Made by a program: the position numbers and the translations under genes
DNA from: Rhizobium sp. 32-5/1
GTDB taxonomy: Bacteria > Pseudomonadota > Alphaproteobacteria > Rhizobiales > Rhizobiaceae
Assembly (NCBI RefSeq): GCF_029537235.1
Contig: NZ_CP120638.1
Span: forward strand, 2,792,501 to 2,856,500
Length of the DNA: 64,000 bases
Direction of reading: 5' to 3'
The notes under the pieces: model-generated
What the model saw: only the letters and a program-made list of their open reading frames with translations
The model's database searches: none
Told to the model about the DNA's origin: nothing
Part shown: piece by piece, positions 1 to 64,000 of the stretch
Position numbering within the stretch: the stretch's first letter is position 1
Layout: each line of letters starts with the position of its first letter

Positions 1-2528
<2,528 letters not shown>

Positions 2529-2548
2529 TCTCATTGCTAGTGCTCATC

Positions 2549-2567
2549 AAAGCGCCTCCGGCGCTTT
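2549..2567 (+). other. Hairpin in the 23S-5S spacer
   Basis: A perfect 8-bp stem (AAAGCGCC / GGCGCTTT) with a 3-nt loop lies about 20 nt after the 23S 3' end. There is no strong T-tract, so it is more likely an rRNA processing signal than a terminator. The rest of the 2529-2802 spacer shows no gene. Confidence 0.6.
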
Positions 2568-2802
2568 AATGATCCCTTTCTTTATGTCCTGGCGCGTGAA
2601 AAACGCTCCGGACGGGCCGCGTCACGAGACGCGACGGCCGCTTGGCCTTGCGGAGCTTTCGCTCCGGATGGGCCCAAAGCAGCTTAGAAAAAGACGTGTT
2701 CAAATAGACTAGTCACTAACGACTAATCCCTAATCACTCCTAGAGTGAACCAGCTTCTCATTTGGTTTTGCGCTGTCGCCAGCGCAATTCTTGCCCTTAG
2801 TT

Positions 2803-2920
2803 GACCTGGTGGTTATTGCGGGGTGGCTGCACCCGTTCCCATTCCGAACACGGCCGTGAAACGCCCCTGCGCCAATGGTACTCCGTCTTAAGACGCGGGA
2901 GAGTAGGTCGCTGCCAGGTC
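2803..2920 (+). rRNA. 5S ribosomal RNA
   Basis: About 118 nt, starting GACCTGGTGG and ending CTGCCAGGTC, which pair as the terminal helix. It contains the conserved CCCATTCCGAACACG loop and GAGAGTAGGTCGCTGCC near the 3' end. Position and orientation downstream of 23S fit a standard bacterial rRNA operon. Confidence 0.96.
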
Positions 2921-2982
2921 TATTAAAGGCAAGAAAATACCAAACCATCTTCTCTTCATCCTCGGCCAAAGCCGAAACAACG

Positions 2983-3005
2983 GGCCGCCATCAAGCGGCC
3001 TTTTT
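2983..3005 (+). terminator. Rho-independent terminator after 5S
   Basis: GGCCGC / GCGGCC stem with a 6-nt loop followed directly by five T residues. It would end much of the rRNA transcript before the downstream tRNA. Confidence 0.7.
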
Positions 3006-3083
3006 GCTTCGGTACGTTAAGCCGGATCAGAAAATCTCAGGGAGAAGCCGTCGCATGCGTGACGGTGCCTCCCTAACATGAGA

Positions 3084-3163
3084 CAAATCCCAAGGGATTT
3101 GCTCAGGTAGTAAGTGTAACTGCAAAGCAGTTACACAATCGCGACATTCGGCAATGCCGAATG
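3084..3163. repeat. Three consecutive perfect hairpins between 5S and tRNA-fMet
   Basis: Three short palindromes stand in a row. 3084-3101 has an 8-bp stem CAAATCCC with a 2-nt loop, 3114-3136 a 10-bp stem GTGTAACTGC with an AAA loop, and 3145-3163 an 8-bp stem CATTCGGC with an AAT loop. None has a T-tract. They sit immediately 5' of the tRNA and could be RNase III or other processing signals for the operon transcript; this is inference. Confidence 0.65.
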
Positions 3164-3170
3164 CGCTTGG

Positions 3171-3236
<66 letters not shown>

Positions 3237-3246
<10 letters not shown>

Positions 3247-3368
3247 TCGCCTCTTGGCCACTTTGGCTAGAAGCAAAGTCCCGGCGAATAAGCCCTCCCG
3301 CAATCATCGCCTCAGAGATTTTCCCTGAAGGGTAGTCGCGCTTGGTGCGGTTTCCCGCAACCATCGCC
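3237..3368 (+). repeat. Triple copy of the tRNA-fMet 3' end (att-like direct repeats)
   Basis: CCCGCAACCATCGCC, or the same with one change, occurs at 3237 (the true tRNA end), 3297 and 3354, spaced 60 and 57 bp. The copies beyond the tRNA are what is left when an element integrates at a tRNA end and rebuilds it. The decayed recombinase on the opposite strand reads through all three copies. Each copy adds a tail of the type AMVAG or AMIAG to its C-terminus. Confidence 0.75.
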
Positions 3369-3562
3369 ATAGATGACCCAAAACCGCCAGGCGTGGCGGT
3401 TTTTGCGTTTGTGGCTGGCGCGTGGAAATCATCCGTTTGCTGCAGAGGTTGATGTTTAGACAAGTCATCCGCAATGGACTTCCGGTCCCGTTTGGTGGCG
3501 ATCGACAGGATACCTGCTAGATCGCCTATGAGGTCAACCGTCAGGCGGTCGCCTGTTTCGGT
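3254..3562 (+). repeat. Left arm of a 0.3 kb inverted repeat
   Basis: This stretch is nearly identical to the reverse complement of 4530-4838; only a few mismatches and one-base gaps are visible by eye. It carries the recombinase C-terminal coding part, a terminator-like hairpin (3380-3403, AAAACCGCC / GGCGGTTTT) and two att-like repeats. The two arms flank the remaining recombinase coding sequence, so the segment looks duplicated in inverted orientation. Confidence 0.85.
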
Positions 3563-4529
3563 TGGCGTCAATACAATGCGAGCGATCAACGATCGCAAAA
3601 TGGTGGCCGCTTCCGTGCGGCTTTCGTTCGAATGCAATGAGGCAAGAAGATTTCGAATCTGAAGCTGATAGCGGTTGGCCATATTCGGATGAAACAGAAC
3701 CGTTTCCTCCTTCACGTCCAGCAGAAGGCGCTCAAGTTCCTCCTTGCGATTCTGAACGATAATGGCCCTATGCTTTAAGCATCGCCCCTGGTACACCGTC
3801 CGAGATTGAGCGGATGATTTGCTGAGTCTCTCGCTCCAGCTTCGCCAGCTCCGCTCGATATCCCGAGAGCGAGGAATTGTGCTGCATGCGCAGCTCGTTC
3901 ATGCGACGGGTGTATTCCTTGCAAAACTCTGCACAAAGCTGCTCATCCATCAGATGATCGCGCAGAGAGCGCTACACCATATGTTCCAGCTTCTCGCGCT
4001 CCATAGTCAGGCGGTTTTCGCAGGTCCCTTTATTCCGCGCCGTTGAGCAACCGACATGTTTTGCGCCTATCATCGAATATCCACCACCACACGAGCCGCA
4101 GCATAGAAGGTGTGACAGGAGGTGTTTTGGCCTATTCATCTTCCACAATGGCGCGTCGTGCTTGTTGATCTCGCCTTGCACCCGCTTGGCTTCATCCCAA
4201 AGCTCTTGATCAAGGATGCGCAATTCAGGGACATCCTTGATGATCCAAGCATCTTGTGGGTTCATTTGCGACACGCGTTTGCGCGTCGAAGGGTCTTTGA
4301 TGTAGCGGAGCCGATTCCAGATCAAACGGTCGATGTAGAGTTCATTATTCAGGATGCCCGTACCGCGCTCGCGATTTCCGTAGATGGTGCTTGCACCCCA
4401 CGCACCGCCTTGCGGACCGGCGATGCCCTCTTTGTTGGGCGTCATCGCAATCGTGCGCGGTGAAACACCGGCAATGTATTCCTTGAAAATGCGCCGCACT
4501 ACGCCGGCCTGAATTTCATTGATTGCTCG

Positions 4530-4838
4530 ACCGAAACAGGCGACCGCCTGACGGTTGACCTAATAGGCGATCTAGCAGGTATCCTGTCGATCGCCACCAA
4601 ACGGGACCGGAAGTCCATTGCGGATGACTTGTCTAAACATCAACCTGTGCATCAAACGGATGATTTCCACGCGCCAGCCACAAACGCAAAAACCGCCACG
4701 ACTGGCGGTTTTGGGTAACCTATGGCGATGGTTGCGGGAAAACGCACCAAGCGCGACTACACTTCAGGGAAAATCTCTGAGGCGATGATTGCGGAGGGCT
4801 TATTCGCCGGGACTTTGCTTCTAGCCAAAGTGGCCAAG
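4530..4838 (-). repeat. Right arm of the 0.3 kb inverted repeat
   Basis: This is the inverted copy of 3254-3562, so it again encodes the tail of the recombinase, here in plus orientation, plus the hairpin and att-like motifs. It ends where a fragment of an IS3-type element begins. The tRNA end and the IS share GCGGGGGCA at that point, so the break may have used microhomology. Confidence 0.83.
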
Positions 4839-4845
4839 TGTCAGT

Positions 4846-5016
4846 GGTTGCGGGGGCACTACAACACCGTGCGTCCGCACTCGTCACTGAACTACAAGTC
4901 ACCGGCACCCGAAGCGGCTGTCTGGCCTCGCCAAAACGGCCCGACGTCAACGCCAGCGGTGGCGGCCAGGCCGAGCATGCACTAACATTAAACCCGGATC
5001 ACCCCATGGGGGCAGA
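4846..5016 (+). pseudogene. IS3-family transposase (orfB) C-terminal fragment
   Basis: Encodes only the last ~42 residues of an IS3-family integrase-type transposase ([20 protein letters not shown]), with its stop at 4983-4985 and the IS end at about 5014. It nearly matches, in the opposite orientation, the end of the larger copy at 8106-9363. The 5' part of this copy has been removed by the rearrangement that created the inverted repeat. Confidence 0.85.
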
Positions 5017-5483
5017 CCTCAACAACGTCATGGCGCTGCGCGAAGAGGCCGGAAAGCTGGCGCTCAAATTGAACAACGGCGAGCCCGGCATTCTCGCCGG
5101 GCCGGATGCGCCGGGCTGCATGCTCGCCAGTTTGACCGCCGCACCCGATGGCACTGTCCCACTTTGGGGGCAGACCGGAAGTTTCATTGTAAACGTGAAG
5201 TCCATGCGGGTGCGAATTAATATGGGGCCTCTTCGGCATCAGTGCACGCTATATGCCGTGGATGAATTTCAGCGCCCATGTCGTTGATTGGGATAAACCC
5301 TTTCTCCCAGAAACGGGTTACCGCAGCTTCGGCGGTCTTAACGCGCCGCAGGTACCGGGCCTGACGTCGGATATTTTCACGGCAAGAATTATCGAAGTCC
5401 ACATCGGAAAACACTTGAAGGGGAGATTACGGGGCGTCCAAATAAACGTAGATAGACCGGACACCAATGACCTATTCAAATAA
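5017..5483 (+). pseudogene. Remnant of an unrecognised coding sequence
   Basis: Two overlapping plus-strand frames read like parts of one protein. The first runs through KLALKLNNGEPGILAGPDAP and ends near 5287. The second continues from about 5230 with MPWMNFSAHVVDWDKPFL, then PETGYRSFGGLNAP. A frame change near 5225 joins them. There is no start codon because the 5' end is cut by the IS fragment. A related but more diverged stretch (DYNPFLSETGYCDF) lies at 7985-8100, on the far side of the 753-residue gene. I do not recognise the family. From 5484 to 5594 I see nothing. Confidence 0.45.
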
Positions 5484-5594
5484 TGAAATTTCCATGCATG
5501 TAGAGGCAAGGTCCAGAATAAATTTTAAAGGTACATACGTGTTGAAGAAGAGAGCTGGCAGCGTTAAGGAGTATTGATCTTATTCGCGGGGTGA

Positions 5595-7856
5595 ATGCGC
5601 ATGGCAAAAGCTGCTGGTCAACCACGCCAAAGAACGACCGAACGCCGGAGAAGAAAATCCGCAACAATTGCTGTTCGCGTCAGATGGCTAAAATCATCGG
5701 TGATCAAAGCTCTAAAGAACGCAGAAATCAGAGAGAAGCTATTCGCCTTCTTGTTTTGGGTCTGCTTACTGCTATCGCTCACGCCCCTAATTTTCAGTTT
5801 TAAGGGCATATTCGGCAGTTTCGCTATCGCGGAACTCTTAGCAGTAGATGCAGCGCCCCTCCCTGGTTGGGTGGCGGACCCAAAATTCAGCGTCTTTCTC
5901 ACGCTCGCGGGCCTGATGGCTTCCTGCGCGGTCGCGTTGAGGATTCCAACCTATATTCTGGCTTCATTGACGCCTGTCGTTGCCGCGTTTCTAGGACTCG
6001 CTGAGCCAGCGCAGCCCATCTTCGTTCCGTTGACACTGGCGTACTGTCTGCTCGCGTTCATTTCGTTGGCAATTTTTGGTTTAAGGGGCCGCTTCCTGTC
6101 TCCCGCTGTCGCTATTTTTGCAATTTTTTCATTCTTCGACAGCGCCGCAATAATCCTTCTCGATACAGTGCATTGGATCTCGTTCAACATCTTCGGCGGA
6201 TCAATTCTCGATTCCGGATCGTACGAGGGATTTCTGCCCGGTTACTTACTCGACGACTATGGGGCTAGTATCGTTGATTTAATCTCATTTTTCGTACTGT
6301 TGGTTTCGTTAAGATTCTCGGTCCATCTGGTCAACGACAACAAGCAGATCGCCGGCACGCTTTGGGCAGAAAGAAAAAACACACGGGAAGCGCTGATTAG
6401 TGCCGTCGGCATGTGGTGGCCATTAGCAGTGGCCTTCATTGTTCTAACCGTTTGGGCTTATCCAAAATTCGACGCTTTCGTTGAAAACCGGACAATGACC
6501 TGGCTACAAAACATGCTTATTTGCGAGCCGGCGAACGAAATGGCTTCAGACTGTATTGCCTATGAACCAGCGCGGGCAACGGCCGTGGAATTCGAACCTA
6601 TGATGCGAGTACTGGTTGACTACAGCGCTGCCCAAGTGGAATCGACAGCCAACCAAGCAATTCAGGACATTGCAAATCTGAGCATCCAAACTGCAGATGA
6701 TCTAAAACACACAGTCTATCCTATCCTTGCAACGAAGGTGCTGCCTGAGCGTATGCCGGGCACGAACACACGCGGTTGCAGAAAGTTGAATATCCCCTGT
6801 CATGGTGCGAACGGAGCAAAGTCACTAGCCAATTCGGGATATCGCAGGCTACGCGATCCGCCATTGCGAGCACTTGAGCGACAAATCGAAAATGCCTATG
6901 TTTTCGCAAATGGTAATGTCGAAGCGTTTCGACAGGAGACTACCAGGTTAATCCAACAAGAGGTTATCAACTATCGAGTCCGTGCCAATATAGCCATCGA
7001 CAAGACCGTGTACGGACTGAAACTGATAGCAATTTTCTCATTTTTGTACAGCTTGATGGTGTTGATAAAAACTTACGGAATCGCCTTCTCCCGGGTGATA
7101 TTCGACTATAAATCTCGCTACACTCTATTCGCCCTTTTGGCGGAAAGCGATCGGGCCAAAGGCCTATTTTCGAGCGACAGGAATATCGTCGCGGTACATA
7201 AAAACTCGCCGTTAATATTGTCGCCGGAGGAAGGGCTTAACTACTACATTCAAGGTTCTCGCCAAGTCGCGTCCGGCCTCAGCTTCCCGTGGCCTCCATT
7301 TCCATTTAAGGGCATCAGAAAGCGGCTTTTCGCTAAGAACTATGTGATGCAGTTCTATAATCTAACTGGAGGAAGCAGCCCGGATTCCGTTGCCATGCAT
7401 TTCGGCGCGATGGAACGGTTGATTTCAGTCAAAATAAGACAGGGAGATAGGTTCGTTTTCGATTTCCCCAACGTGGTAGCTTTCTCAACAGGCATCAAGG
7501 TCAAAACCTTCGTGACACTGAGCCTGCATGGACTTGTATTCGGAAAGGCATTGTACAGAATTGCGGAAGGCGAAGGGGTCATAATTTTTTATATCGAAGG
7601 CGAACCAACCGTGCTTTCCGCCGACGATTATGATTCGCCAGAAGTGCGGCGAGATGCGAAGTCCCTAGTCGCATGGCGCCTTGATACACCGTTCAGGATA
7701 CAATCAAAACTGACAATGGCAGGGCTTCTTGCTTCGGGATATAATATCGCAAAGCAGGATGGTGGAGCAGCTGTAATCCATAACAACCAAATTACTAACG
7801 GATCGGCGAAGATGGGCGTTGCGCGCTTTGTGCGGACATTCCTTTCTCCCGTCTGA
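5595..7856 (+). CDS. Unrecognised 753-residue polytopic membrane protein
   Basis: This is the only intact gene in the island. The N-terminus is strongly basic (RQRTTERRRRK). About seven hydrophobic segments follow at roughly residues 48-70, 98-118, 119-135, 140-162, 167-190, 225-250 and 270-292. A soluble stretch of ~170 residues comes next, with four Cys (CEPAN, DCIAY, RGCRK, IPCHG), then another membrane segment near 468-490. A C-terminal domain of ~260 residues is rich in short beta-like stretches (FVFDFPNVVAFSTGI, GEGVIIFYIEGEP) that loosely recall the AIM24/TIGR00266 fold. That resemblance is by eye only. By topology the Cys-bearing loop would lie outside the membrane. Base composition is visibly more AT-rich than the flanking chromosome. 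The start ATG follows GGGGTGA at a good distance. The function is unknown. Confidence 0.8.
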   Translation: MRMAKAAGQPRQRTTERRRRKSATIAVRVRWLKSSVIKALKNAEIREKLFAFLFWVCLLLSLTPLIFSFKGIFGSFAIAELLAVDAAPLPGWVADPKFSVFLTLAGLMASCAVALRIPTYILASLTPVVAAFLGLAEPAQPIFVPLTLAYCLLAFISLAIFGLRGRFLSPAVAIFAIFSFFDSAAIILLDTVHWISFNIFGGSILDSGSYEGFLPGYLLDDYGASIVDLISFFVLLVSLRFSVHLVNDNKQIAGTLWAERKNTREALISAVGMWWPLAVAFIVLTVWAYPKFDAFVENRTMTWLQNMLICEPANEMASDCIAYEPARATAVEFEPMMRVLVDYSAAQVESTANQAIQDIANLSIQTADDLKHTVYPILATKVLPERMPGTNTRGCRKLNIPCHGANGAKSLANSGYRRLRDPPLRALERQIENAYVFANGNVEAFRQETTRLIQQEVINYRVRANIAIDKTVYGLKLIAIFSFLYSLMVLIKTYGIAFSRVIFDYKSRYTLFALLAESDRAKGLFSSDRNIVAVHKNSPLILSPEEGLNYYIQGSRQVASGLSFPWPPFPFKGIRKRLFAKNYVMQFYNLTGGSSPDSVAMHFGAMERLISVKIRQGDRFVFDFPNVVAFSTGIKVKTFVTLSLHGLVFGKALYRIAEGEGVIIFYIEGEPTVLSADDYDSPEVRRDAKSLVAWRLDTPFRIQSKLTMAGLLASGYNIAKQDGGAAVIHNNQITNGSAKMGVARFVRTFLSPV

Positions 7857-7929
7857 GAGACAAGTCGCTCAGGATCAATGCCGCTGGTCAATGCGGGCGG
7901 CAATCGAACGGCAAGCACAGCTCTCAGCA

Positions 7930-8105
7930 TTTTTCGTGAAAGCGGCGTCCGATTAAAGGGCACTAATTTTCGTGCGTTCCCCATTTGCAAACTGATTACA
8001 ACCCGTTCCTTTCGGAAACCGGTTATTGCGACTTTAGGGGTGCATGTCGAACTGGTGTGCCCGATCTCGCGCCGGACGCTTTCGCTGTGGAGGGGCGTTT
8101 GCAGT
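7930..8105 (+). pseudogene. Diverged remnant related to the 5017-5483 sequence
   Basis: One plus frame from about 7985 reads DYNPFLSETGYCDFRGA followed by VPDLAPDAFA. It aligns with DWDKPFLPETGYRSFGGL and VPGLTSDIFT of the remnant upstream of the membrane-protein gene. Both lie in the same orientation and flank that gene. This copy has no start and is cut by the IS3 element at 8106. The family is not recognised. Confidence 0.4.
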
Positions 8106-8139
8106 TGGTCTGCCCCCATGGGGTGATCCGGGTTTAATG

Positions 8140-9022
8140 TTAGTGCATGCTCGGCCTGGCCGCCACCGCTGGCGTTGACGTCGGGCCGTTTTGGCGAGGC
8201 CAGACAGTCGCTTCGGGTGCCGGTGGCTTGTAGTTCAGTGACGAGTGCGGACGCACGGTGTTGGAGTGCCCCCGCCAGCCCTCGATGATGATCTTCGCTT
8301 CTTTGAGCGTGTAGAAGATTTCTCCGTTGAGCAGTTCGTCCCTGAGCTTCGAGTTGAAGCTTTCGCAATAACCGTTCTCCCATGGGCTGCCCGGCATGAT
8401 GTAAGCCGTTTTGGCACCGACGGTTGCAATCTACTCCCTCAGCGCCTTGGCGATGAATTCCGGGCCGTTGTCGGAACGAATATGCGCCGGGACGCCCCGC
8501 ATGATGAACAGGTCTGAGAGGACGTCGATTACATCCACAGCCTTCAGCTTCCTCTCGACCCTGATGGCAATGCATTCCCGCGTAAACTCATCAATCACGT
8601 TGAGCATTCGGATTTTCCTTCCATTATGCGTGCGGTCCTCGACAAAATCGTAGGACCAGACATGGTTGGGATATTCCGGCCGAAGCCGGATGCACGCGCT
8701 GTCGTTCAGCCAGAGCCGACCGCGTTTGGGTTGCTTGGATGGAACCTTCAGCCCCTCCCGTCGCCATATCCGCTCGACCCGTTTGACGTTCACGATCCAA
8801 CCCGCCTGATGCAGCATCGCCGTGATGCGGCGATATCCATATCGGCCATATTGGAGGGCGAGCGCCGTGATGTCGGCGGTCAATGCCGCTTCGTCATCTG
8901 GTGTCTTTGCGATTTTGCGGCTCACGTGGAACGATGCTGGCCGAGAACCCGGCATGCCCGTCGTTCGGACACGCCCAGTTCTGCGGTGACTTGGTCCACA
9001 CAGGCACGACGGCGAGCGGGGC
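8140..9022 (-). pseudogene. IS3-family transposase orfB (DDE integrase core), disrupted
   Basis: Encodes the catalytic integrase-type part of the transposase. After the start region (SPARRRACVDQV), the frame shifts near 8935. The protein continues through HTH_21 and rve domains: YGYRRITAMLHQAGW, then YPNHVWSYDFVEDRT with the first Asp, IRSDNGPEF with the second, and [19 protein letters not shown] with the Glu. A TAG at 8431-8433 stands where family members usually have Trp (LRE-W-IA), so it looks like a TGG-to-TAG mutation. The C-terminus ([15 protein letters not shown]) is intact. It would normally be made by frameshifting from orfA. Confidence 0.87.
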
Positions 9023-9301
9023 TTAGACGTTTCCCCTGGCAGCCTCCGCAAGGATCATCTTGTCCAGGGTTAGATCGGAAACAGCCCGCCGGAGCCGCGC
9101 ATTCTCGGTCTCCAGCTCTTTTAGGCGCTTCACCTGATCGCCCTTCAGGCCACCGTATTCTGCCCGCCAGCGGTAATATGTAACTTCCGTCACGCCTATC
9201 GACCGGATCGCCTCCGCCATCGATTTGCCCTGTGCATTCAGCACGTCAACCTGACGAAGCTTCGTGACGATCTCTTCTGCCTTGTGTCTTTTCGCTGCCA
9301 T
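9023..9301 (-). CDS. IS3-family transposase orfA
   Basis: A protein of about 92 residues with an HTH_8/transposase_8 domain (AAKRHKAEEIVTKLRQVDV, then GVTEVTYYRWRAEYGGL) and a C-terminal leucine-zipper-like stretch (LKELETENARLRRAVSDLT). It binds the IS ends and pairs with OrfB. The ATG at 9301 follows GAAGGACATTGAA, a good ribosome site; an in-frame ATG at 9331 is possible. The frame is intact although its partner is broken. Confidence 0.88.
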   Translation of the reverse strand: MAAKRHKAEEIVTKLRQVDVLNAQGKSMAEAIRSIGVTEVTYYRWRAEYGGLKGDQVKRLKELETENARLRRAVSDLTLDKMILAEAARGNV

Positions 9302-9363
9302 TTCAATGTCCTTCTTCGGCTCAGGAGCCATACTTCAAAAAGGACCACTTTTCAGGGGGAAGA

Positions 9364-9990
9364 CAGTTCCTTCTTCCGCCTTTCCAGCGCCACCATCTTC
9401 TCATTGATGCGGTCGGCTGCCCCTCCCTTCAAGACGAGGACGAGAAGTGTGTCCAGCTCGCGGTCGATGCGCCTGATCTCGAAGCGGACTCGAGCGAGAC
9501 CCGAGCCTGCATGCGTGCTTTGATGACCTCACGGGTGAATTCTTTGCAAAACTCTTTGAACAGCTCCGGCTCCATCAGGTGCTTACCGAGGCCGTTGAGG
9601 ATGGACGCTTCGAGCGTGTCGCGACGGATAATGTGCCGGCTATCACAAGTGCCCTTGGTGCGAGCATTGGTGCATCCGAGCATATCCTTGGTAATCATCG
9701 AATAGCCGCCACTGCAGCGGCCACATTTGACGAGGCCGGTGAACAGATGCTTCGGCCGCCGGCGGTCGTTCAGGGAAAAGTTGTCGCCCGGCTTCGTTCC
9801 CGGCTCGAGCGCGAGTTGCGCTTGTCGCTGCTTCACCGCGCTCCACTGGCTCTGGTCGATTATGCGGAGTTCCGGCACGTCCTGAGTGGCCCATTCACTT
9901 TCCGGATTAAGGCGCGAGACGCGTTTGCCGGTGTCAGGATCTTTCAGATACAGGCGCGGCTTGAGGCCTATAATCAACCGATCCATCGCA
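9364..9990 (-). pseudogene. Large serine recombinase remnant 2
   Basis: On the minus strand the remnant starts abruptly at GLKPRLYLKDPDTGKRVSRL and continues with DVPELRIIDQSQW. The zinc-ribbon (CGRCSGGYSMITKDMLGC) and KGTCDSRHIIRRDTLE follow. A frame change near 9490 leads into the coiled coil (RRIDRELDTLLVLVLKGG, then EKMVALERRKKE). The IS3 element interrupts it at that point. Both the catalytic domain and the tail are lost. It is homologous to, but clearly different from, the remnant at 3203-4499, so two separate elements landed here. Confidence 0.85.
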
Positions 9991-10151
9991 TTCGTGGTCG
10001 GATCGAGAAGATCTTCGGTACATGGAAGCGAAGCTACGGCCTGCGCCGGGTGCGATGGCGCAGGCTTGCAAAGGCAGGTGCTCAAATTCGCCTCACGGCC
10101 ATCGCCTACAATATGCAACGCAGTTTGAAGATCATCGCTATGGCTGGATAG
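9984..10151 (+). pseudogene. IS5/IS1182-like transposase C-terminal fragment
   Basis: The last ~50 residues of a DDE transposase of the IS5 superfamily type (RIEKIFGTWKRSYGLRRVRW, then LTAIAYNMQRSLKII), ending with TAG at 10149-10151. The 5' part is replaced by the recombinase remnant on the opposite strand, so the junction near 9985 is a rearrangement or insertion breakpoint. Confidence 0.75.
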
Positions 10152-10438
10152 CGTGCAAGACCACCACTGGCGCTCACACAGGAACGCCAAAAGCCACAGC
10201 AACCACCTTGGTGCGGCTATCTTCCAGCGCATTGCCCCGAAACCCGACAAAATCAAACAAAATCAACACAAAGCTCGCCCTGCGCACCGGTCCCCTTTAG
10301 CCAAATGCCAAGGCAGAATCGTTGGGCCGATTCAAAACCAGGGCTCAAAGGAGCGTGACCTTATGAGACTCTTCTCAACACTGGACGACACGTTCTGCTT
10401 GAACAGAGCAAATGAATACGCCACCTAGTGCAGCATTT
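10152..10438. other. Distal boundary region of the island, no gene seen
   Basis: Between the transposase fragment and the SDR gene I find no credible coding sequence, RNA or repeat. The island edge probably lies here, because ordinary rhizobial chromosome resumes at 10439. Confidence 0.5.
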
Positions 10439-11143
10439 TCAGACGGAACGCGTCAGCCCGCCATCGACCTTGATATTCTGGCCGGTTATGTAGCCGGCGC
10501 CTTCCGAGGCGAGGAAAGAGATCGTGGCGGCGATTTCCTCACTCGTGCCGTAGCGTTTCATCGGAACGCTGTCGCGCCGTTCGTCTGTTCCCGGAAGGCT
10601 GTCGATCCATCCCGGCAGGACGTTGTTCATGCGCACATTGTCAGCCGCGTAACTGTCGGTGAAAATCTTTGTATAGGCGGCAAGACCGGCACGGAACACG
10701 GCCGATGTCGGAAACATCGCGGAGGGCTCGAATGCCCACGCCGTCGAGATGTTGATGATCGTTCCGGATTTCTGCCTCTGCATGACGGGCGCGACCAGTC
10801 GGACCGAGCGAATGACATTCATGAGATAGACGTCAAGTCCCGTGTGCCACTGCTCATCGGTGATCTCGATGATCTGCGCGCGTGGCCCATGGCCGGCGCT
10901 GTTGACGAGAACATCGATCCGCCCCCAGCGCGACAGCGTCAATTCCACGACCCGCGCGAGATCGTCCGCGGACTGGTTCGAGCCGGTCACGCCGATGCCG
11001 CCGAGTTCCTCTGCCAGCGCCTTTCCCTTTCCCGAAGAGGAAAGAATGGCGACACTGAAGCCGTCGGACGCCAGGCGCTTTGCCGCTGCTGCTCCCATTC
11101 CGCTGCCACCCGCTGTAATGATCGCGACTTTTTCCACCGACAT
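10439..11143 (-). CDS. SDR-family protein lacking the usual Tyr-Lys pair
   Basis: A 234-residue short-chain dehydrogenase/reductase-type protein. The nucleotide-binding motif reads TAGGSGMGAAAA near residue 9, and LVNSAGHG matches the NNAG motif. The strand carrying the catalytic Ser (INIST) is present, but the expected YxxxK at S+13 and S+17 is replaced; the region reads AMFPTSAVFRAGL. NNVLPGWIDSLPG and the C-terminal GQNIKVDGG are normal for the family. The start is ATG 11143, preceded by CAGGAGAC. Substrate is unknown; it may be a binding or regulatory member, or use other residues. Confidence 0.85.
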   Translation of the reverse strand: MSVEKVAIITAGGSGMGAAAAKRLASDGFSVAILSSSGKGKALAEELGGIGVTGSNQSADDLARVVELTLSRWGRIDVLVNSAGHGPRAQIIEITDEQWHTGLDVYLMNVIRSVRLVAPVMQRQKSGTIINISTAWAFEPSAMFPTSAVFRAGLAAYTKIFTDSYAADNVRMNNVLPGWIDSLPGTDERRDSVPMKRYGTSEEIAATISFLASEGAGYITGQNIKVDGGLTRSV

Positions 11144-11334
11144 GCCAGTCTCCTGTTTTTCCATTGTTCGTCGTACTCTAGCCGGGAACGACCGAAACAT
11201 GTCGGAGATTGTGTCGGTTCCGCAGCTGAATTCAATGGAATTGCGCTGATCATTCGTTGAAATCTTTGCACGCTTCACGCAGCTATCCATCACATCGCAC
11301 GGCCTCAGCCGATACCCATGAGCCGGACAAGAAA

Positions 11335-11358
11335 ATGCCCGCTTTATCGAGCGGGCAT
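11335..11358 (-). terminator. Terminator after the FAD-GcvT gene
   Basis: 9-bp stem ATGCCCGCT / AGCGGGCAT with a 6-nt loop. On the minus strand it is followed by TTTTCTT. It lies about 35 nt past the stop of the gene at 11394. Confidence 0.8.
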
Positions 11359-11393
11359 GATTGTTGTCTCTGGTTTTCTCAGGCGTGCGGGCG

Positions 11394-13955
11394 TTACGTC
11401 CGGGGCTTCAGATTCTGCGGGTCGTAGAGGGGTTTGTAGCCGACACCCGCAACCTCGACCGGGTAGGTCTCACCGAAATACTCGATATTGAGCTTGCGGC
11501 CTTCCTGGCAATAGGACCATGGCAGGTAGGCGAGCGCGATGTTCTTGCCGATCGTCGGACCGTAAGCGACAGAGGTCGTATAGGAACGGCGGCCGAGTTC
11601 ATCGACCAGCACATCGCCGGTTTCCGGATCCATGACCGGCATCGAACCGACCGGGTAGCGCTTGACGCCCTTGCTGTCGGTGTTTTCGGTCATGACAAGC
11701 GTGCAGAGCATGGCCGGCTGATGCGGCCGCGCCTTGTACTCCAGGTGCTTGGCCTTGCCGCGGAAGTCGGCTTCCTTGACCTTCGGACGTGCAAGATCTG
11801 CCTCGATTAGGTTGTACTGGGTCAAAAGGTCGGCATTCTGCAGGCGTAGGCTCTTTTCCATGCGGCGCGAATTGGCATAGGTCTCGACCCCGAAGGCCAT
11901 GACGCCGGTGGAGCGCAGGGCGTCCCAGACGGCGAGGCCATCCTCGTATTTCATGTGCAGCTCCCAGCCCTGCTCGCCGACATAGGAAATGCGGAAGGCT
12001 GTGACCGGCTTGCCGCCGATCTCGATCTGCTTGATCGCGGCGAAAGCGAAGTTTTCCGGATCGAGGCCGGTAGGATCGGTTACGACCTTTTTCAACGTGT
12101 CGCGGGCATTCGGACCCCAGATGCCGATGGTGATGAACTTTTCGGTGACATCGGTGATGGTCACGTCGAGGCCGCGATCTTCCGCCACGCGCTTCATGTA
12201 GTGGAAGTCGCGCGGGCCGGCGTCTGCCCCGTTGATCAGCCGGCACCGATCGGCCATGCGGATGACGGTGAAGTCGGCGCGCACCATGCCCTCGTCGTCG
12301 AGGAAGTGGGTGTAGATGCCCTTGCCGATATTGCCGTCGCCACCGATCTTGGCGGCGCAGAGCCATTCGAGGAGCTCGACATGGTCAGGGCCTTCGATGT
12401 CGACCATGTGGAAATGGCTGAGGTTGACGATGCCGCAATCCTCGCTCATCGCCAGATGTTCGGCATTGGAGACGCGCCAGAAATGGCGGTTGTCCCACTC
12501 GTTTTCACGCACCGGAACGCGATCGCCGTACTTCTCCAGCAGATGCTCGTTGGCAGCGTAGCCATGGGCACGCTCCCAGCCACCGAGTTCCATGAAATAG
12601 CCGCCAAGTTCCTTCTCGCGCTCATGGAACGGCGAACGCTTGACGCCGCGGCTCGAGGCGTAGGGCTCGCGGGTATGCACGGCCGGGAAGTAGATCTTCT
12701 GGGCAGCCTCGAAGCTGCGGTTCTCGATGAACTCTTCCGTCAGTTGGTGCGGATAGAAGCGGGCATAATCGATTGAGTTATGGTCGATCTCCGTGCGGCC
12801 ATCCGTCATCCAATCAGCGATCAGCTTGCCGTAGCCTGGACCGTCCTTGACCCAGATGGCGACGCAGTACCAGAGGCCCCGCACCTTCTGGCTCTCGCCG
12901 CAGGACGGGCCTCCGGCGGCGGAAACCTGCAACAAGCCGTTGAACGAATGGCCTTCATTGTATCCGAGTTCGCCAAGGATAGGCGTCAGTTCCATGGCCT
13001 TTTCCAGTGGCTCGAGGATTTGCTCCATGTCGAGGTCGCGCTGCGAAGGCGACAGGCGGGCCTCATGCTTTTCGAGAATGTCGCGCGGATGACACATGCG
13101 CGGATTTGTCTGCTCGTAATAACCCCATTCGATCTGGCCACCTTCGGTCGTCTTCGGGTCGCCGGTGTCGCGCATATAGGCGGAGTTGCCCTGGTCGCGC
13201 AAAAGCGGGAACCCGATTTCCTTGCCGGTGCCTTCGAACTCGTTGTAGGGGCCGAAGAAGGTCAGCGGATGGTCGACCGGCATGACGGGAAGATCCTCGC
13301 CGACCATTTCGGCGATCAGGCGGCCCCAGATGCCGGCGCAGACGATGACGTGGTCGGCCATGATCGTGCCGCGATGGGTGACGACGCCCTTGATGCGGCC
13401 GCCCTCGACGATCAGCGACTGGGCCGGCGTGTTGCCGAAGATCTGCAGCTTGCCGGATTTCTCGGCGGCATCGACGAGCTTGCCGGCAACGGTCTGCGAA
13501 CGCGGAACGACGAGACCGGCATCGGGATCGAACATGCCGCCCATGACCTGATTTTCCTCGATCAGCGGGAACATCGCCTTGATCTCGGACGGCGAGACAT
13601 AGTGAGCGCGGGTGCCGAATGCCTTGGCGGAGGAGAGCTTGCGCTTGATCTCTTCCATCCAGGTGTCGTCACCCGTGCGAACCACTTCCAGGCCGCCGAT
13701 GCGGGCGTAGTGGCCCATCTTTTCGTAGAAATCGATCGAATACTGTGTGGTCCAGACCGAAAGATAGTCATGGCTGGTGGTGTAGCAGAAGTCGGACGCA
13801 TGCGCCGTCGAGCCGATATCGGTCGGGATGCCTGATTTGTCGATGCCGACGATATCGTCCCAGCCGCGCTCGATCAGGTGATGAGCGATCGATGCGCCGA
13901 CGATGCCGCCGAGCCCGATGATTACGACTTTCGCTTTCTGAGGAAACTGCGCCAT
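11394..13955 (-). CDS. Dimethylglycine/sarcosine dehydrogenase-like FAD oxidoreductase with GcvT domain
   Basis: An 853-residue two-part enzyme. Residues ~8-400 form a DAO-type FAD oxidoreductase (VVIIGLGGIVGASIAHHL dinucleotide site, then VIVCAGIWGR and LWYCVAIWVKDGPGYG). Residues ~430-740 form a folate-binding aminomethyltransferase (GcvT) domain and ~760-845 its C-terminal barrel. This architecture oxidises N-methyl amines such as dimethylglycine or sarcosine and passes the one-carbon unit to tetrahydrofolate. Exact substrate cannot be read from sequence. The start codon has AGGGTCGTATGC upstream. It stands alone with its own terminator; the convergent or adjacent sugar operon is probably unrelated. 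Confidence 0.88.
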   Translation of the reverse strand: MAQFPQKAKVVIIGLGGIVGASIAHHLIERGWDDIVGIDKSGIPTDIGSTAHASDFCYTTSHDYLSVWTTQYSIDFYEKMGHYARIGGLEVVRTGDDTWMEEIKRKLSSAKAFGTRAHYVSPSEIKAMFPLIEENQVMGGMFDPDAGLVVPRSQTVAGKLVDAAEKSGKLQIFGNTPAQSLIVEGGRIKGVVTHRGTIMADHVIVCAGIWGRLIAEMVGEDLPVMPVDHPLTFFGPYNEFEGTGKEIGFPLLRDQGNSAYMRDTGDPKTTEGGQIEWGYYEQTNPRMCHPRDILEKHEARLSPSQRDLDMEQILEPLEKAMELTPILGELGYNEGHSFNGLLQVSAAGGPSCGESQKVRGLWYCVAIWVKDGPGYGKLIADWMTDGRTEIDHNSIDYARFYPHQLTEEFIENRSFEAAQKIYFPAVHTREPYASSRGVKRSPFHEREKELGGYFMELGGWERAHGYAANEHLLEKYGDRVPVRENEWDNRHFWRVSNAEHLAMSEDCGIVNLSHFHMVDIEGPDHVELLEWLCAAKIGGDGNIGKGIYTHFLDDEGMVRADFTVIRMADRCRLINGADAGPRDFHYMKRVAEDRGLDVTITDVTEKFITIGIWGPNARDTLKKVVTDPTGLDPENFAFAAIKQIEIGGKPVTAFRISYVGEQGWELHMKYEDGLAVWDALRSTGVMAFGVETYANSRRMEKSLRLQNADLLTQYNLIEADLARPKVKEADFRGKAKHLEYKARPHQPAMLCTLVMTENTDSKGVKRYPVGSMPVMDPETGDVLVDELGRRSYTTSVAYGPTIGKNIALAYLPWSYCQEGRKLNIEYFGETYPVEVAGVGYKPLYDPQNLKPRT

Positions 13956-14212
13956 TGCATACGACCCTGATTGATATTGAAGAGGGATTTTAGGATTTGC
14001 TGCGCAGCAACCAGAGCCTGTCTACGACATAATCAGGATGCTGCACGACCACGGCAGCGCGCAGCGGACGGCAGCATCCCTGGTTCGCCGGCAATCGTCG
14101 ATTCCCCGTATTGAAAGCACAGTAGCCAAGGCGGCGTCAAATATGTCGCGCATGATATCTCCGCGGGGCGAACTATGTCTCCGAAAGCGGCATGCGTTGA
14201 TGGAAAAGGGTA

Positions 14213-15304
14213 TCAGCGTCCGATGGCTTCCCCTGTGCTTTTCAGGAACAAGTGCATTTTCTCCGGATCCAGCGAGACATCGATTGTGTCATCCGGCCTG
14301 ACGCGCGACGCGGCATGAATCTGCGCGGTGAAAGCGCCGGCGGCAACCTTGCCGATCGCAAGCGTGTGCGGACCCAGTGGCTCTATGTCGGCGACATGCA
14401 CCCGCACCTGCGGAAACGCGGGGTTGGCTTCCATCGTGTGCTCCGGGCGGATACCGAGAACGACGGCCTGTCCGATCGCCGTGGTGAGGCGCCCAGCGGT
14501 CGGCGCGGGCACAGGGATCGCCACATCGCCGTCTGCCCGGAAGAATACATTGCCATCCGTGCTGTCGAGCCGACCTTCGATGAAATTCATGCTGGGCGCG
14601 CCGATAAATGCTGCAACGAAAAGATTCTTCGGCGATTCGTAGAGCGTGATGGGATCTGCAGCCTGTTCAATCCGCCCCTGATTCATCACCACGACGCGGT
14701 CGGCCATGGTCATCGCTTCCACCTGGTCGTGCGTGACGTAGACAATCGTGGTCTGCAGGCGCCGGTGCAGCAGCTTGATCTCGGTGCGCATTTCGATGCG
14801 CAGCTTGGCATCGAGGTTGGACAACGGCTCATCGAACAGAAAAACATCCGGCTGGCGAACAATGGCGCGACCGATCGCGACACGCTGGCGCTGTCCGCCG
14901 GACAGGGCGCTCGGCTTGCGCTCAAGATAGGCATTTAGATTGAGAATGCGGGCAGCATTGGCCACGGCCTTGGCGATCTCGTCCTTGGACGTTCCGCGCA
15001 CCTTCATGCCATAGCCGATGTTCTCGGCAACGGTCATATGAGGATAGAGCGCATAGTTTTGAAACACCATCGAGCAATTGCGAAGCCCTGGACGCAGGCC
15101 GGTCACGTCGCGGTCGCCGATACGAATTGTCCCGGAGGATTCCTGTTCGAGGCCGGCAATCATGCGCAGCGTGGTGGTCTTGCCGCAGCCGGAGGGACCG
15201 ACGAGAACGACGAATTCCTTGTCGGCTATAACAAGATCGAGGGGTGGGATGACCGCAACGCTGCCATAGGACTTGGTGACCTGTTCTAAACGCACCTGGG
15301 ACAT
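14213..15304 (-). CDS. Sugar ABC transporter ATP-binding protein (UgpC/MsmX type)
   Basis: The 363-residue ATPase of the importer encoded upstream. Walker A is GPSGCGKTT, the signature is [14 protein letters not shown], Walker B is [17 protein letters not shown], and [15 protein letters not shown] carries the switch His. The C-terminal TOBE-type domain ([10 protein letters not shown]) is typical of carbohydrate transporters of the MalK/UgpC class. ATG 15304 ([14 protein letters not shown]) is the start expected for the family. It is the last gene of the operon beginning at 23794. Confidence 0.93.
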
Positions 15305-15385
15305 GATGCTCGACCCTTTTTTATGAGAATCCCATGGTGCTGCTGATGCGGCCATGGTTCGTCTTTCTTTCAGAAACAACCGAAC

Positions 15386-15408
15386 CCGCCCCGGACAAGC
15401 CGGGGCGG
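15386..15408 (-). other. Intercistronic hairpin after the solute-binding protein gene
   Basis: 9-bp GC-rich stem CCGCCCCGG / CCGGGGCGG with a 5-nt loop, between the binding-protein stop and the ATPase gene. There is no T-tract. Such hairpins often protect upstream binding-protein mRNA and lower expression of the next gene; that role is inferred. Confidence 0.6.
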
Positions 15409-15425
15409 AAATTGCGATGAACGCC

Positions 15426-16880
15426 TTATTTGGCGGCAAGCCCCATCGACGCGCGATATGCGGCCAACTGCTTGTCGCGACCGAATTCATCGGTCAGCTT
15501 GTTCCAGCCCTCAGCCACCGTGTCGAGCGCCTGCTGCGGCGTCACTTCTCCGGCCAGCGCCTTGGAAAGCTCGATTTCGAGAATTTCCGTGTAGGAGAAA
15601 TAACCGGGCAGGCGCATATCAAGGGCTGTGTTCGTGGCTGTCACAGCCGCTTGTTGCGCCCCGAGATATTCCTTGGCTTCGCGTTCGGAGAAGCTCTTCG
15701 ACCAGAGCCCCATGTTGGTGGTGTGCGAGATACGGTAGGGGTTGACGCCTGTGCCGCCTGTCACCGCCGCCTGGCCGGATACTGCCGGGCTGGTGAGGTA
15801 CTGGATGTAGTTCCAAGCCGCTTCCTGGTTCTTGGAAGATGCGGGAACGGCCGCCTGCCAGCCACCGAAGGCCATGAAGGACGTCTGGAGGACTTCGGGC
15901 TGCTTGTCCCATGTCTTGGTCTTGTAGTTCCAGATTTCATCCACGCCCGGCAACGGTGCTGAGCCGACATTGCCGGCGACCTTGGACTGCTTGGGATCGG
16001 CGCCGATGACGCCCGTGTCACCCCAACCGATCGACTCCGCGACCTGTCCGCCGGCAAAGGCGGCGTTCACTTCACCGAAGGAGAAGTTCAGCGCATTCGG
16101 CGGAGCAAGCTTGGAGGCGCGGATATATTCCTCGAGGCCACGAACCCAGCCCGGATTGTTGACCTGCGCATCCATCGTGTCCGGATCGAAGAACATGCCG
16201 CCCGGATTGGCGGGATGGCTCGTGTAGCCGGCGACATGGCTGAACAGGAACCAGAACTGCTGGCCGCCGCGGCGGAAGGCTTCCGCCGTTCCCCAGAGGC
16301 CCTTGTCCGGCTGCTGGAAGAATTCAGCGATGTCGAGATACTGCTTCCAGGTCTTTGCCGGAGCGAGGTCGTAGCCATACTTGGCCTTGAAGGCGGCCTG
16401 GTTTTCAGCATTTTCGAAAAGGTCGATGCGGTAGGTATAGGTATGCGCGTCGCCGTCCATGGTCTGCGACAGGACCTTGCCGTTCCAGACCATCAGCTTT
16501 TCGCGATAGACCGGCGCGATGTCTTCCCAGTCAGCGCCTGTCTGCATCGAGGCTGGCATTTCGGAGAGGAAGTCGGTGAAGTCCGGGGCCCAGGCCGGGG
16601 CAAAGGCAATCATGTCAAACGTGTCTTCGCCTGAAGTCAGCGAAGTGACGATCTTGGGGTAGAGTTCCGACCATGGAAACTCGACGACATTGACCTTGCC
16701 GCAGGTCTTTTCTTCCCAGCCCTTGGCGGCCAGCTGTAGCGCCGAAGCGATATAGGGGCCGGTCTGTGTCGTGGCGTTGATCGTGACGCCGGTATAATCG
16801 GGCTCGCAGGCCATCGCCGCCGTGTTCGCGGTCAGGGCCAGCAATGCGCCGGCGGTTGAGCTAAGCAGAAGTCTCTTCAT
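15426..16880 (-). CDS. ABC transporter solute-binding protein (family 1)
   Basis: A 484-residue periplasmic sugar-binding protein. The signal peptide ([20 protein letters not shown], cleaved near AAMA-CEP) precedes a mature two-lobe protein. Segments such as [23 protein letters not shown] and PADKTW-like [10 protein letters not shown] are typical of family 1 binding proteins. [16 protein letters not shown] and [13 protein letters not shown] are as seen in carbohydrate binders. It is 45 nt downstream of the permease gene in the operon. The neighbouring catabolic genes point to 2-deoxyribose or a related deoxysugar; the protein itself does not reveal its ligand. Confidence 0.92.
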
Positions 16881-16925
16881 GGTTTCCTCCCAGAATTAAA
16901 ACGTTGGTTCAAGCGCGTAGACCGG

Positions 16926-17954
16926 TCACTTAATCGCTCCCAAAAGCAGGCCGGACCGCATCAGCCTGCTTAATATTCCCGCCATGACGACCATGGGTAT
17001 GATCGCGACCAGGGCGGCTGCCGATATCGCCCACCATTCATCGCCGCGCTGGCTGTTCTGGCCGGCGACGAGAATGGGAAGGGTCTGCCATTTGGAATTG
17101 GTCAAGAAGAGCGCAAACAGGAACTCGTTCCAGACGAAGGCCAGGGTGATCATGAACGTCGCGATCAGGCCTGGTTTTGACATGGGCAGCACGATACCGA
17201 AGAAGATTCGCCATGTCGGGACATTGTCCACCATTGCCGCTTCCTCGACCTCAACCGGCAGGGCCGCGAAGAAATCGCGCATGAGCCAGATGACGATGGG
17301 AAGCGAAAAGGCAACATAGGCGAAGGTGAGGCCTGTATAGGTATCGACGAGCTTGAAGCCCATCTTGCCCATTTCGGTATACATCAGGTACAGCGCGAAG
17401 GCCGTGACGATCGGCGGGAACATGCGCTGGCTGACGAACCAGAAGACAATGTCGTCATTGCCGAGCACCGGTCCGGGGAGCCTGATCCGACTGGATCCGA
17501 TGGCAAGGGCGAGTGCGGCGAAAAAGGCACAGATCAGCGAGATTGCCTGTCCGAGGCCCAGCGCATGGCGGCCGAAGAGGAAGCCTCCGAATGCGATAAA
17601 GACGAAGATGACTGCCGATAGCAGCTTGACCTCGAAGGTAAAGCGCACAAGGGCATAGGCCGCCATCGCGCCGATGAAGGTTGCGAGCAGTGATGCAGAA
17701 ATTCCGATGATCGTGGAGGCGATAAAGGTCGCATAGAACTGTCCACGGGCGCCGGAAAGCAGCTCGCTCCAGGCCGTCAGCGACGGCTCGAAGTCCACGA
17801 AGGGAATGTAGGTTGGACCGCCGACGACCCCAAGCGGCGATTTGAAGGACGTGATCACTGCCCAGTAGAGCGGGAAGAGGGTGAAGGCCAGCCAGATCAG
17901 GCAGCCGGCGAGCGCCCACCAGCGGCTGGGGCCCTTGAGGTCGCGGATGCTCAT
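16926..17954 (-). CDS. Sugar ABC transporter permease (MalG type)
   Basis: A 342-residue inner-membrane permease with an N-terminal segment WALAGCLIWLAFTLFPLYWAV and at least six membrane helices. The EAA loop (VEVEEAAMVDNVPTWRIFF, then IVLPMSKPG) contacts the ATPase. It is longer than usual because of an insert near residues 110-160 with additional hydrophobic stretches (AVIFVFIAFGGFLFG, ISLICAFFAALALAI). It overlaps the upstream permease by ATGA (17951-17954), so translation is coupled. Confidence 0.93.
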   Translation of the reverse strand: MSIRDLKGPSRWWALAGCLIWLAFTLFPLYWAVITSFKSPLGVVGGPTYIPFVDFEPSLTAWSELLSGARGQFYATFIASTIIGISASLLATFIGAMAAYALVRFTFEVKLLSAVIFVFIAFGGFLFGRHALGLGQAISLICAFFAALALAIGSSRIRLPGPVLGNDDIVFWFVSQRMFPPIVTAFALYLMYTEMGKMGFKLVDTYTGLTFAYVAFSLPIVIWLMRDFFAALPVEVEEAAMVDNVPTWRIFFGIVLPMSKPGLIATFMITLAFVWNEFLFALFLTNSKWQTLPILVAGQNSQRGDEWWAISAAALVAIIPMVVMAGILSRLMRSGLLLGAIK

Positions 17955-18824
17955 CTGTGCTTCTCCAGATAGGGCTTCAGAACAGCCAGATAGACGAGGC
18001 CGATGACGGTGATCACGAGCAGGAACAGGAAGGAGAGCGCCGACGTATAGCCGAGATTGAACTTCTTGAAGCCTTCCTGATAGGCAAACAGGGTCAGCGT
18101 CTCGGTCGAGATGCCCGGCCCCCGCCTGTCATGACAAAAACGGTGTCGATGATCTTGTAGCTCTCGATCAGGCGAATGAAGACGACAGCGGCAGAAATCG
18201 GCAGCATCATCGGGAAGGTAATCCCCTGAACTGCTGCCAGGGGCTGGCATTCTCCAATGCCGCGGCTTCGTAGACATCGTCCGGCAGCGTCTGCAATCCG
18301 GCCAGCAGCATGAGGATGACAAACGGTGTCCACTGCCAGACTTCGACCGCGATGATGGCGCCGATGGCCCAGGTTGTCTGGGTCAGGAACGGCAGGTTGG
18401 GAAAACCGAAGAAAGTCATCAGTTCGTTGAGCGGCCCCATCGTCGGATTGAGTAACTGCCGGGCAATCAAGGCTACAGCGACCGGTGCGACCAGCATCGG
18501 CAGGAGAAAGCTGACGCGAAACAGGCCTTCGCCGGGAACGCGCCGATTGAGAGCCAGGGCAACGGCAAAGCCGATAACATATTGCAGCATTACCGAGGTG
18601 ACGGCGATAACAGTCGTTGTCCAGGTGACTTGCCAGAAACGTGGGTTCTGCAGAAGCTCCGTATAGTTCCCGAAGCCAACGAAACGCGCCGGGATCGGCG
18701 GCACGAGCCGCAGGCTCATGAAGCTGGTGGTTAGGGAGTAGATCAGCGGGAAGATGGAAATCACCAGCACGATCAGAAGGGCCGGCCAGATAAAGAAATG
18801 CTTGATGGGATCCTGGCGCGTCAT
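17951..18824 (-). CDS. Sugar ABC transporter permease (MalF type), two one-base frame breaks
   Basis: Restores to 291 residues. The first frame (18824 to about 18226) gives the N-terminus (FFIWPALLIVLVISIFPLIY) and most helices up to ENASPWQQF. The second gives GITFPMMLPISAAVVFIRL and VFVMTGGG. The third, from about 18120, gives PGISTETLTLFAYQEGF to the end. Both breaks sit in G runs (4 instead of 5 near 18226, 5 instead of 6 near 18120). Adding one base at each rebuilds the whole EAA loop and C-terminus. The stop overlaps the next permease and the start overlaps the kinase stop (ATGA), so the gene is probably intact in the organism. Confidence 0.88.
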
Positions 18825-19753
18825 CCGGCAACTCCCTGCCGAAGAAGTGCTTCGACCTCTTCAAGGCGCGGCATTGCTGGCGCTGTGCCGCGCCGGGTGA
18901 CTGCGATTCCTGCGGTTGCGCAGCCGAAGCGCACCGCGTCCACCGGCTCAAAACCCCGCGAAAGTGCTGCGGCAAAGCCACCGACGAAGGCATCGCCAGC
19001 CCCGGTCGTGTCGATCACCGTGCCTGACGACATGGCCGGCACATGAACGGATTTGCTGGCGGTGTGATAGAGAACGCCACGTCCGCCAAGCGTGATCAGC
19101 GCTGTACGCACACCCTTCGCAAGCAGCGCATCGCCGGCACGTCGTGCATCGTCCAGTGTGTCGAGCACAAAGCCGACGATGGCCGCGGCTTCCGTCTCGT
19201 TCGGCACGATGTAGTCGCAGAGCGGATAGATCGCTTCGGGAAAGCTTTCTGCCGGTGCCGGATTGAAAATAGTGGTGACGCCAGCCGCGTGCGCAATTTC
19301 GAGCGCCCGTTGCGCTGCCTTTGCCGGCTGCTCGAGCTGGGTCACGAACACCAGCGACTGCTCGATCGTTTCGCGCGCCGCCTCTACATCGGCGATATCG
19401 ATGGTACCGGCCGCACCGGGATAGACGATGATCGCATTTTCGCCGTTCTCGTCGTTGACGTAGATGAAGGCGGCACCTGTGGGCATATCATCCATCTGCA
19501 CGACCTTCGGCCGGACGCCGGCTTCCGCATAGGTCTTCAGCGCCATGTCGCCGAACGTGTCCCGGCCGATTTTGGAAATAAACGAGACCTCCGCACCGGC
19601 GCGGGCCGCGGCGACGGCCTGGTTTGAGCCTTTGCCACCTGGGCCTACCGAGAAGCCGGTGCCGGTAATGGTTTCACCAACATTGGGCATTCGCTTGGCC
19701 AGGTAGGCCGTGTCGGCTACAAAGATCCCGAGGATCGAAACGCCTGCCTTCAT
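18821..19753 (-). CDS. PfkB (ribokinase) family sugar kinase, probable deoxyribokinase
   Basis: A 310-residue carbohydrate kinase. The N-terminal family signature is GPGGKGSNQAVAAARAGAEV. The C-terminal active site is DTTGAGDAFVGGFAAAL with the catalytic Asp in GAGD. FNPAPAESFPE and PNETEAA match ribokinases. In the cell it would phosphorylate the imported pentose at O5. Together with DeoC upstream and the RbsD-like mutarotase next to it, 2-deoxyribose is the most likely substrate, ribose the main alternative. It overlaps the permease start by ATGA and lies 16 nt after rbsD. Confidence 0.88.
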   Translation of the reverse strand: MKAGVSILGIFVADTAYLAKRMPNVGETITGTGFSVGPGGKGSNQAVAAARAGAEVSFISKIGRDTFGDMALKTYAEAGVRPKVVQMDDMPTGAAFIYVNDENGENAIIVYPGAAGTIDIADVEAARETIEQSLVFVTQLEQPAKAAQRALEIAHAAGVTTIFNPAPAESFPEAIYPLCDYIVPNETEAAAIVGFVLDTLDDARRAGDALLAKGVRTALITLGGRGVLYHTASKSVHVPAMSSGTVIDTTGAGDAFVGGFAAALSRGFEPVDAVRFGCATAGIAVTRRGTAPAMPRLEEVEALLRQGVAG

Positions 19754-19769
19754 GACGATCTCCCCGCTT

Positions 19770-20225
19770 TCAAACTGTTTCCGGCGGAATGACGCCCTTG
19801 GTGAAGATGAAGCAGCCGTAGAAGCGGTTTTCTCCTGTCGTGATCACGCAATAGGCTTTCTTGGCTTCCTCGTAGAATTTGAACCGCTCGATGCCGTACA
19901 TCGGCGCCGGCTTGCCCTCAGCCGCATCGATCTCTGCCTGAACTTCGCTCTGGACGACCGGAATTTCATCCGGAGCGCCCATGATTTCCATGCGCCCCGC
20001 GGACGGCTGCAGCGGCGTGTCGAGGGGCATTACCGAAAGGATTGCTTTGATGGCCCGGGCGGTCGAGACATTGTCGATGCGCAGCAGCTTGCCGAGCACG
20101 GTCTGGCGGGCAATGGAATCGGACGGGAAGTTGGTATCGGATACCACAAGCGTATCGCCATGGCCCATGGACCGCAGCGCGTGCAGCACATCGGCGTTCA
20201 GCGCCGGGTCGATGTTCTTCAGCAT
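19770..20225 (-). CDS. RbsD/FucU family sugar mutarotase
   Basis: A 151-residue protein starting MLKNIDPALNADVLHALRSM, with GHGDTLVVSDTNFP carrying the family's His and Asp residues. The C-terminal FYEEAKKAYCVITTGE segment matches the family's tyrosine-containing active-site edge. Members interconvert anomers or pyranose and furanose forms of ribose or fucose, which speeds kinase supply. Here it lies between the aldehyde dehydrogenase and kinase genes of the operon. The 145-nt gap upstream to the ALDH gene shows no additional gene. Confidence 0.9.
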   Translation of the reverse strand: MLKNIDPALNADVLHALRSMGHGDTLVVSDTNFPSDSIARQTVLGKLLRIDNVSTARAIKAILSVMPLDTPLQPSAGRMEIMGAPDEIPVVQSEVQAEIDAAEGKPAPMYGIERFKFYEEAKKAYCVITTGENRFYGCFIFTKGVIPPETV

Positions 20226-20370
20226 GAAAGTCCTCCCTCATTGTCTCTGTCTCGAAACGATATCCGCCTGAGACTTTTGGGGTCGCCCGCCGCTCCGGCC
20301 AAACGATCCCCTTGCATGTTTCGTCCAAAACCGAACGGCGTCGGCGCTCCCCGCGCCGCGTCCGGTTCCC

Positions 20371-22779
20371 CTATTCGCCGTAGGGGATCCAGATGTTCTT
20401 GATGTCCACCGCGCGGCGCAGATAGAGCGCGCCCTCTGCGGCCGTCCTGTCCATCCAGTCCGTGGCCTTGCCATTATCGACGAAAGTTCGCTTCAGGTTG
20501 CCAGCGGACAATTTCTCCACCATCGCTGACAGTTCAGCCGTGCCGAAGGCCCAGAGCGCATCGACGTCGTTATGCGTCGCGAGCGTCTTTGCCAGATCGT
20601 CTGCCGGGCCGGTGACAATGTTGACAACGCCGGCCGGAACATCCGACGTTTCGAGAATGGAATAGAAATCCGTGGCTGCAAGCGGATGTGGCTCGCTGGG
20701 CACGACGACCACGCGGTTTCCAGTGGCGATCAGCGGCGCAACAAGGCTGATAAGCCCGAGCAGCGGTGCTTCCGGTGGGCAGATCACGCCGACCACGCCG
20801 AGCGCTTCCGGCATGGCAAGTGCCACGCCGCGCAAGGGTGGCTGATGCACCACGCCCTCATACTTGTCGGCCCAGGCGCCATAGGTAAACAGCCGGGCAA
20901 TCGAAGCTTCAACTTCCGCCTTTGCAGCGGAGGCTGAGGCACCGGTCATCGCGCCGATGCGCTCGGCAAAGGCGTCGGCGCGGCCGCTGAGGTTTTCGGC
21001 AATGTAATAGAGGATCTGCGCGCGGTTATGCGCCGTGGCGCTGGCCCAGCTCGATGCGGCATGGGCCGCAACGACTGCATTGCGGATATCCTTGCGGTTG
21101 CCTTCCCCGACTTCGCCGATCAACTTGCCCTTCGGCGAAACGACGGGGCGGGAATAGTTGCCATCCGGACGCGCCTGCTTGCCGCCGATAAACAGTTTTG
21201 CCGTGCGGTCGATCGTCGGCTGCGAGAAGTCACCGGTCGTCGTCCTGATCTGCGGCAGGGCCGCAATGGTCCGTGCCTTGCGCCCGAGCCAGGCCTTCGG
21301 CTTCAGATATTCGTAGCAGCCTTCCCGTCCACCCTCGCGGCCGAAGCCCGATTCGCGTTTTCCGCCGAAACCGACAGCCGCGTCGAACAGATTGGTGGCA
21401 TTGACCCAGACGACGCCGGCTGCAAGTTTCGCCGCAACATTGAGCGTAAGCCCGATGGTCTCGCTCCAGACGCTGGCGGCAAGTCCGTAGCGGCTGTGAT
21501 TGGCAAGCTGGATCGCTTCTTCCGGCGTACGGAAGGTCATGGATACGGCGACCGGACCGAAGATTTCCTCCGTCGCCACGGTCGATGTCGGCTGGACGCC
21601 GCTGAGCAGCGTCGGCGGATAGAAGCTTCCACCCTTCGGCATGTCGATCTGTGCCTGATGCAGCGTCGCGCCTTCGGCCACGCCCTTTTTCACCAGGCTC
21701 TCGATGCGACTCAACTGCACCGGGGCGACGATCGCGCCCATGTCGATGCATTTGTCGAGCGGCTGACCGACGCGCAGCGTCTGCATGCGGCGCTTGAGGC
21801 GCTCGTGAAACAGCGCGGAGACGCCTTCCTGGACGAGGATGCGCGAACCTGCACAGCAGACCTGGCCTTGATTGAACCAGATCGCATCGACGACACCTTC
21901 GACCGCGCCATCGAGATCGGCGTCCTCGAAGACGATGAAGGGCGACTTGCCGCCGAGCTCCAGCGTCAGCGATTTGCCGCTGCCGGCCGTGCGTTCGCGA
22001 ATGATCCGACCGACATCGGTCGATCCGGTAAAGGCGATCTTGTCGATATCGGGATGATCGACCAGAAGCGCACCGGTTTCGCCTTCGCCGGTGACAATGT
22101 TGATAAGCCCTGCGGGCAAGCCGGCGGCTGCAGCAAGTTCGGCAAAGAGCAGCGCGGTCAGCGAGGTAAATTCGGCCGGCTTCAGCACGACGGCATTACC
22201 GAGTGCCAGCGCCGGCGCCAGTTTCCAGGACAGCATCAGGAAGGGAAAATTCCAGGGAATGATCTGCCCAACGACGCCGACGGGGGCGTGATCGGCGAAT
22301 TCTGTATCCTGGATCTGTGCCCAGCCGGCATGATGATAGAAGTGCCGGGCGGCGAGCGGCACGTCGATATCGCGAGTCTCGCGGATCGGCTTGCCGTTGT
22401 CGAGCGCCTCGACCACTGCGATCAGCCGGGCATGGCGCTGGATCATCCGGGCCAGCGCATAAAGATGGCGCGCTCGGGCATGGCCCGGCAGTTTCGCCCA
22501 CTGCACTTGTGCCTTGCGGGCGCTGGCGACAGCACTGTCGATATCCGCCTTGTCGCCAAGGCTGAGGCGCGCGAGAGCTTTTCCGGTTGCCGGCTCGAAG
22601 GTGTCAAAGCTTTTGCTGGACGCCGACGGCACGAAGGCGCCGTTGATGAAATGGCCGAAGCCGGAGGCGTGGCGCGCGAGCCAGGCGCGGGCTTCTGTAT
22701 CGGCTTCGGGAGCTGGGCCGTAGGACATGTCGTCGAAATACTTTGCTACATCAGAGATTGCGGCGGTCATCGTCATCAT
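20371..22779 (-). CDS. Two-domain aldehyde dehydrogenase with degenerate second domain (ALDH16-like)
   Basis: A long form of 802 residues. The first domain (~40-500) is a complete ALDH: GQIIPWNFPFLMLSWK and KPAEFTSL for NAD binding, LTLELGGKSP with the general-base Glu, and NQGQVCCAGSRILVQ with the catalytic Cys. The second (~520-795) keeps the ALDH fold (FIGGKQARPDG, GVVGVICPPEAPLLGLISL, VNIVTGPADDL). It has no Cys motif and ends in FVDNGKATDW, so it is probably structural. The start ATG overlaps the restored deoC stop (ATGA). In this pathway it would oxidise the acetaldehyde released by DeoC. Confidence 0.9.
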   Translation of the reverse strand: MMTMTAAISDVAKYFDDMSYGPAPEADTEARAWLARHASGFGHFINGAFVPSASSKSFDTFEPATGKALARLSLGDKADIDSAVASARKAQVQWAKLPGHARARHLYALARMIQRHARLIAVVEALDNGKPIRETRDIDVPLAARHFYHHAGWAQIQDTEFADHAPVGVVGQIIPWNFPFLMLSWKLAPALALGNAVVLKPAEFTSLTALLFAELAAAAGLPAGLINIVTGEGETGALLVDHPDIDKIAFTGSTDVGRIIRERTAGSGKSLTLELGGKSPFIVFEDADLDGAVEGVVDAIWFNQGQVCCAGSRILVQEGVSALFHERLKRRMQTLRVGQPLDKCIDMGAIVAPVQLSRIESLVKKGVAEGATLHQAQIDMPKGGSFYPPTLLSGVQPTSTVATEEIFGPVAVSMTFRTPEEAIQLANHSRYGLAASVWSETIGLTLNVAAKLAAGVVWVNATNLFDAAVGFGGKRESGFGREGGREGCYEYLKPKAWLGRKARTIAALPQIRTTTGDFSQPTIDRTAKLFIGGKQARPDGNYSRPVVSPKGKLIGEVGEGNRKDIRNAVVAAHAASSWASATAHNRAQILYYIAENLSGRADAFAERIGAMTGASASAAKAEVEASIARLFTYGAWADKYEGVVHQPPLRGVALAMPEALGVVGVICPPEAPLLGLISLVAPLIATGNRVVVVPSEPHPLAATDFYSILETSDVPAGVVNIVTGPADDLAKTLATHNDVDALWAFGTAELSAMVEKLSAGNLKRTFVDNGKATDWMDRTAAEGALYLRRAVDIKNIWIPYGE

Positions 22780-23794
22780 CCGATCGGGTGTCTGTTGAGG
22801 GCCGAGTAGGCGCCGGTCACGTGGTGCTCAAGCTGCCGCTCGATATCGGCAAGCAGGCTTGAAGCGCCGATGCGGAAGAGATCGGGTTCCAGCCATTCGC
22901 GGCCCAGTTCTTCCTTCATCAGGAACTGGTAGTTCAGCACATCCTTGGCCGCCGAAATCCCCCGGCCGGCTTGTAGCCGATCTTGATGTCGGTGCGCTCT
23001 TCATAGGCACGGATCGCCCTCAGCATGGTTAGTGTCACGGCGAGCGTGGCGTTGACGCCCTCCTTGCCGGTGGATGTCTTGATGAAATCTGCACCCGCCA
23101 TCATGCAGACCAGAGAGGCTTTTGCGACATTGCGCAGCGTCTTCAGGTCGCCCGTTCCGAGGATAGCCTTGACATGCGCATCACCGCAGACGGCGCGATA
23201 CTCGGTCATCTCGTCGTAGAGTGCCGACCAGTTCCCGGTCAGCACGTGTTCGCGCGTGATGACGATATCGATTTCCTTGGCCCCGGCGGCAACCGAGGCT
23301 TCGATTTCCTTGACCTTGAGGTGATGGGGGCTCAAGCCCGCAGGAAAGCCGGTCGATACGGCGGCAACCGGAATGCCGGAATCGCCAAGCGCTTCCACCG
23401 CAGTTCCGACGTAACGATGATAGACACAGATCGCGCCTGTCGTAATTGAGCGATCGCCCATTCCCAGCGCATCGAGAATGTCCGCCCGAACCGGATTCAT
23501 CGCCTTTGCGCAAAGCCGCTTGACGCGCTCGGGCGTATCGTCGCTGTTCAGCGTGGTGAGATCGATGCAGGTGACCGCCTTGAGCAGCCAAGCCGCCTGG
23601 GCGTCCTTTTTGACGGTGCGACGACCCGGCAGCGTCGCGACGCGCCGCTCCGTTGCGGAGAGATTGACGCGTGTATCCATCACCCAGGAAAGATCGAGGG
23701 CCATGCCGGGATTCCGCAGAGAAGCATGGTTCGACAGCGTCACGCCACCGTCACGATCTACAGTCTCTCGGCGATGTGCAATTTCGGCTTCCAC
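22776..23794 (-). CDS. deoC: Deoxyribose-phosphate aldolase, one-base frame break
   Basis: Cleaves 2-deoxyribose-5-phosphate to glyceraldehyde-3-phosphate and acetaldehyde. Restored length is 339 residues. The catalytic Asp region (VKAILGTGDLKT), the Schiff-base Lys motif (DFIKTSTGKEGVNATLAV) and the second Lys (IGYKPAGG) are all present. Directly after KPAGG the frame is lost in a run of five G near 22966. One more G restores ISAAKDVLNYQFLMKEELG and a normal tail, ending in a TGA that overlaps the ALDH start. The start is GTG 23794 after GGGAGGAAGCCAA. First gene of the operon. Confidence 0.92.
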
Positions 23795-23847
23795 TTGGCT
23801 TCCTCCCGGTGCCGTCCGTTATGTCAGGCACATGGTTTGTTATTTTC

Positions 23848-23865
23848 TTATCATTGATTTGATAA
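23848..23865. promoter_or_regulatory. Candidate DeoR-type operator upstream of deoC
   Basis: Inverted repeat TTATCA-6 nt-TGATAA in an AT-rich stretch between the regulator stop and the deoC start. Its position fits repression of the operon by the adjacent DeoR-family protein. No footprint is known to me; this is inferred from symmetry and position. Confidence 0.5.
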
Positions 23866-23922
23866 TTTCATCACAAAATGGAATCGTCAAGATTGTTCTG
23901 GAAGCAGCGACGAAAAATTTTT

Positions 23923-24651
23923 TCAGGCGAAGAATTCTGTTGGGCCGTCTTCGGTTAGTACGGCGTCAAAAGCCTGCATATCGCTGAAAAAGGCCGGTTT
24001 GAGCCTGCCCATCTTGCTCCGGTCGATCAGCAGCACGTTCTTTTCGGCTCGCGACATCGCCTTGCGCTTGATTTCCGCCTCATGAAAATGCGCGCAGGTC
24101 GCGCCGTGCCGGCTGTTTACGCCAGCCGCTGAAAGAAATGCAACATTGATCACCAGCGAATCGAGTGTTTCCAGCCCGGAAGACCCGGAAAACGATGCGG
24201 AAGCGGGGTGATAGAGGCCCCCGAGCATGACGAGCCGCACATGTGGCTTGCGTGTCAGCCTCTCGGCCACGTTGAGCGAGTAGCAGACGGCAGTCAGGTG
24301 AATATCGTCAGGGAGAAGATCGACGAGATAGGGCAGCGTTGTGCCGCAATCGAAAAAGACGGTTTCGTCATGGTGGATATAGCTTGCCGCATGAGCGCAG
24401 ACATCCCGCTTCGCCGCCGCGTGACTGTCGGCCGCCTTGGAGAGTTCATAGGGATTGTCGGGCTCGCTTTCGGCTGCGGGCACGATATGGCCGCCGAGAA
24501 AGCCGAAAAGGTCTGAATTGGCGCTGACATCGCGGCGGACTGTCATTTCGGAAACGCCCAGGATCTGGGCAGCGTTCCGGATGTGAAGAACGCGGTGCTG
24601 CGACAGGGCATCGGACAATGCGGCAATGCGCTGTCCCTTACGCGTATTCAT
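23923..24651 (-). CDS. DeoR-family transcriptional regulator
   Basis: A 242-residue repressor. The N-terminal winged helix (RVLHIRNAAQILGVSEMTVRRDV) is followed by a DeoRC sugar-phosphate isomerase-like domain (FFDCGTTLPYLVDLLP, SLNVAERL, LMLGGLYHPASASFSG, LLIDRSKMG). This domain usually binds a phosphorylated sugar as inducer. It sits upstream of, and in line with, deoC. It probably responds to deoxyribose phosphate; that is inference from the cluster. Confidence 0.91.
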   Translation of the reverse strand: MNTRKGQRIAALSDALSQHRVLHIRNAAQILGVSEMTVRRDVSANSDLFGFLGGHIVPAAESEPDNPYELSKAADSHAAAKRDVCAHAASYIHHDETVFFDCGTTLPYLVDLLPDDIHLTAVCYSLNVAERLTRKPHVRLVMLGGLYHPASASFSGSSGLETLDSLVINVAFLSAAGVNSRHGATCAHFHEAEIKRKAMSRAEKNVLLIDRSKMGRLKPAFFSDMQAFDAVLTEDGPTEFFA

Positions 24652-24842
24652 GAACCAAGCCTCGTCTTGTTATACGTGGAGCCGTCCTGTTCCGTGGTTG
24701 CGGGAACGCATGCTTGTCACATCATGGATAGCGTTTTGTTCGAAATTTAACAAGAGCGTGGCAAGTTATGCTTAAGCGTAAAGTTCGTGACTCTCCGCCC
24801 GCTGCAAAAACAGACATCCACAGAACACGACCCACCGGAGTC

Positions 24843-26744
24843 TCAGATGACCACCTGCTCGCCTATTTCCACCACGCGGTTGGCCGGCAGGCGGAAGTAG
24901 GCGGACGGATCGATGCCGATGCCGGCCGTTGCGATATAGAGTTTGTCCTGCCAGCCGGGCAGGCCTGCCTTCGGGTCGCTGATGATATTGCGTCGGCCGA
25001 GGTAGAACGAGGTCTGCATGATCTCGAATTTGAAGCCGGCCTTCTTGCAGAGGGCCAGTGCACGCGAGACGTTCTGATCGTCCATGAAGCCGAAGCTGAC
25101 CTCGATGCGCAGGAAACGCTCCGACAGTCTGGTGATGGTCACGCGCTGCGCGTCCGGGACATAAGGCACATCGGCGGTGTTGACGGTCAGGATGACGTTC
25201 TGCTCATGCAGGACGTGATTGTGCTTGATGTTATGCAGCAGAACGGCCGGCGTGGTATCCGGCAAGCTCGTGAGGAACACCGCCGTGCCCGGCACCGAAA
25301 CCGGCGCATGATCGGATTTTCGTTCGATGGACTTGATGAACATTTCCAGCGGCACATCGTTGCGCGCCGTCTTCTGGCGTAGAAGCAGCGATCCTTTCCG
25401 CCAGGTCCACATGATGATCATGATCACGAAGGCGAGAAGCACGGGCACCCAGCCGCCATCATGGATTTTCAGGAGGTTGGCGCCGAGGAACACTACCTCA
25501 AGCGAAAGAAGGGGAAGCAGGACCAGCACAGAGGTGACCGCCGACCATCCCCAGACAGAGCGCAGATACTGGACACACATGAGCGTCGTCACCACCATCG
25601 CGCCGGTGACAGATATGCCATAGGCGGTGGCCAGCGATTCCGAATCCCCGAAGGTGAAGATCAGCACCATGACGCCGACGAACAAAAGCATGTTGACCGC
25701 CGGCACGTAAATTTGTCCCGTATTGGTCTCGGAGGTGAAGGTGATCTGCAGCCGAGGCAGGAAGCCCAGATGCACGGCCTGACGGGCGAGCGAGAAAGCG
25801 CCGGTAATAACCGCCTGGCTCGCGATGATGGTCGCCGCCGTCGCGAGAAGCACGATCGGCAGCAGCGCCCAGTCTGGATACATCAGATAGAACGGGTTTT
25901 CGACAGCCTCAGGATGGGCAAGCACAAAGGCGCCTTGCCCGAGATAGTTCAGCGCTAGTGCCGGGAAAACCAGGATGAACCAGGCGACCTGGATCGGCTT
26001 GCGGCCGAAATGCCCGAGATCGGCATAGAGCGCTTCAGCGCCGGTCACGGTGAGGAACACAGCGCCCAGCACGATCAGCCCGACAAATCCCGCATGGGTG
26101 ATGAACCAGATCGCATTCAGCGGGTTGAGTGCCTGAAGGATCTGATAGTCGTCGGAGATATGGAGCAGGCCGCCCCAGGCGAGTGCCAGAAACCATACGA
26201 CGGTAATCGGCCCGAAGAAATTCGAGACGGCCGCGGTGCCGCGGGACTGGACCATGAACAAAAGGATCATGATCACGGCCGAAATTGGCAGCACATAGTC
26301 GCCGAGAACCGGCGTCACCAGCTTCAACCCCTCGACCGCCGACATGACCGACAAGGCCGGGGTAATCATCGCATCGCCGATGAACAGGGCCGCGCCGATG
26401 ATGCCCGCGAAAAACAGCACTGGCATATAGCGTCCGGTCTTCTTCATCAGCAGAGCGAGAAGCGAGAGCGTACCGCCCTCGCCGTCATTGTCGGCGCGCA
26501 GAAGGAAGAGCACATATTTGAAAGTCACGATGATGGTGAGCGTCCAGACCATCAGAGAAATCAGGCCGATGACCTCCTGGTCGCTGACGCCGTCCTGCAC
26601 GAAGGGGCGCAGGGCCTCCCGAAAGGCGTAAAGCGGGCTGGTGCCGATATCTCCGTAGACAACGCCGACCGACCCGACAAGCAGGGTCAGGAACTTGCGC
26701 ATGTCTGGCGGGGCTGCGGACGCATTGCTGGTGGAAGCAGTCAT
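24843..26744 (-). CDS. kup: Potassium uptake protein Kup
   Basis: A 633-residue potassium:proton symporter of the KUP/HAK family. The diagnostic start region [20 protein letters not shown] is at ~residue 22. About twelve membrane helices follow up to ~450 (e.g. [59 protein letters not shown]). A cytoplasmic tail of ~180 residues completes the protein. Length and motifs are standard. It is monocistronic, with a 190-nt gap to deoR. The 26745-27029 gap to the next, divergent gene holds no gene that I see. Confidence 0.96.
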
Positions 26745-27029
26745 CTTTTCTCCAGCTCGTCCGAGCCTGTTTCCCGTCGAAACGGATTGAAACTGTCTTG
26801 CAGCGTACCGGTGTCCGTCGACAAAAAGCGTTTATGTAAGCCTTTGGCACCTGTGCCGGTTCGCTTCCCATAGCGCTAAAGCGACGGCTTCTCAAGATCG
26901 CCTGGGATTACCCTCTCTTGAGATAGCTTGCCTGTTCGCCAAAGCGATAGTGCAGTGCGAAAAAACTGCTACAGGCCTCAAAATCCCGCGACACAAGGGC
27001 GCCGCAACCATTCTGGACGTCATCGACCT

Positions 27030-28652
27030 ATGATCCGTATCGAAAATATCAGCAAGCAGCTCAGCCATCGCATTCTTTTCATTGAAGCCTCCGCCGCGCT
27101 CAACCGGGGTGAAAAGGTCGGGCTCGTCGGACCGAACGGCGCCGGCAAGACCACGGTCTTCCGGATGATCACCGGCGAGGAGCAGCCGGACGAAGGCCAG
27201 GTCTCGGTCGATAAGGGCGTGACCATTGGCTACTTCAACCAAGATGTCGGCGAGATGGAAGGCCGCACGGCTGTCGCCGAAGTGATGAATGGCGCCGGTC
27301 CCGTCAGCGTCGTCGCTGCCGAATTGCACGCGCTTGAGGCCGCTATGGTCGATCCGGACCGGATGGACGAGATGGACGCGATCATCGAGCGTTACGGCGA
27401 GGTGCAGGCGCGCTATGAAGAGCTCGATGGCTATGCCCTGGATGGACGCGCGCGTGAAGTGCTGGCCGGCCTGAGCTTTACCGAAGAGATGATGGACGGC
27501 GATGTCGGCGCGCTTTCGGGCGGCTGGAAGATGCGCGTGGCGCTTGCCCGCATTCTCCTGATGCGTCCCGACGTCATGCTGCTCGATGAGCCGTCCAACC
27601 ATCTGGATCTCGAAAGTCTGATCTGGCTGGAGGCTTTCCTGAAGAATTACGAGGGCGCGCTTTTGATGACCTCGCACGACCGCGAGTTCATGAACCGCAT
27701 CGTCAACAAGATCATCGAGATCGATAGCGGCTCGCTCAACAGCTATTCCGGCGACTATACCTTCTATGAAGGGCAGCGGGCGCTGAACGAGAAACACCAG
27801 CTTGCCCAGTTTGAGCGGCAGCAGGCGATGCTGGCAAAGGAAATCAAGTTCATCGAGCGCTTCAAGGCACGGGCCTCGCATGCGTCGCAGGTGCAGAGCC
27901 GGGTGAAGAAGCTCGACAAGATCGAGCGCGTCGAGCCGCCCAAGCGCCGCCAGACCGTCTCGTTCGATTTCCTGCCGGCGCCGCGTTCCGGCGAGGATGT
28001 CGTGATCATCAAGAAGGTGAACAAGAAATACGGCAGCCGGGTCATCTATGAGGACCTCGATTTTACCGTCCGGCGCAAGGAGCGCTGGTGCATCATGGGC
28101 ATCAACGGTGCCGGAAAATCGACGCTGTTGAAGCTTGTGACCGGCTCCACCAATCCCGACGAAGGCAGTGTGGCGCTTGGTGCGAGCGTCAAGATGGGCT
28201 ATTTCGCACAGCACGCAATGGACATTCTGGATGGCGAGAATACCGTGCTCGAAATGCTGGAAAACCAGTTTCCACGGGCAGGACAGGCGCCGTTGCGTGC
28301 TCTGGCGGGCTGTTTCGGCTTTTCCGGTGACGATGTCGAGAAGCGCTGCCGGGTGCTTTCAGGCGGCGAAAAGGCCCGGCTGGTCATGGCGATCATGCTG
28401 TTCGACCCGCCCAACCTGCTTGTGCTCGACGAGCCCACGAATCATCTCGATCTCGACACCAAGGAAATGCTGATCAAGGCGCTTTCGGAATATGAAGGCA
28501 CCATGCTCTTCGTTTCGCACGACCGGCACTTCCTCGGCGCACTGTCCAATCGCGTGCTGGAACTGACGCCCGAAGGCATCCATCAGTATGGTGGCGGTTA
28601 TACGGAATATGTGGCGCGAACCGGCCACGAGGCGCCCGGACTGCGCAGCTAG
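27030..28652 (+). CDS. ABC-F family ATPase
   Basis: A 540-residue soluble protein with two ABC domains in tandem and no membrane segments. The first has GPNGAGKTT, LSGGWKMRVALARIL and MLLDEPSNHLDLESL; the second GINGAGKSTLLKL, LSGGEKARLVMAIML and LVLDEPTNHLDLDTKE. The linker (~240-320) is charged and helical (ERFKARASHASQVQSRVKK), as in ABC-F translation factors that act at the ribosomal E site. The start MIRIENISKQLSH at 27030 is typical; longer in-frame extensions are unlikely. It is followed by a strong terminator. Which ABC-F subgroup it belongs to cannot be settled by eye. Confidence 0.93.
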   Translation: MIRIENISKQLSHRILFIEASAALNRGEKVGLVGPNGAGKTTVFRMITGEEQPDEGQVSVDKGVTIGYFNQDVGEMEGRTAVAEVMNGAGPVSVVAAELHALEAAMVDPDRMDEMDAIIERYGEVQARYEELDGYALDGRAREVLAGLSFTEEMMDGDVGALSGGWKMRVALARILLMRPDVMLLDEPSNHLDLESLIWLEAFLKNYEGALLMTSHDREFMNRIVNKIIEIDSGSLNSYSGDYTFYEGQRALNEKHQLAQFERQQAMLAKEIKFIERFKARASHASQVQSRVKKLDKIERVEPPKRRQTVSFDFLPAPRSGEDVVIIKKVNKKYGSRVIYEDLDFTVRRKERWCIMGINGAGKSTLLKLVTGSTNPDEGSVALGASVKMGYFAQHAMDILDGENTVLEMLENQFPRAGQAPLRALAGCFGFSGDDVEKRCRVLSGGEKARLVMAIMLFDPPNLLVLDEPTNHLDLDTKEMLIKALSEYEGTMLFVSHDRHFLGALSNRVLELTPEGIHQYGGGYTEYVARTGHEAPGLRS

Positions 28653-28694
28653 GCCAAGAGCCGAGGCCTGCAGGTTCGTCCGTAATGTCAAACA

Positions 28695-28728
28695 AAAACC
28701 CGACCGGTGGAGGCGCCGGTCGGGTTTT
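28695..28728 (+). terminator. Terminator after the ABC-F gene
   Basis: 13-bp stem AAAACCCGACCGG / CCGGTCGGGTTTT with an 8-nt loop. The A and T ends allow termination in both directions, so it may also serve the minus-strand gene ending at 28790. Confidence 0.85.
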
Positions 28729-28789
28729 ACGCGGGCAGGTCAATAGCAGCCGACGCACATAGCGTCGCTGGACCCGCCGGGAGGCTTGA

Positions 28790-29020
28790 TCATTGCCAGC
28801 AAGCGTCTTTTTCGCCCTGCAAAAAGACTTTCTTCCATTGAGCCGGTTTCGGTCTGGCGTGTGGGCCCTTGGCAGGTTCCCTCTGGCGAATGCCCCTTGC
28901 TGCGGTCTGGAGCAGCGATTTGAATTCCGCCATCTGCACGCCATCCGCGTGCATCACGGCGCGGATCAGCGGATCAGTCAGAACCTCGTTGAGGGTTAGA
29001 TCGGTCTGGGCCTGATACAT
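28790..29020 (-). CDS. Small conserved-type protein, 76 residues, function unknown
   Basis: Starts MYQAQTDLTLNEVLTDPLIR and contains MHADGVQMAEFKSLLQTAA. The C-terminus is basic with Trp (AQWKKVFLQGEKDACWQ). There is no signal peptide or membrane segment. The ATG at 29020 follows AAAGGAGACCCC, an excellent ribosome site, which argues for a real gene; an upstream in-frame ATG is less likely. It is transcribed divergently from the TetR regulator across two TetR-type palindromes, so it is probably a target of that regulator. Confidence 0.75.
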   Translation of the reverse strand: MYQAQTDLTLNEVLTDPLIRAVMHADGVQMAEFKSLLQTAARGIRQREPAKGPHARPKPAQWKKVFLQGEKDACWQ

Positions 29021-29086
29021 GGGGTCTCCTTTGGTCTTTCGCGTCTTGCCGGTTCGGGAGCCGTTCTTGACTTCATCAATCAGTAG

Positions 29087-29127
29087 TGTTACCGGTAAGT
29101 AACAATGCAATAGTTACCGACCGGTCA
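29087..29127. promoter_or_regulatory. Two TetR-type operator palindromes
   Basis: GTTACCGGTAAGTAAC (29087-29102) and GTTACCGACCGGTCAC (29112-29127) share GTTACCG and have two-fold symmetry. Their centres are 25 bp apart. They fill the gap between the divergent 76-residue gene and the tetR gene. This is the expected layout of an autoregulated TetR pair. Confidence 0.6.
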
Positions 29128-29132
29128 CACCC

Positions 29133-29771
29133 ATGTCAATAAGCACGACGCAGAAAAATTCAAAACGCGGTTCCGAGCAGAAACCGGAAGCGGACTGTTC
29201 GCCTGCGCGACCCGCGCCGCGCGATCGTATCGTCTCGAAAGCCTGCGACCTGTTTCGTCAGCACGGCATCCGCGGCATCGGTGTTGATGCCATCGCGGAA
29301 GCGGCGGAAACCAACAAGATGACGCTCTACCGGCATTTCGGCTCGAAAGACGATCTCATCTGCGAAACCCTGAAATTCACCTCTCAGAAAGCGGCAGCCT
29401 TCTGGGAGGAGCTTGAAACCGCCCATCCCGGCGATGCCATGGCCCAGTTGCATGGCTGGGTGAAAGCCCGCGCCCAGTGCCTGACGGACGAGCCCTATGG
29501 CTGCGATCTCGCAAATGCGGCCGTGGAGCTCAAGGAGCAGGGCCATCCCGCCCATATCGTCATCGAAAACTTCAAGACGGCCCAGCACCAGCGGCTCGTG
29601 TTGCTCTGCGGACAGGCCGGCGTCGCGCAGTCCGAGCTGCTGGCGGATACGCTTTCGATGCTGCTCGAAGGCGCGCGCGTCAGCCGCCTGGCGATCGGCA
29701 CGGACGGACCGTCCGCCCATTTTGTGCGGGCCTGCGAGGCAACGATCGCCTCGTTCGGGAATGCGCGATAA
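29133..29771 (+). CDS. TetR-family transcriptional regulator
   Basis: 212 residues. After a disordered basic N-terminus, the HTH is DRIVSKACDLFRQHGIRGIG, followed by VDAIAEAAETNKMTLYRHFG. The remaining ~135 residues are helical ligand-binding domain (LHGWVKARAQCLTDEPYGC, LLEGARVSRLAIG). It has Cys residues but no ligand motif that I recognise. It is divergent from the 76-residue gene with palindromes between, so autoregulation and control of that neighbour are likely. Confidence 0.9.
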   Translation: MSISTTQKNSKRGSEQKPEADCSPARPAPRDRIVSKACDLFRQHGIRGIGVDAIAEAAETNKMTLYRHFGSKDDLICETLKFTSQKAAAFWEELETAHPGDAMAQLHGWVKARAQCLTDEPYGCDLANAAVELKEQGHPAHIVIENFKTAQHQRLVLLCGQAGVAQSELLADTLSMLLEGARVSRLAIGTDGPSAHFVRACEATIASFGNAR

Positions 29772-29804
29772 GGTTTGGGATACAGGCGCCCGTCCGCCAA
29801 TGGT

Positions 29805-31777
29805 TCAGGCGAGGCGCGACTGAACCATTGCATAGTAGGCGACCAGTTCCGGAATGCCCTGTTTCAGCGCGGCGAAAGCCGGGTCGTCGGCATAAAGTTT
29901 ACCGGCATATTTTCGCGTCAGCATGGCACCATGTTTGGCCAACAGGGCAGGCGGCGCGGCGGCGCTCAACACCGTGAAAACCGGTGACAGGCTGGTGCGA
30001 CCCTTCACGGTAATCCTGTCGAGCTCGGCAATGGTGAAATCGCCGCTGGACAAGGCCGCCGTCTGCTCGCCGATAAGCAGCGGCACACCATAATTTTTCG
30101 ATTCCCCCTCGAGCCGCGAGGCAAGATTGACGCTGTCACCGAGCACGGAATAGTCAAAGCGGCGGGTCGAGCCCATATTGCCGACGACGCAATCGCCGGT
30201 GTTGATGCCGATGCCGATCCGCAGAGGTGGTGGTGGCGCCATCCCGCTTTCCGCTGCTTCGCGGGCAAGCTCGTCATTCAGTGCGGTGATCGCCTCCAGC
30301 ATGTCGAGGGCGGCGGTCACGGCATGGCGGGCATGGGCCTCGTCGTCCAGCGGCGCGTTCCAGAAGGCCATCAGGCAATCGCCGATATATTTGTCGATCG
30401 TGCCGCCGCTCTTCAGCACGATGTCCGACAGCGGCGTCAAAAGCCGGTTGATCAGCGTCGTCAGGCGTTCCGGGTCATCCTTCATCGCCTCGGCAATGGT
30501 GGTGAAGCCGCGCACGTCGCAGAACAGGATGGTCAGTGTTCGCCGCTCGCCGCCGAGCTTCAGCTGCGAGGGATCATTGGCGAGCCGTTCGACAAGCGCC
30601 GGCGAAAGATAACGGGAGAATGCGCGGGTGATCTCGCGCCGGCTTTTGCGCTCTGCCGCATAATCGAGCGCGGCCTGACCTGTGACCACGGACAGAAAAC
30701 TTAGCGTCGGTCCCACCGGCGAGACGAAGATGTGGCCTAAACGCAAAAGCAGGTAGCTTGCTCCAACCAAAATCAGCACGGCCAAAAGCGTGGCGATGAA
30801 TGTCGCCAATCCGGTTCCGCGCCAAACCAGAAGTGCGGCCAATAGGGCGCCAAAAGCGATGGCGGCAACACAGGATGAAAAGCCCGCCCGCTCGACCGAC
30901 AGTCCGTGGGCAAGATTGTCGAAGATCGTCGCCTGGATTTCCGCTCCGGCAATCAGATGCTCCGTGTGCACGGTGTAAGATGTCGCAAAAGCATCAACGC
31001 CGCCACCTTGCAGCGTGGGCGCATTCTGCAAGCTGAGGCCGACGATGACGATTCGGTCCTTGAAGATATCAGGCGGAAGAAAGTTTTCCGGATCGAGCGC
31101 CTGGTAATAGGAGACGGTGGGATAGGTGCGGGCGGGGCCGAAGCTCTGGATCAGCCTGTTCGGCGATAGCTCGGGCGGTGCTTTCCCTGACGCCACAAGC
31201 AGTTGAGCGGCAAACCCGTCCGGGTAGACGGGCATCTGCCGCAGGACGCCGTCTCCGCCCAGATGCACGGAGGCAATGCCGGTGAGGGCGCCCCGCGCCG
31301 AAAACTCCACGAGCGGCTCGGTCCGCACGAGCTGATCGGCCTGTGGCGTGCGGATCAGGCTTTCATCGCCAGCCAGAACGACGTCGGGGCCGAGCGCTCC
31401 GGCAAGCGCAGCATCGTTCTCGGGAATGGCCGACGGCTCCGCAAAGATCACGTCGATCCCGATCACCCTTGCTCCGGCTTTGCGTAGCGCCTCGACCAGC
31501 CGGCCATGAATGTCGCGCGGCCAGGGCCATTGGCTGCCGATCTCCGCCATCGACGGCTCATCGATCGCAACGATGATCGGTCCCTCGTCCGGCAGAGAGG
31601 GCGGCGCGATGGTCGAAAGATAGTCGAAGCTGCGCAGTTCGAGGAGTGACCAGGGTTGGGTCAAAAGCAGCAGCGAAAAAAGACCGTTGAGACAACCGAC
31701 AGAGCCGCAAGACCGGCACGTCGGCGTTTTACCCGACTTTCGAGCGATTTGATCTGGCCGCGCCGTTCCCCGGCCAT
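29805..31777 (-). CDS. CHASE2-domain adenylate cyclase, one-base frame break
   Basis: Restored length is 657 residues. It has an N-terminal signal-anchor helix (AALSVVSTVFF, then SLLLLTQPW) and a periplasmic CHASE2 sensor (~65-340, e.g. IIVAIDEPSMAEIG, RVIGIDVIFAEPS, DRIVIVGLSLQNAPTLQGG). Three membrane helices follow, then a cytoplasmic class III cyclase domain (~460-640). The latter has LFCDVRGFTTIAE and GGTIDKYIGDCLMAFW with two metal Asp and the purine-specifying Lys, then FDYSVLGDSVNLASRLEG with Asp, Asn and Arg. The Lys/Asp pair predicts ATP rather than GTP. The true start (31777) overlaps the upstream stop as TGATG. A run of six A near 31676 needs one more to join the frames. Confidence 0.9.
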
Positions 31778-34700
31778 CAGAAACGCACTTTCACGGTCCC
31801 TTTTATGGTCGGCCCCCATCCCGGCCGATTGCTTGCGAGATCGAAATCTGCGTCGAGCAGATTATAGCCGCCGACTTCCACTTCGAATTGCTTGTCGAAC
31901 GGCTCCCATCTAAGCGTTGCGTCGAGCGTCCAGAAGTCGTCAAGTTCCGTGCCAACCGCGTCGCCGTCGCGTTTGCCGACATAATTTGCGGCAAGACTTG
32001 TCTTCACATTGGCCATGTTGACCCATGTGAGCGCAACCTGACCGGATGTTTCCGGCACGAAGGGCAACCGTTCGGCACCCGGCGCTCTCAACGGATCGAG
32101 ATTCCGAGACCTGGTGTAGGCAGCGGTGGCCGAAATGCCGAAGCCGTGACCCAGCGCCATATTTGCAGTCAACGCAAGCCGGTCGATACGCCCCTCCGCC
32201 AGATCGATCTGGCTTGTGGAATAGGGTATCGAGATCGAAAGGTTCTTGATGTCCTGATGTTGGAAATCAAGCGCGGTGAAGAAGCGGTCGTTCCATTCAG
32301 CATCCCATCTTAATGCGAGCGTGTCGGTGTAGCCGTCCGCGGCAACGTCGGTCTGGTTTGCCAACAGGCCGACGATCCCGATGGGAGAGAGGGTCGGCGT
32401 ATCGAACGGATTGCCTTCGCGCGTCAACCCGGCCCGCAGCCAATGGCCCTGCGACGGTGACCATGCAATGCCGATGCGCGGTTCGATCATGACGTCATTG
32501 TCATTGCTGTCTTCGACGTAGCGCGCAAACAAGGCGCCCTCGACCTTTAGGTCCGGGGTGATTTCGGAAAGCACATCCACATAGGCTTTTCCCACAACAT
32601 GCCGTGCTTCATCTGCCTCCGAGACGATGAAAGGGCCTGCCGGCAAGAAAATGGAAGCGACTGTGCTGGATTTGGTATCAACCCGGCCACCTTCCACTCC
32701 GTAACGCCATGTCAGATCGTCATCACCCACCGTATGATTGATGGCAGCAACGATGTTAGATTGTCTGCTTTCCTGCAATATCCTGTTGCCGAGCGGTCCA
32801 ACACCTGTCTCGACTATTTCGTTGTGGGCAATTTCCGTGCTGCGGTCGCTGTAGAGTAGCGCGGTGTTCAGAATATTTCTGTAGGCAAAGGTGTGGCTCC
32901 AGCCGAGGCCCGCCAATGTCTGATCGGACTCAGACGTATCGGAATAATCTCCGCCCAACGGAAATACAGGCGGCAACAGTGGAAAATTGAGCTTGTTGTC
33001 CGCCCAGCCGGAGCTGAAATAGGAAACGAGCCGGTCGTCCGGCGTGGGCGATGCTGTCAGGTAGCCGGTCCCGGACAACTGGCTGACGTTCCGTTCTGCA
33101 TTATCACCCAGAGAGGTAAATGTTTGCAGAGGGTCTTCCTGCCAGCTTAACGTTCCGAAGAAGCTGATCGGGAAGGGCGCCATGGTCATGCCCCGCAATT
33201 CGGCGCCTGCCGTCCTGCCGCTGTGATCCTCCGTTGCAAGAAGGCCACCGGTGAGGGATGCTTCGAAAAACGGCTGCTGCAGAAGATTTGCGGCGCGTTC
33301 CCGGCTCGCCAGCATATGTGGCTCGACCATCAATCCTTGCAGGAACGAAGAAAAGGCACCACCGCCTGCGGCATCGACCAGCGCGTTGCCTTCGTAGCCG
33401 GAGGCGTTGAAAAACGGATCGACACTGCCACGCACGGCCTGGTCGATATAACTCGATCCCGTAAAGGGATCAAAGACGGCATCGCCGTAATATTGTCCCC
33501 AGGCGTTCAATCCCTGGAGACGGAAGGCGTCATTGAGCGTCGACCCGCCCTGCTGGTTGGCCCCGAGCGGCGCGTAGTCGCCGCCGCGGGCGCGGGTCCG
33601 GCGTAAAACCTCCTGTGCGTTGCGGATGGCCGCATCGGCGTCGTATTGATCTATGGCAATCGCGGTTCGGACAACGGAGACCACGGGATCGGCCGGATCG
33701 AGCCTCTCGGCATTATCGAGCGCCTGGGCCGCCGGCAGCCGGTCGCCTTTTTCGTAGTGGGCGGCGGCCAGCAGCAATTGCGCCTGGGAATAGCCCGGAT
33801 TGGCCGTCGAACCCGCGAGAAGATCCTTGATGGCCTTGTCCCTGTCTCCGGTTTGCATGTGGTAGCGGCCGCGTGCCACCAGGGCGATATCGAAGGATGG
33901 ATCAACCTCCAAGGCCTTGTCGATCTCCGCTTTCGCTTCCGCCAGACGCATTTCGTCGAGATAGAGCAGGGCAAGGTTGGCATGGCCGACAGGATCGAAC
34001 GGGTCGAGTTCGATGGCTGTCTTGAACGCCCGCTCCGCTTCGCGATTGGCATCGCGCGCGGACTCCACGATGCCGAGCGTGTTCCAGAGAGAACTGTTGC
34101 CAGGGGCTATTTTCAGGGCCTGGTTCAGATCTTCAAGCGCAGCTTCAAGGTTGTTGGCGATGTGGAACTTGTAATCCGCCCGGGCTTCGAGCCCGTTCGG
34201 ATCTTCAGGGTCGAGGGCAAGGGAGCGCGTAAATCCATCGACGAGCTCCTTTCGTCGCCGAGAAGCAAAGCGATCTGCGCGCGCGCCGCCGGCAGCATCG
34301 GATCGGTGGGGTCATTCTTCTCTGCGGCCCGGATGGTTTCCAGCGCCGCTGGAAGATCCTGCTGGAAACCGGCAACGAACGCTTTCCCGAGCGCGCCATA
34401 GCCGGCTGTGCCGCGTGGCGGCTGCTCGACATGGTTGGGGTCTGCCAGCGAGCGGGCAAAATAGCCGCCATAGGCCGCGACCGCGCGCCGCCTGGTATCG
34501 AGCCCCGGCAGCGCCTGCCGAAATAGCTTGGCTGCATCGTCATAGCGGTTTTCACCGCCGGCAATCAGCGCGTCCACGAGCAGAGCGCGTGCACGCTGCC
34601 GGCCGCCGAGCCCCAGCGCTCTTGCCCGGTCCAGCGTTGCGCGGGCCTTTTCCTTGCCATCAAGCGTCAGATAGACCTCGGACAGCGAAAGCCAGTCCTC

Positions 34701-35416
34701 CGCTGATCGACCGGCTTCCGCCTTCGCCTCGATACGTTGGCGCTCGCTGCGCATCTGCGCTGTGCGCAGCGACGTTGCCGGCATCCAGTGGAATGCGCTG
34801 CGCAGCGACAGGTTGAAGAGCATCTGCTCCCGGTCCTTCGGCTGAGCGATGACGATCTTGGAGGGCGCCTTGCCGATCGCGGCAACGGCCCCTTGCCCTT
34901 GCGAAACCTCCACGCTGCCAAAGGCGTTGCTGAGTTCCACCACCCCTTCAAGCACGATTAGAGACGTCTTCCCGTCCGGCCCGACGGTCAAGGTCCAGTC
35001 GGTGCCGCGAATGGCTGCCGCTGCCGCCGGTGTGTCGACGGTGAGGCCTTGGCCGCCGCGTTCGGCGCGGGCCCAGATCGTCCCGGATTGGAGTTCAAGC
35101 CCCGTATCGCCCGCGTTCCCCATTTTCTTGACGAGCAGCGCCGTGTTACGGCCGAGCCGAACCTGGGTGCGATCGGAAAAAGCACGGCGAGTTGACCGGT
35201 GGCATTGGTGCGCAGCACATCGCCGCTCAGCAGGTCCTGGGCGAGATCGACATAGCGCCAGTTGGAGACATCGAAAAAACGGACTTCCTCGCCGGCTTTC
35301 CGTGCGATGACCGATCCTGCCGCCGGCAGGCCACGCGCCACGGGTTCTGCCGTTGCCGGCAGGGCAAGGCTTAGCGCCGCTCCCGCAAGAGCACCTCGTA
35401 TGGTCGCGTTGGACAT
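31777..35416 (-). CDS. FecR-TPR-outer-membrane beta-barrel fusion protein, two one-base frame breaks
   Basis: Restores to 1213 residues. A signal peptide (IRGALAGAALSLALPATA) leads to a FecR-type domain at ~30-200 (GDVLRTNATGQLAVL, DRTQVRLGRNTALLVKK, TPAAAAAIRGTDWTLTV, GVVELSNAFG). TPR-like helical repeats follow to ~620 (KNDPTDPMLPAARAQIALLL, then FKTAIELDPFDPVGHANLAL). The C-terminal ~500 residues are a TonB-receptor-like barrel of alternating strands, ending in the aromatic VKVRF. I see no plug domain and no TonB box. The breaks are in a T5 run near 35177 and an A3 run near 34247. It is translationally coupled to the cyclase gene. It may sense or transport something at the outer membrane and signal through the CHASE2 domain. 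Confidence 0.82.
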
Positions 35417-35802
35417 GCAAATCCCCATAAATGCACAGTTGATCTGTGAATTTCACACCGGCAAAAGTCAAGGTGTTGGCCCTGTTGCTTTGCCGAAGAA
35501 GTGTATTATTGGGAAGCCGATCAATGCCGTGTTCCTGCTGAAACAGCGCCAAGGATTTTTCCAGTAAAACCTTATATTTCGAGTTCGAAAGCCGTGCCTA
35601 ATATTGGGCATTTGAACAATTGAAAGGCGTTTTCTTGCCGCTGTTATTGCCTTCTTGATTCTGGAAATGTGCAGCCGTAAAGCCGATGTGCAGTCGCTGC
35701 CCATTATGGTGCCGGTATCCCCCACCAACAGCAATATCGATCACCGAAATCTGGCTGGACACCGGCTGCGCATAGCGGAATGATCGCCTTTTGGGAGATT
35801 CA
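35417..35802. other. Non-coding gap upstream of the FecR fusion gene
   Basis: About 390 nt without a convincing gene. It must contain the promoter of the FecR-cyclase operon. A minus-strand open frame at 35468-35734 has no family-like features or ribosome site. I see no repeat or RNA here. Confidence 0.5.
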
Positions 35803-36512
35803 TCAGCTGAAATTCGGATCGCGCTTCGACAGCTTCTTGTGCAGATGCACCATCATGCCGGCGGCAAACAGGGGCGTCAAAAGGTTGAGGATCGGGACGG
35901 CGAGAAAGGCCGCCAGCAGAAGCCCCGCGAGGAAAACCGTCGTCGAATGCTTGGCGCGAAACAGCCGCGCCTGTGCCGGTGTGCGATAGCGCATCGCCGC
36001 GAACTCGAAGAATTCGCGGCCGAGCAGGTAACCGTTCACCAGGAAGAAGGCGATGAGGTTGACGCCGGGAATGAGAAGCAAAAACAGCGCAATGATGTTG
36101 CCGATGATGATGACGCCTAGAAATTTCAGCGTTCCCACGATCGCTTCGCCCAAGGGCAGCGCCTGACCGGCCGGCTCCAGCGGATAGTCGCGCTTCTCGA
36201 CCACCTCGGCGACGTCATCGAGAAAAAGCCGGCAATCAGGGCCGTCACCGGCGCCATCAGGAGCGCAAGTGCCAAGGCGAGCCCGAGGCTGGCAAAGATC
36301 CCGATGATGAAGGTGAACCAGCCGGCCCATTCGGTCGAGACCGGCAGCAGCCCGCTCAGCCAGGGCAACGCCAGATAAGCCAGAATCTCCTTGAGCGCGA
36401 ACCAGGCAGCGACCAGCACGAGCAGTGTCAGGCCGATAACCTTCCAGAAGACGGAGCGGGTTTCCGGCGCGAAAAGATTGGAAAAGGCAAGCCGCGCTGC
36501 GTCGAAAATCAT
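35803..36512 (-). CDS. EI24/CysZ-like inner-membrane protein, one-base frame break
   Basis: Restored length is 236 residues. Membrane helices occur at ~25-50 (VFWKVIGLTLLVLVAAWFAL), 65-105 (FTFIIGIFASLGLALALALL), 140-180 (FLGVIIIGNIIALFLLLIPG) and 200-225. NGYLLGREFFEFAAMRY is the conserved motif of the EI24 domain, whose CysZ members move sulfate. In rhizobia these proteins are usually uncharacterised. The frame break is in a T5 run near 36222: ALIAGFF continues as LDDVAEVVEKRDYPLEP after one more T. The start at 36512 follows GGGTGGG; 36524 is an alternative. Confidence 0.85.
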
Positions 36513-36761
36513 GAACCCACCCATTGGTCGTCTGCCGGAAATATCCCGGAAACATCATTGTGCGTCACCGATGTAGGCGGGCGAGGTCGGGCCGGCAAGG
36601 GTGAGCCGAATTTCAAGGGTGCCCGGATCGGCGAAATCGTGGGAAAGGGGCAGGAAATCTCTGGCAAAGCCGGTCGGCGGCGATAAGGTGCGGCGAGTTT
36701 TTGAAGCGTGTTCTATGCGACGCGATGCGTTGCTTGGCACGGCAATCGAACGAGGAACAGG

Positions 36762-38134
36762 ATGAGCGGATACGACAAGGATGGATCGTCGGTGGCGTCG
36801 CTTTCGATGCGTCTGCAAAGCGGCTCGCTGGACCCTGTCGCTCTCGCAGACTCCACCTTCAAAAAGATAGCCGGCTACGGAGATGATGCTATCTTTACCG
36901 GCCTGCTGGAAGAGCGTGCTCGAAAAGAGGCCATGGTTGCGCGCGCGCGTCTCAAGGCGGGGCGTTCGCTCGGTCTTCTCGATGGTATGCCGGTCGCCTG
37001 GAAGGGCCTCTTCGACACGGCTGGGTCCGTGACGACCGCAGGGTCCGTTGTTTTAGGGGGCAGCGGGCCGGCGCAAGCCGATGCCGCGGTCGTTTCAGCG
37101 CTTGCCGGTGCCGGCATGGTCTCGATTGGCCGCACCAATCTCAGCGAATTCGCCTTTTCCGGCCTCGGCATCAATCCCCATTACGGCACGCCGCTCAATC
37201 CGGCTTCGACAGACGGCGCGCGGATCCCGGGTGGTTCGTCCTCCGGCTCGGCGGTCGCTGTGGCGGCAGGGCTGGTGCCGGTGGCGATCGGCACCGATAC
37301 CGGCGGATCGGTCCGCATACCCGCGGCCTTCAACGGCATCGTCGGCTACAAGGCCACACGCGGTCGCTATTCCATGGCCGGTGTCTTCCCACTGGCAACC
37401 AGCCTCGATTCGCTCGGGCCGTTGTGCCGGACCGTGCAGGACGCGGTATGGATCGATGCCGCGATGCAAGGGCTGGCGGCGCCCACCGTCCGGCGTGGCA
37501 CGGTTCAGGGTCTGAAGCTCGTCATTCCGGAAACTATCGTCTTCGATGGTGCCGAGCCCGGAGTGATAGCGGCCTTCGATGCAGCGATCGGACGGCTGCA
37601 GAAAGCGGGTGCCACGGTCGAGCGCCGGGCATTCCCGGTTTTTCAGGCGGTGTTCGATGTCGCGGCCCGGTATGGCGCGCTGGTCACGGCAGAGGCCTAT
37701 GCGCTGCATCGCGAACGGCTGTCGGGCGAGGACGCCTCGCGGATGGACCAGCGTGTCGTTGCCCGCGCGCGGCTGGGCGAAAAATCCTGACGCCTGATTA
37801 CATCGCGATCCTCACGGCACGGCAGCGCCTGATCGAGGAGGCGAATGCCGCGCTGAAACCGGGCGAACTGATCGCCCATCCGACGCTGCCGCATGTCGCG
37901 CCGCTTCTTGCGCCGCTGCTGGCCGATGACGATCTGTTCTTCGCCACCAATGCCAAAACCCTGCGCAACACGCTGATCGGCAATTTCCTCAACTGGTGTG
38001 GGATCTCAATTCCCTGCGGCACTGGCGATGCCGGCATGCCTGTCGGGTTCCTCCTGTCCGCGCCGCGCAACGAGGACGAGCGGTTGCTGTCGGTTGCGCT
38101 TGCGGCTGAGGCCGTCATCCGGGGCGAGGCATGA
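36762..38134 (+). CDS. Amidase signature family hydrolase, one-base frame break
   Basis: Restores to 457 residues. The Ser-cisSer-Lys triad is visible: Lys in GMPVAWKG (~residue 75), GGSSSGSAVAVAAG with the cis-Ser, and GTDTGGSVRIPAAFNG with the nucleophile. NPHYGTPLNP and GYKATRGRYSM are as in GatA-like amidases. The frame ends falsely at 37790 because an A run near 37785 has five rather than six A. The next frame continues with ILTPDYIAILTARQRLIEEAN and WCGISIPCGTGDAGMPVGF. The ATG at 36762 follows GAGGAACAGG. It overlaps the ROK kinase gene (ATGA), so the two are coupled. The substrate is unknown. Confidence 0.88.
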
Positions 38135-39041
38135 TCGTCTGTTTCGACATCGGCGGTTCCGCGATCAAGGGGCTGTCGCCCATGCGCCGGACCGGATCGT
38201 GCCGCTCGGGCGCAAGACAACCCCGCTCAAGGATTTCCCGGCTTTCGTCAATGTGCTGCGCGCGGTGCTCGACGAGGCCGGCGGCGCGCCGGAGCGCATC
38301 GCGCTGTCGATTACCGGCGTCGTCGATCCGGACACGCAGGCGACCAAATGCGCCAACATTCCCTGCATCGATGGACGTCTGCTCTCCGCCGAGCTTTCCA
38401 CTGAGCTCGGACTGCCGGTGCTGATTGCCAATGACGCCGATTGTTTTGCTCTGGCAGAAGCCTGCATCGGCGCCGGGCGCGGTCACCGCATCGTGCTGGG
38501 TGCTATCCTTGGCACCGGTGTCGGCGGTGGTCTGGTGGTCGATGGCCGGTTGATCAATGCCGCTGGAGGCTTTGCCGGCGAATGGGGCCACGCTCCGGCC
38601 GTCGCCTCCCATGCCGGTCATCCGCCGATTGCTATCCCGGTCTACGAATGCGGTTGCGGCCAGAGGGGTTGCGTCGATACGGTCGGCGGCGCCCGCGGCA
38701 TGGAGCGCCTGCATCTGGCGCTGCATGGCATCGAGGCAGCGAGCGAGGCGATCACGCAAGCTTGGCTGTCGGGGGATGCGAAGGCGGCGCGAACCATCAA
38801 TGTGCTTGTCGATCTGGTGGCTTCACCTCTGGCGCTGACCGTCAACATCACTGGGGCGACGATCGTGCCTGTGGGTGGCGGCCTTTCCAATGTCGAACCG
38901 CTGCTGGACCTGCTCGATCAAGCCGTGCGCGCCCGCATCCTGCGGCGCTTCGAGCGGCCACTTGTTGTTCGCGGCGAATGCCGCATCGAACCCGGCCTGA
39001 TCGGCGCTGCGATCCTTGGCCTCAACGGGGTAGAGCCATGA
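38131..39041 (+). CDS. ROK-family sugar kinase, one-base frame break
   Basis: Restores to 303 residues. The phosphate-binding N-terminus is MIVCFDIGGSAIKG; the frame then slips in a G4 run near 38172. AVAHAPDRIVPLGRKT follows after one more G. NDADCFALAEA supplies the catalytic Asp. The zinc site is YECGCGQRGCVDTVGG (CxCGxxGC). ROK members of this type phosphorylate N-acetylmannosamine, N-acetylglucosamine or glucose. Its place next to nagA suggests an amino sugar. It overlaps both neighbours by ATGA. Confidence 0.89.
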
Positions 39042-39769
39042 AGCCGGTTTTGCTCGAAGTCTGCGTCGACGATGCAGCCGGCCTTGCGGCGGCGATAGAA
39101 GGTGGAGCCGACCGGATCGAGCTTTGCTCTGCACTGGGGCTGGGTGGCCTGACGCCGTCTGCCGGCCTGATGGCGCTGGCGGCAAGCGCGCCGGTTCCTG
39201 TCTATGCGATGATCCGTCCGCGGCCCGGCAATTTCGTCTTTGACGAAAACGAAGTTGCGATGATGTGCGTGGAAATCGATGCTGTGCGGGCAGCGGGTCT
39301 TGTCGGCGTGGTGCTCGGCGCCAATCTCGCAGATGGCCGGCTGGATGTGGCTACCCTGGAGCGCCTGGTGCGCCAAGCTGCTGGCCTGGGCCTGACGCTG
39401 CACCGTGCCTTCGATCTCGTCCCGGATTTTTCCGAAGCGCTGGAAAGCGCTGTTGGGCTCGGTTTCGAGCGGATTTTGACATCCGGTGGTGCAAAGACCG
39501 CGCCTGATGGCGCCGGGCAACTCGCCGATATCGTGGCCCAAGCCTCCGGCCGTATTTCGATCATGCCCGGCTCCGGTGTAACCCAGACGACCGTCAGCGA
39601 TCTTTTGGCACGGCTGGCCGTATCGGAAGTCCACTCCTCCTGCTCGATTGGTGAGCCGGCTGAGGAATCCCGAGTCGTATCGCTCGGATTTGCCCCAGCG
39701 GTCACGCGCAGGACCAGCGCCGCGGTAGTTGCAGCGCTCAAGGCGCAGCTTCCCAACCGCACCGATTGA
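39038..39769 (+). CDS. cutC: CutC family protein
   Basis: A 243-residue TIM-barrel protein of the CutC family. Motifs are LLEVCVDDAAGLAAAIEGGA, RIELCSALGLGGLTPS, MIRPRPGNFVF, LHRAFDLVPD, RILTSGGA and VHSSC. The family was linked to copper in E. coli, but that role is doubtful. Its frequent placement beside amino-sugar genes, as here, suggests a part in carbohydrate metabolism. It is coupled to the ROK kinase by overlap and converges on nagA. Confidence 0.93.
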   Translation: MKPVLLEVCVDDAAGLAAAIEGGADRIELCSALGLGGLTPSAGLMALAASAPVPVYAMIRPRPGNFVFDENEVAMMCVEIDAVRAAGLVGVVLGANLADGRLDVATLERLVRQAAGLGLTLHRAFDLVPDFSEALESAVGLGFERILTSGGAKTAPDGAGQLADIVAQASGRISIMPGSGVTQTTVSDLLARLAVSEVHSSCSIGEPAEESRVVSLGFAPAVTRRTSAAVVAALKAQLPNRTD

Positions 39770-39782
39770 GCGTCCGCCTGTC

Positions 39783-40958
39783 TCAGGCTTCGAAAACGCA
39801 GGCGCCGCCGATCCACGTCGAGACCATATCGAGGGATTGACTCATCAGCACGAAATCGGCGTCGAGCCCCGGAAGCAGCCGGCCCTTGCGCTCTTCTATG
39901 CGCATGGCGTCTGCGGGATAGGCCGAGGCCATGCGGAGCGCTTCGTCCAGCGGCAGCCCGAGCCTCTCGTGGACGAAGCGCACTGAAGACAGCATGTCGA
40001 TATCTGCGCCGGCCAGTGTGCCGTCGGCCAGCGTCAGGCGTCCGTCCTTGCGGAAGATTTCTCGGCCGTTTAGGGTGAAGCCGGTCTGGTCAGAACCGAT
40101 GGTCGACATGGCATCGGTGACGATGAAGATGCGGCTGGGACCGGCCTTGGCGCGAAGCGCGATGCCCATCGAGACCGGATCGACGTGAAAACCGTCTGCA
40201 ATGATGCCGGCAAAGAGATCGCCGCGATCAAGTGCTGCGCCGACGACGCCGGGCTCGCGGTGGCCAAGCGGGCTCATGGCGTTGAACAGATGGGTAACGG
40301 TGCGAGCACCGGCGTCGGCGTAAGCCACAACGGTGGCGTAGCCGCTGTCTGTATGGCCGATGCTGACGACGAAGCCGGAAGCGGTAAGGCTTGCTACCTG
40401 TTCCACCGTCGTGTTTTCCGGCGCAGCTGTGATCATCATGGCATCGAACGCGCCCTTGCAGGCCAGCAACGCGTCGAGATCTGCCGCATCCATCGGTCGG
40501 ATGAGGGCCGGATCATGTGCGCCCTTACGGGCGATGGAGAGATGCGGGCCTTCGAGGTGCAGGCCGAGAAACCCCGGCACGCCCGCCGCCTTCGCCTCGA
40601 TCCCGGCCGCGATCGCTTTTGCCCGGATGTCGAACGTATCTGTAATCAGCGTCGGCAGAAGTGCCGTGGTGCCGAACTGCGCATGAGCGGCGCAGATCGT
40701 GCGGATGCCGTCGACATCCTGCCGGTCATTAAGCATGACGCCACCGCCACCATTGACCTGCAGGTCGATGAAGCCGGGAACCAGAAGCTGGCCCGAGGCA
40801 TCGAGGGTTTCGACGCCATCAAGCAGATCGTTGATGCCAACGATGCCGGCAATGGTTCCATCCTCCACGAGCAGCGCCTTGCCGGCATGCCAGGTCTGTC
40901 CGTCGAAGATGCGGGCGCCGGTTACGGCTTTGCGGATGATGGCGTGCGTCGCGGTCAT
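39783..40958 (-). CDS. nagA: N-acetylglucosamine-6-phosphate deacetylase
   Basis: A 391-residue metal-dependent amidohydrolase that makes glucosamine-6-phosphate and acetate. Seen are GQLLVPGFIDLQVNGGGG, HLEGPHLSIARKGAH with the metal Glu, and SIGHTDSGYA and VTHLFNAMSPLGHREPG with metal His residues. IADGFHVDP and the catalytic Asp in FIVTDAMSTIG complete the site. The start ATG 40958 overlaps the stop of the SIS gene. It is the last gene of the minus-strand amino-sugar operon. Confidence 0.96.
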   Translation of the reverse strand: MTATHAIIRKAVTGARIFDGQTWHAGKALLVEDGTIAGIVGINDLLDGVETLDASGQLLVPGFIDLQVNGGGGVMLNDRQDVDGIRTICAAHAQFGTTALLPTLITDTFDIRAKAIAAGIEAKAAGVPGFLGLHLEGPHLSIARKGAHDPALIRPMDAADLDALLACKGAFDAMMITAAPENTTVEQVASLTASGFVVSIGHTDSGYATVVAYADAGARTVTHLFNAMSPLGHREPGVVGAALDRGDLFAGIIADGFHVDPVSMGIALRAKAGPSRIFIVTDAMSTIGSDQTGFTLNGREIFRKDGRLTLADGTLAGADIDMLSSVRFVHERLGLPLDEALRMASAYPADAMRIEERKGRLLPGLDADFVLMSQSLDMVSTWIGGACVFEA

Positions 40959-41977
40959 CGTGTTTCCGTTATCTTCTTGAGGGCGACAGGCGCATCCGGG
41001 TTGAGGCCACGTGAGCGGGACCAGGATTCGACGAAGCCGTAGAATGGCAGGATCAGCGCCAGTGCATCGGTGATCGGATGACCGGTCTCGACAAACGGCA
41101 GCACTTTGGCCGTTTTTGCCTTTGCGGACGTCACAAACGCGCGCGCACCCTTGGCACCGAGACCATCGAGAATACCCGAGACCGAGCCTTCGGCCGCATC
41201 GCGTGCAGCAAGGCCGATCACCGGAAATGTCTTCTCGACCAGCGCCACCGGCCCGTGCAGCACTTCGGCTGCCGAATAGGCTTCGGCGTGCATGCCGGAG
41301 GTTTCCTTGAATTTCAGGGCTGCTTCGCTGGCGATGGCGAGCGCGGGACCGCGACCCAGCACGAAGAGCGATTCGGCGTCGGCGAGATCGGCGGCCAGCA
41401 TCTGCCAGTCGAGCTTGACGGCTTTTTCGAACTGGACCGGCAGATCGGCGACTGCGCGTTGTAGGTCCGCATCGCCCGTCCATTCGCTAAGGATCGCAAG
41501 GCCGGCGACGATGGAATTGACATAGGACTTGGTGGCGGCAACGGCGATTTCGGGACCGGCCTGGATATCGAGCGGGTGCGTACTGGCTTGCGAAATCGGG
41601 GAGGGCAAGGTGTTGGTCAGCGCGATCGTCACGGCGCCCGCCTTGGTCGCGGCTTCAGCCATGGCAACGATGTCGGGGCTTTTTCCGGATTGGGAAATGC
41701 TGATGGAGGCGGCGCCCGCAAGGCGCATCTCGGCGCCATAGATCGAGGCAAGCGACGGCCCGAGCGAAGCAACCGGCCGGCCGGTCGTCAGCTCAATCGC
41801 ATATTTCAGGAACAAAGCTGCATGATCGGAAGAACCGCGGGCGATCGTGACGAGAAAGGCCGGATCCTTTTCGCGCAATGCAAGACCGGTTGCCTTGACG
41901 GCATCCTTCGAGCGATCGAGCAGACGCGCCGCCGCTTCCGGAATTTCGTCGATTTCGCGGCGCATGTTGGTTTGCAT
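40955..41977 (-). CDS. SIS-domain glucosamine-6-phosphate deaminase/isomerase (GlmS-like without glutaminase)
   Basis: A 340-residue protein with two sugar isomerase (SIS) domains, e.g. TIARGSSDHAALFLKYAIEL, SISQSGKSPDIVAMAE and FVLGRGPALAIASEAALKFK. It corresponds to the isomerase half of GlmS and lacks the N-terminal Cys glutaminase. Such proteins (NagB-II type) deaminate glucosamine-6-phosphate to fructose-6-phosphate. This is the step after NagA, whose gene overlaps it. ATG 41977 gives MQTNMRREIDEIPEA, the usual N-terminus; a GTG at 42010 overlapping the regulator stop is the alternative. Confidence 0.91.
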   Translation of the reverse strand: MQTNMRREIDEIPEAAARLLDRSKDAVKATGLALREKDPAFLVTIARGSSDHAALFLKYAIELTTGRPVASLGPSLASIYGAEMRLAGAASISISQSGKSPDIVAMAEAATKAGAVTIALTNTLPSPISQASTHPLDIQAGPEIAVAATKSYVNSIVAGLAILSEWTGDADLQRAVADLPVQFEKAVKLDWQMLAADLADAESLFVLGRGPALAIASEAALKFKETSGMHAEAYSAAEVLHGPVALVEKTFPVIGLAARDAAEGSVSGILDGLGAKGARAFVTSAKAKTAKVLPFVETGHPITDALALILPFYGFVESWSRSRGLNPDAPVALKKITETR

Positions 41978-42006
41978 CGTCTTGTCTTTCTTCAATAATC
42001 TGGTGC

Positions 42007-42771
42007 TCACGAATCCGACAGGGTCAGTTCCGCTACGAAGTCATAGGCGTCGCCGCGGTATATCGAGCGCGTGCATTCCACGACCCGGCCGGAGGCAAGG
42101 TAGGAGATACGTTCGATAGACAATCCAGCTGAGCCGACGGGGATGCCGAGCATCGCCGCATCAGGGTCCTTCATGTTGCAGGCGGAAATCCGCTGCACGG
42201 CGCGCACCGGCCGCAACCGGGTCTTGTCGAGTTCGGCATAGAGCGAGGAGCCGATCCGCATCGGATCGGGCAGGAATTCCGCCGATATGCTGGCCCGCTC
42301 GATGGCCAGCGGCATGTCGTCGGCAATGCGCAAGCGTCCGAGCCGGGCAACGAGACCATCGGCGGGCAACCCGAGCGTCATCATCTCGTCCGGGGAGGGC
42401 TGGAACAGACCGCGCTCGATCCATTGCGCCCGCGTAGTCAACCCGCGCCGTGCCATGTCTTCCGTAAACGACGTCAGTCGCGACAGCGATTGCTGCACGC
42501 GGCTCACTGGCTTGACCACGAAGGTTCCCGAGCCATGACGGCGCACCAGAAGACCATCCTTGACGAGGTCATCGACAGCCTTGCGGACCGTTACGCGGCT
42601 GATATTGGCATAGTCGGCGAGGTCCCGCTCGGGCGGCAGGGCATCGCCATGATTGAGCTTTCCGGACAGGATAGCGCCTTCGAGGGATTGCCGAAGCTTC
42701 AGATAGAGCGGACCGGAGCCGCCGGCCTGAAGGCCCTCCAGAGGCAGAATGGCTTCGAGTTGCTCGGTCAT
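42007..42771 (-). CDS. GntR/HutC-family regulator (NagR/YvoA type)
   Basis: 254 residues. The winged helix at ~20-85 reads LKLRQSLEGAILSGKLNHGD, then RDLADYANISRVTVRKAVDD and RRHGSGTFV. A UTRA effector domain follows (FTEDMARRGLTTRAQWI, RLRIADDMPLAIERA, AMLGIPVGSAGLSIER). UTRA members of this subgroup sense GlcNAc-6P or GlcN-6P. It is encoded between the BadF kinase (ATGA overlap) and the deaminase gene. It probably binds the two direct-repeat sites at 43671 and 43802 that flank the divergent promoters. Confidence 0.92.
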   Translation of the reverse strand: MTEQLEAILPLEGLQAGGSGPLYLKLRQSLEGAILSGKLNHGDALPPERDLADYANISRVTVRKAVDDLVKDGLLVRRHGSGTFVVKPVSRVQQSLSRLTSFTEDMARRGLTTRAQWIERGLFQPSPDEMMTLGLPADGLVARLGRLRIADDMPLAIERASISAEFLPDPMRIGSSLYAELDKTRLRPVRAVQRISACNMKDPDAAMLGIPVGSAGLSIERISYLASGRVVECTRSIYRGDAYDFVAELTLSDS

Positions 42772-43652
42772 GCGGTCACCTCCGAAATCGCCGCTACACG
42801 CTTTGCCGCAAGCATCACCGAACCCGTCAGCGCATCCGCCAGCGGTTCGACAAACAGCGGCTGATGGCGTTCGGCAAGCCACGGACGGTAAAGAGCCGCG
42901 AGCCCGCCGAGCAGGCAGATCTGTTTCCCGCCACGCTTGACAACGACATCGAGCGTTTCGTTGATGCTTTCCGTCGCAGCCGTAAGCAGCCGGATCGCCA
43001 CCGGATCGCCTTTGCCGGCAAAGTCGAACAATCGCGGTGCATAGCGACCGAACTCGCCCGGCCGTGCCTGCCTGGCAAAATCGACGACCTCGCGAGGATC
43101 GTCATGGAATTCCGCCATGACGGCATCGGTCAGCGGCGAGGAGGGATGGATGCCATCGAATGCCAACACGCTTTCCTGCAGCAAGGCCTGGCCAAGCCGG
43201 GCGCCACTGCCGAGATCACCGATCGTAAAGCCCCATCCGCCTATATAACTGACGGTCGAACCCCGCCGTACGACATAGACAGTGCCGGTCCCAAGGCTTG
43301 CGACCGCGCCATTGCCGGCTGGCAGCGCGCCCTCAAGCCCGATCAATACGTCGGAGACGATTTCAGCCCTCGCAAAGGGAAGCCGTTGCTCCACGTAATG
43401 GACGGCGTCGCCGACATTGTTGCCGGCCAGCCCCAGGACTGCGGTTGCCGAGCCGATATGCACGGGGTCGATACCGGCGTCGGCGAAGGCGGACCGCGCG
43501 GAGTCGACGATGTTTATGAGGGCCGTATCGGGATCGGTCAGGATATTGGCAGCGCCGCTCTTGCCGCGGCCCAATATGTGGCCATCCGCGCCGGCAACAG
43601 CCGCGCGGCAGCTCGTGCCGCCTCCGTCGATTCCTAAAATGTAATCTGGCAT
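42768..43652 (-). CDS. BadF/BadG/BcrA/BcrD ATPase-family kinase, probable N-acetylglucosamine kinase
   Basis: A 294-residue ASKHA-fold kinase. DYILGIDGGGTSCRAAVAGAD is the phosphate-1 motif, VASLGTGTVYVVRRG and GWGFTIGDLGSGARLGQALL are adenosine-site motifs, and KQICLLGGLA is near the end. Eukaryotic NAGK belongs here, and bacterial members in nag clusters phosphorylate GlcNAc or MurNAc-type sugars. The start ATG follows CCGGAGGTATCC. It is the first gene of the minus-strand operon, 19 nt from the operator at 43671. Confidence 0.9.
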   Translation of the reverse strand: MPDYILGIDGGGTSCRAAVAGADGHILGRGKSGAANILTDPDTALINIVDSARSAFADAGIDPVHIGSATAVLGLAGNNVGDAVHYVEQRLPFARAEIVSDVLIGLEGALPAGNGAVASLGTGTVYVVRRGSTVSYIGGWGFTIGDLGSGARLGQALLQESVLAFDGIHPSSPLTDAVMAEFHDDPREVVDFARQARPGEFGRYAPRLFDFAGKGDPVAIRLLTAATESINETLDVVVKRGGKQICLLGGLAALYRPWLAERHQPLFVEPLADALTGSVMLAAKRVAAISEVTA

Positions 43653-43670
43653 GGATACCTCCGGAAAAAA

Positions 43671-43690
43671 TGATACCAAAAAATACCATT
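43671..43690 (-). promoter_or_regulatory. GntR operator site 1 (upstream of the kinase gene)
   Basis: On the minus strand it reads AATGGTATTTTTTGGTATCA. It contains TGGTAT twice at a 10-bp step and shares its core with site 2 at 43802. Location 19-38 nt upstream of the kinase ATG suits repression by the GntR protein. Confidence 0.65.
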
Positions 43691-43801
43691 AACCAAGGGG
43701 GATTTGGTCTTTAATTGGAATTATTACCTAATGTACGGAATAATAAGGGTTATTTTGATAGATGAAAATTTTCTTCGGTCAGAAGTTAATTTTTCCTAGA
43801 C

Positions 43802-43823
43802 AATTGGTATTTTTTGGCATTAA
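43802..43823 (+). promoter_or_regulatory. GntR operator site 2 (upstream of murQ)
   Basis: Reads ATTGGTATTTTTTGGCATTA within the interval, matching site 1 at nearly every core position. It lies 27-48 nt before the murQ start. A pair of equal sites at divergent promoters indicates one regulon. Confidence 0.65.
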
Positions 43824-43849
43824 TTTGCGGAAGAGGGAGATTGAGCGCA

Positions 43850-44749
43850 ATGCCGTCAGCCAAGACCGAAGAGCGTCACGATAAGGCAAAGGGTCTGGAT
43901 GTCATACATCCGGCGCTGGCGCTGCGTCTGCTCGCTGCCGGTCAGCAGGCTGCCGCCAAGGTCGTCGAGGCGGCGATAGAGCCGATTTCGGCGGCGGCAC
44001 GGATTGCTGCCGATTGTCTGGCCTCCGGCGGGCGCCTTGCCTATGCAGGCGCCGGCAGTTCCGGCCTTATGGCGATGGCCGATGCGCTGGAATTGCCGGG
44101 CACCTACGGGATCGGGCTCGACAAGGTCGCCGTGCTTCTGGCCGGCGGTGCCGCGAGTTTGACCGATCTTGCCGGCGGCTACGAAGACGACATGGATCTG
44201 GCGCGCAGGGATGTTCGCGATGCCGGCATCGGTGCCGGCGATTGCCTGATCGCGGTTTCCGCCAGCGGTTCGACGCCCTATGCGCTTGCAGCCCTCGACG
44301 AGGCCCGCAAGAACGGCGCGCGCGTCATCGCCATGGCGAACAACCCCGGCGCCGTTCTGTTTCAGGATGCCGAGATTTGCATTCTTCTGCAGACGCCGCC
44401 GGAAGTTGTTTCCGGTTCGACGCGGATGGGTGCGGGAACGGCGCAGAAGATCGCCTTCAACATGTTTTCGACGCTGGTCGGCATTCACCTCGGCCATGTC
44501 CATGATGGGCATATGGTCAACCTGAAGGCCGACAATGCGAAACTGCGCGGTCGCGCCATTCGTATCGTCTCGGACATCGCCGAAATCGGCGACGCAGAAG
44601 CCGGCCGTTATCTCACACTCTCATCGGGTTCGGTAAAGATAGCCATTCTGCTTGCTGCTGGGGCAAGCGACGTGGCCGCTGCACAAGCAGCGCTTACCGA
44701 GGCCGGTCAAAGCTTGCGCCGTGCCTTGTCGCTTGTGGCGGCGCACTGA
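43850..44749 (+). CDS. murQ: N-acetylmuramic acid 6-phosphate etherase
   Basis: A 299-residue SIS-domain lyase that splits MurNAc-6-phosphate to GlcNAc-6-phosphate and lactate. Family motifs are ALRLLAAGQQAAAKVVEAAI, GRLAYAGAGSSGLMAMADA and LIAVSASGSTPYALAA. PPEVVSGSTRMGAGTAQK is close to the MurQ signature TGSTRMKAGTAQK, with Lys replaced by Gly at one position. ATG 43850 follows AAGAGGGAGATTGAGCGCA. It opens the plus-strand transport operon. Its product feeds NagA of the divergent operon. Confidence 0.86.
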   Translation: MPSAKTEERHDKAKGLDVIHPALALRLLAAGQQAAAKVVEAAIEPISAAARIAADCLASGGRLAYAGAGSSGLMAMADALELPGTYGIGLDKVAVLLAGGAASLTDLAGGYEDDMDLARRDVRDAGIGAGDCLIAVSASGSTPYALAALDEARKNGARVIAMANNPGAVLFQDAEICILLQTPPEVVSGSTRMGAGTAQKIAFNMFSTLVGIHLGHVHDGHMVNLKADNAKLRGRAIRIVSDIAEIGDAEAGRYLTLSSGSVKIAILLAAGASDVAAAQAALTEAGQSLRRALSLVAAH

Positions 44750-44800
44750 TTTCTGGGTTCCAAAACCGCGCCATCCGGCGCTTATAAAAGGGAGAACGTA

Positions 44801-46060
44801 ATGACCCGCACGACACTGAAAGGATTGCTTCTGGCATCCAGCATTCTCGGCTCCGCCGGGCTTGCCCACGCTGAAGACGTCACGCTGACCATCGAAAGCT
44901 GGCGCAACGACGACCTGACCATCTGGCAGGAAAAACTGATCCCGGCTTTCGAAGCCAAGAACCCGGGCATCAAGGTGGTCTTCGCACCGACCGCGCCGAC
45001 CGAATATAACGCGGCCCTGAACGCCAAGCTCGACGCCGGTTCCGCAGGCGATCTCGTCACCTGCCGTCCGTTCGACGCTTCGCTCGAACTCTACAACAAG
45101 AAGCACCTCGCTGACCTCAGCGGTCTCGCCGGCATGGAGAACTTCTCGCCGGTGGCTAGGGCTGCCTGGACGACGGACGATGGTGCTGCGACCTTCTGCG
45201 TGCCGATGGCGTCTGTCATCCACGGCTTCATCTACAACAAGGACGCCTTCGACAAGCTCGGCATCGCGATCCCGGCAACGGAAGCCGATTTCTTTGCCGC
45301 CCTCGACAAGATCAAGGCCGACGGCACCTACATCCCGCTTGCCATGGGCACGAAGGATCTCTGGGAAGCCGCAACCATGGGCTACCAGAACATCGGTCCG
45401 ACCTACTGGAAGGGTGAAGAAGGCCGCGCTGCCCTCATCAAGGGCGAGCAGAAGCTGACCGACGCCGGTTGGGTTGAGCCCTACAAGGTTCTCGCCAAGT
45501 GGAAGGACTATCTCGGCGACGGTTTCGAAGCCCAGACCTATCCGGACAGCCAGAACCTGTTCACGCTCGGCCGTGCTGCGATCTATCCGGCCGGCTCATG
45601 GGAAATCGGTCTGTTCAACACGCAGGCCGAGTTCAAGATGGGCGCCTTCCCGCCGCCGGTCAAAACCGCTGGCGATGCTTGCTACATCTCCGACCACAAC
45701 GACATCGGCGTTGGCCTGAACGCCAAGAGCGCGCACCCGGAAGAAGCCAAGAAGCTGCTTTCCTGGATCGCTTCTCCGGAATTTGCCGATATCTACGCCA
45801 ACTCTCTGCCGGGCTTCTTCAGCCTGAATTCGACGCCGGTGAAGATGGCCGATCCGCTTGCCCAGGAATTCGTCTCCTGGCGCGAAAAGTGCAAGCCCAC
45901 GATCCGCTCGACCTACCAGATCCTGTCGCGCGGCACGCCGAACCTTGAAAACGAGACTTGGGTCGAATCGGCCAACGTGATCAACGGCACCGATACGCCT
46001 GAAGTCGCCGCCGAGAAGCTCCAGAAGGGCCTCGACAGCTGGTACAAGCCTGCGAAGTAA
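44801..46060 (+). CDS. ABC transporter solute-binding protein (family 1), amino-sugar importer
   Basis: A 419-residue periplasmic protein. The signal peptide (LLLASSILGSAGLAHA) is cut before EDVTLTIESW. The mature part has NPGIKVVFAPTAPTEYNAAL, GFIYNKDAFDKLGI, YPAGSWEIGLFNTQAEF and EEAKKLLSWIASPEFADIYA, all usual for sugar binders. A ribosome site AAAAGGGAGAACGTA precedes the ATG. Context suggests GlcNAc, chitobiose or MurNAc as ligand. A long gap with a palindromic repeat separates it from the permeases, which may set binding protein in excess. Confidence 0.93.
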   Translation: MTRTTLKGLLLASSILGSAGLAHAEDVTLTIESWRNDDLTIWQEKLIPAFEAKNPGIKVVFAPTAPTEYNAALNAKLDAGSAGDLVTCRPFDASLELYNKKHLADLSGLAGMENFSPVARAAWTTDDGAATFCVPMASVIHGFIYNKDAFDKLGIAIPATEADFFAALDKIKADGTYIPLAMGTKDLWEAATMGYQNIGPTYWKGEEGRAALIKGEQKLTDAGWVEPYKVLAKWKDYLGDGFEAQTYPDSQNLFTLGRAAIYPAGSWEIGLFNTQAEFKMGAFPPPVKTAGDACYISDHNDIGVGLNAKSAHPEEAKKLLSWIASPEFADIYANSLPGFFSLNSTPVKMADPLAQEFVSWREKCKPTIRSTYQILSRGTPNLENETWVESANVINGTDTPEVAAEKLQKGLDSWYKPAK

Positions 46061-46387
46061 GCTTGGTTCTGGGGTTTGCCCTCACCCTGACCCTCTCCCC
46101 GTAAACGGGGAGAGGGGACTACAGAGTCTGCGACTTGTCCCTTTGCCCCGTTTACGGGGAGAAGGTGCCCGCCTTCTTTGATGAAGAAGGGAAGGCGGAT
46201 GAGGGCAGCACTCGGTGAAGGATGTCGCGATGCAAAAAGCACGGCGTCCAGCCAAAAAAATGTAATCTGAAATCACATCCTGCCGGCCCTTTCGGGGTGC
46301 TGGTGCGGCATGCGCGGCGGGGACCGGCGGCGCATGTCCTGTCGCATCGTGCGACGATTGACGAAAAACGGGTCGGAGCGGCAGGCC
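46061..46387. repeat. RIME-like palindromic intergenic repeat (46079-46206) between operon genes
   Basis: The 327-nt gap is mostly filled by an element bounded by GCCCTCACCCTG and, inverted, CGGATGAGGGC. Inside are a 12-bp stem CCCTCTCCCCGT / ACGGGGAGAGGG (46091-46116), a second CCCCGTTTACGGGG block near 46147, and a CGCCTTC/GAAGGCG hairpin. This is the look of the rhizobial RIME/CCCCGT-family mosaic repeats. It may shield the binding-protein mRNA. No gene is seen from 46207 to 46387. Confidence 0.75.
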
Positions 46388-47338
46388 ATGAGCGACGCCA
46401 CATTTTCTGATGATGACATGAAGGTGCCGAAGCGCGGCACGCGCTGGCACATTCTGGTGTTCCTGGCCCCGGCCTTCATCGTCTATTCCGCCGTGATGAT
46501 CCTGCCGTTGATCGAAACGTTGCGCCTGTCGCTGTTCAACACGGTTGATGGCCAGCCGGCCTTTGTCGGCCTCGACAATTTCCAGGTCCTGTTCGGCAAT
46601 GAGCGCTGGGCGGCGGATTTCTGGCGGGCGCTGAAGAACAATTTCGTGTTCTTCGCTATCCATATGCTCATCCAGAATCCGCTCGGCATCGCACTTGCCG
46701 CCATGCTGTCGATCCCCAAGCTCCGGCTTGCCACTTTCTATCGTACAGCGATCTTCATGCCGACGATCCTGTCCTTCGTCATCGTCGGCTTCATCTGGAA
46801 GCTGATCCTCTCGCCGATCTGGGGCATCACGCCGTTCTTCATGGATCTCGTCGGTCTGAAATCCCTCTTCGGCCCCTGGCTCGGCAAGCCCGGCTCGGCT
46901 CTGATCACGGTCTCGCTGATTTCCGTCTGGCAGAATGTCGGCATTCCGATGATGCTGATCTACGCCGCCCTGCTCAACATCCCTGATGAGGTGATCGAGG
47001 CGGCCGAGTGCGACGGCATTACAGGCTGGAGCCAGTTCTGGAAGATCAAGCTGCCGTTGATTCTGCCCGCGATCGGCATGGTGTCGATCCTGACCTTCGT
47101 CGGCAATTTCAACGCCTTCGACCTGATCTATACGGTGCAGGGCGCGCTTGCGGGGCCGGACGGTTCGACGGATATCCTCGGTACGCTGCTCTACCGCACC
47201 TTCTTCGGCTTCCAGCTGCAACTGGGTGACCGCTCGATGGGTGCGACGATCGCGACGGTCATGTTCCTGATCATCCTTGCCGGCGTCTCGCTCTATCTCT
47301 TCGGCATCCAGCGGCGCGTTCGCCGCTATCAGTTCTAA
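46388..47338 (+). CDS. Sugar ABC transporter permease (MalF type)
   Basis: A 316-residue inner-membrane protein with six main helices, starting with HILVFLAPAFIVYSAVMILP. Others include FYRTAIFMPTILSFVIVGFI and ATVMFLIILAGVSLYLFGI. The EAA loop reads IPDEVIEAAECDGITGWSQF, then FWKIKLPLILP. ATG 46388 lies after GGAGCGGCAGGCC. Partner of the permease that begins 13 nt downstream. Confidence 0.93.
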   Translation: MSDATFSDDDMKVPKRGTRWHILVFLAPAFIVYSAVMILPLIETLRLSLFNTVDGQPAFVGLDNFQVLFGNERWAADFWRALKNNFVFFAIHMLIQNPLGIALAAMLSIPKLRLATFYRTAIFMPTILSFVIVGFIWKLILSPIWGITPFFMDLVGLKSLFGPWLGKPGSALITVSLISVWQNVGIPMMLIYAALLNIPDEVIEAAECDGITGWSQFWKIKLPLILPAIGMVSILTFVGNFNAFDLIYTVQGALAGPDGSTDILGTLLYRTFFGFQLQLGDRSMGATIATVMFLIILAGVSLYLFGIQRRVRRYQF

Positions 47339-47351
47339 GGGGGACGGATCC

Positions 47352-48191
47352 ATGTCAAAGGCCCGCATGTCGCCGCTGCGCTCCAGCTTCGTCCATCTCG
47401 CCCTTGCAGCCTATACAGTGATTGCGCTGTTTCCGGTGGTGCTGACGATCTTCAACTCGTTCAAGGACAAGAACGCGATCTTCCGCACGCCGCTGGCGCT
47501 GCCGACGACCGAGACCTTCAGCCTTGTCGGTTATACGACGGTGCTGAAGCAGGGCGATTTCATCGGCTATTTCCAGAACAGCCTGATCGTCACAGTTGTG
47601 TCGATCTTCTTTGCACTGTTGTTTGGGGCCATGGCGGCTTTCGCGCTGTCGGAATATCGCTTCCGCGGCAATACGCTGATGGGCCTCTACCTCGCCATTG
47701 GCATCATGATCCCGATCCGGCTTGGCACCGTCGCCATCCTGCAGGGCATGGTCGCGGCCGGCCTCGTCAACACGCTGACGGCGCTGATCCTCGTCTATAC
47801 CGCCCAAGGCCTGCCGCTCGCCATCTTCATCCTGTCGGAGTTCATGCGAACGGTGTCCGACGACCTGAAGAATGCCGGTCGTATCGACGGGCTTTCCGAA
47901 TACGCGATCTTTTTCCGCCTCGTTCTGCCTCTTGTCCGGCCGGCCATGGCGACAGTCGCCGTCTTCACTATGATCCCGATCTGGAACGACCTCTGGTTTC
48001 CGCTGATTCTGGCGCCCGGCGAGGCCACCAAGACGGTCACGCTCGGCTCCCAGGTCTTCATCGGCCAGTTCGTCACCAACTGGAACGCGGTCCTGGCAGC
48101 GCTGTCGCTGGCGATCCTGCCTGTCCTCGTTCTCTACGTCATCTTCTCGCGGCAGTTGATCCGCGGCATCACCGCAGGAGCCGTCAAGTGA
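47352..48191 (+). CDS. Sugar ABC transporter permease (MalG type)
   Basis: A 279-residue permease with six helices (HLALAAYTVIALFPVVLTIF at the start, VLAALSLAILPVLVLYVIF at the end). The EAA loop is VSDDLKNAGRIDGLSEYAIF, then RLVLPLVRPAM. NSFKDKNAIFRTPLALP is typical of CUT1 permeases. The start follows AGGGGGACGG. It overlaps the oxidoreductase gene by GTGA. Confidence 0.94.
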   Translation: MSKARMSPLRSSFVHLALAAYTVIALFPVVLTIFNSFKDKNAIFRTPLALPTTETFSLVGYTTVLKQGDFIGYFQNSLIVTVVSIFFALLFGAMAAFALSEYRFRGNTLMGLYLAIGIMIPIRLGTVAILQGMVAAGLVNTLTALILVYTAQGLPLAIFILSEFMRTVSDDLKNAGRIDGLSEYAIFFRLVLPLVRPAMATVAVFTMIPIWNDLWFPLILAPGEATKTVTLGSQVFIGQFVTNWNAVLAALSLAILPVLVLYVIFSRQLIRGITAGAVK

Positions 48192-49246
48192 GCAGCAAAG
48201 CCATCCGTGTTCTCGTCGCTGGCCTTGGAAACATGGGCCGCAGCCATGCGCTCGCCTATCACAACAATCCTGGCTTCGAGATCGTCGGCTTGGTCAATCG
48301 ATCCAAGCCAATGCTGGCGCCCGAGCTTGGCGGCTACACAATCCACCCGGATTTTGAGACGGCGCTGAACGAATTGAAGCCTGACCTCTGCTCGATCTGC
48401 ACCTATTCCGACAGCCATGCGGATTATGCCGTCATGGCGTTCGAGGCGGGGTGCGACGTCTTCATCGAAAAGCCGCTGGCAACGACGGTCGCCGATGCGG
48501 AGCGTGTTGTGGCTGCGGCCAAGAAAGCCGGCAAGAAGCTCGTCGTCGGCTATATCCTGCGCCATCACCCGTCCTGGATCCGGCTGATCGAGGAAGCGCG
48601 AAAACTCGGCGGCCCTTATGTTTTCCGCATGAACCTCAACCAGCAGTCCTCTGGCCCGACCTGGATGACGCACAAGTCGCTGATGGAAACGACGCCGCCG
48701 ATCGTCGATTGCGGCGTGCATTATGTCGATGTCATGTGCCAGATCACCGACGCGAAGCCTGTCGAAGTGCGCGGCATGGGTCTGCGCCTGTCGAACGAGA
48801 TCGCCGCCGACATGTACAATTACGGCCATCTGCAGGTGATCTATGAGGACGGCTCCGTCGGCTGGTACGAAGCCGGCTGGGGCCCGATGATCTCGGAAAC
48901 GGCCTTCTTCGTGAAGGACGTGATGTCGCCGAATGGCTCCGTCTCGATCGTCATGGATCCGAACGCGAAGTCCGACGACATCGACACGCACACCAAGACG
49001 GCAGTCATCCGCATCCACAAGGCCGAAACCGGTGCCGACGGAAAATTTATCCACAAGGACGAGGACCTGAAGATGGATGGCGAACCCGGCCATCAGGAAC
49101 TCTGCGATTTCGAGCAGGCCTATGTGCTGAAAGCCATCCGCGAAGACATTGATCTCGATCGGCATATGAACGACGCCGTGCAGTCGCTGCGCATTTGCCT
49201 GGCGGCTGATGAGAGCGTGCGCAGCGGCCAGCCGGTCAAACTGTAA
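48188..49246 (+). CDS. Gfo/Idh/MocA family NAD(P)-dependent oxidoreductase
   Basis: 352 residues starting at GTG 48188, overlapping the permease stop. The Rossmann motif is [38 protein letters not shown] carries the EKP signature with the catalytic Lys. [15 protein letters not shown] supplies the His. The substrate is probably a sugar or sugar acid linked to the importer; sequence alone does not say which. Such enzymes are common within rhizobial CUT1 operons. Confidence 0.92.
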
Positions 49247-49316
49247 CGAAGCATGTCCCGTTCCGCTGCGCAGCATCGGCACGAAAGGCACATGCGACAA
49301 AGAAAAGGCGCGTCCC

Positions 49317-50318
49317 GTGGGATCACTTCAACTGAAATCCATCCGCAAGGCCTTCGGTACCCACGAGGTGTTGAAGGGCATCGATCTTGAGGTCAAGGAT
49401 GGCGAATTCGTCATCTTCGTCGGCCCGTCCGGTTGCGGAAAGTCTACGCTTTTACGGGTCATAGCAGGACTGGAAGATGCAAGTTCCGGTAGCGTCCAGA
49501 TCGACGGCGAAGAGATGATCACGACGCCGCCTGCCAAGCGCGGCATCGCCATGGTATTCCAGTCCTATGCGCTCTATCCGCACCTGACGGTGAAGGACAA
49601 TATGGGCCTTGGCCTCAAGCAGATGGGTGCGCCGAAGGCCGAAGTCGATGCCAAGGTCGCCAAGGCCTCCGCCATGCTGTCGCTGGAGCCCTACCTGGCG
49701 CGCCGCCCGGCCGAACTGTCCGGTGGTCAGCGTCAGCGTGTCGCCATCGGTCGTGCCATCGTGCGCGAGCCAAAGCTGTTCCTGTTCGATGAACCGCTGT
49801 CCAATCTCGATGCCGCGTTGCGTGTCAACACGCGCCTCGAAATCGCCCGGCTGCATCGCAGCCTGAAGGCGACGATGATCTATGTGACGCACGACCAGGT
49901 CGAGGCGATGACACTCGCCGACAAGATCGTCGTGTTGAACGCCGGTCAGATCGAGCAGATCGGCTCGCCGATGGAGCTCTACAACAAGCCGGCAAATACA
50001 TTCGTCGCCGGCTTCATCGGCTCACCGCAAATGAATTTCATCGAAGCGGGTAGGCTGGGCGATGCTGAGGCCAAGACCGTTGGCATCCGGCCGGAACACA
50101 TCACCCTGTCCCGTGAAAGCGGCGACTGGAAGGGCAAGGTCATTCACGTAGAGCATCTCGGCGCCGACACGATCCTTTATCTGGAAACCGAAGTGACCGG
50201 CCTTCTGACGGTGCGCCTGTTCGGCGAACATCGCTATGCTGTTGACGATGTCGTCTATTCGACGCCGGACAAGGCGAGCATGCACCGGTTTGGCGCGGAT
50301 GACCGGGTGATTGTTTAA
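49317..50318 (+). CDS. Sugar ABC transporter ATP-binding protein (UgpC/MsmX type)
   Basis: A 333-residue ATPase: [50 protein letters not shown] and [15 protein letters not shown]. The TOBE-like C-terminus ([13 protein letters not shown]) closes the protein. GTG 49317 ([14 protein letters not shown]) is preferred, because the frame upstream of it overlaps the previous gene and has no family-like residues. It ends the murQ operon. Confidence 0.92.
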
Positions 50319-50400
50319 CAGTCACGAAAGCCTGCCGATCACAGTTTGGTGAGGTCTATTGTGCGCTGCATCATGGTCTTGCCATCCACGGCAATTTAAC

Positions 50401-50418
50401 ATACAAAAACGTTTGTAT
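50401..50418. promoter_or_regulatory. TetR/AcrR-type operator upstream of the RND pump genes
   Basis: ATACAAA-AACG-TTTGTAT is a perfect palindrome with 7-bp arms. It is 120 nt before the adaptor start and resembles known AcrR/AmeR-type boxes. The likely ligand is the TetR protein encoded after the pump. The rest of 50319-50541 holds no gene. Confidence 0.65.
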
Positions 50419-50541
50419 ATTAGAGACACGCTTGCGAGGAGGCCTCTCCGCACGCGTGTCTCGGTGATTTTCAGGTACTCCGACCGCTGCTTTCGCCTCC
50501 CAGGAAACGCCCGGCCGAGCCTTTTTGATATGGATGAACCC

Positions 50542-51752
50542 ATGCGGATGAACCGACCGATCCTGGCTGTAACCACGGCCGCCCTTTTTGTTTTGGCAGG
50601 ATGCCAGGAAAAGGAGGAGCAACAGGCAGCGCCTGTCTATCCGCCGGCACAGGTTTCCGTGGTCACGACGAGTGCAGGGCCTGTGACGATCACCAATGAT
50701 CTTCCGGGCCGCATTGCCGCCACACGCGTCGCCGAGGTTCGTCCGCGGGTCACCGGTATCGTTATCCAGCGGGTCTTTGAACAGGGCTCCATGGTTCAGG
50801 AAGGCGACGTGCTCTACCGGATCGATCCTGCATCATTCCAGGTGCAGGTCGAAAGCGCAGAAGGCACGTTGCGCCGCGCCAAGGCAGTCCAGCTTCAGGC
50901 CAGGCAGTCGGCAGATCGTCAGGAGCAGCTGAAGAAATCAAACGTCGCCTCCGCCCAGCAATATGATGATGCCATTGCGACGTTGGCGCAGGCCGATGCC
51001 GATGTGGCCATTGCCGAAGCAGGCCTCGCCACCGCGAAGCTCAATTTGCAATATGCGAGCGTGACCGCGCCGATCAGCGGCCGTATCGGCCGTGCGCTGA
51101 TCACCGAAGGCGCGCTCGTCAGTGCCAATGGCAGCGAGAACCTGGCGACGATCCAGCAACTCGATCCTGTTTATGCCGACTTCACCCAGTCCGCGACCGA
51201 TCTTATCCGGCTGCGCAAGGCCATGAAGACCGGCGCCGTTTCCGGCGATCCGAACGAGGCAAAGGTGCACCTTCTGATGGATGACGGCAGCGCCTATCCG
51301 CATGTCGGTCGGCTGCTGTTTTCCGAGGCTGCCGTCGATGAAACGACGGGGCAGGTGACGCTGCGCGGCGAGTTCCCCAATCCGGACGGCGATCTTCTGC
51401 CGGGCATGTATGTCCGCGTGCTGATCGAGCAGGGTATCGAGCAGAACGCCATCAGCGTGCCGGCGCAGGCCATCCAGCGCGATACCGCCGGCAATGCACA
51501 GGTTTACGTCGTCAAGCCCGACGATACGGCCGAATTGCGCCCGGTCACGACTGGCCAGGTCTCCGGAGACCGCTGGGTGATTTCCAAGGGTTTGAATGTC
51601 GGTGAAAAGGTCGTCGTCGAAGGATTCCAGAAGGTTGGGCCTGGCGCCAAGGTTGTACCCTCGGATTGGAAGCCAACGGAGGCTGCGGCCTCGACCGAGG
51701 CCAAGCCCGCGGATGGTGAAACCAAGGCCGCCCCTCCGAAGCGGCCAAATGA
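50542..51752 (+). CDS. RND efflux periplasmic adaptor (AcrA/MexA type), probable one-base break at the 3' end
   Basis: A lipoprotein adaptor; the signal ends in a lipobox (LFVLAGCQ). Barrel-sandwich, alpha-hairpin and beta-barrel domains follow (EVRPRVTGIVIQRVFEQGS, LYRIDPASFQVQVESAE, YASVTAPISGRIGRALI, GDLLPGMYVRVLIEQG, VVVEGFQKVGPGAKV). As written, the frame runs to 52035, 270 nt inside the pump gene, with a basic nonsense-like tail. One additional A in the AAA at 51747 gives a TGA at 51752. That leaves AGGATCTGATCG before the pump ATG and a 403-residue protein, which is the expected arrangement. Confidence 0.88.
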
Positions 51753-51763
51753 GGATCTGATCG

Positions 51764-54700
51764 ATGCCCAGTTTCTTTATCGATCGCCCGATCTTCGCAT
51801 GGGTCGTTGCGATCTTCATCATGCTGGCAGGGGTGATTTCCATCCCGCTTCTGCCGATTTCACAATATCCGAACGTTGCACCGCCGCAGATCTCGATCAA
51901 CACCACCTATCCCGGCGCCTCCTCGGAAGAAACCTACCAGAGCGTCAGCCGTCTCATCGAGAACGAGTTGAACGGCATCGACGGTCTGCAATATTTCGAA
52001 TCGACCTCGAGTTCCGCAGGCTCCGTCAGCATTGATGTCACCTTTGCGCCGGGTACGGATTCCGGAGATGCCGCCATTGATGTCCAGAACCGTGTCCGCC
52101 GCGTCGAGCCGCGCCTGCCGGATTCCGTCCGGCAGCAGGGCATTGAGGTCGAGGAGGCCGGCTCAGGCTTCCTGATGATCGTGGCGCTTACGTCGACCGA
52201 TGGTTCGATGGATGCGGTCGCGCTCGGCGACTATCTCAGCCGTAACGTCCTGAACGAGGTGCAGCGCGTCGAAGGCGTTGGCCGCGCCCAGCTGTTCTCG
52301 ACGGAACGCTCGATGCGCATCTGGCTTGATCCCGACAAGATGGTCGGCCTCAACCTGACGACGGGTGATGTCACCGCCGCCATCGGGGCACAGAACGCAC
52401 AGATCGCCTCCGGCAGCATCGGCGCGCAGCCAAACCCGATCAATCAGCAGGTTAGCGCTTCGGTTCTGGTCAAGGGTCAGTTGACCTCGGCCGACGAATT
52501 TGGCGCGATCGTCCTGCGTGCCAACCCGGACGGGTCGGCGGTTCGCCTTCGTGACGTCGCCCGCATCGAGATCGGCGGCCAGAGCTACTCGTTCTCGACG
52601 CGTCTCAACGGCAAGCCATCCGCCGCTATCGGCGTACAGCTGACGCCGACCGGCAATGCGCTCAACACCTCCACCGCGATCAAGGCGCGTCTGGATGAAC
52701 TGGCGCGTTTCTTCCCGCCCGGTGTCGAATATGCGATCCCTTACGATACCTCGCCCTTCGTGGCTATCTCGATCGAAAAGGTGCTGCACACGCTGCTCGA
52801 AGCGGTCGCGCTCGTCTTCCTCGTGATGTTCCTGTTCCTGCAGAACATCCGCTACACGATCATCCCCACGCTTGTCGTGCCGGTTGCCCTGATGGGCACC
52901 TGCGCCGCCATGCTGGCTATGGGCTTCTCGATCAACGTGCTGACCATGTTTGGCATGGTGCTTGCCATCGGCATTCTCGTCGATGACGCGATCATCGTCG
53001 TCGAAAACGTCGAGCGCATCATGTCCGAGGAAGGGCTGACGCCGAAGGAAGCGACCCGCAAGGCGATGAAGCAGATCACCGGTGCCGTCATCGGCATCAC
53101 ACTGGTGTTGTCTGCGGTGTTCATTCCGATGGCCTTCTTCCCCGGCGCCGTCGGCGTCATCTACCAGCAGTTCTCGCTCACCATGGTCGTCTCGATCCTG
53201 TTCTCGGCGCTGCTCGCGCTGACGCTGACGCCGGCGCTCTGCGCCAGCTTCCTGAAGCAGGTACCGAAAGGCCATCACCACGCCAAGCGCGGTTTCTTCG
53301 GCCTGTTCAACCGTGGCTTCGACAAGGCGTCGCACCGTTACAGCGGCTGGGTCTCGAGCATGATCCGCCGCACAGGTCGCTTCATGCTGGTCTATGTCGT
53401 CCTGCTCGGCGGCCTCGGCTATCTGTTCCTGCAGCTGCCGTCGTCCTTTCTCCCGGATGAGGACCAGGGCTTCGTCATCGTCTCCATGCAGCTGCCGTCG
53501 GAAGCGACCGGCAACCGCACCACGGAGGTGATCGAGCAGGCCGAGGCGATCTTCGGCAAGGAGGAAGCGGTCGATCGCATCATCGCGATCAGCGGCTTCT
53601 CCTTTTCCGGTACCGGCCAGAATGCCGGCCTTGCCTTCGTGACGCTGAAGGACTGGAGCGAACGCGATGCCAACAATGTCGCCAGCGCCATTGCCGGCAG
53701 GGCTTCCGGTGCGATGAGCCAGATCAAGGACGCCATCGCCTTTGCTCTGTCGCCCCCGCCCATCCAGGGACTTGGCACCACCAACGGCTTTGCCTTCCGT
53801 CTCCAGGATCGCGGTGGTCAGGGTGCCGTTGCACTGGCTGCGGCCCGAGACCAGCTTCTGGGACTTGCGGCCCAGAGCCAGATCGTCTCCGGCGTGCGTG
53901 TCGATGGCCTGCCCGATGCAGCCCAGGTTGATCTCGTTATCGACCGCGAAAAGGCCAACACGTTCGGCGTTGCCTTTGCCGACATCAACTCGACGATCTC
54001 GACCAATCTCGGTTCGAGCTATGTCAACGACTTCCCGAATGCGGGCCGTCTGCAGCGCGTGACCGTCCAGGCGGACGAGAACAAGCGCATGCAGACCTCC
54101 GACCTGCTGAAGCTTAACGTGCGCAATTCGAATGGCGGCATGGTGCCGATTTCGGCCTTTGCCCACATCGAGTGGAAGAGCGGCCCGACCCAGACGATCG
54201 GTTATAACGGCTACCCGGCGGTGCGTATCAGCGGCCAGTCGAACCCCGGTTTCTCTTCCGGGGAAGCCATTGCCGAGATGGAGCGCCTTGCCGGGCAATT
54301 GCCGGCCGGCTTCGGCTATGAATGGACCGGCCAATCGCGCGAGGAAATCGCTTCGGGCACGCAGGCGCCATTGCTCATCGGGCTTTCCTGCCTGCTGATC
54401 TTCCTGTGCCTTGCAGCGCTCTATGAAAGCTGGAGCATCCCGGTCGCAGTCATGATGGTGGTGCCGCTCGGCGTCATCGGTTCGGTTCTTGCCGTGCTGA
54501 TGCGCGACATGTCCAACGACGTGTATTTCAAGGTCGGCCTCATCGCGATCATCGGGCTTTCGGCCAAGAACGCCATCCTGATCATCGAGTTCGCCAAGGA
54601 ACTGCGCGAGAGTGGCAAGTCGCTGCTGGATGCGACGGTCGAGGCGGCGCATTTGCGTTTCCGGCCGATCCTGATGACCTCGCTTGCCTTTACGCTCGGC

Positions 54701-54910
54701 GTTCTACCGCTCGCCATCGCAACCGGCGCAAGTTCCGGCAGCCAGCGGGCGATCGGCACCGGCGTCATGGGCGGCATGATCTCGGCAACGGTGCTTGCGA
54801 TCTTCTTCGTTCCGGTCTTCTTCGTCTTCATCGCCGGGCTCTTCGAGCGGGGTCGGAAGAAAGAGACTGAAACCGCGACACCGACAGAGGCGCCCGCTGC
54901 CGGCGAATAA
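51764..54910 (+). CDS. RND multidrug efflux transporter (AcrB/MexB, HAE1 family)
   Basis: A 1048-residue inner-membrane pump that expels hydrophobic or amphiphilic drugs using the proton gradient. MPSFFIDRPIFAWVVAIFIM is the family N-terminus. Membrane helix 4 has GILVDDAIIVVENVERIM with the two proton-relay Asp. Helix 10 has GLSAKNAILIIEFAKEL with the Lys. Porter-domain sequence such as TTYPGASSEETYQSVS and QVPKGHHH lies between. The coding frame is intact. It works with the adaptor upstream and an outer-membrane TolC protein not encoded in this window. Confidence 0.97.
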   Translation: MPSFFIDRPIFAWVVAIFIMLAGVISIPLLPISQYPNVAPPQISINTTYPGASSEETYQSVSRLIENELNGIDGLQYFESTSSSAGSVSIDVTFAPGTDSGDAAIDVQNRVRRVEPRLPDSVRQQGIEVEEAGSGFLMIVALTSTDGSMDAVALGDYLSRNVLNEVQRVEGVGRAQLFSTERSMRIWLDPDKMVGLNLTTGDVTAAIGAQNAQIASGSIGAQPNPINQQVSASVLVKGQLTSADEFGAIVLRANPDGSAVRLRDVARIEIGGQSYSFSTRLNGKPSAAIGVQLTPTGNALNTSTAIKARLDELARFFPPGVEYAIPYDTSPFVAISIEKVLHTLLEAVALVFLVMFLFLQNIRYTIIPTLVVPVALMGTCAAMLAMGFSINVLTMFGMVLAIGILVDDAIIVVENVERIMSEEGLTPKEATRKAMKQITGAVIGITLVLSAVFIPMAFFPGAVGVIYQQFSLTMVVSILFSALLALTLTPALCASFLKQVPKGHHHAKRGFFGLFNRGFDKASHRYSGWVSSMIRRTGRFMLVYVVLLGGLGYLFLQLPSSFLPDEDQGFVIVSMQLPSEATGNRTTEVIEQAEAIFGKEEAVDRIIAISGFSFSGTGQNAGLAFVTLKDWSERDANNVASAIAGRASGAMSQIKDAIAFALSPPPIQGLGTTNGFAFRLQDRGGQGAVALAAARDQLLGLAAQSQIVSGVRVDGLPDAAQVDLVIDREKANTFGVAFADINSTISTNLGSSYVNDFPNAGRLQRVTVQADENKRMQTSDLLKLNVRNSNGGMVPISAFAHIEWKSGPTQTIGYNGYPAVRISGQSNPGFSSGEAIAEMERLAGQLPAGFGYEWTGQSREEIASGTQAPLLIGLSCLLIFLCLAALYESWSIPVAVMMVVPLGVIGSVLAVLMRDMSNDVYFKVGLIAIIGLSAKNAILIIEFAKELRESGKSLLDATVEAAHLRFRPILMTSLAFTLGVLPLAIATGASSGSQRAIGTGVMGGMISATVLAIFFVPVFFVFIAGLFERGRKKETETATPTEAPAAGE

Positions 54911-54914
54911 TCTT

Positions 54915-54940
54915 AAAGGCCCGTCTCACGGCGGGCCTTT
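54915..54940 (+). terminator. Terminator after the RND pump gene
   Basis: AAAGGCCCG / CGGGCCTTT stem with an 8-nt loop and terminal T residues, right after the pump stop. It separates the pump operon from the repressor gene. Confidence 0.8.
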
Positions 54941-54961
54941 CTGCTGATGACAGGAGGCACC

Positions 54962-55582
54962 ATGCGTAGGACCAAGGCCGAAGCGGAGGAAACCCGGCAC
55001 AGAATCCTCAACGCTGCGGAGCGGGTCTTCTACGCCAAGGGCGTATCGAATGCGACGCTGGAGGATGTTGCCGGTGAAGCTGGCGTCACCCGCGGCGCAA
55101 TCTACTGGCATTTCGCCAACAAGACGGATCTGTTTCTTGCACTCTACAACTCGGTGAAGATCCCGCAGGAAGACATGCTGGAGCCTGATGGTGCAGGCGG
55201 GGATACCGATGCGCTGGCCTTTATTGAAAAGAATGTCGCGGAATGGCTCGACGTCATGGAAATGGACGAACAGCGGCAACGCATCCTGTCCATCCTGTTG
55301 CGCTGCGACTATGGCGACGATCTGGCGCCTGTGCTGGAGCGTCAGCAGGAGGTTGACGAGCACCACACGAAGCTGTTGGTCAATGCCTTTGCCTCGGCCA
55401 TGGCGAGCGGTGATCTCGATGCGCGCTGGACGCCGCAATCCGCCGCTAAGGCCCTGCGCTGGATGATGAAGGGCCTATGCAGCGAATGGCTGCTCTTCGG
55501 AAAACGATTCGATCTTGCGACCGAGGGCCGGGAAGGTCTGCGCCGGCTTTTCGACAGCTTCCGCCAGACGGCCGCCGACTGA
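54962..55582 (+). CDS. TetR-family repressor (AcrR type) of the RND pump
   Basis: 206 residues. The N-terminus (MRRTKAEAEETRHRILNAAE, then VFYAKGVSNATLEDVAGEAG and VTRGAIYWHFANK) is classic AcrR/TtgR HTH. The C-terminal ligand pocket domain contains WMMKGLCSEWLLFG. The ATG 54962 follows CAGGAGGCACC. It is placed after the pump and is the likely ligand of the palindrome at 50401. Confidence 0.93.
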   Translation: MRRTKAEAEETRHRILNAAERVFYAKGVSNATLEDVAGEAGVTRGAIYWHFANKTDLFLALYNSVKIPQEDMLEPDGAGGDTDALAFIEKNVAEWLDVMEMDEQRQRILSILLRCDYGDDLAPVLERQQEVDEHHTKLLVNAFASAMASGDLDARWTPQSAAKALRWMMKGLCSEWLLFGKRFDLATEGREGLRRLFDSFRQTAAD

Positions 55583-55591
55583 CATTCTGTG

Positions 55592-56567
55592 TCAGGCGGT
55601 CGTCGCCTTGAATTTGCTCATCAGATACGGACCGGACAGGATGGGCGGATATTTCGCCGTTTCGCCCGGCAAAAGGCAGGCGTCGAGCACGCTGATCTCC
55701 GCGGCCCAATTCGGCTGGTGAAAGAAGGCGAGCGATTGCCTGCGTGCCATGCCGCCCTCATCGGGCGACGGATTGACGACGCGATGCAGCGTGGAGATCC
55801 AGCGATCATTGGTCCAGCGCGCCATCAGGTCGCCGATATTGATGACGAAGGCACCATCAACTGGCGGCACGGGCGTCCAGCTCCCATCGGGCGTGATGAT
55901 CTCCAAACCCTTCGAGCCCGCCTGCGGCAGAAGGATCGTCAGGCTGCCATAATCCGTATGGGCGCCGGCACGCAGCTGCCCGGCTTTTGGCGGCACATGC
56001 TGCTCTGGATAATTCAACGCCCGAAGCGCGCTGATCGGCGTATCGATGAACCGTTCGAAATAGGTTTCCGGCAGATTCAGCGCCACCGCGAAGAGCCGCA
56101 TGACCCTGGCAGCGAGATCCTCCAGCGCCGCATAATAGCCCGTCCAGGCATCGAAGAAACCGGCAGGCTGGGCCGGCCAGATCGTCGGGGCGTAGCAGAA
56201 GGCCAGCGCTTCCGGATCGGTGATGGGGGCGGCCGCACAACAGGACCGCCGTTGAAGCTCTCCTTGAGATCGGGTGGGCTGTCGATGTCGCGCGACTTCG
56301 CCAGCGCTTCCAGTTCCGGCCCGAGATAGCCGTAGGGATACCCCTTGTAGGGCGCCCGCGCCTTTTGCTTTGCCTCCGGAGAAGATCGAAGAAGTCCCGG
56401 GCTTTTTCCCAAACGCCGTCGATCACCGCCTGCGGCACGCCGTGATTGCGGATCGCCAGAAACCCGGTGCTCCGGCAGATGTCGTCGACCACCCGGCCCA
56501 AACGCTGCTTTTCGGCGGCATCGCCCGTCTCGAAGGCCAGAAGGTCGAATACGGGAAATTGCTGCAT
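55592..56567 (-). CDS. Isopenicillin-N-synthase-like 2-oxoglutarate/Fe(II) oxygenase, two one-base breaks
   Basis: Restored length is 325 residues. The N-terminal DIOX_N domain (FPVFDLLAFETGD, FLAIRNHGVPQAVIDGVWEK) breaks after DFFDL near 56388. YKGYPYGYLGPELEALAKSR then follows in a second frame. After a second break near 56225 (five G, six expected) come ITDPEALAFCYAP and MRLFAVALNLPETYFERFID. The catalytic part has AGAHTDYGSLTIL (HxD), DRWISTLHRVVNP (distal His) and RRQSLAFF (2-oxoglutarate Arg). Substrates of bacterial members are mostly unknown. It ends 10 nt from the convergent tetR gene. Confidence 0.85.
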
Positions 56568-56594
56568 CAGATCTGCTCCGGTTTGGGAGGGTGC

Positions 56595-59500
56595 TCAATG
56601 CGCCTCGTCCCAGTTGTGGGCAGCGCGGGCATCGACCTTCAGGGGCACGCGCATGTCGAGCGCCGGCATGGCGGCGTTTTCCATGACCGAGACGACGAGC
56701 GGAATGGTTTGCTCGACATCGGCATCCTCGACCTCGAAGATCAATTCGTCATGCACCTGCAAAAGCATCCGGGCGCGGTCGGCCAAGCCTGCATCCTTCA
56801 AGGCCGGCTCCATGCGGATCATGGCGCGGCGGATGATATCGGCTGCGGACCCTTGAATCGGCGCATTGATCGCGGCGCGTTCGTTGAAGGCGCGCATGGA
56901 CGGGTTCGACGAGCGGATTTCCGGGTAGTGCGCTCGGCGCCCGAAGATCGTCTCGACATAGCCGTTCTCGCGGGCAAAGGCCTTGGTAGAATCCATATAG
57001 TCGCGGATACCGGGGAAGCGCTCGAAATACTTCTTGATGTAATCGCCGGCTTCGGACCGCTCGATCGACAGCTGGTTGGCAAGGCCGAAGGCCGATATGC
57101 CGTAGATGATGCCGAAGTTGATCGCCTTGGCGCGGCGGCGGATTTCGCTCGGCATGCCCTCGACGGGAACACCGAACATTTCCGATGCCGTCATGGCATG
57201 GATATCGATGCCGTCGGCGAAGGCCTGGCGCAATTGCGGAATGTCGGCGACATGGGCGAGAACCCGCAGTTCGATCTGGCTGTAGTCGGCCGAAACGAGC
57301 TTGTGGCCGGGGTAGAGACGAAGGCCGTGCGGATCTTGCGGCCTTCCGTGGTGCGTATCGGTATGTTCTGTAGGTTCGGATCGGAAGAGGAGAGGCGGCC
57401 GGTCGTCGTTGCAGCAAGCGCGTAGGAGGTATGGACGCGCTTGGTCTCAGGGTGGACGAAACCGGGTAGGGCGTCGGTATAGGTTGATTTGAGCTTGGTC
57501 AGCTGGCGCCAGTCGACGATCTTGCGCGGCAACGGATGCCCCTCGGCGGCCAGATCTTCCAACACCTGCGCCGAGGTCGACCACTGTCCGGTCTTGGTCT
57601 TCGAGCCGCCGGCCAGGCCCATGCGACCAAACAGGATGTCACCGAGTTGTTTCGGCGAGCCGATATTGAAAGTTTCGCCGGCCAGCGCATAGATGTCGTG
57701 TTCGTGCGCTGCTGCACCCTGCGCCAGTTCGCCGGAAAGCCGCGACAGGATTTGCCGGTCGACCGAAATACCGCGCTCTTCCATACGGGCCAGAACCGGC
57801 ACCAGTGGACGTTCAAGGCGCTCATAAACGGAGACGAGACCCTTGGATGCAAGCCGCGGCTTCAGCACATGCCAGAGCCTGAGGGTCACATCGGCATCCT
57901 CCGCGGCATAGGCCGTCGCCTTGTCGATCTCGACGTAATCGAAGGTTTGCGAGGACTTGCCGCTGCCGGTCACCGACTTGTAGCTGATCGGCTGATGGCC
58001 GAGCCAACGCTCGGACAGCGAATCCATGCCATGCGTTCCATTGCCCGCATCGACGACATAGGACATCAGCATCGTATCGTCGAAGCCTTGGATGGTGACT
58101 CCATGGCGCTTCATGACGAGGTAGTCGTATTTCAGGTTCTGCGCGACCTTCAGGACGGACGGATCTTCCAACAGGGCTTTGAGCCGTGGCAGCGCCTCAT
58201 TCATCGGGATCTGATCGGCTGCCAGTTTCACCCCATCGCTGAACAGGTCGTCGCCGCCGGTCTTGTGAAGCAGTGGCACATAGGCGGCCTTGATCGTCTT
58301 GCCCGACGGGTCCTTGTCATTGTCGGCGATCGCCAGCGAAAAACCCACAAGCTCGGCCTGCATCGCATCGAGCGAGGTCGTCTCTGTGTCAAAGGCAACA
58401 AGACCCGCGTCACGCGCATCAGCAATCCAGGCATCGAGCGTTGCGATATCACGGATCGCGACATAGCCGGCGTGGTCGATCTTCGCGGTGGCGAAGCTTT
58501 CGGCGCGTGCCTGGGCATGGGCCTGCGGCGTCTGGGTGTCGTGAGTGCCGTCAATCAGCACAGCCGCCGCTTGGGCAGCGCTGCCGCGTGCGGGCGAGGT
58601 GGAAGAGGAAAGCTCAGACGGTGCGGATGGACCGCCTGCCAGTTCGCCCTTGTCCAGGTCCGGTCCACGCGCCTCTGCGCCCCATTCGACAGGAACCTGT
58701 GCGGGTTCGACCACATCCGCATCCGTTTCCGTCGCCGCGGCGACCCGACGGGTCAGGGTCGTGAATTCCATGGCTTTGAGGAAGGCAATCAGACGCGGGC
58801 CGTCCTGCGTCTCCAAATGCAGCGCATCGAGATCCATATCGACAGGCGTGTCGATCTTCAGCGTTACAAGCTGGCGCGAGAGACGCGCGAGATCGGCATT
58901 GGCAATGATGTTCTCGCGGCGCTTGACCTGCTTGATCTCGCCGGCGCGGGCGAGAAGCGTGTCGAGATCGCCGAATTCCTCAAGCAGCTGTGCGGCGGTC
59001 TTCGGGCCGATGCCCGGAATGCCCGGCACGTTGTCGGTCGAATCGCCGGTCATCGCCTGCATGTCGATCATCTTTTCCGGCGGCACACCCCATTTCTCGA
59101 TCACTTCGGGGATCGAGATCTGCTTGTCCTTCATGCTGTCATACATCGACACATTGGCCGTTACGAGCTGCATCAGGTCCTTGTCGGAGGAGACGATCGT
59201 CACGTCGGCGCCGGTGGCTTCCGCCATCCGCGCATAGGTGGCGATGATATCGTCGGCCTCAAAGCCCTCCTTCTCGATGCAGGGCAGGTTGAAAGCGCGG
59301 GTCGCGTGGCGGATCAGGCCGAATTGCGGGATCAGGTCTTCCGGCGGGGCCGAGCGGTTGGCCTTGTACTTGTCGTAGAGCTCATTGCGGAAGGTTTTGG
59401 ACGAGTAGTCAAAGATGACGGCAAAATGCGTCGGCGTCACGCCGACGGACGTGTCGCGCGCGTCGGTGAGCAGCTTCCACAGCATGTTGCAGAAACCCGA

Positions 59501-59613
59501 GACGGCATTGACCGGCAATCCGTCCGACTTGCGGCTGAGCGGTGGTATGGCGTGGAAGGCACGGAAGATGAAGCCGGAGCCGTCGACGAGGAAGAGATGA
59601 TCACCTTTTTCAT
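56595..59613 (-). CDS. polA: DNA polymerase I, two one-base frame breaks
   Basis: Restores to 1006 residues with all three domains. The 5'-nuclease is residues ~1-300 (GFEADDIIATYARM, SSDKDLMQL, GDSTDNVPGIPGIGPKTA). The 3'-5' exonuclease is at ~390-570 with its DxE intact (VAFDTETTSLDAM). The polymerase is ~620-1006 (GRLSSSDPNLQNIPIRT, FGIIYGISAFGLA, LQVHDELIFEVE). The N-terminus needs one more A in A5 after ATG 59613, giving MKKGDHLFLVDGSG as in relatives. Motif A (VSADYSQIEL) is lost as written and returns with one more G near 57313. A 730-residue open frame on the other strand is an artefact of high GC. Confidence 0.93.
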
Positions 59614-59785
59614 GGGAAGAAGGGATAGCGCGGGCCGCGTTGGGCGTCCATATTTCAATTGCCGAGCTCGGATAATTTTCGAGCAGCAAATAAATGAGGG
59701 CCCTCACAGGAACGTTACTAATTTGTAATCCGGCTCCGGATGTGAATCCCTTGAAAAGCCACATTTGAAACCACAAATCTCAGTC

Positions 59786-59935
59786 AACGGCGTCTGAACA
59801 CGCCGTCATCTGGCGGATGGCCTGTCCCCCGCCGAAGCCGGATGTAAGGACAAAGGCCTATCCCCTCTCCGGGCCTTTGTCCCAGATTGACAAAACCGTC
59901 ATGGCCCCGCCTCCGCCATGACGGTTTTTGTCTTT
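59786..59935 (+). ncRNA. Small RNA between polA and marR (alpha-r7/Smr7C-like)
   Basis: Two strong hairpins stand in the gap between the divergent polA and marR genes. 59848-59882 has an 11-bp stem GGACAAAGGCC / GGCCTTTGTCC with loop TATCCCCTCTCCG. 59892-59928 has a 14-bp stem AAAACCGTCATGGC / GCCATGACGGTTTT followed by TTTTTGTCTTTT, a rho-independent terminator. No protein gene ends here in the plus direction, so an RNA gene is needed to explain the terminator. The rhizobial alpha-r7 family is, to my knowledge, found at this polA-marR position. The 5' end is set only by assuming ~150 nt. The pyrimidine-rich loops may pair with ribosome sites. Confidence 0.72.
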
Positions 59936-60026
59936 TAGTGATGTGCGTGCAACCCTTGCTGCATAAGGCTTTGGCCCTTCCATCGCTTGCAATGAATCTT
60001 GTTTTTAGGGGATTTTGGGCGTAACC

Positions 60027-60464
60027 ATGGGTATGGTCTTCAACCGGATGGATTCAGCAACATATCTGGCCAGCCTGCTGGCGAAGAATTTCTCCCGCGC
60101 CCTGCAGGAGAGAAGCCAAAAACTCGGCTTCGCGCCCGGACAGTTTCCCGTCCTGCTGGAATTATGGACCGAAGAAGGGCTCACGCAAAAGCAGCTCCTC
60201 GACAGGTTGGACATCGAGCAGGCGACGATGGCCAATACGCTTTCGCGCATGGAGCGGGATGGGTTGATCAATCGCCGCAAGCATCCGGACGACCGGCGTG
60301 CCCAGCAGATTTTTCTCACCGAAAAAGCAAAGTCCATGGAAGCGGATGCCAAGGCAGCAGCGCTTGCCGCAGACCAGTCGCTTCTGTCGGGCTTTCGCCG
60401 GTTCGAGCGCGAGCTGATGCTGGAATATATGCGCATGGCGATCGCCAACAGTGCGCGGAGCTGA
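60027..60464 (+). CDS. MarR-family transcriptional regulator
   Basis: A 145-residue winged-helix protein. The DNA-binding part is LTQKQLLDRLDIEQATMANT, then LSRMERDGLINRRKHPDDRR with the wing Asp-Arg pair, and AQQIFLTEKAKSM. The dimer helices at the two ends (LASLLAKNFSRALQERSQKL) are normal. ATG 60027 is used; the in-frame ATG at 60051 (MDSATYLASLL) is possible. Its target and ligand are unknown. Confidence 0.9.
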   Translation: MGMVFNRMDSATYLASLLAKNFSRALQERSQKLGFAPGQFPVLLELWTEEGLTQKQLLDRLDIEQATMANTLSRMERDGLINRRKHPDDRRAQQIFLTEKAKSMEADAKAAALAADQSLLSGFRRFERELMLEYMRMAIANSARS

Positions 60465-60555
60465 TGGCGCGTTTTTGCCATCCATCAAAATATTTTACTT
60501 AAACGTGCCGCGATTCCTCTCTACGGTCCGCCGCAACGAGAAGGATTCTGCAAAA

Positions 60556-61943
60556 ATGGCAAATATCTCCCCGACACTCGAGCGCGCCGACGCCAATCTC
60601 CCTGAAAGTCTCGACCGGCTTTTCAATCTGGTCCGCATCCAGTCAATTTCCACCGATCCGGCCTACAAGACCGAGTGCCGCAAGGCTGCCGAATGGCTAG
60701 TGTCCGAACTGACGGGACTGGGCTTTACGGCTTCCGTGCGCGATACGCCCGGCCATCCGATGGTCGTGGCGCACCATGCGGCCGGCAAGGCCGGCGCGCC
60801 GCACGTGCTTTTCTATGGACACTACGATGTCCAGCCGGTCGATCCGCTCAATCTCTGGGAGGTCGCTCCTTCGAGCCGTCGATCAAGGACATCGGCGACG
60901 GACGCAAGGTCATTACCGGCCGCGGCACCTCCGACGACAAGGGCCAGCTGATGACCTTCGTCGAAGCCTGCCGGGCCTACAAGGAAACCCATGGCAGCCT
61001 GCCTTGTGAGGTCACCATCCTGTTCGAAGGCGAGGAGGAATCCGGCTCGCCGTCGCTGAAACCATTCCTGGAAGCGAACGCTGCCGAGTTGAAGGCTGAC
61101 TATGCGCTCGTCTGCGACACCGGCATGTGGGACCGCGAGACGCCGGCGATTTCCGCCGGGCTACGCGGTCTCGTCGGCGAGGAGATCGTCGTGACCGCGG
61201 CCGATCGCGACCTGCATTCCGGCATGTTCGGTGGCGCGGCGGCCAATCCGATCCACAGCCTTTCGGCCATTCTCGCCGGTCTGCACGATGCAGAAGGCCG
61301 TGTCACGCTTGATGGCTTCTATGACGGCGTCGAGGAGACGCCGAGCCAGATCAAGGCCCAATGGGAGACGCTCGGACAGACGGCGGAGAAATTCCTGGGC
61401 GAGGTCGGTTTGTCGGTGCCATCCGGCGAAAAGGGCCGCTCGGTGCTGGAACTGATCTGGGCCAGACCCACGGCCGAGGTGAATGGCATCTGGGGCGGTT
61501 ATACAGGCGAAGGTTTCAAGACGGTGATTGCCGCCCAGGCCTCCGCCAAGGTCTCGTTTCGCCTGGTCGGCAAGCAGGATCCTGCAAAAGTCCGCGTGGC
61601 GTTCCGGACCTATGTCAAATCGAAGATCCCGTCCGATTGTTCCGTCGAATTCCACGCGCATGGCGGATCGCCGGCTATCCAGCTGCCCTATGATTCGGCC
61701 CTGTTGAACACGGCGAAGATGGCATTGTCGGACGAGTGGCCAAAGCCCGCCGTCGTCATCGGCATGGGCGGGTCGATCCCGATCGTCGGCGATTTCCAGA
61801 AGATGCTCGGCATGGAATCGCTGCTTGTGGGTTTTGCCCTCTCGGACGATCGCATTCATTCGCCGAATGAAAAATACGACTTGCAGTCGTTCCACAAGGG
61901 CATTCGCTCTTGGATCCGAATTCTGGATGCTCTCGCAGCCTGA
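60556..61943 (+). CDS. M20-family metallopeptidase (dipeptidase/ArgE-like), one-base frame break
   Basis: Restores to 462 residues. Metal and catalytic residues are present: LFYGHYDVQPVDP (His and Asp), GRGTSDDKGQLM (bridging Asp), FEGEEESGSPSL (Glu pair) and CDTGMWDRETPAI. The dimerisation domain and the C-terminal metal His region (DRIHSPNEKYDLQSF) follow. The break near 60865 separates LWEVAP from FEPSIKDIGDG. One more C or T restores it. Closest by layout to the DUG2/carnosinase-like dipeptidase group. ATG 60556 begins MANISPTLERA. Confidence 0.9.
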
Positions 61944-62137
61944 TTCTCTCCATGCTTAAACCTTCCGCCCTTGACCCCGGCGGGAGGGAATGGTCTTTTC
62001 CTGATGATGAATTGTTGCAAACTGAACAGCGGCCTTCAGTTACCCCGAGGAGGAGCAGCTGAAGGGGAGAGAGACGGGAGCCGATGGAGCAGCCTGGCTG
62101 CTTCACTTGAAGTGCTCCTGTCGAGAACGACTGCGGC

Positions 62138-63100
62138 ATGAAGGCTGTCCGTAAATTCATCTGGCCGGTCATCGGTCTGGCTGCAATCCTGTTTTCGCTT
62201 TATGGCCTTTTCCATGAGCTGCGCGATCTGTCATTGGAAGACTTCCTCGCCAGCATAGAGGCTGTTTCTCTTGAGGGATGGATTCTGGCCGGCTGTTCGA
62301 CGCTGGTCGCTTATGCGGCGCTCGCCGCCTATGATCATCTCGCTCTGGAGCATCTGGGACACCGAATCTCGCTCTGGTTCATCACCGTCTGTTCATTCAC
62401 GGCCTATGCCCTGTCGCACACCGTCGGCGCTTCGGTCTTCTCCGGGGCGGTGGTGCGATACAGAGCTTATGAATCCAAAGGGCTGACGGGAGGCGAGGTG
62501 GGGGTGCTCGTTGCCTTCTGTTCATTCACTTTTCTGCTCGGTACGGCGATGCTGTTCGGCATCGTGCTTATCGTCGAACCGGAAATCGTCGCGCGTTTTG
62601 CGTCGTTCCTGCCGATCGAGGCGGCCATCTCGACAGGCGTCATCATTCTGGGACTAATTGGCCTCTACCTGATTGGCAGCCTGGTGGGTTTCAGACCGGT
62701 CGCGACGCGCTGGTTCCGATTGGAATATCCGAAACCTTCACTGGCCTTGCGGCAATTGCTGATCGCGCCGATCGAACTGATCGGTGCTGCCGGAATTATC
62801 TATTTCGCCCTTCCGGAAGCCGGAAATCCCGGCTTCCTGGTGATACTCGGCGTGTTTCTCGCGTCCTTCTCCGCAGCACTTCTGTCGCATGCGCCCGGTG
62901 GACTTGGCGTCCTGGAACTGGTCTTCATTGCGGCCCTACCGGAAATGGATCCTGTCGGCGTTCTGGCTGGACTGGCGATCTTCCGCCTGTTCTACCTCAT
63001 CATTCCCTTTTTCATGGCGCTCGGTGTTGTCGTGGTGTTCGAGCGGGCGCAATTCATCCGTGCGCGGGATATTGCCAGCGAAGACGAGCCGCAAGCCTGA
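62138..63100 (+). CDS. YbhN/UPF0104-like integral membrane protein (LPG synthase TM region family)
   Basis: A 320-residue protein with about eight membrane helices, e.g. FIWPVIGLAAILFSLYGL, WFITVCSFTAYALSHTVG, FCSFTFLLGTAMLFGIVLIV and FYLIIPFFMALGVVVVFE. The YRAYESKGLTGGEVGVLVAF and HAPGGLGVLELVFIAALP motifs are characteristic of the flippase-like part of MprF and its stand-alone relatives. There is no synthase domain. A role in lipid transfer is inferred from the family. The 194-nt gap before it shows no gene. Confidence 0.88.
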   Translation: MKAVRKFIWPVIGLAAILFSLYGLFHELRDLSLEDFLASIEAVSLEGWILAGCSTLVAYAALAAYDHLALEHLGHRISLWFITVCSFTAYALSHTVGASVFSGAVVRYRAYESKGLTGGEVGVLVAFCSFTFLLGTAMLFGIVLIVEPEIVARFASFLPIEAAISTGVIILGLIGLYLIGSLVGFRPVATRWFRLEYPKPSLALRQLLIAPIELIGAAGIIYFALPEAGNPGFLVILGVFLASFSAALLSHAPGGLGVLELVFIAALPEMDPVGVLAGLAIFRLFYLIIPFFMALGVVVVFERAQFIRARDIASEDEPQA

Positions 63101-63152
63101 TCGACACGCCGTGGTGCCCAACGCACTTGTGGTTATAGGACGCGGACAACAA

Positions 63153-63177
63153 AAAAGGCCGGGCTCGGCCCGACCTT
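63153..63177 (-). terminator. Terminator of the cold-shock gene
   Basis: AAGGCCGGGC / GCCCGACCTT stem with one mismatch and a 3-nt loop. On the minus strand it is followed by six T. It lies 50 nt past the cspA stop and between convergent genes. Confidence 0.8.
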
Positions 63178-63227
63178 TCCAAACACCGAAAGCATTTGCA
63201 GGCGCGAACATGCGCGCCTGTTGAATA

Positions 63228-63437
63228 TTAGGCAGCCTGCAGGTTGTCGGCAGACATCTTGCCGGACTTGCGGTCCTTGACGAGCTCGAAGCTGATCTTC
63301 TGGCCGTCGTTGAGGCCGCGCATACCAGCGCGCTCAACAGCAGAAATGTGGACGAAAACGTCCTGGCTGCCGTCGTCAGGCTGAATGAAGCCGAAGCCCT
63401 TGGTGGAGTTAAACCATTTTACAGTGCCAGTGGCCAT
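63228..63437 (-). CDS. cspA: Cold-shock domain protein (CspA family)
   Basis: A 69-residue single OB-fold RNA chaperone. [20 protein letters not shown] contains RNP1 (KGFGFI), and [13 protein letters not shown] contains RNP2 (VFVHI). Length is standard. The 5' leader is long, with no other gene upstream, as is common for cold-shock mRNAs that refold with temperature. Confidence 0.96.
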
Positions 63438-63754
63438 AACGGATCCCTTTCTCTAGCAAATTGTGTTTCACCGTTCGTAAACGCTACGGAACGGCATTTG
63501 TTCGAATCTGAAGGAAAGTTCGTCCGATTGCGCACGATGTCGCAAAAACCAAAGTCATCTAACAAATATCGACAGCGCAGCACATAGGCGACGAGGGCGA
63601 GAACGTCAAGTTTATTTTGCGGAATTTCGCCTTGGCCATTGTAAACGTTGGTTTTTATTCAGCAAGCTGGATGGCCCTTATGAGGTGCTCTCGGCGTGAT
63701 TCAACCGAAAAATGCTGCCAACGGGCCAGACGGCATGACGTAGAAAGCCACAAT
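63438..63754. other. Gap between cspA and the hairpin RNA, no gene seen
   Basis: About 320 nt that should hold the cspA promoter and leader. Short open frames on both strands have no ribosome site or family features. The region is AT-richer than its surroundings. Confidence 0.5.
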
Positions 63755-63920
63755 AAGAAAAGCCCGCGGCCGGGAGGAGGTGGCAGCGGGCTTCTCAAAT
63801 TAGAACCGATCAGCAACTGGGAGGAGGAGTGTTGCCGATCCAGTGGACTTCCCTGGGAGGAGGAGCGGGTTGTCCACATCATCGAAGCTCTGCGGGAGGA
63901 GGTGCGTTGCTTCGATGTTT
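63755..63920 (-). ncRNA. Four-hairpin small RNA array with CCTCCTCCC loops (alpha-r14/NfeR1 or cuckoo-RNA type)
   Basis: On the minus strand four stem-loops follow one another, each exposing CCTCCTCCC, the complement of a strong Shine-Dalgarno sequence. Motif positions are 63894-63902, 63855-63863, 63819-63827 and 63772-63780. Stems are CATCGAAGC/GCTTCGATG (63880-63917), GTGGAC/GTCCAC plus an inner GGG/CCC (63843-63877), GATCGGCAAC/GTTGCTGATC (63808-63840) and AAGCCCGC/GCGGGCTT (63760-63793). The last is followed by TTTTCTTATT and is the terminator. A -10-like TATGCT lies just upstream. Alphaproteobacterial sRNAs with this loop (alpha-r14/NfeR1, CcsR, cuckoo RNAs) bind ribosome sites of many mRNAs. 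Whether this is one transcript or several processed ones is unknown. Confidence 0.85.
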
Positions 63921-64000
63921 GTAGCATACGCCCAATCTGCCTAAATCATAGGCTCGATATTGCAATGCAGCAATGCGCGATACGCAAGGCTAGCGCCACC

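Follow-up and report, generated by a model that had tools for sequence, protein, structure and literature searches.

The window analysed here, a stretch of 64,000 nucleotides, comes from Rhizobium sp. 32-5/1, a member of the Rhizobiaceae whose genome (5.6 Mb in 3 contigs) is assembled with a completeness of 87%. Close to its right-hand end, the minus strand carries a predicted small RNA made of four consecutive hairpins, with a cspA-like cold-shock gene downstream and another small gene upstream, just beyond the window (Table 1). Each of the four loops carries CCUCCUCCC. The longer motif CCTCCTCCC was found exactly 4 times in the window, always on the minus strand, against 0.52 copies expected, and none of 100 shuffled sequences reached 4 copies. 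The ends of the RNA (about 63917 and about 63755) are predicted ones, because they are set by comparison with the SmelA099 RNA of Sinorhizobium meliloti. A simple scan of both strands for promoters and terminators between positions 63200 and 64000 found neither; its terminator rule only admits loops of 3-8 nt and is therefore blind to these hairpins, whose loops have at least 10. From its T-rich tail, hairpin 4 appears terminator-like. On the plus strand, 4 kb from the array, the window also holds a match to the Rfam ar7 sRNA (59785-59930, 105.8 bits).

Table 1. Predicted features of the array locus, in window coordinates
Feature	Position	Strand	Basis or remark
cspA-like cold-shock gene, 69 aa, downstream neighbour	63228..63437	-	PF00313, 86.1 bits
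Promoter-like CTTGAC-N17-CTATGT between sRNA and cspA	63582..63610	-	by eye; unreported by the scan
Predicted sRNA, four anti-Shine-Dalgarno hairpins, about 163 nt	63755..63917	-	fold; ends from alignment with SmelA099 (160 nt)
CCTCCTCCC motifs	63772-63780, 63819-63827, 63855-63863, 63894-63902	-	spacing 47, 36, 39
Hairpin 1 (5'), motif 63894-63902	63880..63917	-	not covered by Rfam ar14; conserved in sequence over 55 four-hairpin arrays
Hairpin 2, motif 63855-63863	63843..63877	-	stem covaries
Hairpin 3, motif 63819-63827	63808..63840	-	stem covaries
Hairpin 4, motif 63772-63780, with T-rich tail behind	63755..63796	-	terminator-like
Rfam RF02344 (ar14) match, hairpins 2-4	63755..63883	-	87.2 bits, gathering cut-off 58.8
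TATGCT, resembling a -10 element, immediately before the predicted 5' end	63923..63928	-	by eye; column GTATnnT conserved in 55 upstream regions
TGCG-N6-GCAT, a box conserved upstream of the arrays and overlapping GCATTGCTGC (about -69 to -50)	63967..63986	-	

Folding of the minus strand gives four hairpins, every loop holding one motif (-68.6 kcal/mol, z -5.77), and none of 200 shuffled sequences was equally stable. When the motifs were held in place and the remaining letters shuffled, all four motifs never fell into loops in 500 trials, the maximum being two. A preliminary description of this DNA had reported four successive hairpins at intervals of about 40 nt with the same motif in every loop; the fold, the motif count and the measured spacing all bear this out.

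We then compared the stems over an alignment of 55 four-hairpin arrays (A1), of which 53 come from 25 genomes of the genus of the window, one from another genome of the same family (G034), and one is SmelA099. Five arrays with three-hairpin units and an extra downstream motif were left out. The alignment also omits a five-motif copy (L124), an N-containing copy (L061) and nine decayed or rearranged copies, and therefore leans to intact motifs. Hairpin 2 is paired in 519 of 569 cells, against a mean of 81.8% and a largest value of 84.8% for permuted arms, with many double changes, and hairpin 3 displays compensatory changes at several pairs (for example, in 18/55 and 15/55 sequences at two pairs), these counts being taken from related sequences and not from independent events. 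RNAalifold had missed hairpin 2 on A1 through a register shift, and its pairs were recounted with the corrected register. In hairpins 1 and 4 it is the sequence that is conserved; they hardly vary and show little covariation. For 49 of the 55 arrays, the predicted fold again placed the four motifs in hairpin loops; it did not for the other 6, including SmelA099 (three of four). The stems covary or are conserved in related genomes. The earlier claim that they are kept by different base pairs holds between the four hairpins of the window, and across the 55 arrays for hairpins 2 and 3, but not for hairpins 1 and 4. Selection on RNA structure, as first proposed, is supported.

The loop, described as fixed, is so in the window RNA but is not always fixed in the genus, since nine further copies outside the 55 have altered loops or fused or missing units. 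Among the paralogues, unit loss by fusion, gain by duplication and loop decay can be seen (L140, L124, L141, L071, L127, L130, L133, L136 and L138), and one copy in the genus has five motifs, from a duplication of its own 3' part. A unit deletion in the copy of genome G013 was rejected: the gap contains N, so that no unit loss can be claimed there.

Relatives of the window RNA

The kinship with alpha-r14 and cuckoo RNAs given in the preliminary description holds: the Rfam covariance model RF02344 (ar14) matches over its full length (1-123) and above its gathering cut-off (Table 1). This model, like NfeR1, comprises three hairpins, and the 5' hairpin of the window RNA lies outside it; the window RNA contains an ar14 match yet exceeds the three-hairpin form by which that family is defined. 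The family, which includes NfeR1 and SmelA075, corresponds to hairpins 2-4, and a box lies similarly far upstream of NfeR1 (as reported in PMC10746234). The four hairpins also agree with the definition of the cuckoo, or RFM SmelA099, group: two to four consecutive hairpins with a CCUCCUCCC-type loop and variable stems. Cuckoo RNAs are reported with 2-4 hairpins (PMC4504443). Homology to SmelA099 extends over the entire RNA, both in a pairwise alignment and in A1.

SmelA099 (S. meliloti pSymA, 1328175-1328334) is like the window RNA in its four CCUCCUCCC-loop hairpins, in an almost identical hairpin 1, in a similar upstream box and in its spacing (37/36/46 vs. 39/36/47), the alignment spanning the whole RNA and the upstream region. 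It differs in the stems of hairpins 2-4, in its replicon and in its neighbours. According to PMC3927594, SmelA075 has three hairpins and SmelA099 four, all with CCUCCUCCC, relatives are given for R. leguminosarum, and the four-hairpin form was already described in 2011. SmelA099 also figures among the sRNAs detected by deep sequencing (PMC2873474). Four units had been presented as unusual, but 25 of the 26 genomes of the genus carry between one and four four-hairpin arrays each, the exception being G009, where no four-hairpin array of this type was found. Novelty of the four hairpins was therefore rejected on what PMC3927594 reports and on this survey. The four-hairpin form is already known, and the window RNA adds a clean four-module member to it.

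Other assignments were less successful. The CcsR1 model (RF02791) reached 25.7 and 16.7 bits, below its cut-off of 65.3, hairpins 1 and 2 together giving only a sub-threshold match, and membership of CcsR was rejected. In the same comparison, matches to Thr_leader, RybB and ar7 were all discarded as below their own cut-offs. The CcsR1-4/ccaF1 operon of Rhodobacter and the CIN1 loci share the loop motif and the serial hairpins with the window array, but there a DUF1127 gene lies directly upstream, whereas the small gene preceding the window array has no Pfam match. AbcR1 and AbcR2 (ar15) resemble it through a reported anti-Shine-Dalgarno type of targeting of transport mRNAs and a reported activation by LsrB (PMC7143759, PMC10746234); they form a separate family, and the host genome has its own AbcR pair elsewhere.

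Proposed upstream control and function

TGCgnnTnGCGCATGGCTGCACTGCAA, located some 70 to 45 nt ahead of the start, and GTATnnT near -10 are common to the aligned upstream regions of the 55 arrays. The upstream box GCATNGCTGC is exact in 45 of these arrays and absent from all shuffled copies, and TGC-N11-GCA is found in 22/55 arrays, vs. 2.2% after shuffling. TGCA-N6-GCAT is exact in only 11 of the 55 regions, with one mismatch in 17 and two mismatches in 25. For NfeR1 of S. meliloti, this last sequence is reported as an LsrB site at -72 to -57, with an NtrC site farther up (PMC10746234). The box of the window differs from the LsrB site by one mismatch and lies at about -69. The NfeR1 signature CTTAGAC-N17-CTATAT is not plainly recognisable at the window, where a -10-like TATGCT is seen by eye but no plain -35, and where the scan found no promoter. 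Elsewhere in the host genome, the AbcR pair is located beside a LysR-type gene, which falls under every NCBIfam cut-off; in S. meliloti, the AbcR pair is reported to adjoin lsrB (PMC7143759). The upstream box of the array suggests a putative LsrB-type control of the window sRNA.

Taken together, we consider that the array very probably encodes a free-standing, trans-acting sRNA that belongs with the alpha-r14/cuckoo RNAs, is built from four modules like SmelA099, and blocks the ribosome-binding sites of many mRNAs. Its transcription, a regulator binding the box, pairing with targets and redundancy of the loops are all features that we infer. Leftward transcription would start from its own promoter at about 63917, under the control of a regulator box near -70, and would end at hairpin 4. 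The stems would keep the motif exposed and the loops would present CCUCCUCCC, the complement of strong Shine-Dalgarno sequences, so that any one loop could base-pair with an mRNA at its ribosome-binding site and block translation. Likely targets would be mRNAs with a strong Shine-Dalgarno sequence, among them many solute-uptake and catabolic genes.

We searched the host genome for GGGAGGAG-N4-10-ATG and found 32 matches, vs. 4 for the reversed control. Thirty of these were examined, two matches being at a single site; 23 of them led to an ORF of at least 50 aa, and 21 distinct ORFs of at least 100 aa were obtained. A Pfam family was found for 20 of these 21 ORFs, and 7 out of 21 are solute-uptake components. 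This proportion would fit transport regulons such as those described for NfeR1, without being proof of them; the three motifs of NfeR1 are reported to be redundant and to act by pairing with translation start regions (PMC10746234, PMC7143759). ntrB, a published target of NfeR1, displayed no special complementarity in the host genome (-11.1 kcal/mol with an assumed start codon; 73% of shuffles at least as good) and was rejected as a shared target.

Copies, unit number and neighbouring genes

The array is one of several copies. Of the six ar14 matches in the host genome, three fall in four-motif arrays; across the genus, nine copies were seen to be decayed or rearranged. In S. meliloti, only one of six NfeR1-type copies is reported as detected by Northern blot (PMC7143759), so that the window copy may be silent. 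A silent or decaying paralogue whose expression has fallen below a useful level nonetheless seems unlikely to us: the window copy keeps all its motifs and stems, and so does the intact copy of genome G023, the two being 85% identical when the upstream region is counted in. These two copies form a pair in a tree of 54 arrays (100/99) that is sister to a group of 18 rows (95/91, the bootstrap not having settled). A similar stretch is present in 536 plasmid records, mostly from Rhizobium and Sinorhizobium.

The number of units also varies, with three, four or five hairpins in the arrays of the genus and eight or nine in other families of the order. This natural variation would fit the proposal that the four loops bind several ribosome sites simultaneously and that unit number sets avidity or capacity. 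The reported redundancy of the three loops of NfeR1 (PMC10746234) speaks against it, and we regard simultaneous binding as distinctly unlikely. An RNA in which any single loop suffices for pairing remains our preferred reading.

Across the order, arrays of eight or nine motifs (allowing one mismatch) are present in 14 genomes of one family, f11, and genome G307 has an array of nine. A pattern for five or more units matched 23 of 397 genomes of the order, but six of these matches are three-hairpin genes in tandem, and another two resemble coding or low-complexity sequence. In L155, L153, L154 and L172 (genomes G406, G313, G046 and G307), eight or nine anti-Shine-Dalgarno motifs are packed into about 300-370 nt. 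The arrays of L155 and L172 lie directly behind a DUF1127 gene (two upstream ORFs checked, both DUF1127). In its spacing and in the gene that precedes the array, family f11 is similar to Pleomorphomonas and Oryzibacter (L215, L243). When named genomes were scanned, at least 118 stretches and at least 84 clusters of four or more motifs came out; among the 84 clusters listed, counted from motifs and not from folds and including some simple repeats in unrelated bacteria, 32 have a DUF1127-like pattern upstream. Unfolded sequence counts reach 14-17 CCTCCTCCC motifs in L224, L202, L229 and L284 (among L181-L298), the 17 of Wenxinia marina DSM 24838 being the most among the matches listed. These longer arrays, with 8-9 hairpins and more motifs elsewhere, resemble the named CcsR/CIN1 loci. 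The location of CcsR1-4 behind the DUF1127 gene ccaF1 and the CIN1 label are already in print in PMC10253847, which weakens the case for long arrays as something new.

The small upstream gene, with its stop near 63990, is intact in genome G013 (L061 451-771) and frameshifted in the host assembly. Its protein is conserved, with a likely membrane segment at the end, and is reminiscent of the ribosome-associated YqjD/ElaB type. In the host assembly, this gene (L005 1736-2055) and ntrC (G000:C1:395052-396454) are each split between frames, which, given the completeness of the assembly, suggests indel errors. The array follows the gene on the same strand, with about 70 nt from the stop to the predicted 5' end, and other cuckoo-type arrays sit directly behind DUF1127 genes. 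The RNA could be cut from the 3' UTR of this gene's transcript, as CcsR RNAs are from the ccaF1 transcript. We find such an origin improbable, since the upstream gene is not a DUF1127 gene and is present at only 3 of the 32 array loci examined, all of this lineage, while the upstream box and the -10-like sequence are common to arrays in other contexts. Transcription from its own promoter is what we retain for the window sRNA.

On the other side, cspA had been given weight as a neighbour, which the survey did not sustain, cspA being no regular neighbour in the family: this copy of the array adjoins cspA in only 2 of the 26 genomes of the genus (the host and G023), and in a third, G013, the conserved stretch leading toward cspA is present and then the contig ends. 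cspA, with its own promoter-like sequence (by eye), is probably a mere neighbour of the array. A broader count in 12 genomes of the genus found a csp gene within 3 kb for 13 of 69 arrays and within 1 kb for 5, where random placement would give 0.54 and 0.20, but it repeats orthologous loci, the independent cases being far fewer, perhaps four or five array lineages by eye, and omits the second domain of two-domain CSD proteins as well as weak ar14 matches. We give little credence to the idea that anti-Shine-Dalgarno arrays recurrently lie beside cold-shock genes in a non-random manner, both cooperating in translation under cold or stress; if it were true, the number of units, 3-5 in the genus and 8-9 in other families, would amount to a tunable anti-Shine-Dalgarno dose. 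That the array forms part of an extended cspA leader and regulates cspA in cis is very improbable: the two share a strand, the array being about 320 bp ahead of the start of cspA, and are conserved together in G023, but hairpin 4 is terminator-like, the promoter-like sequence stands in between, related arrays elsewhere have no cspA downstream, and the sRNA pairs poorly with the cspA start region (-8.4).

For the free-standing sRNA that we favour, the four-hairpin form is general in the genus and no oddity, and the ar14 model of Rfam leaves its first hairpin uncovered. Arrays that differ naturally in unit number provide material for testing the effect of the number of anti-Shine-Dalgarno loops.
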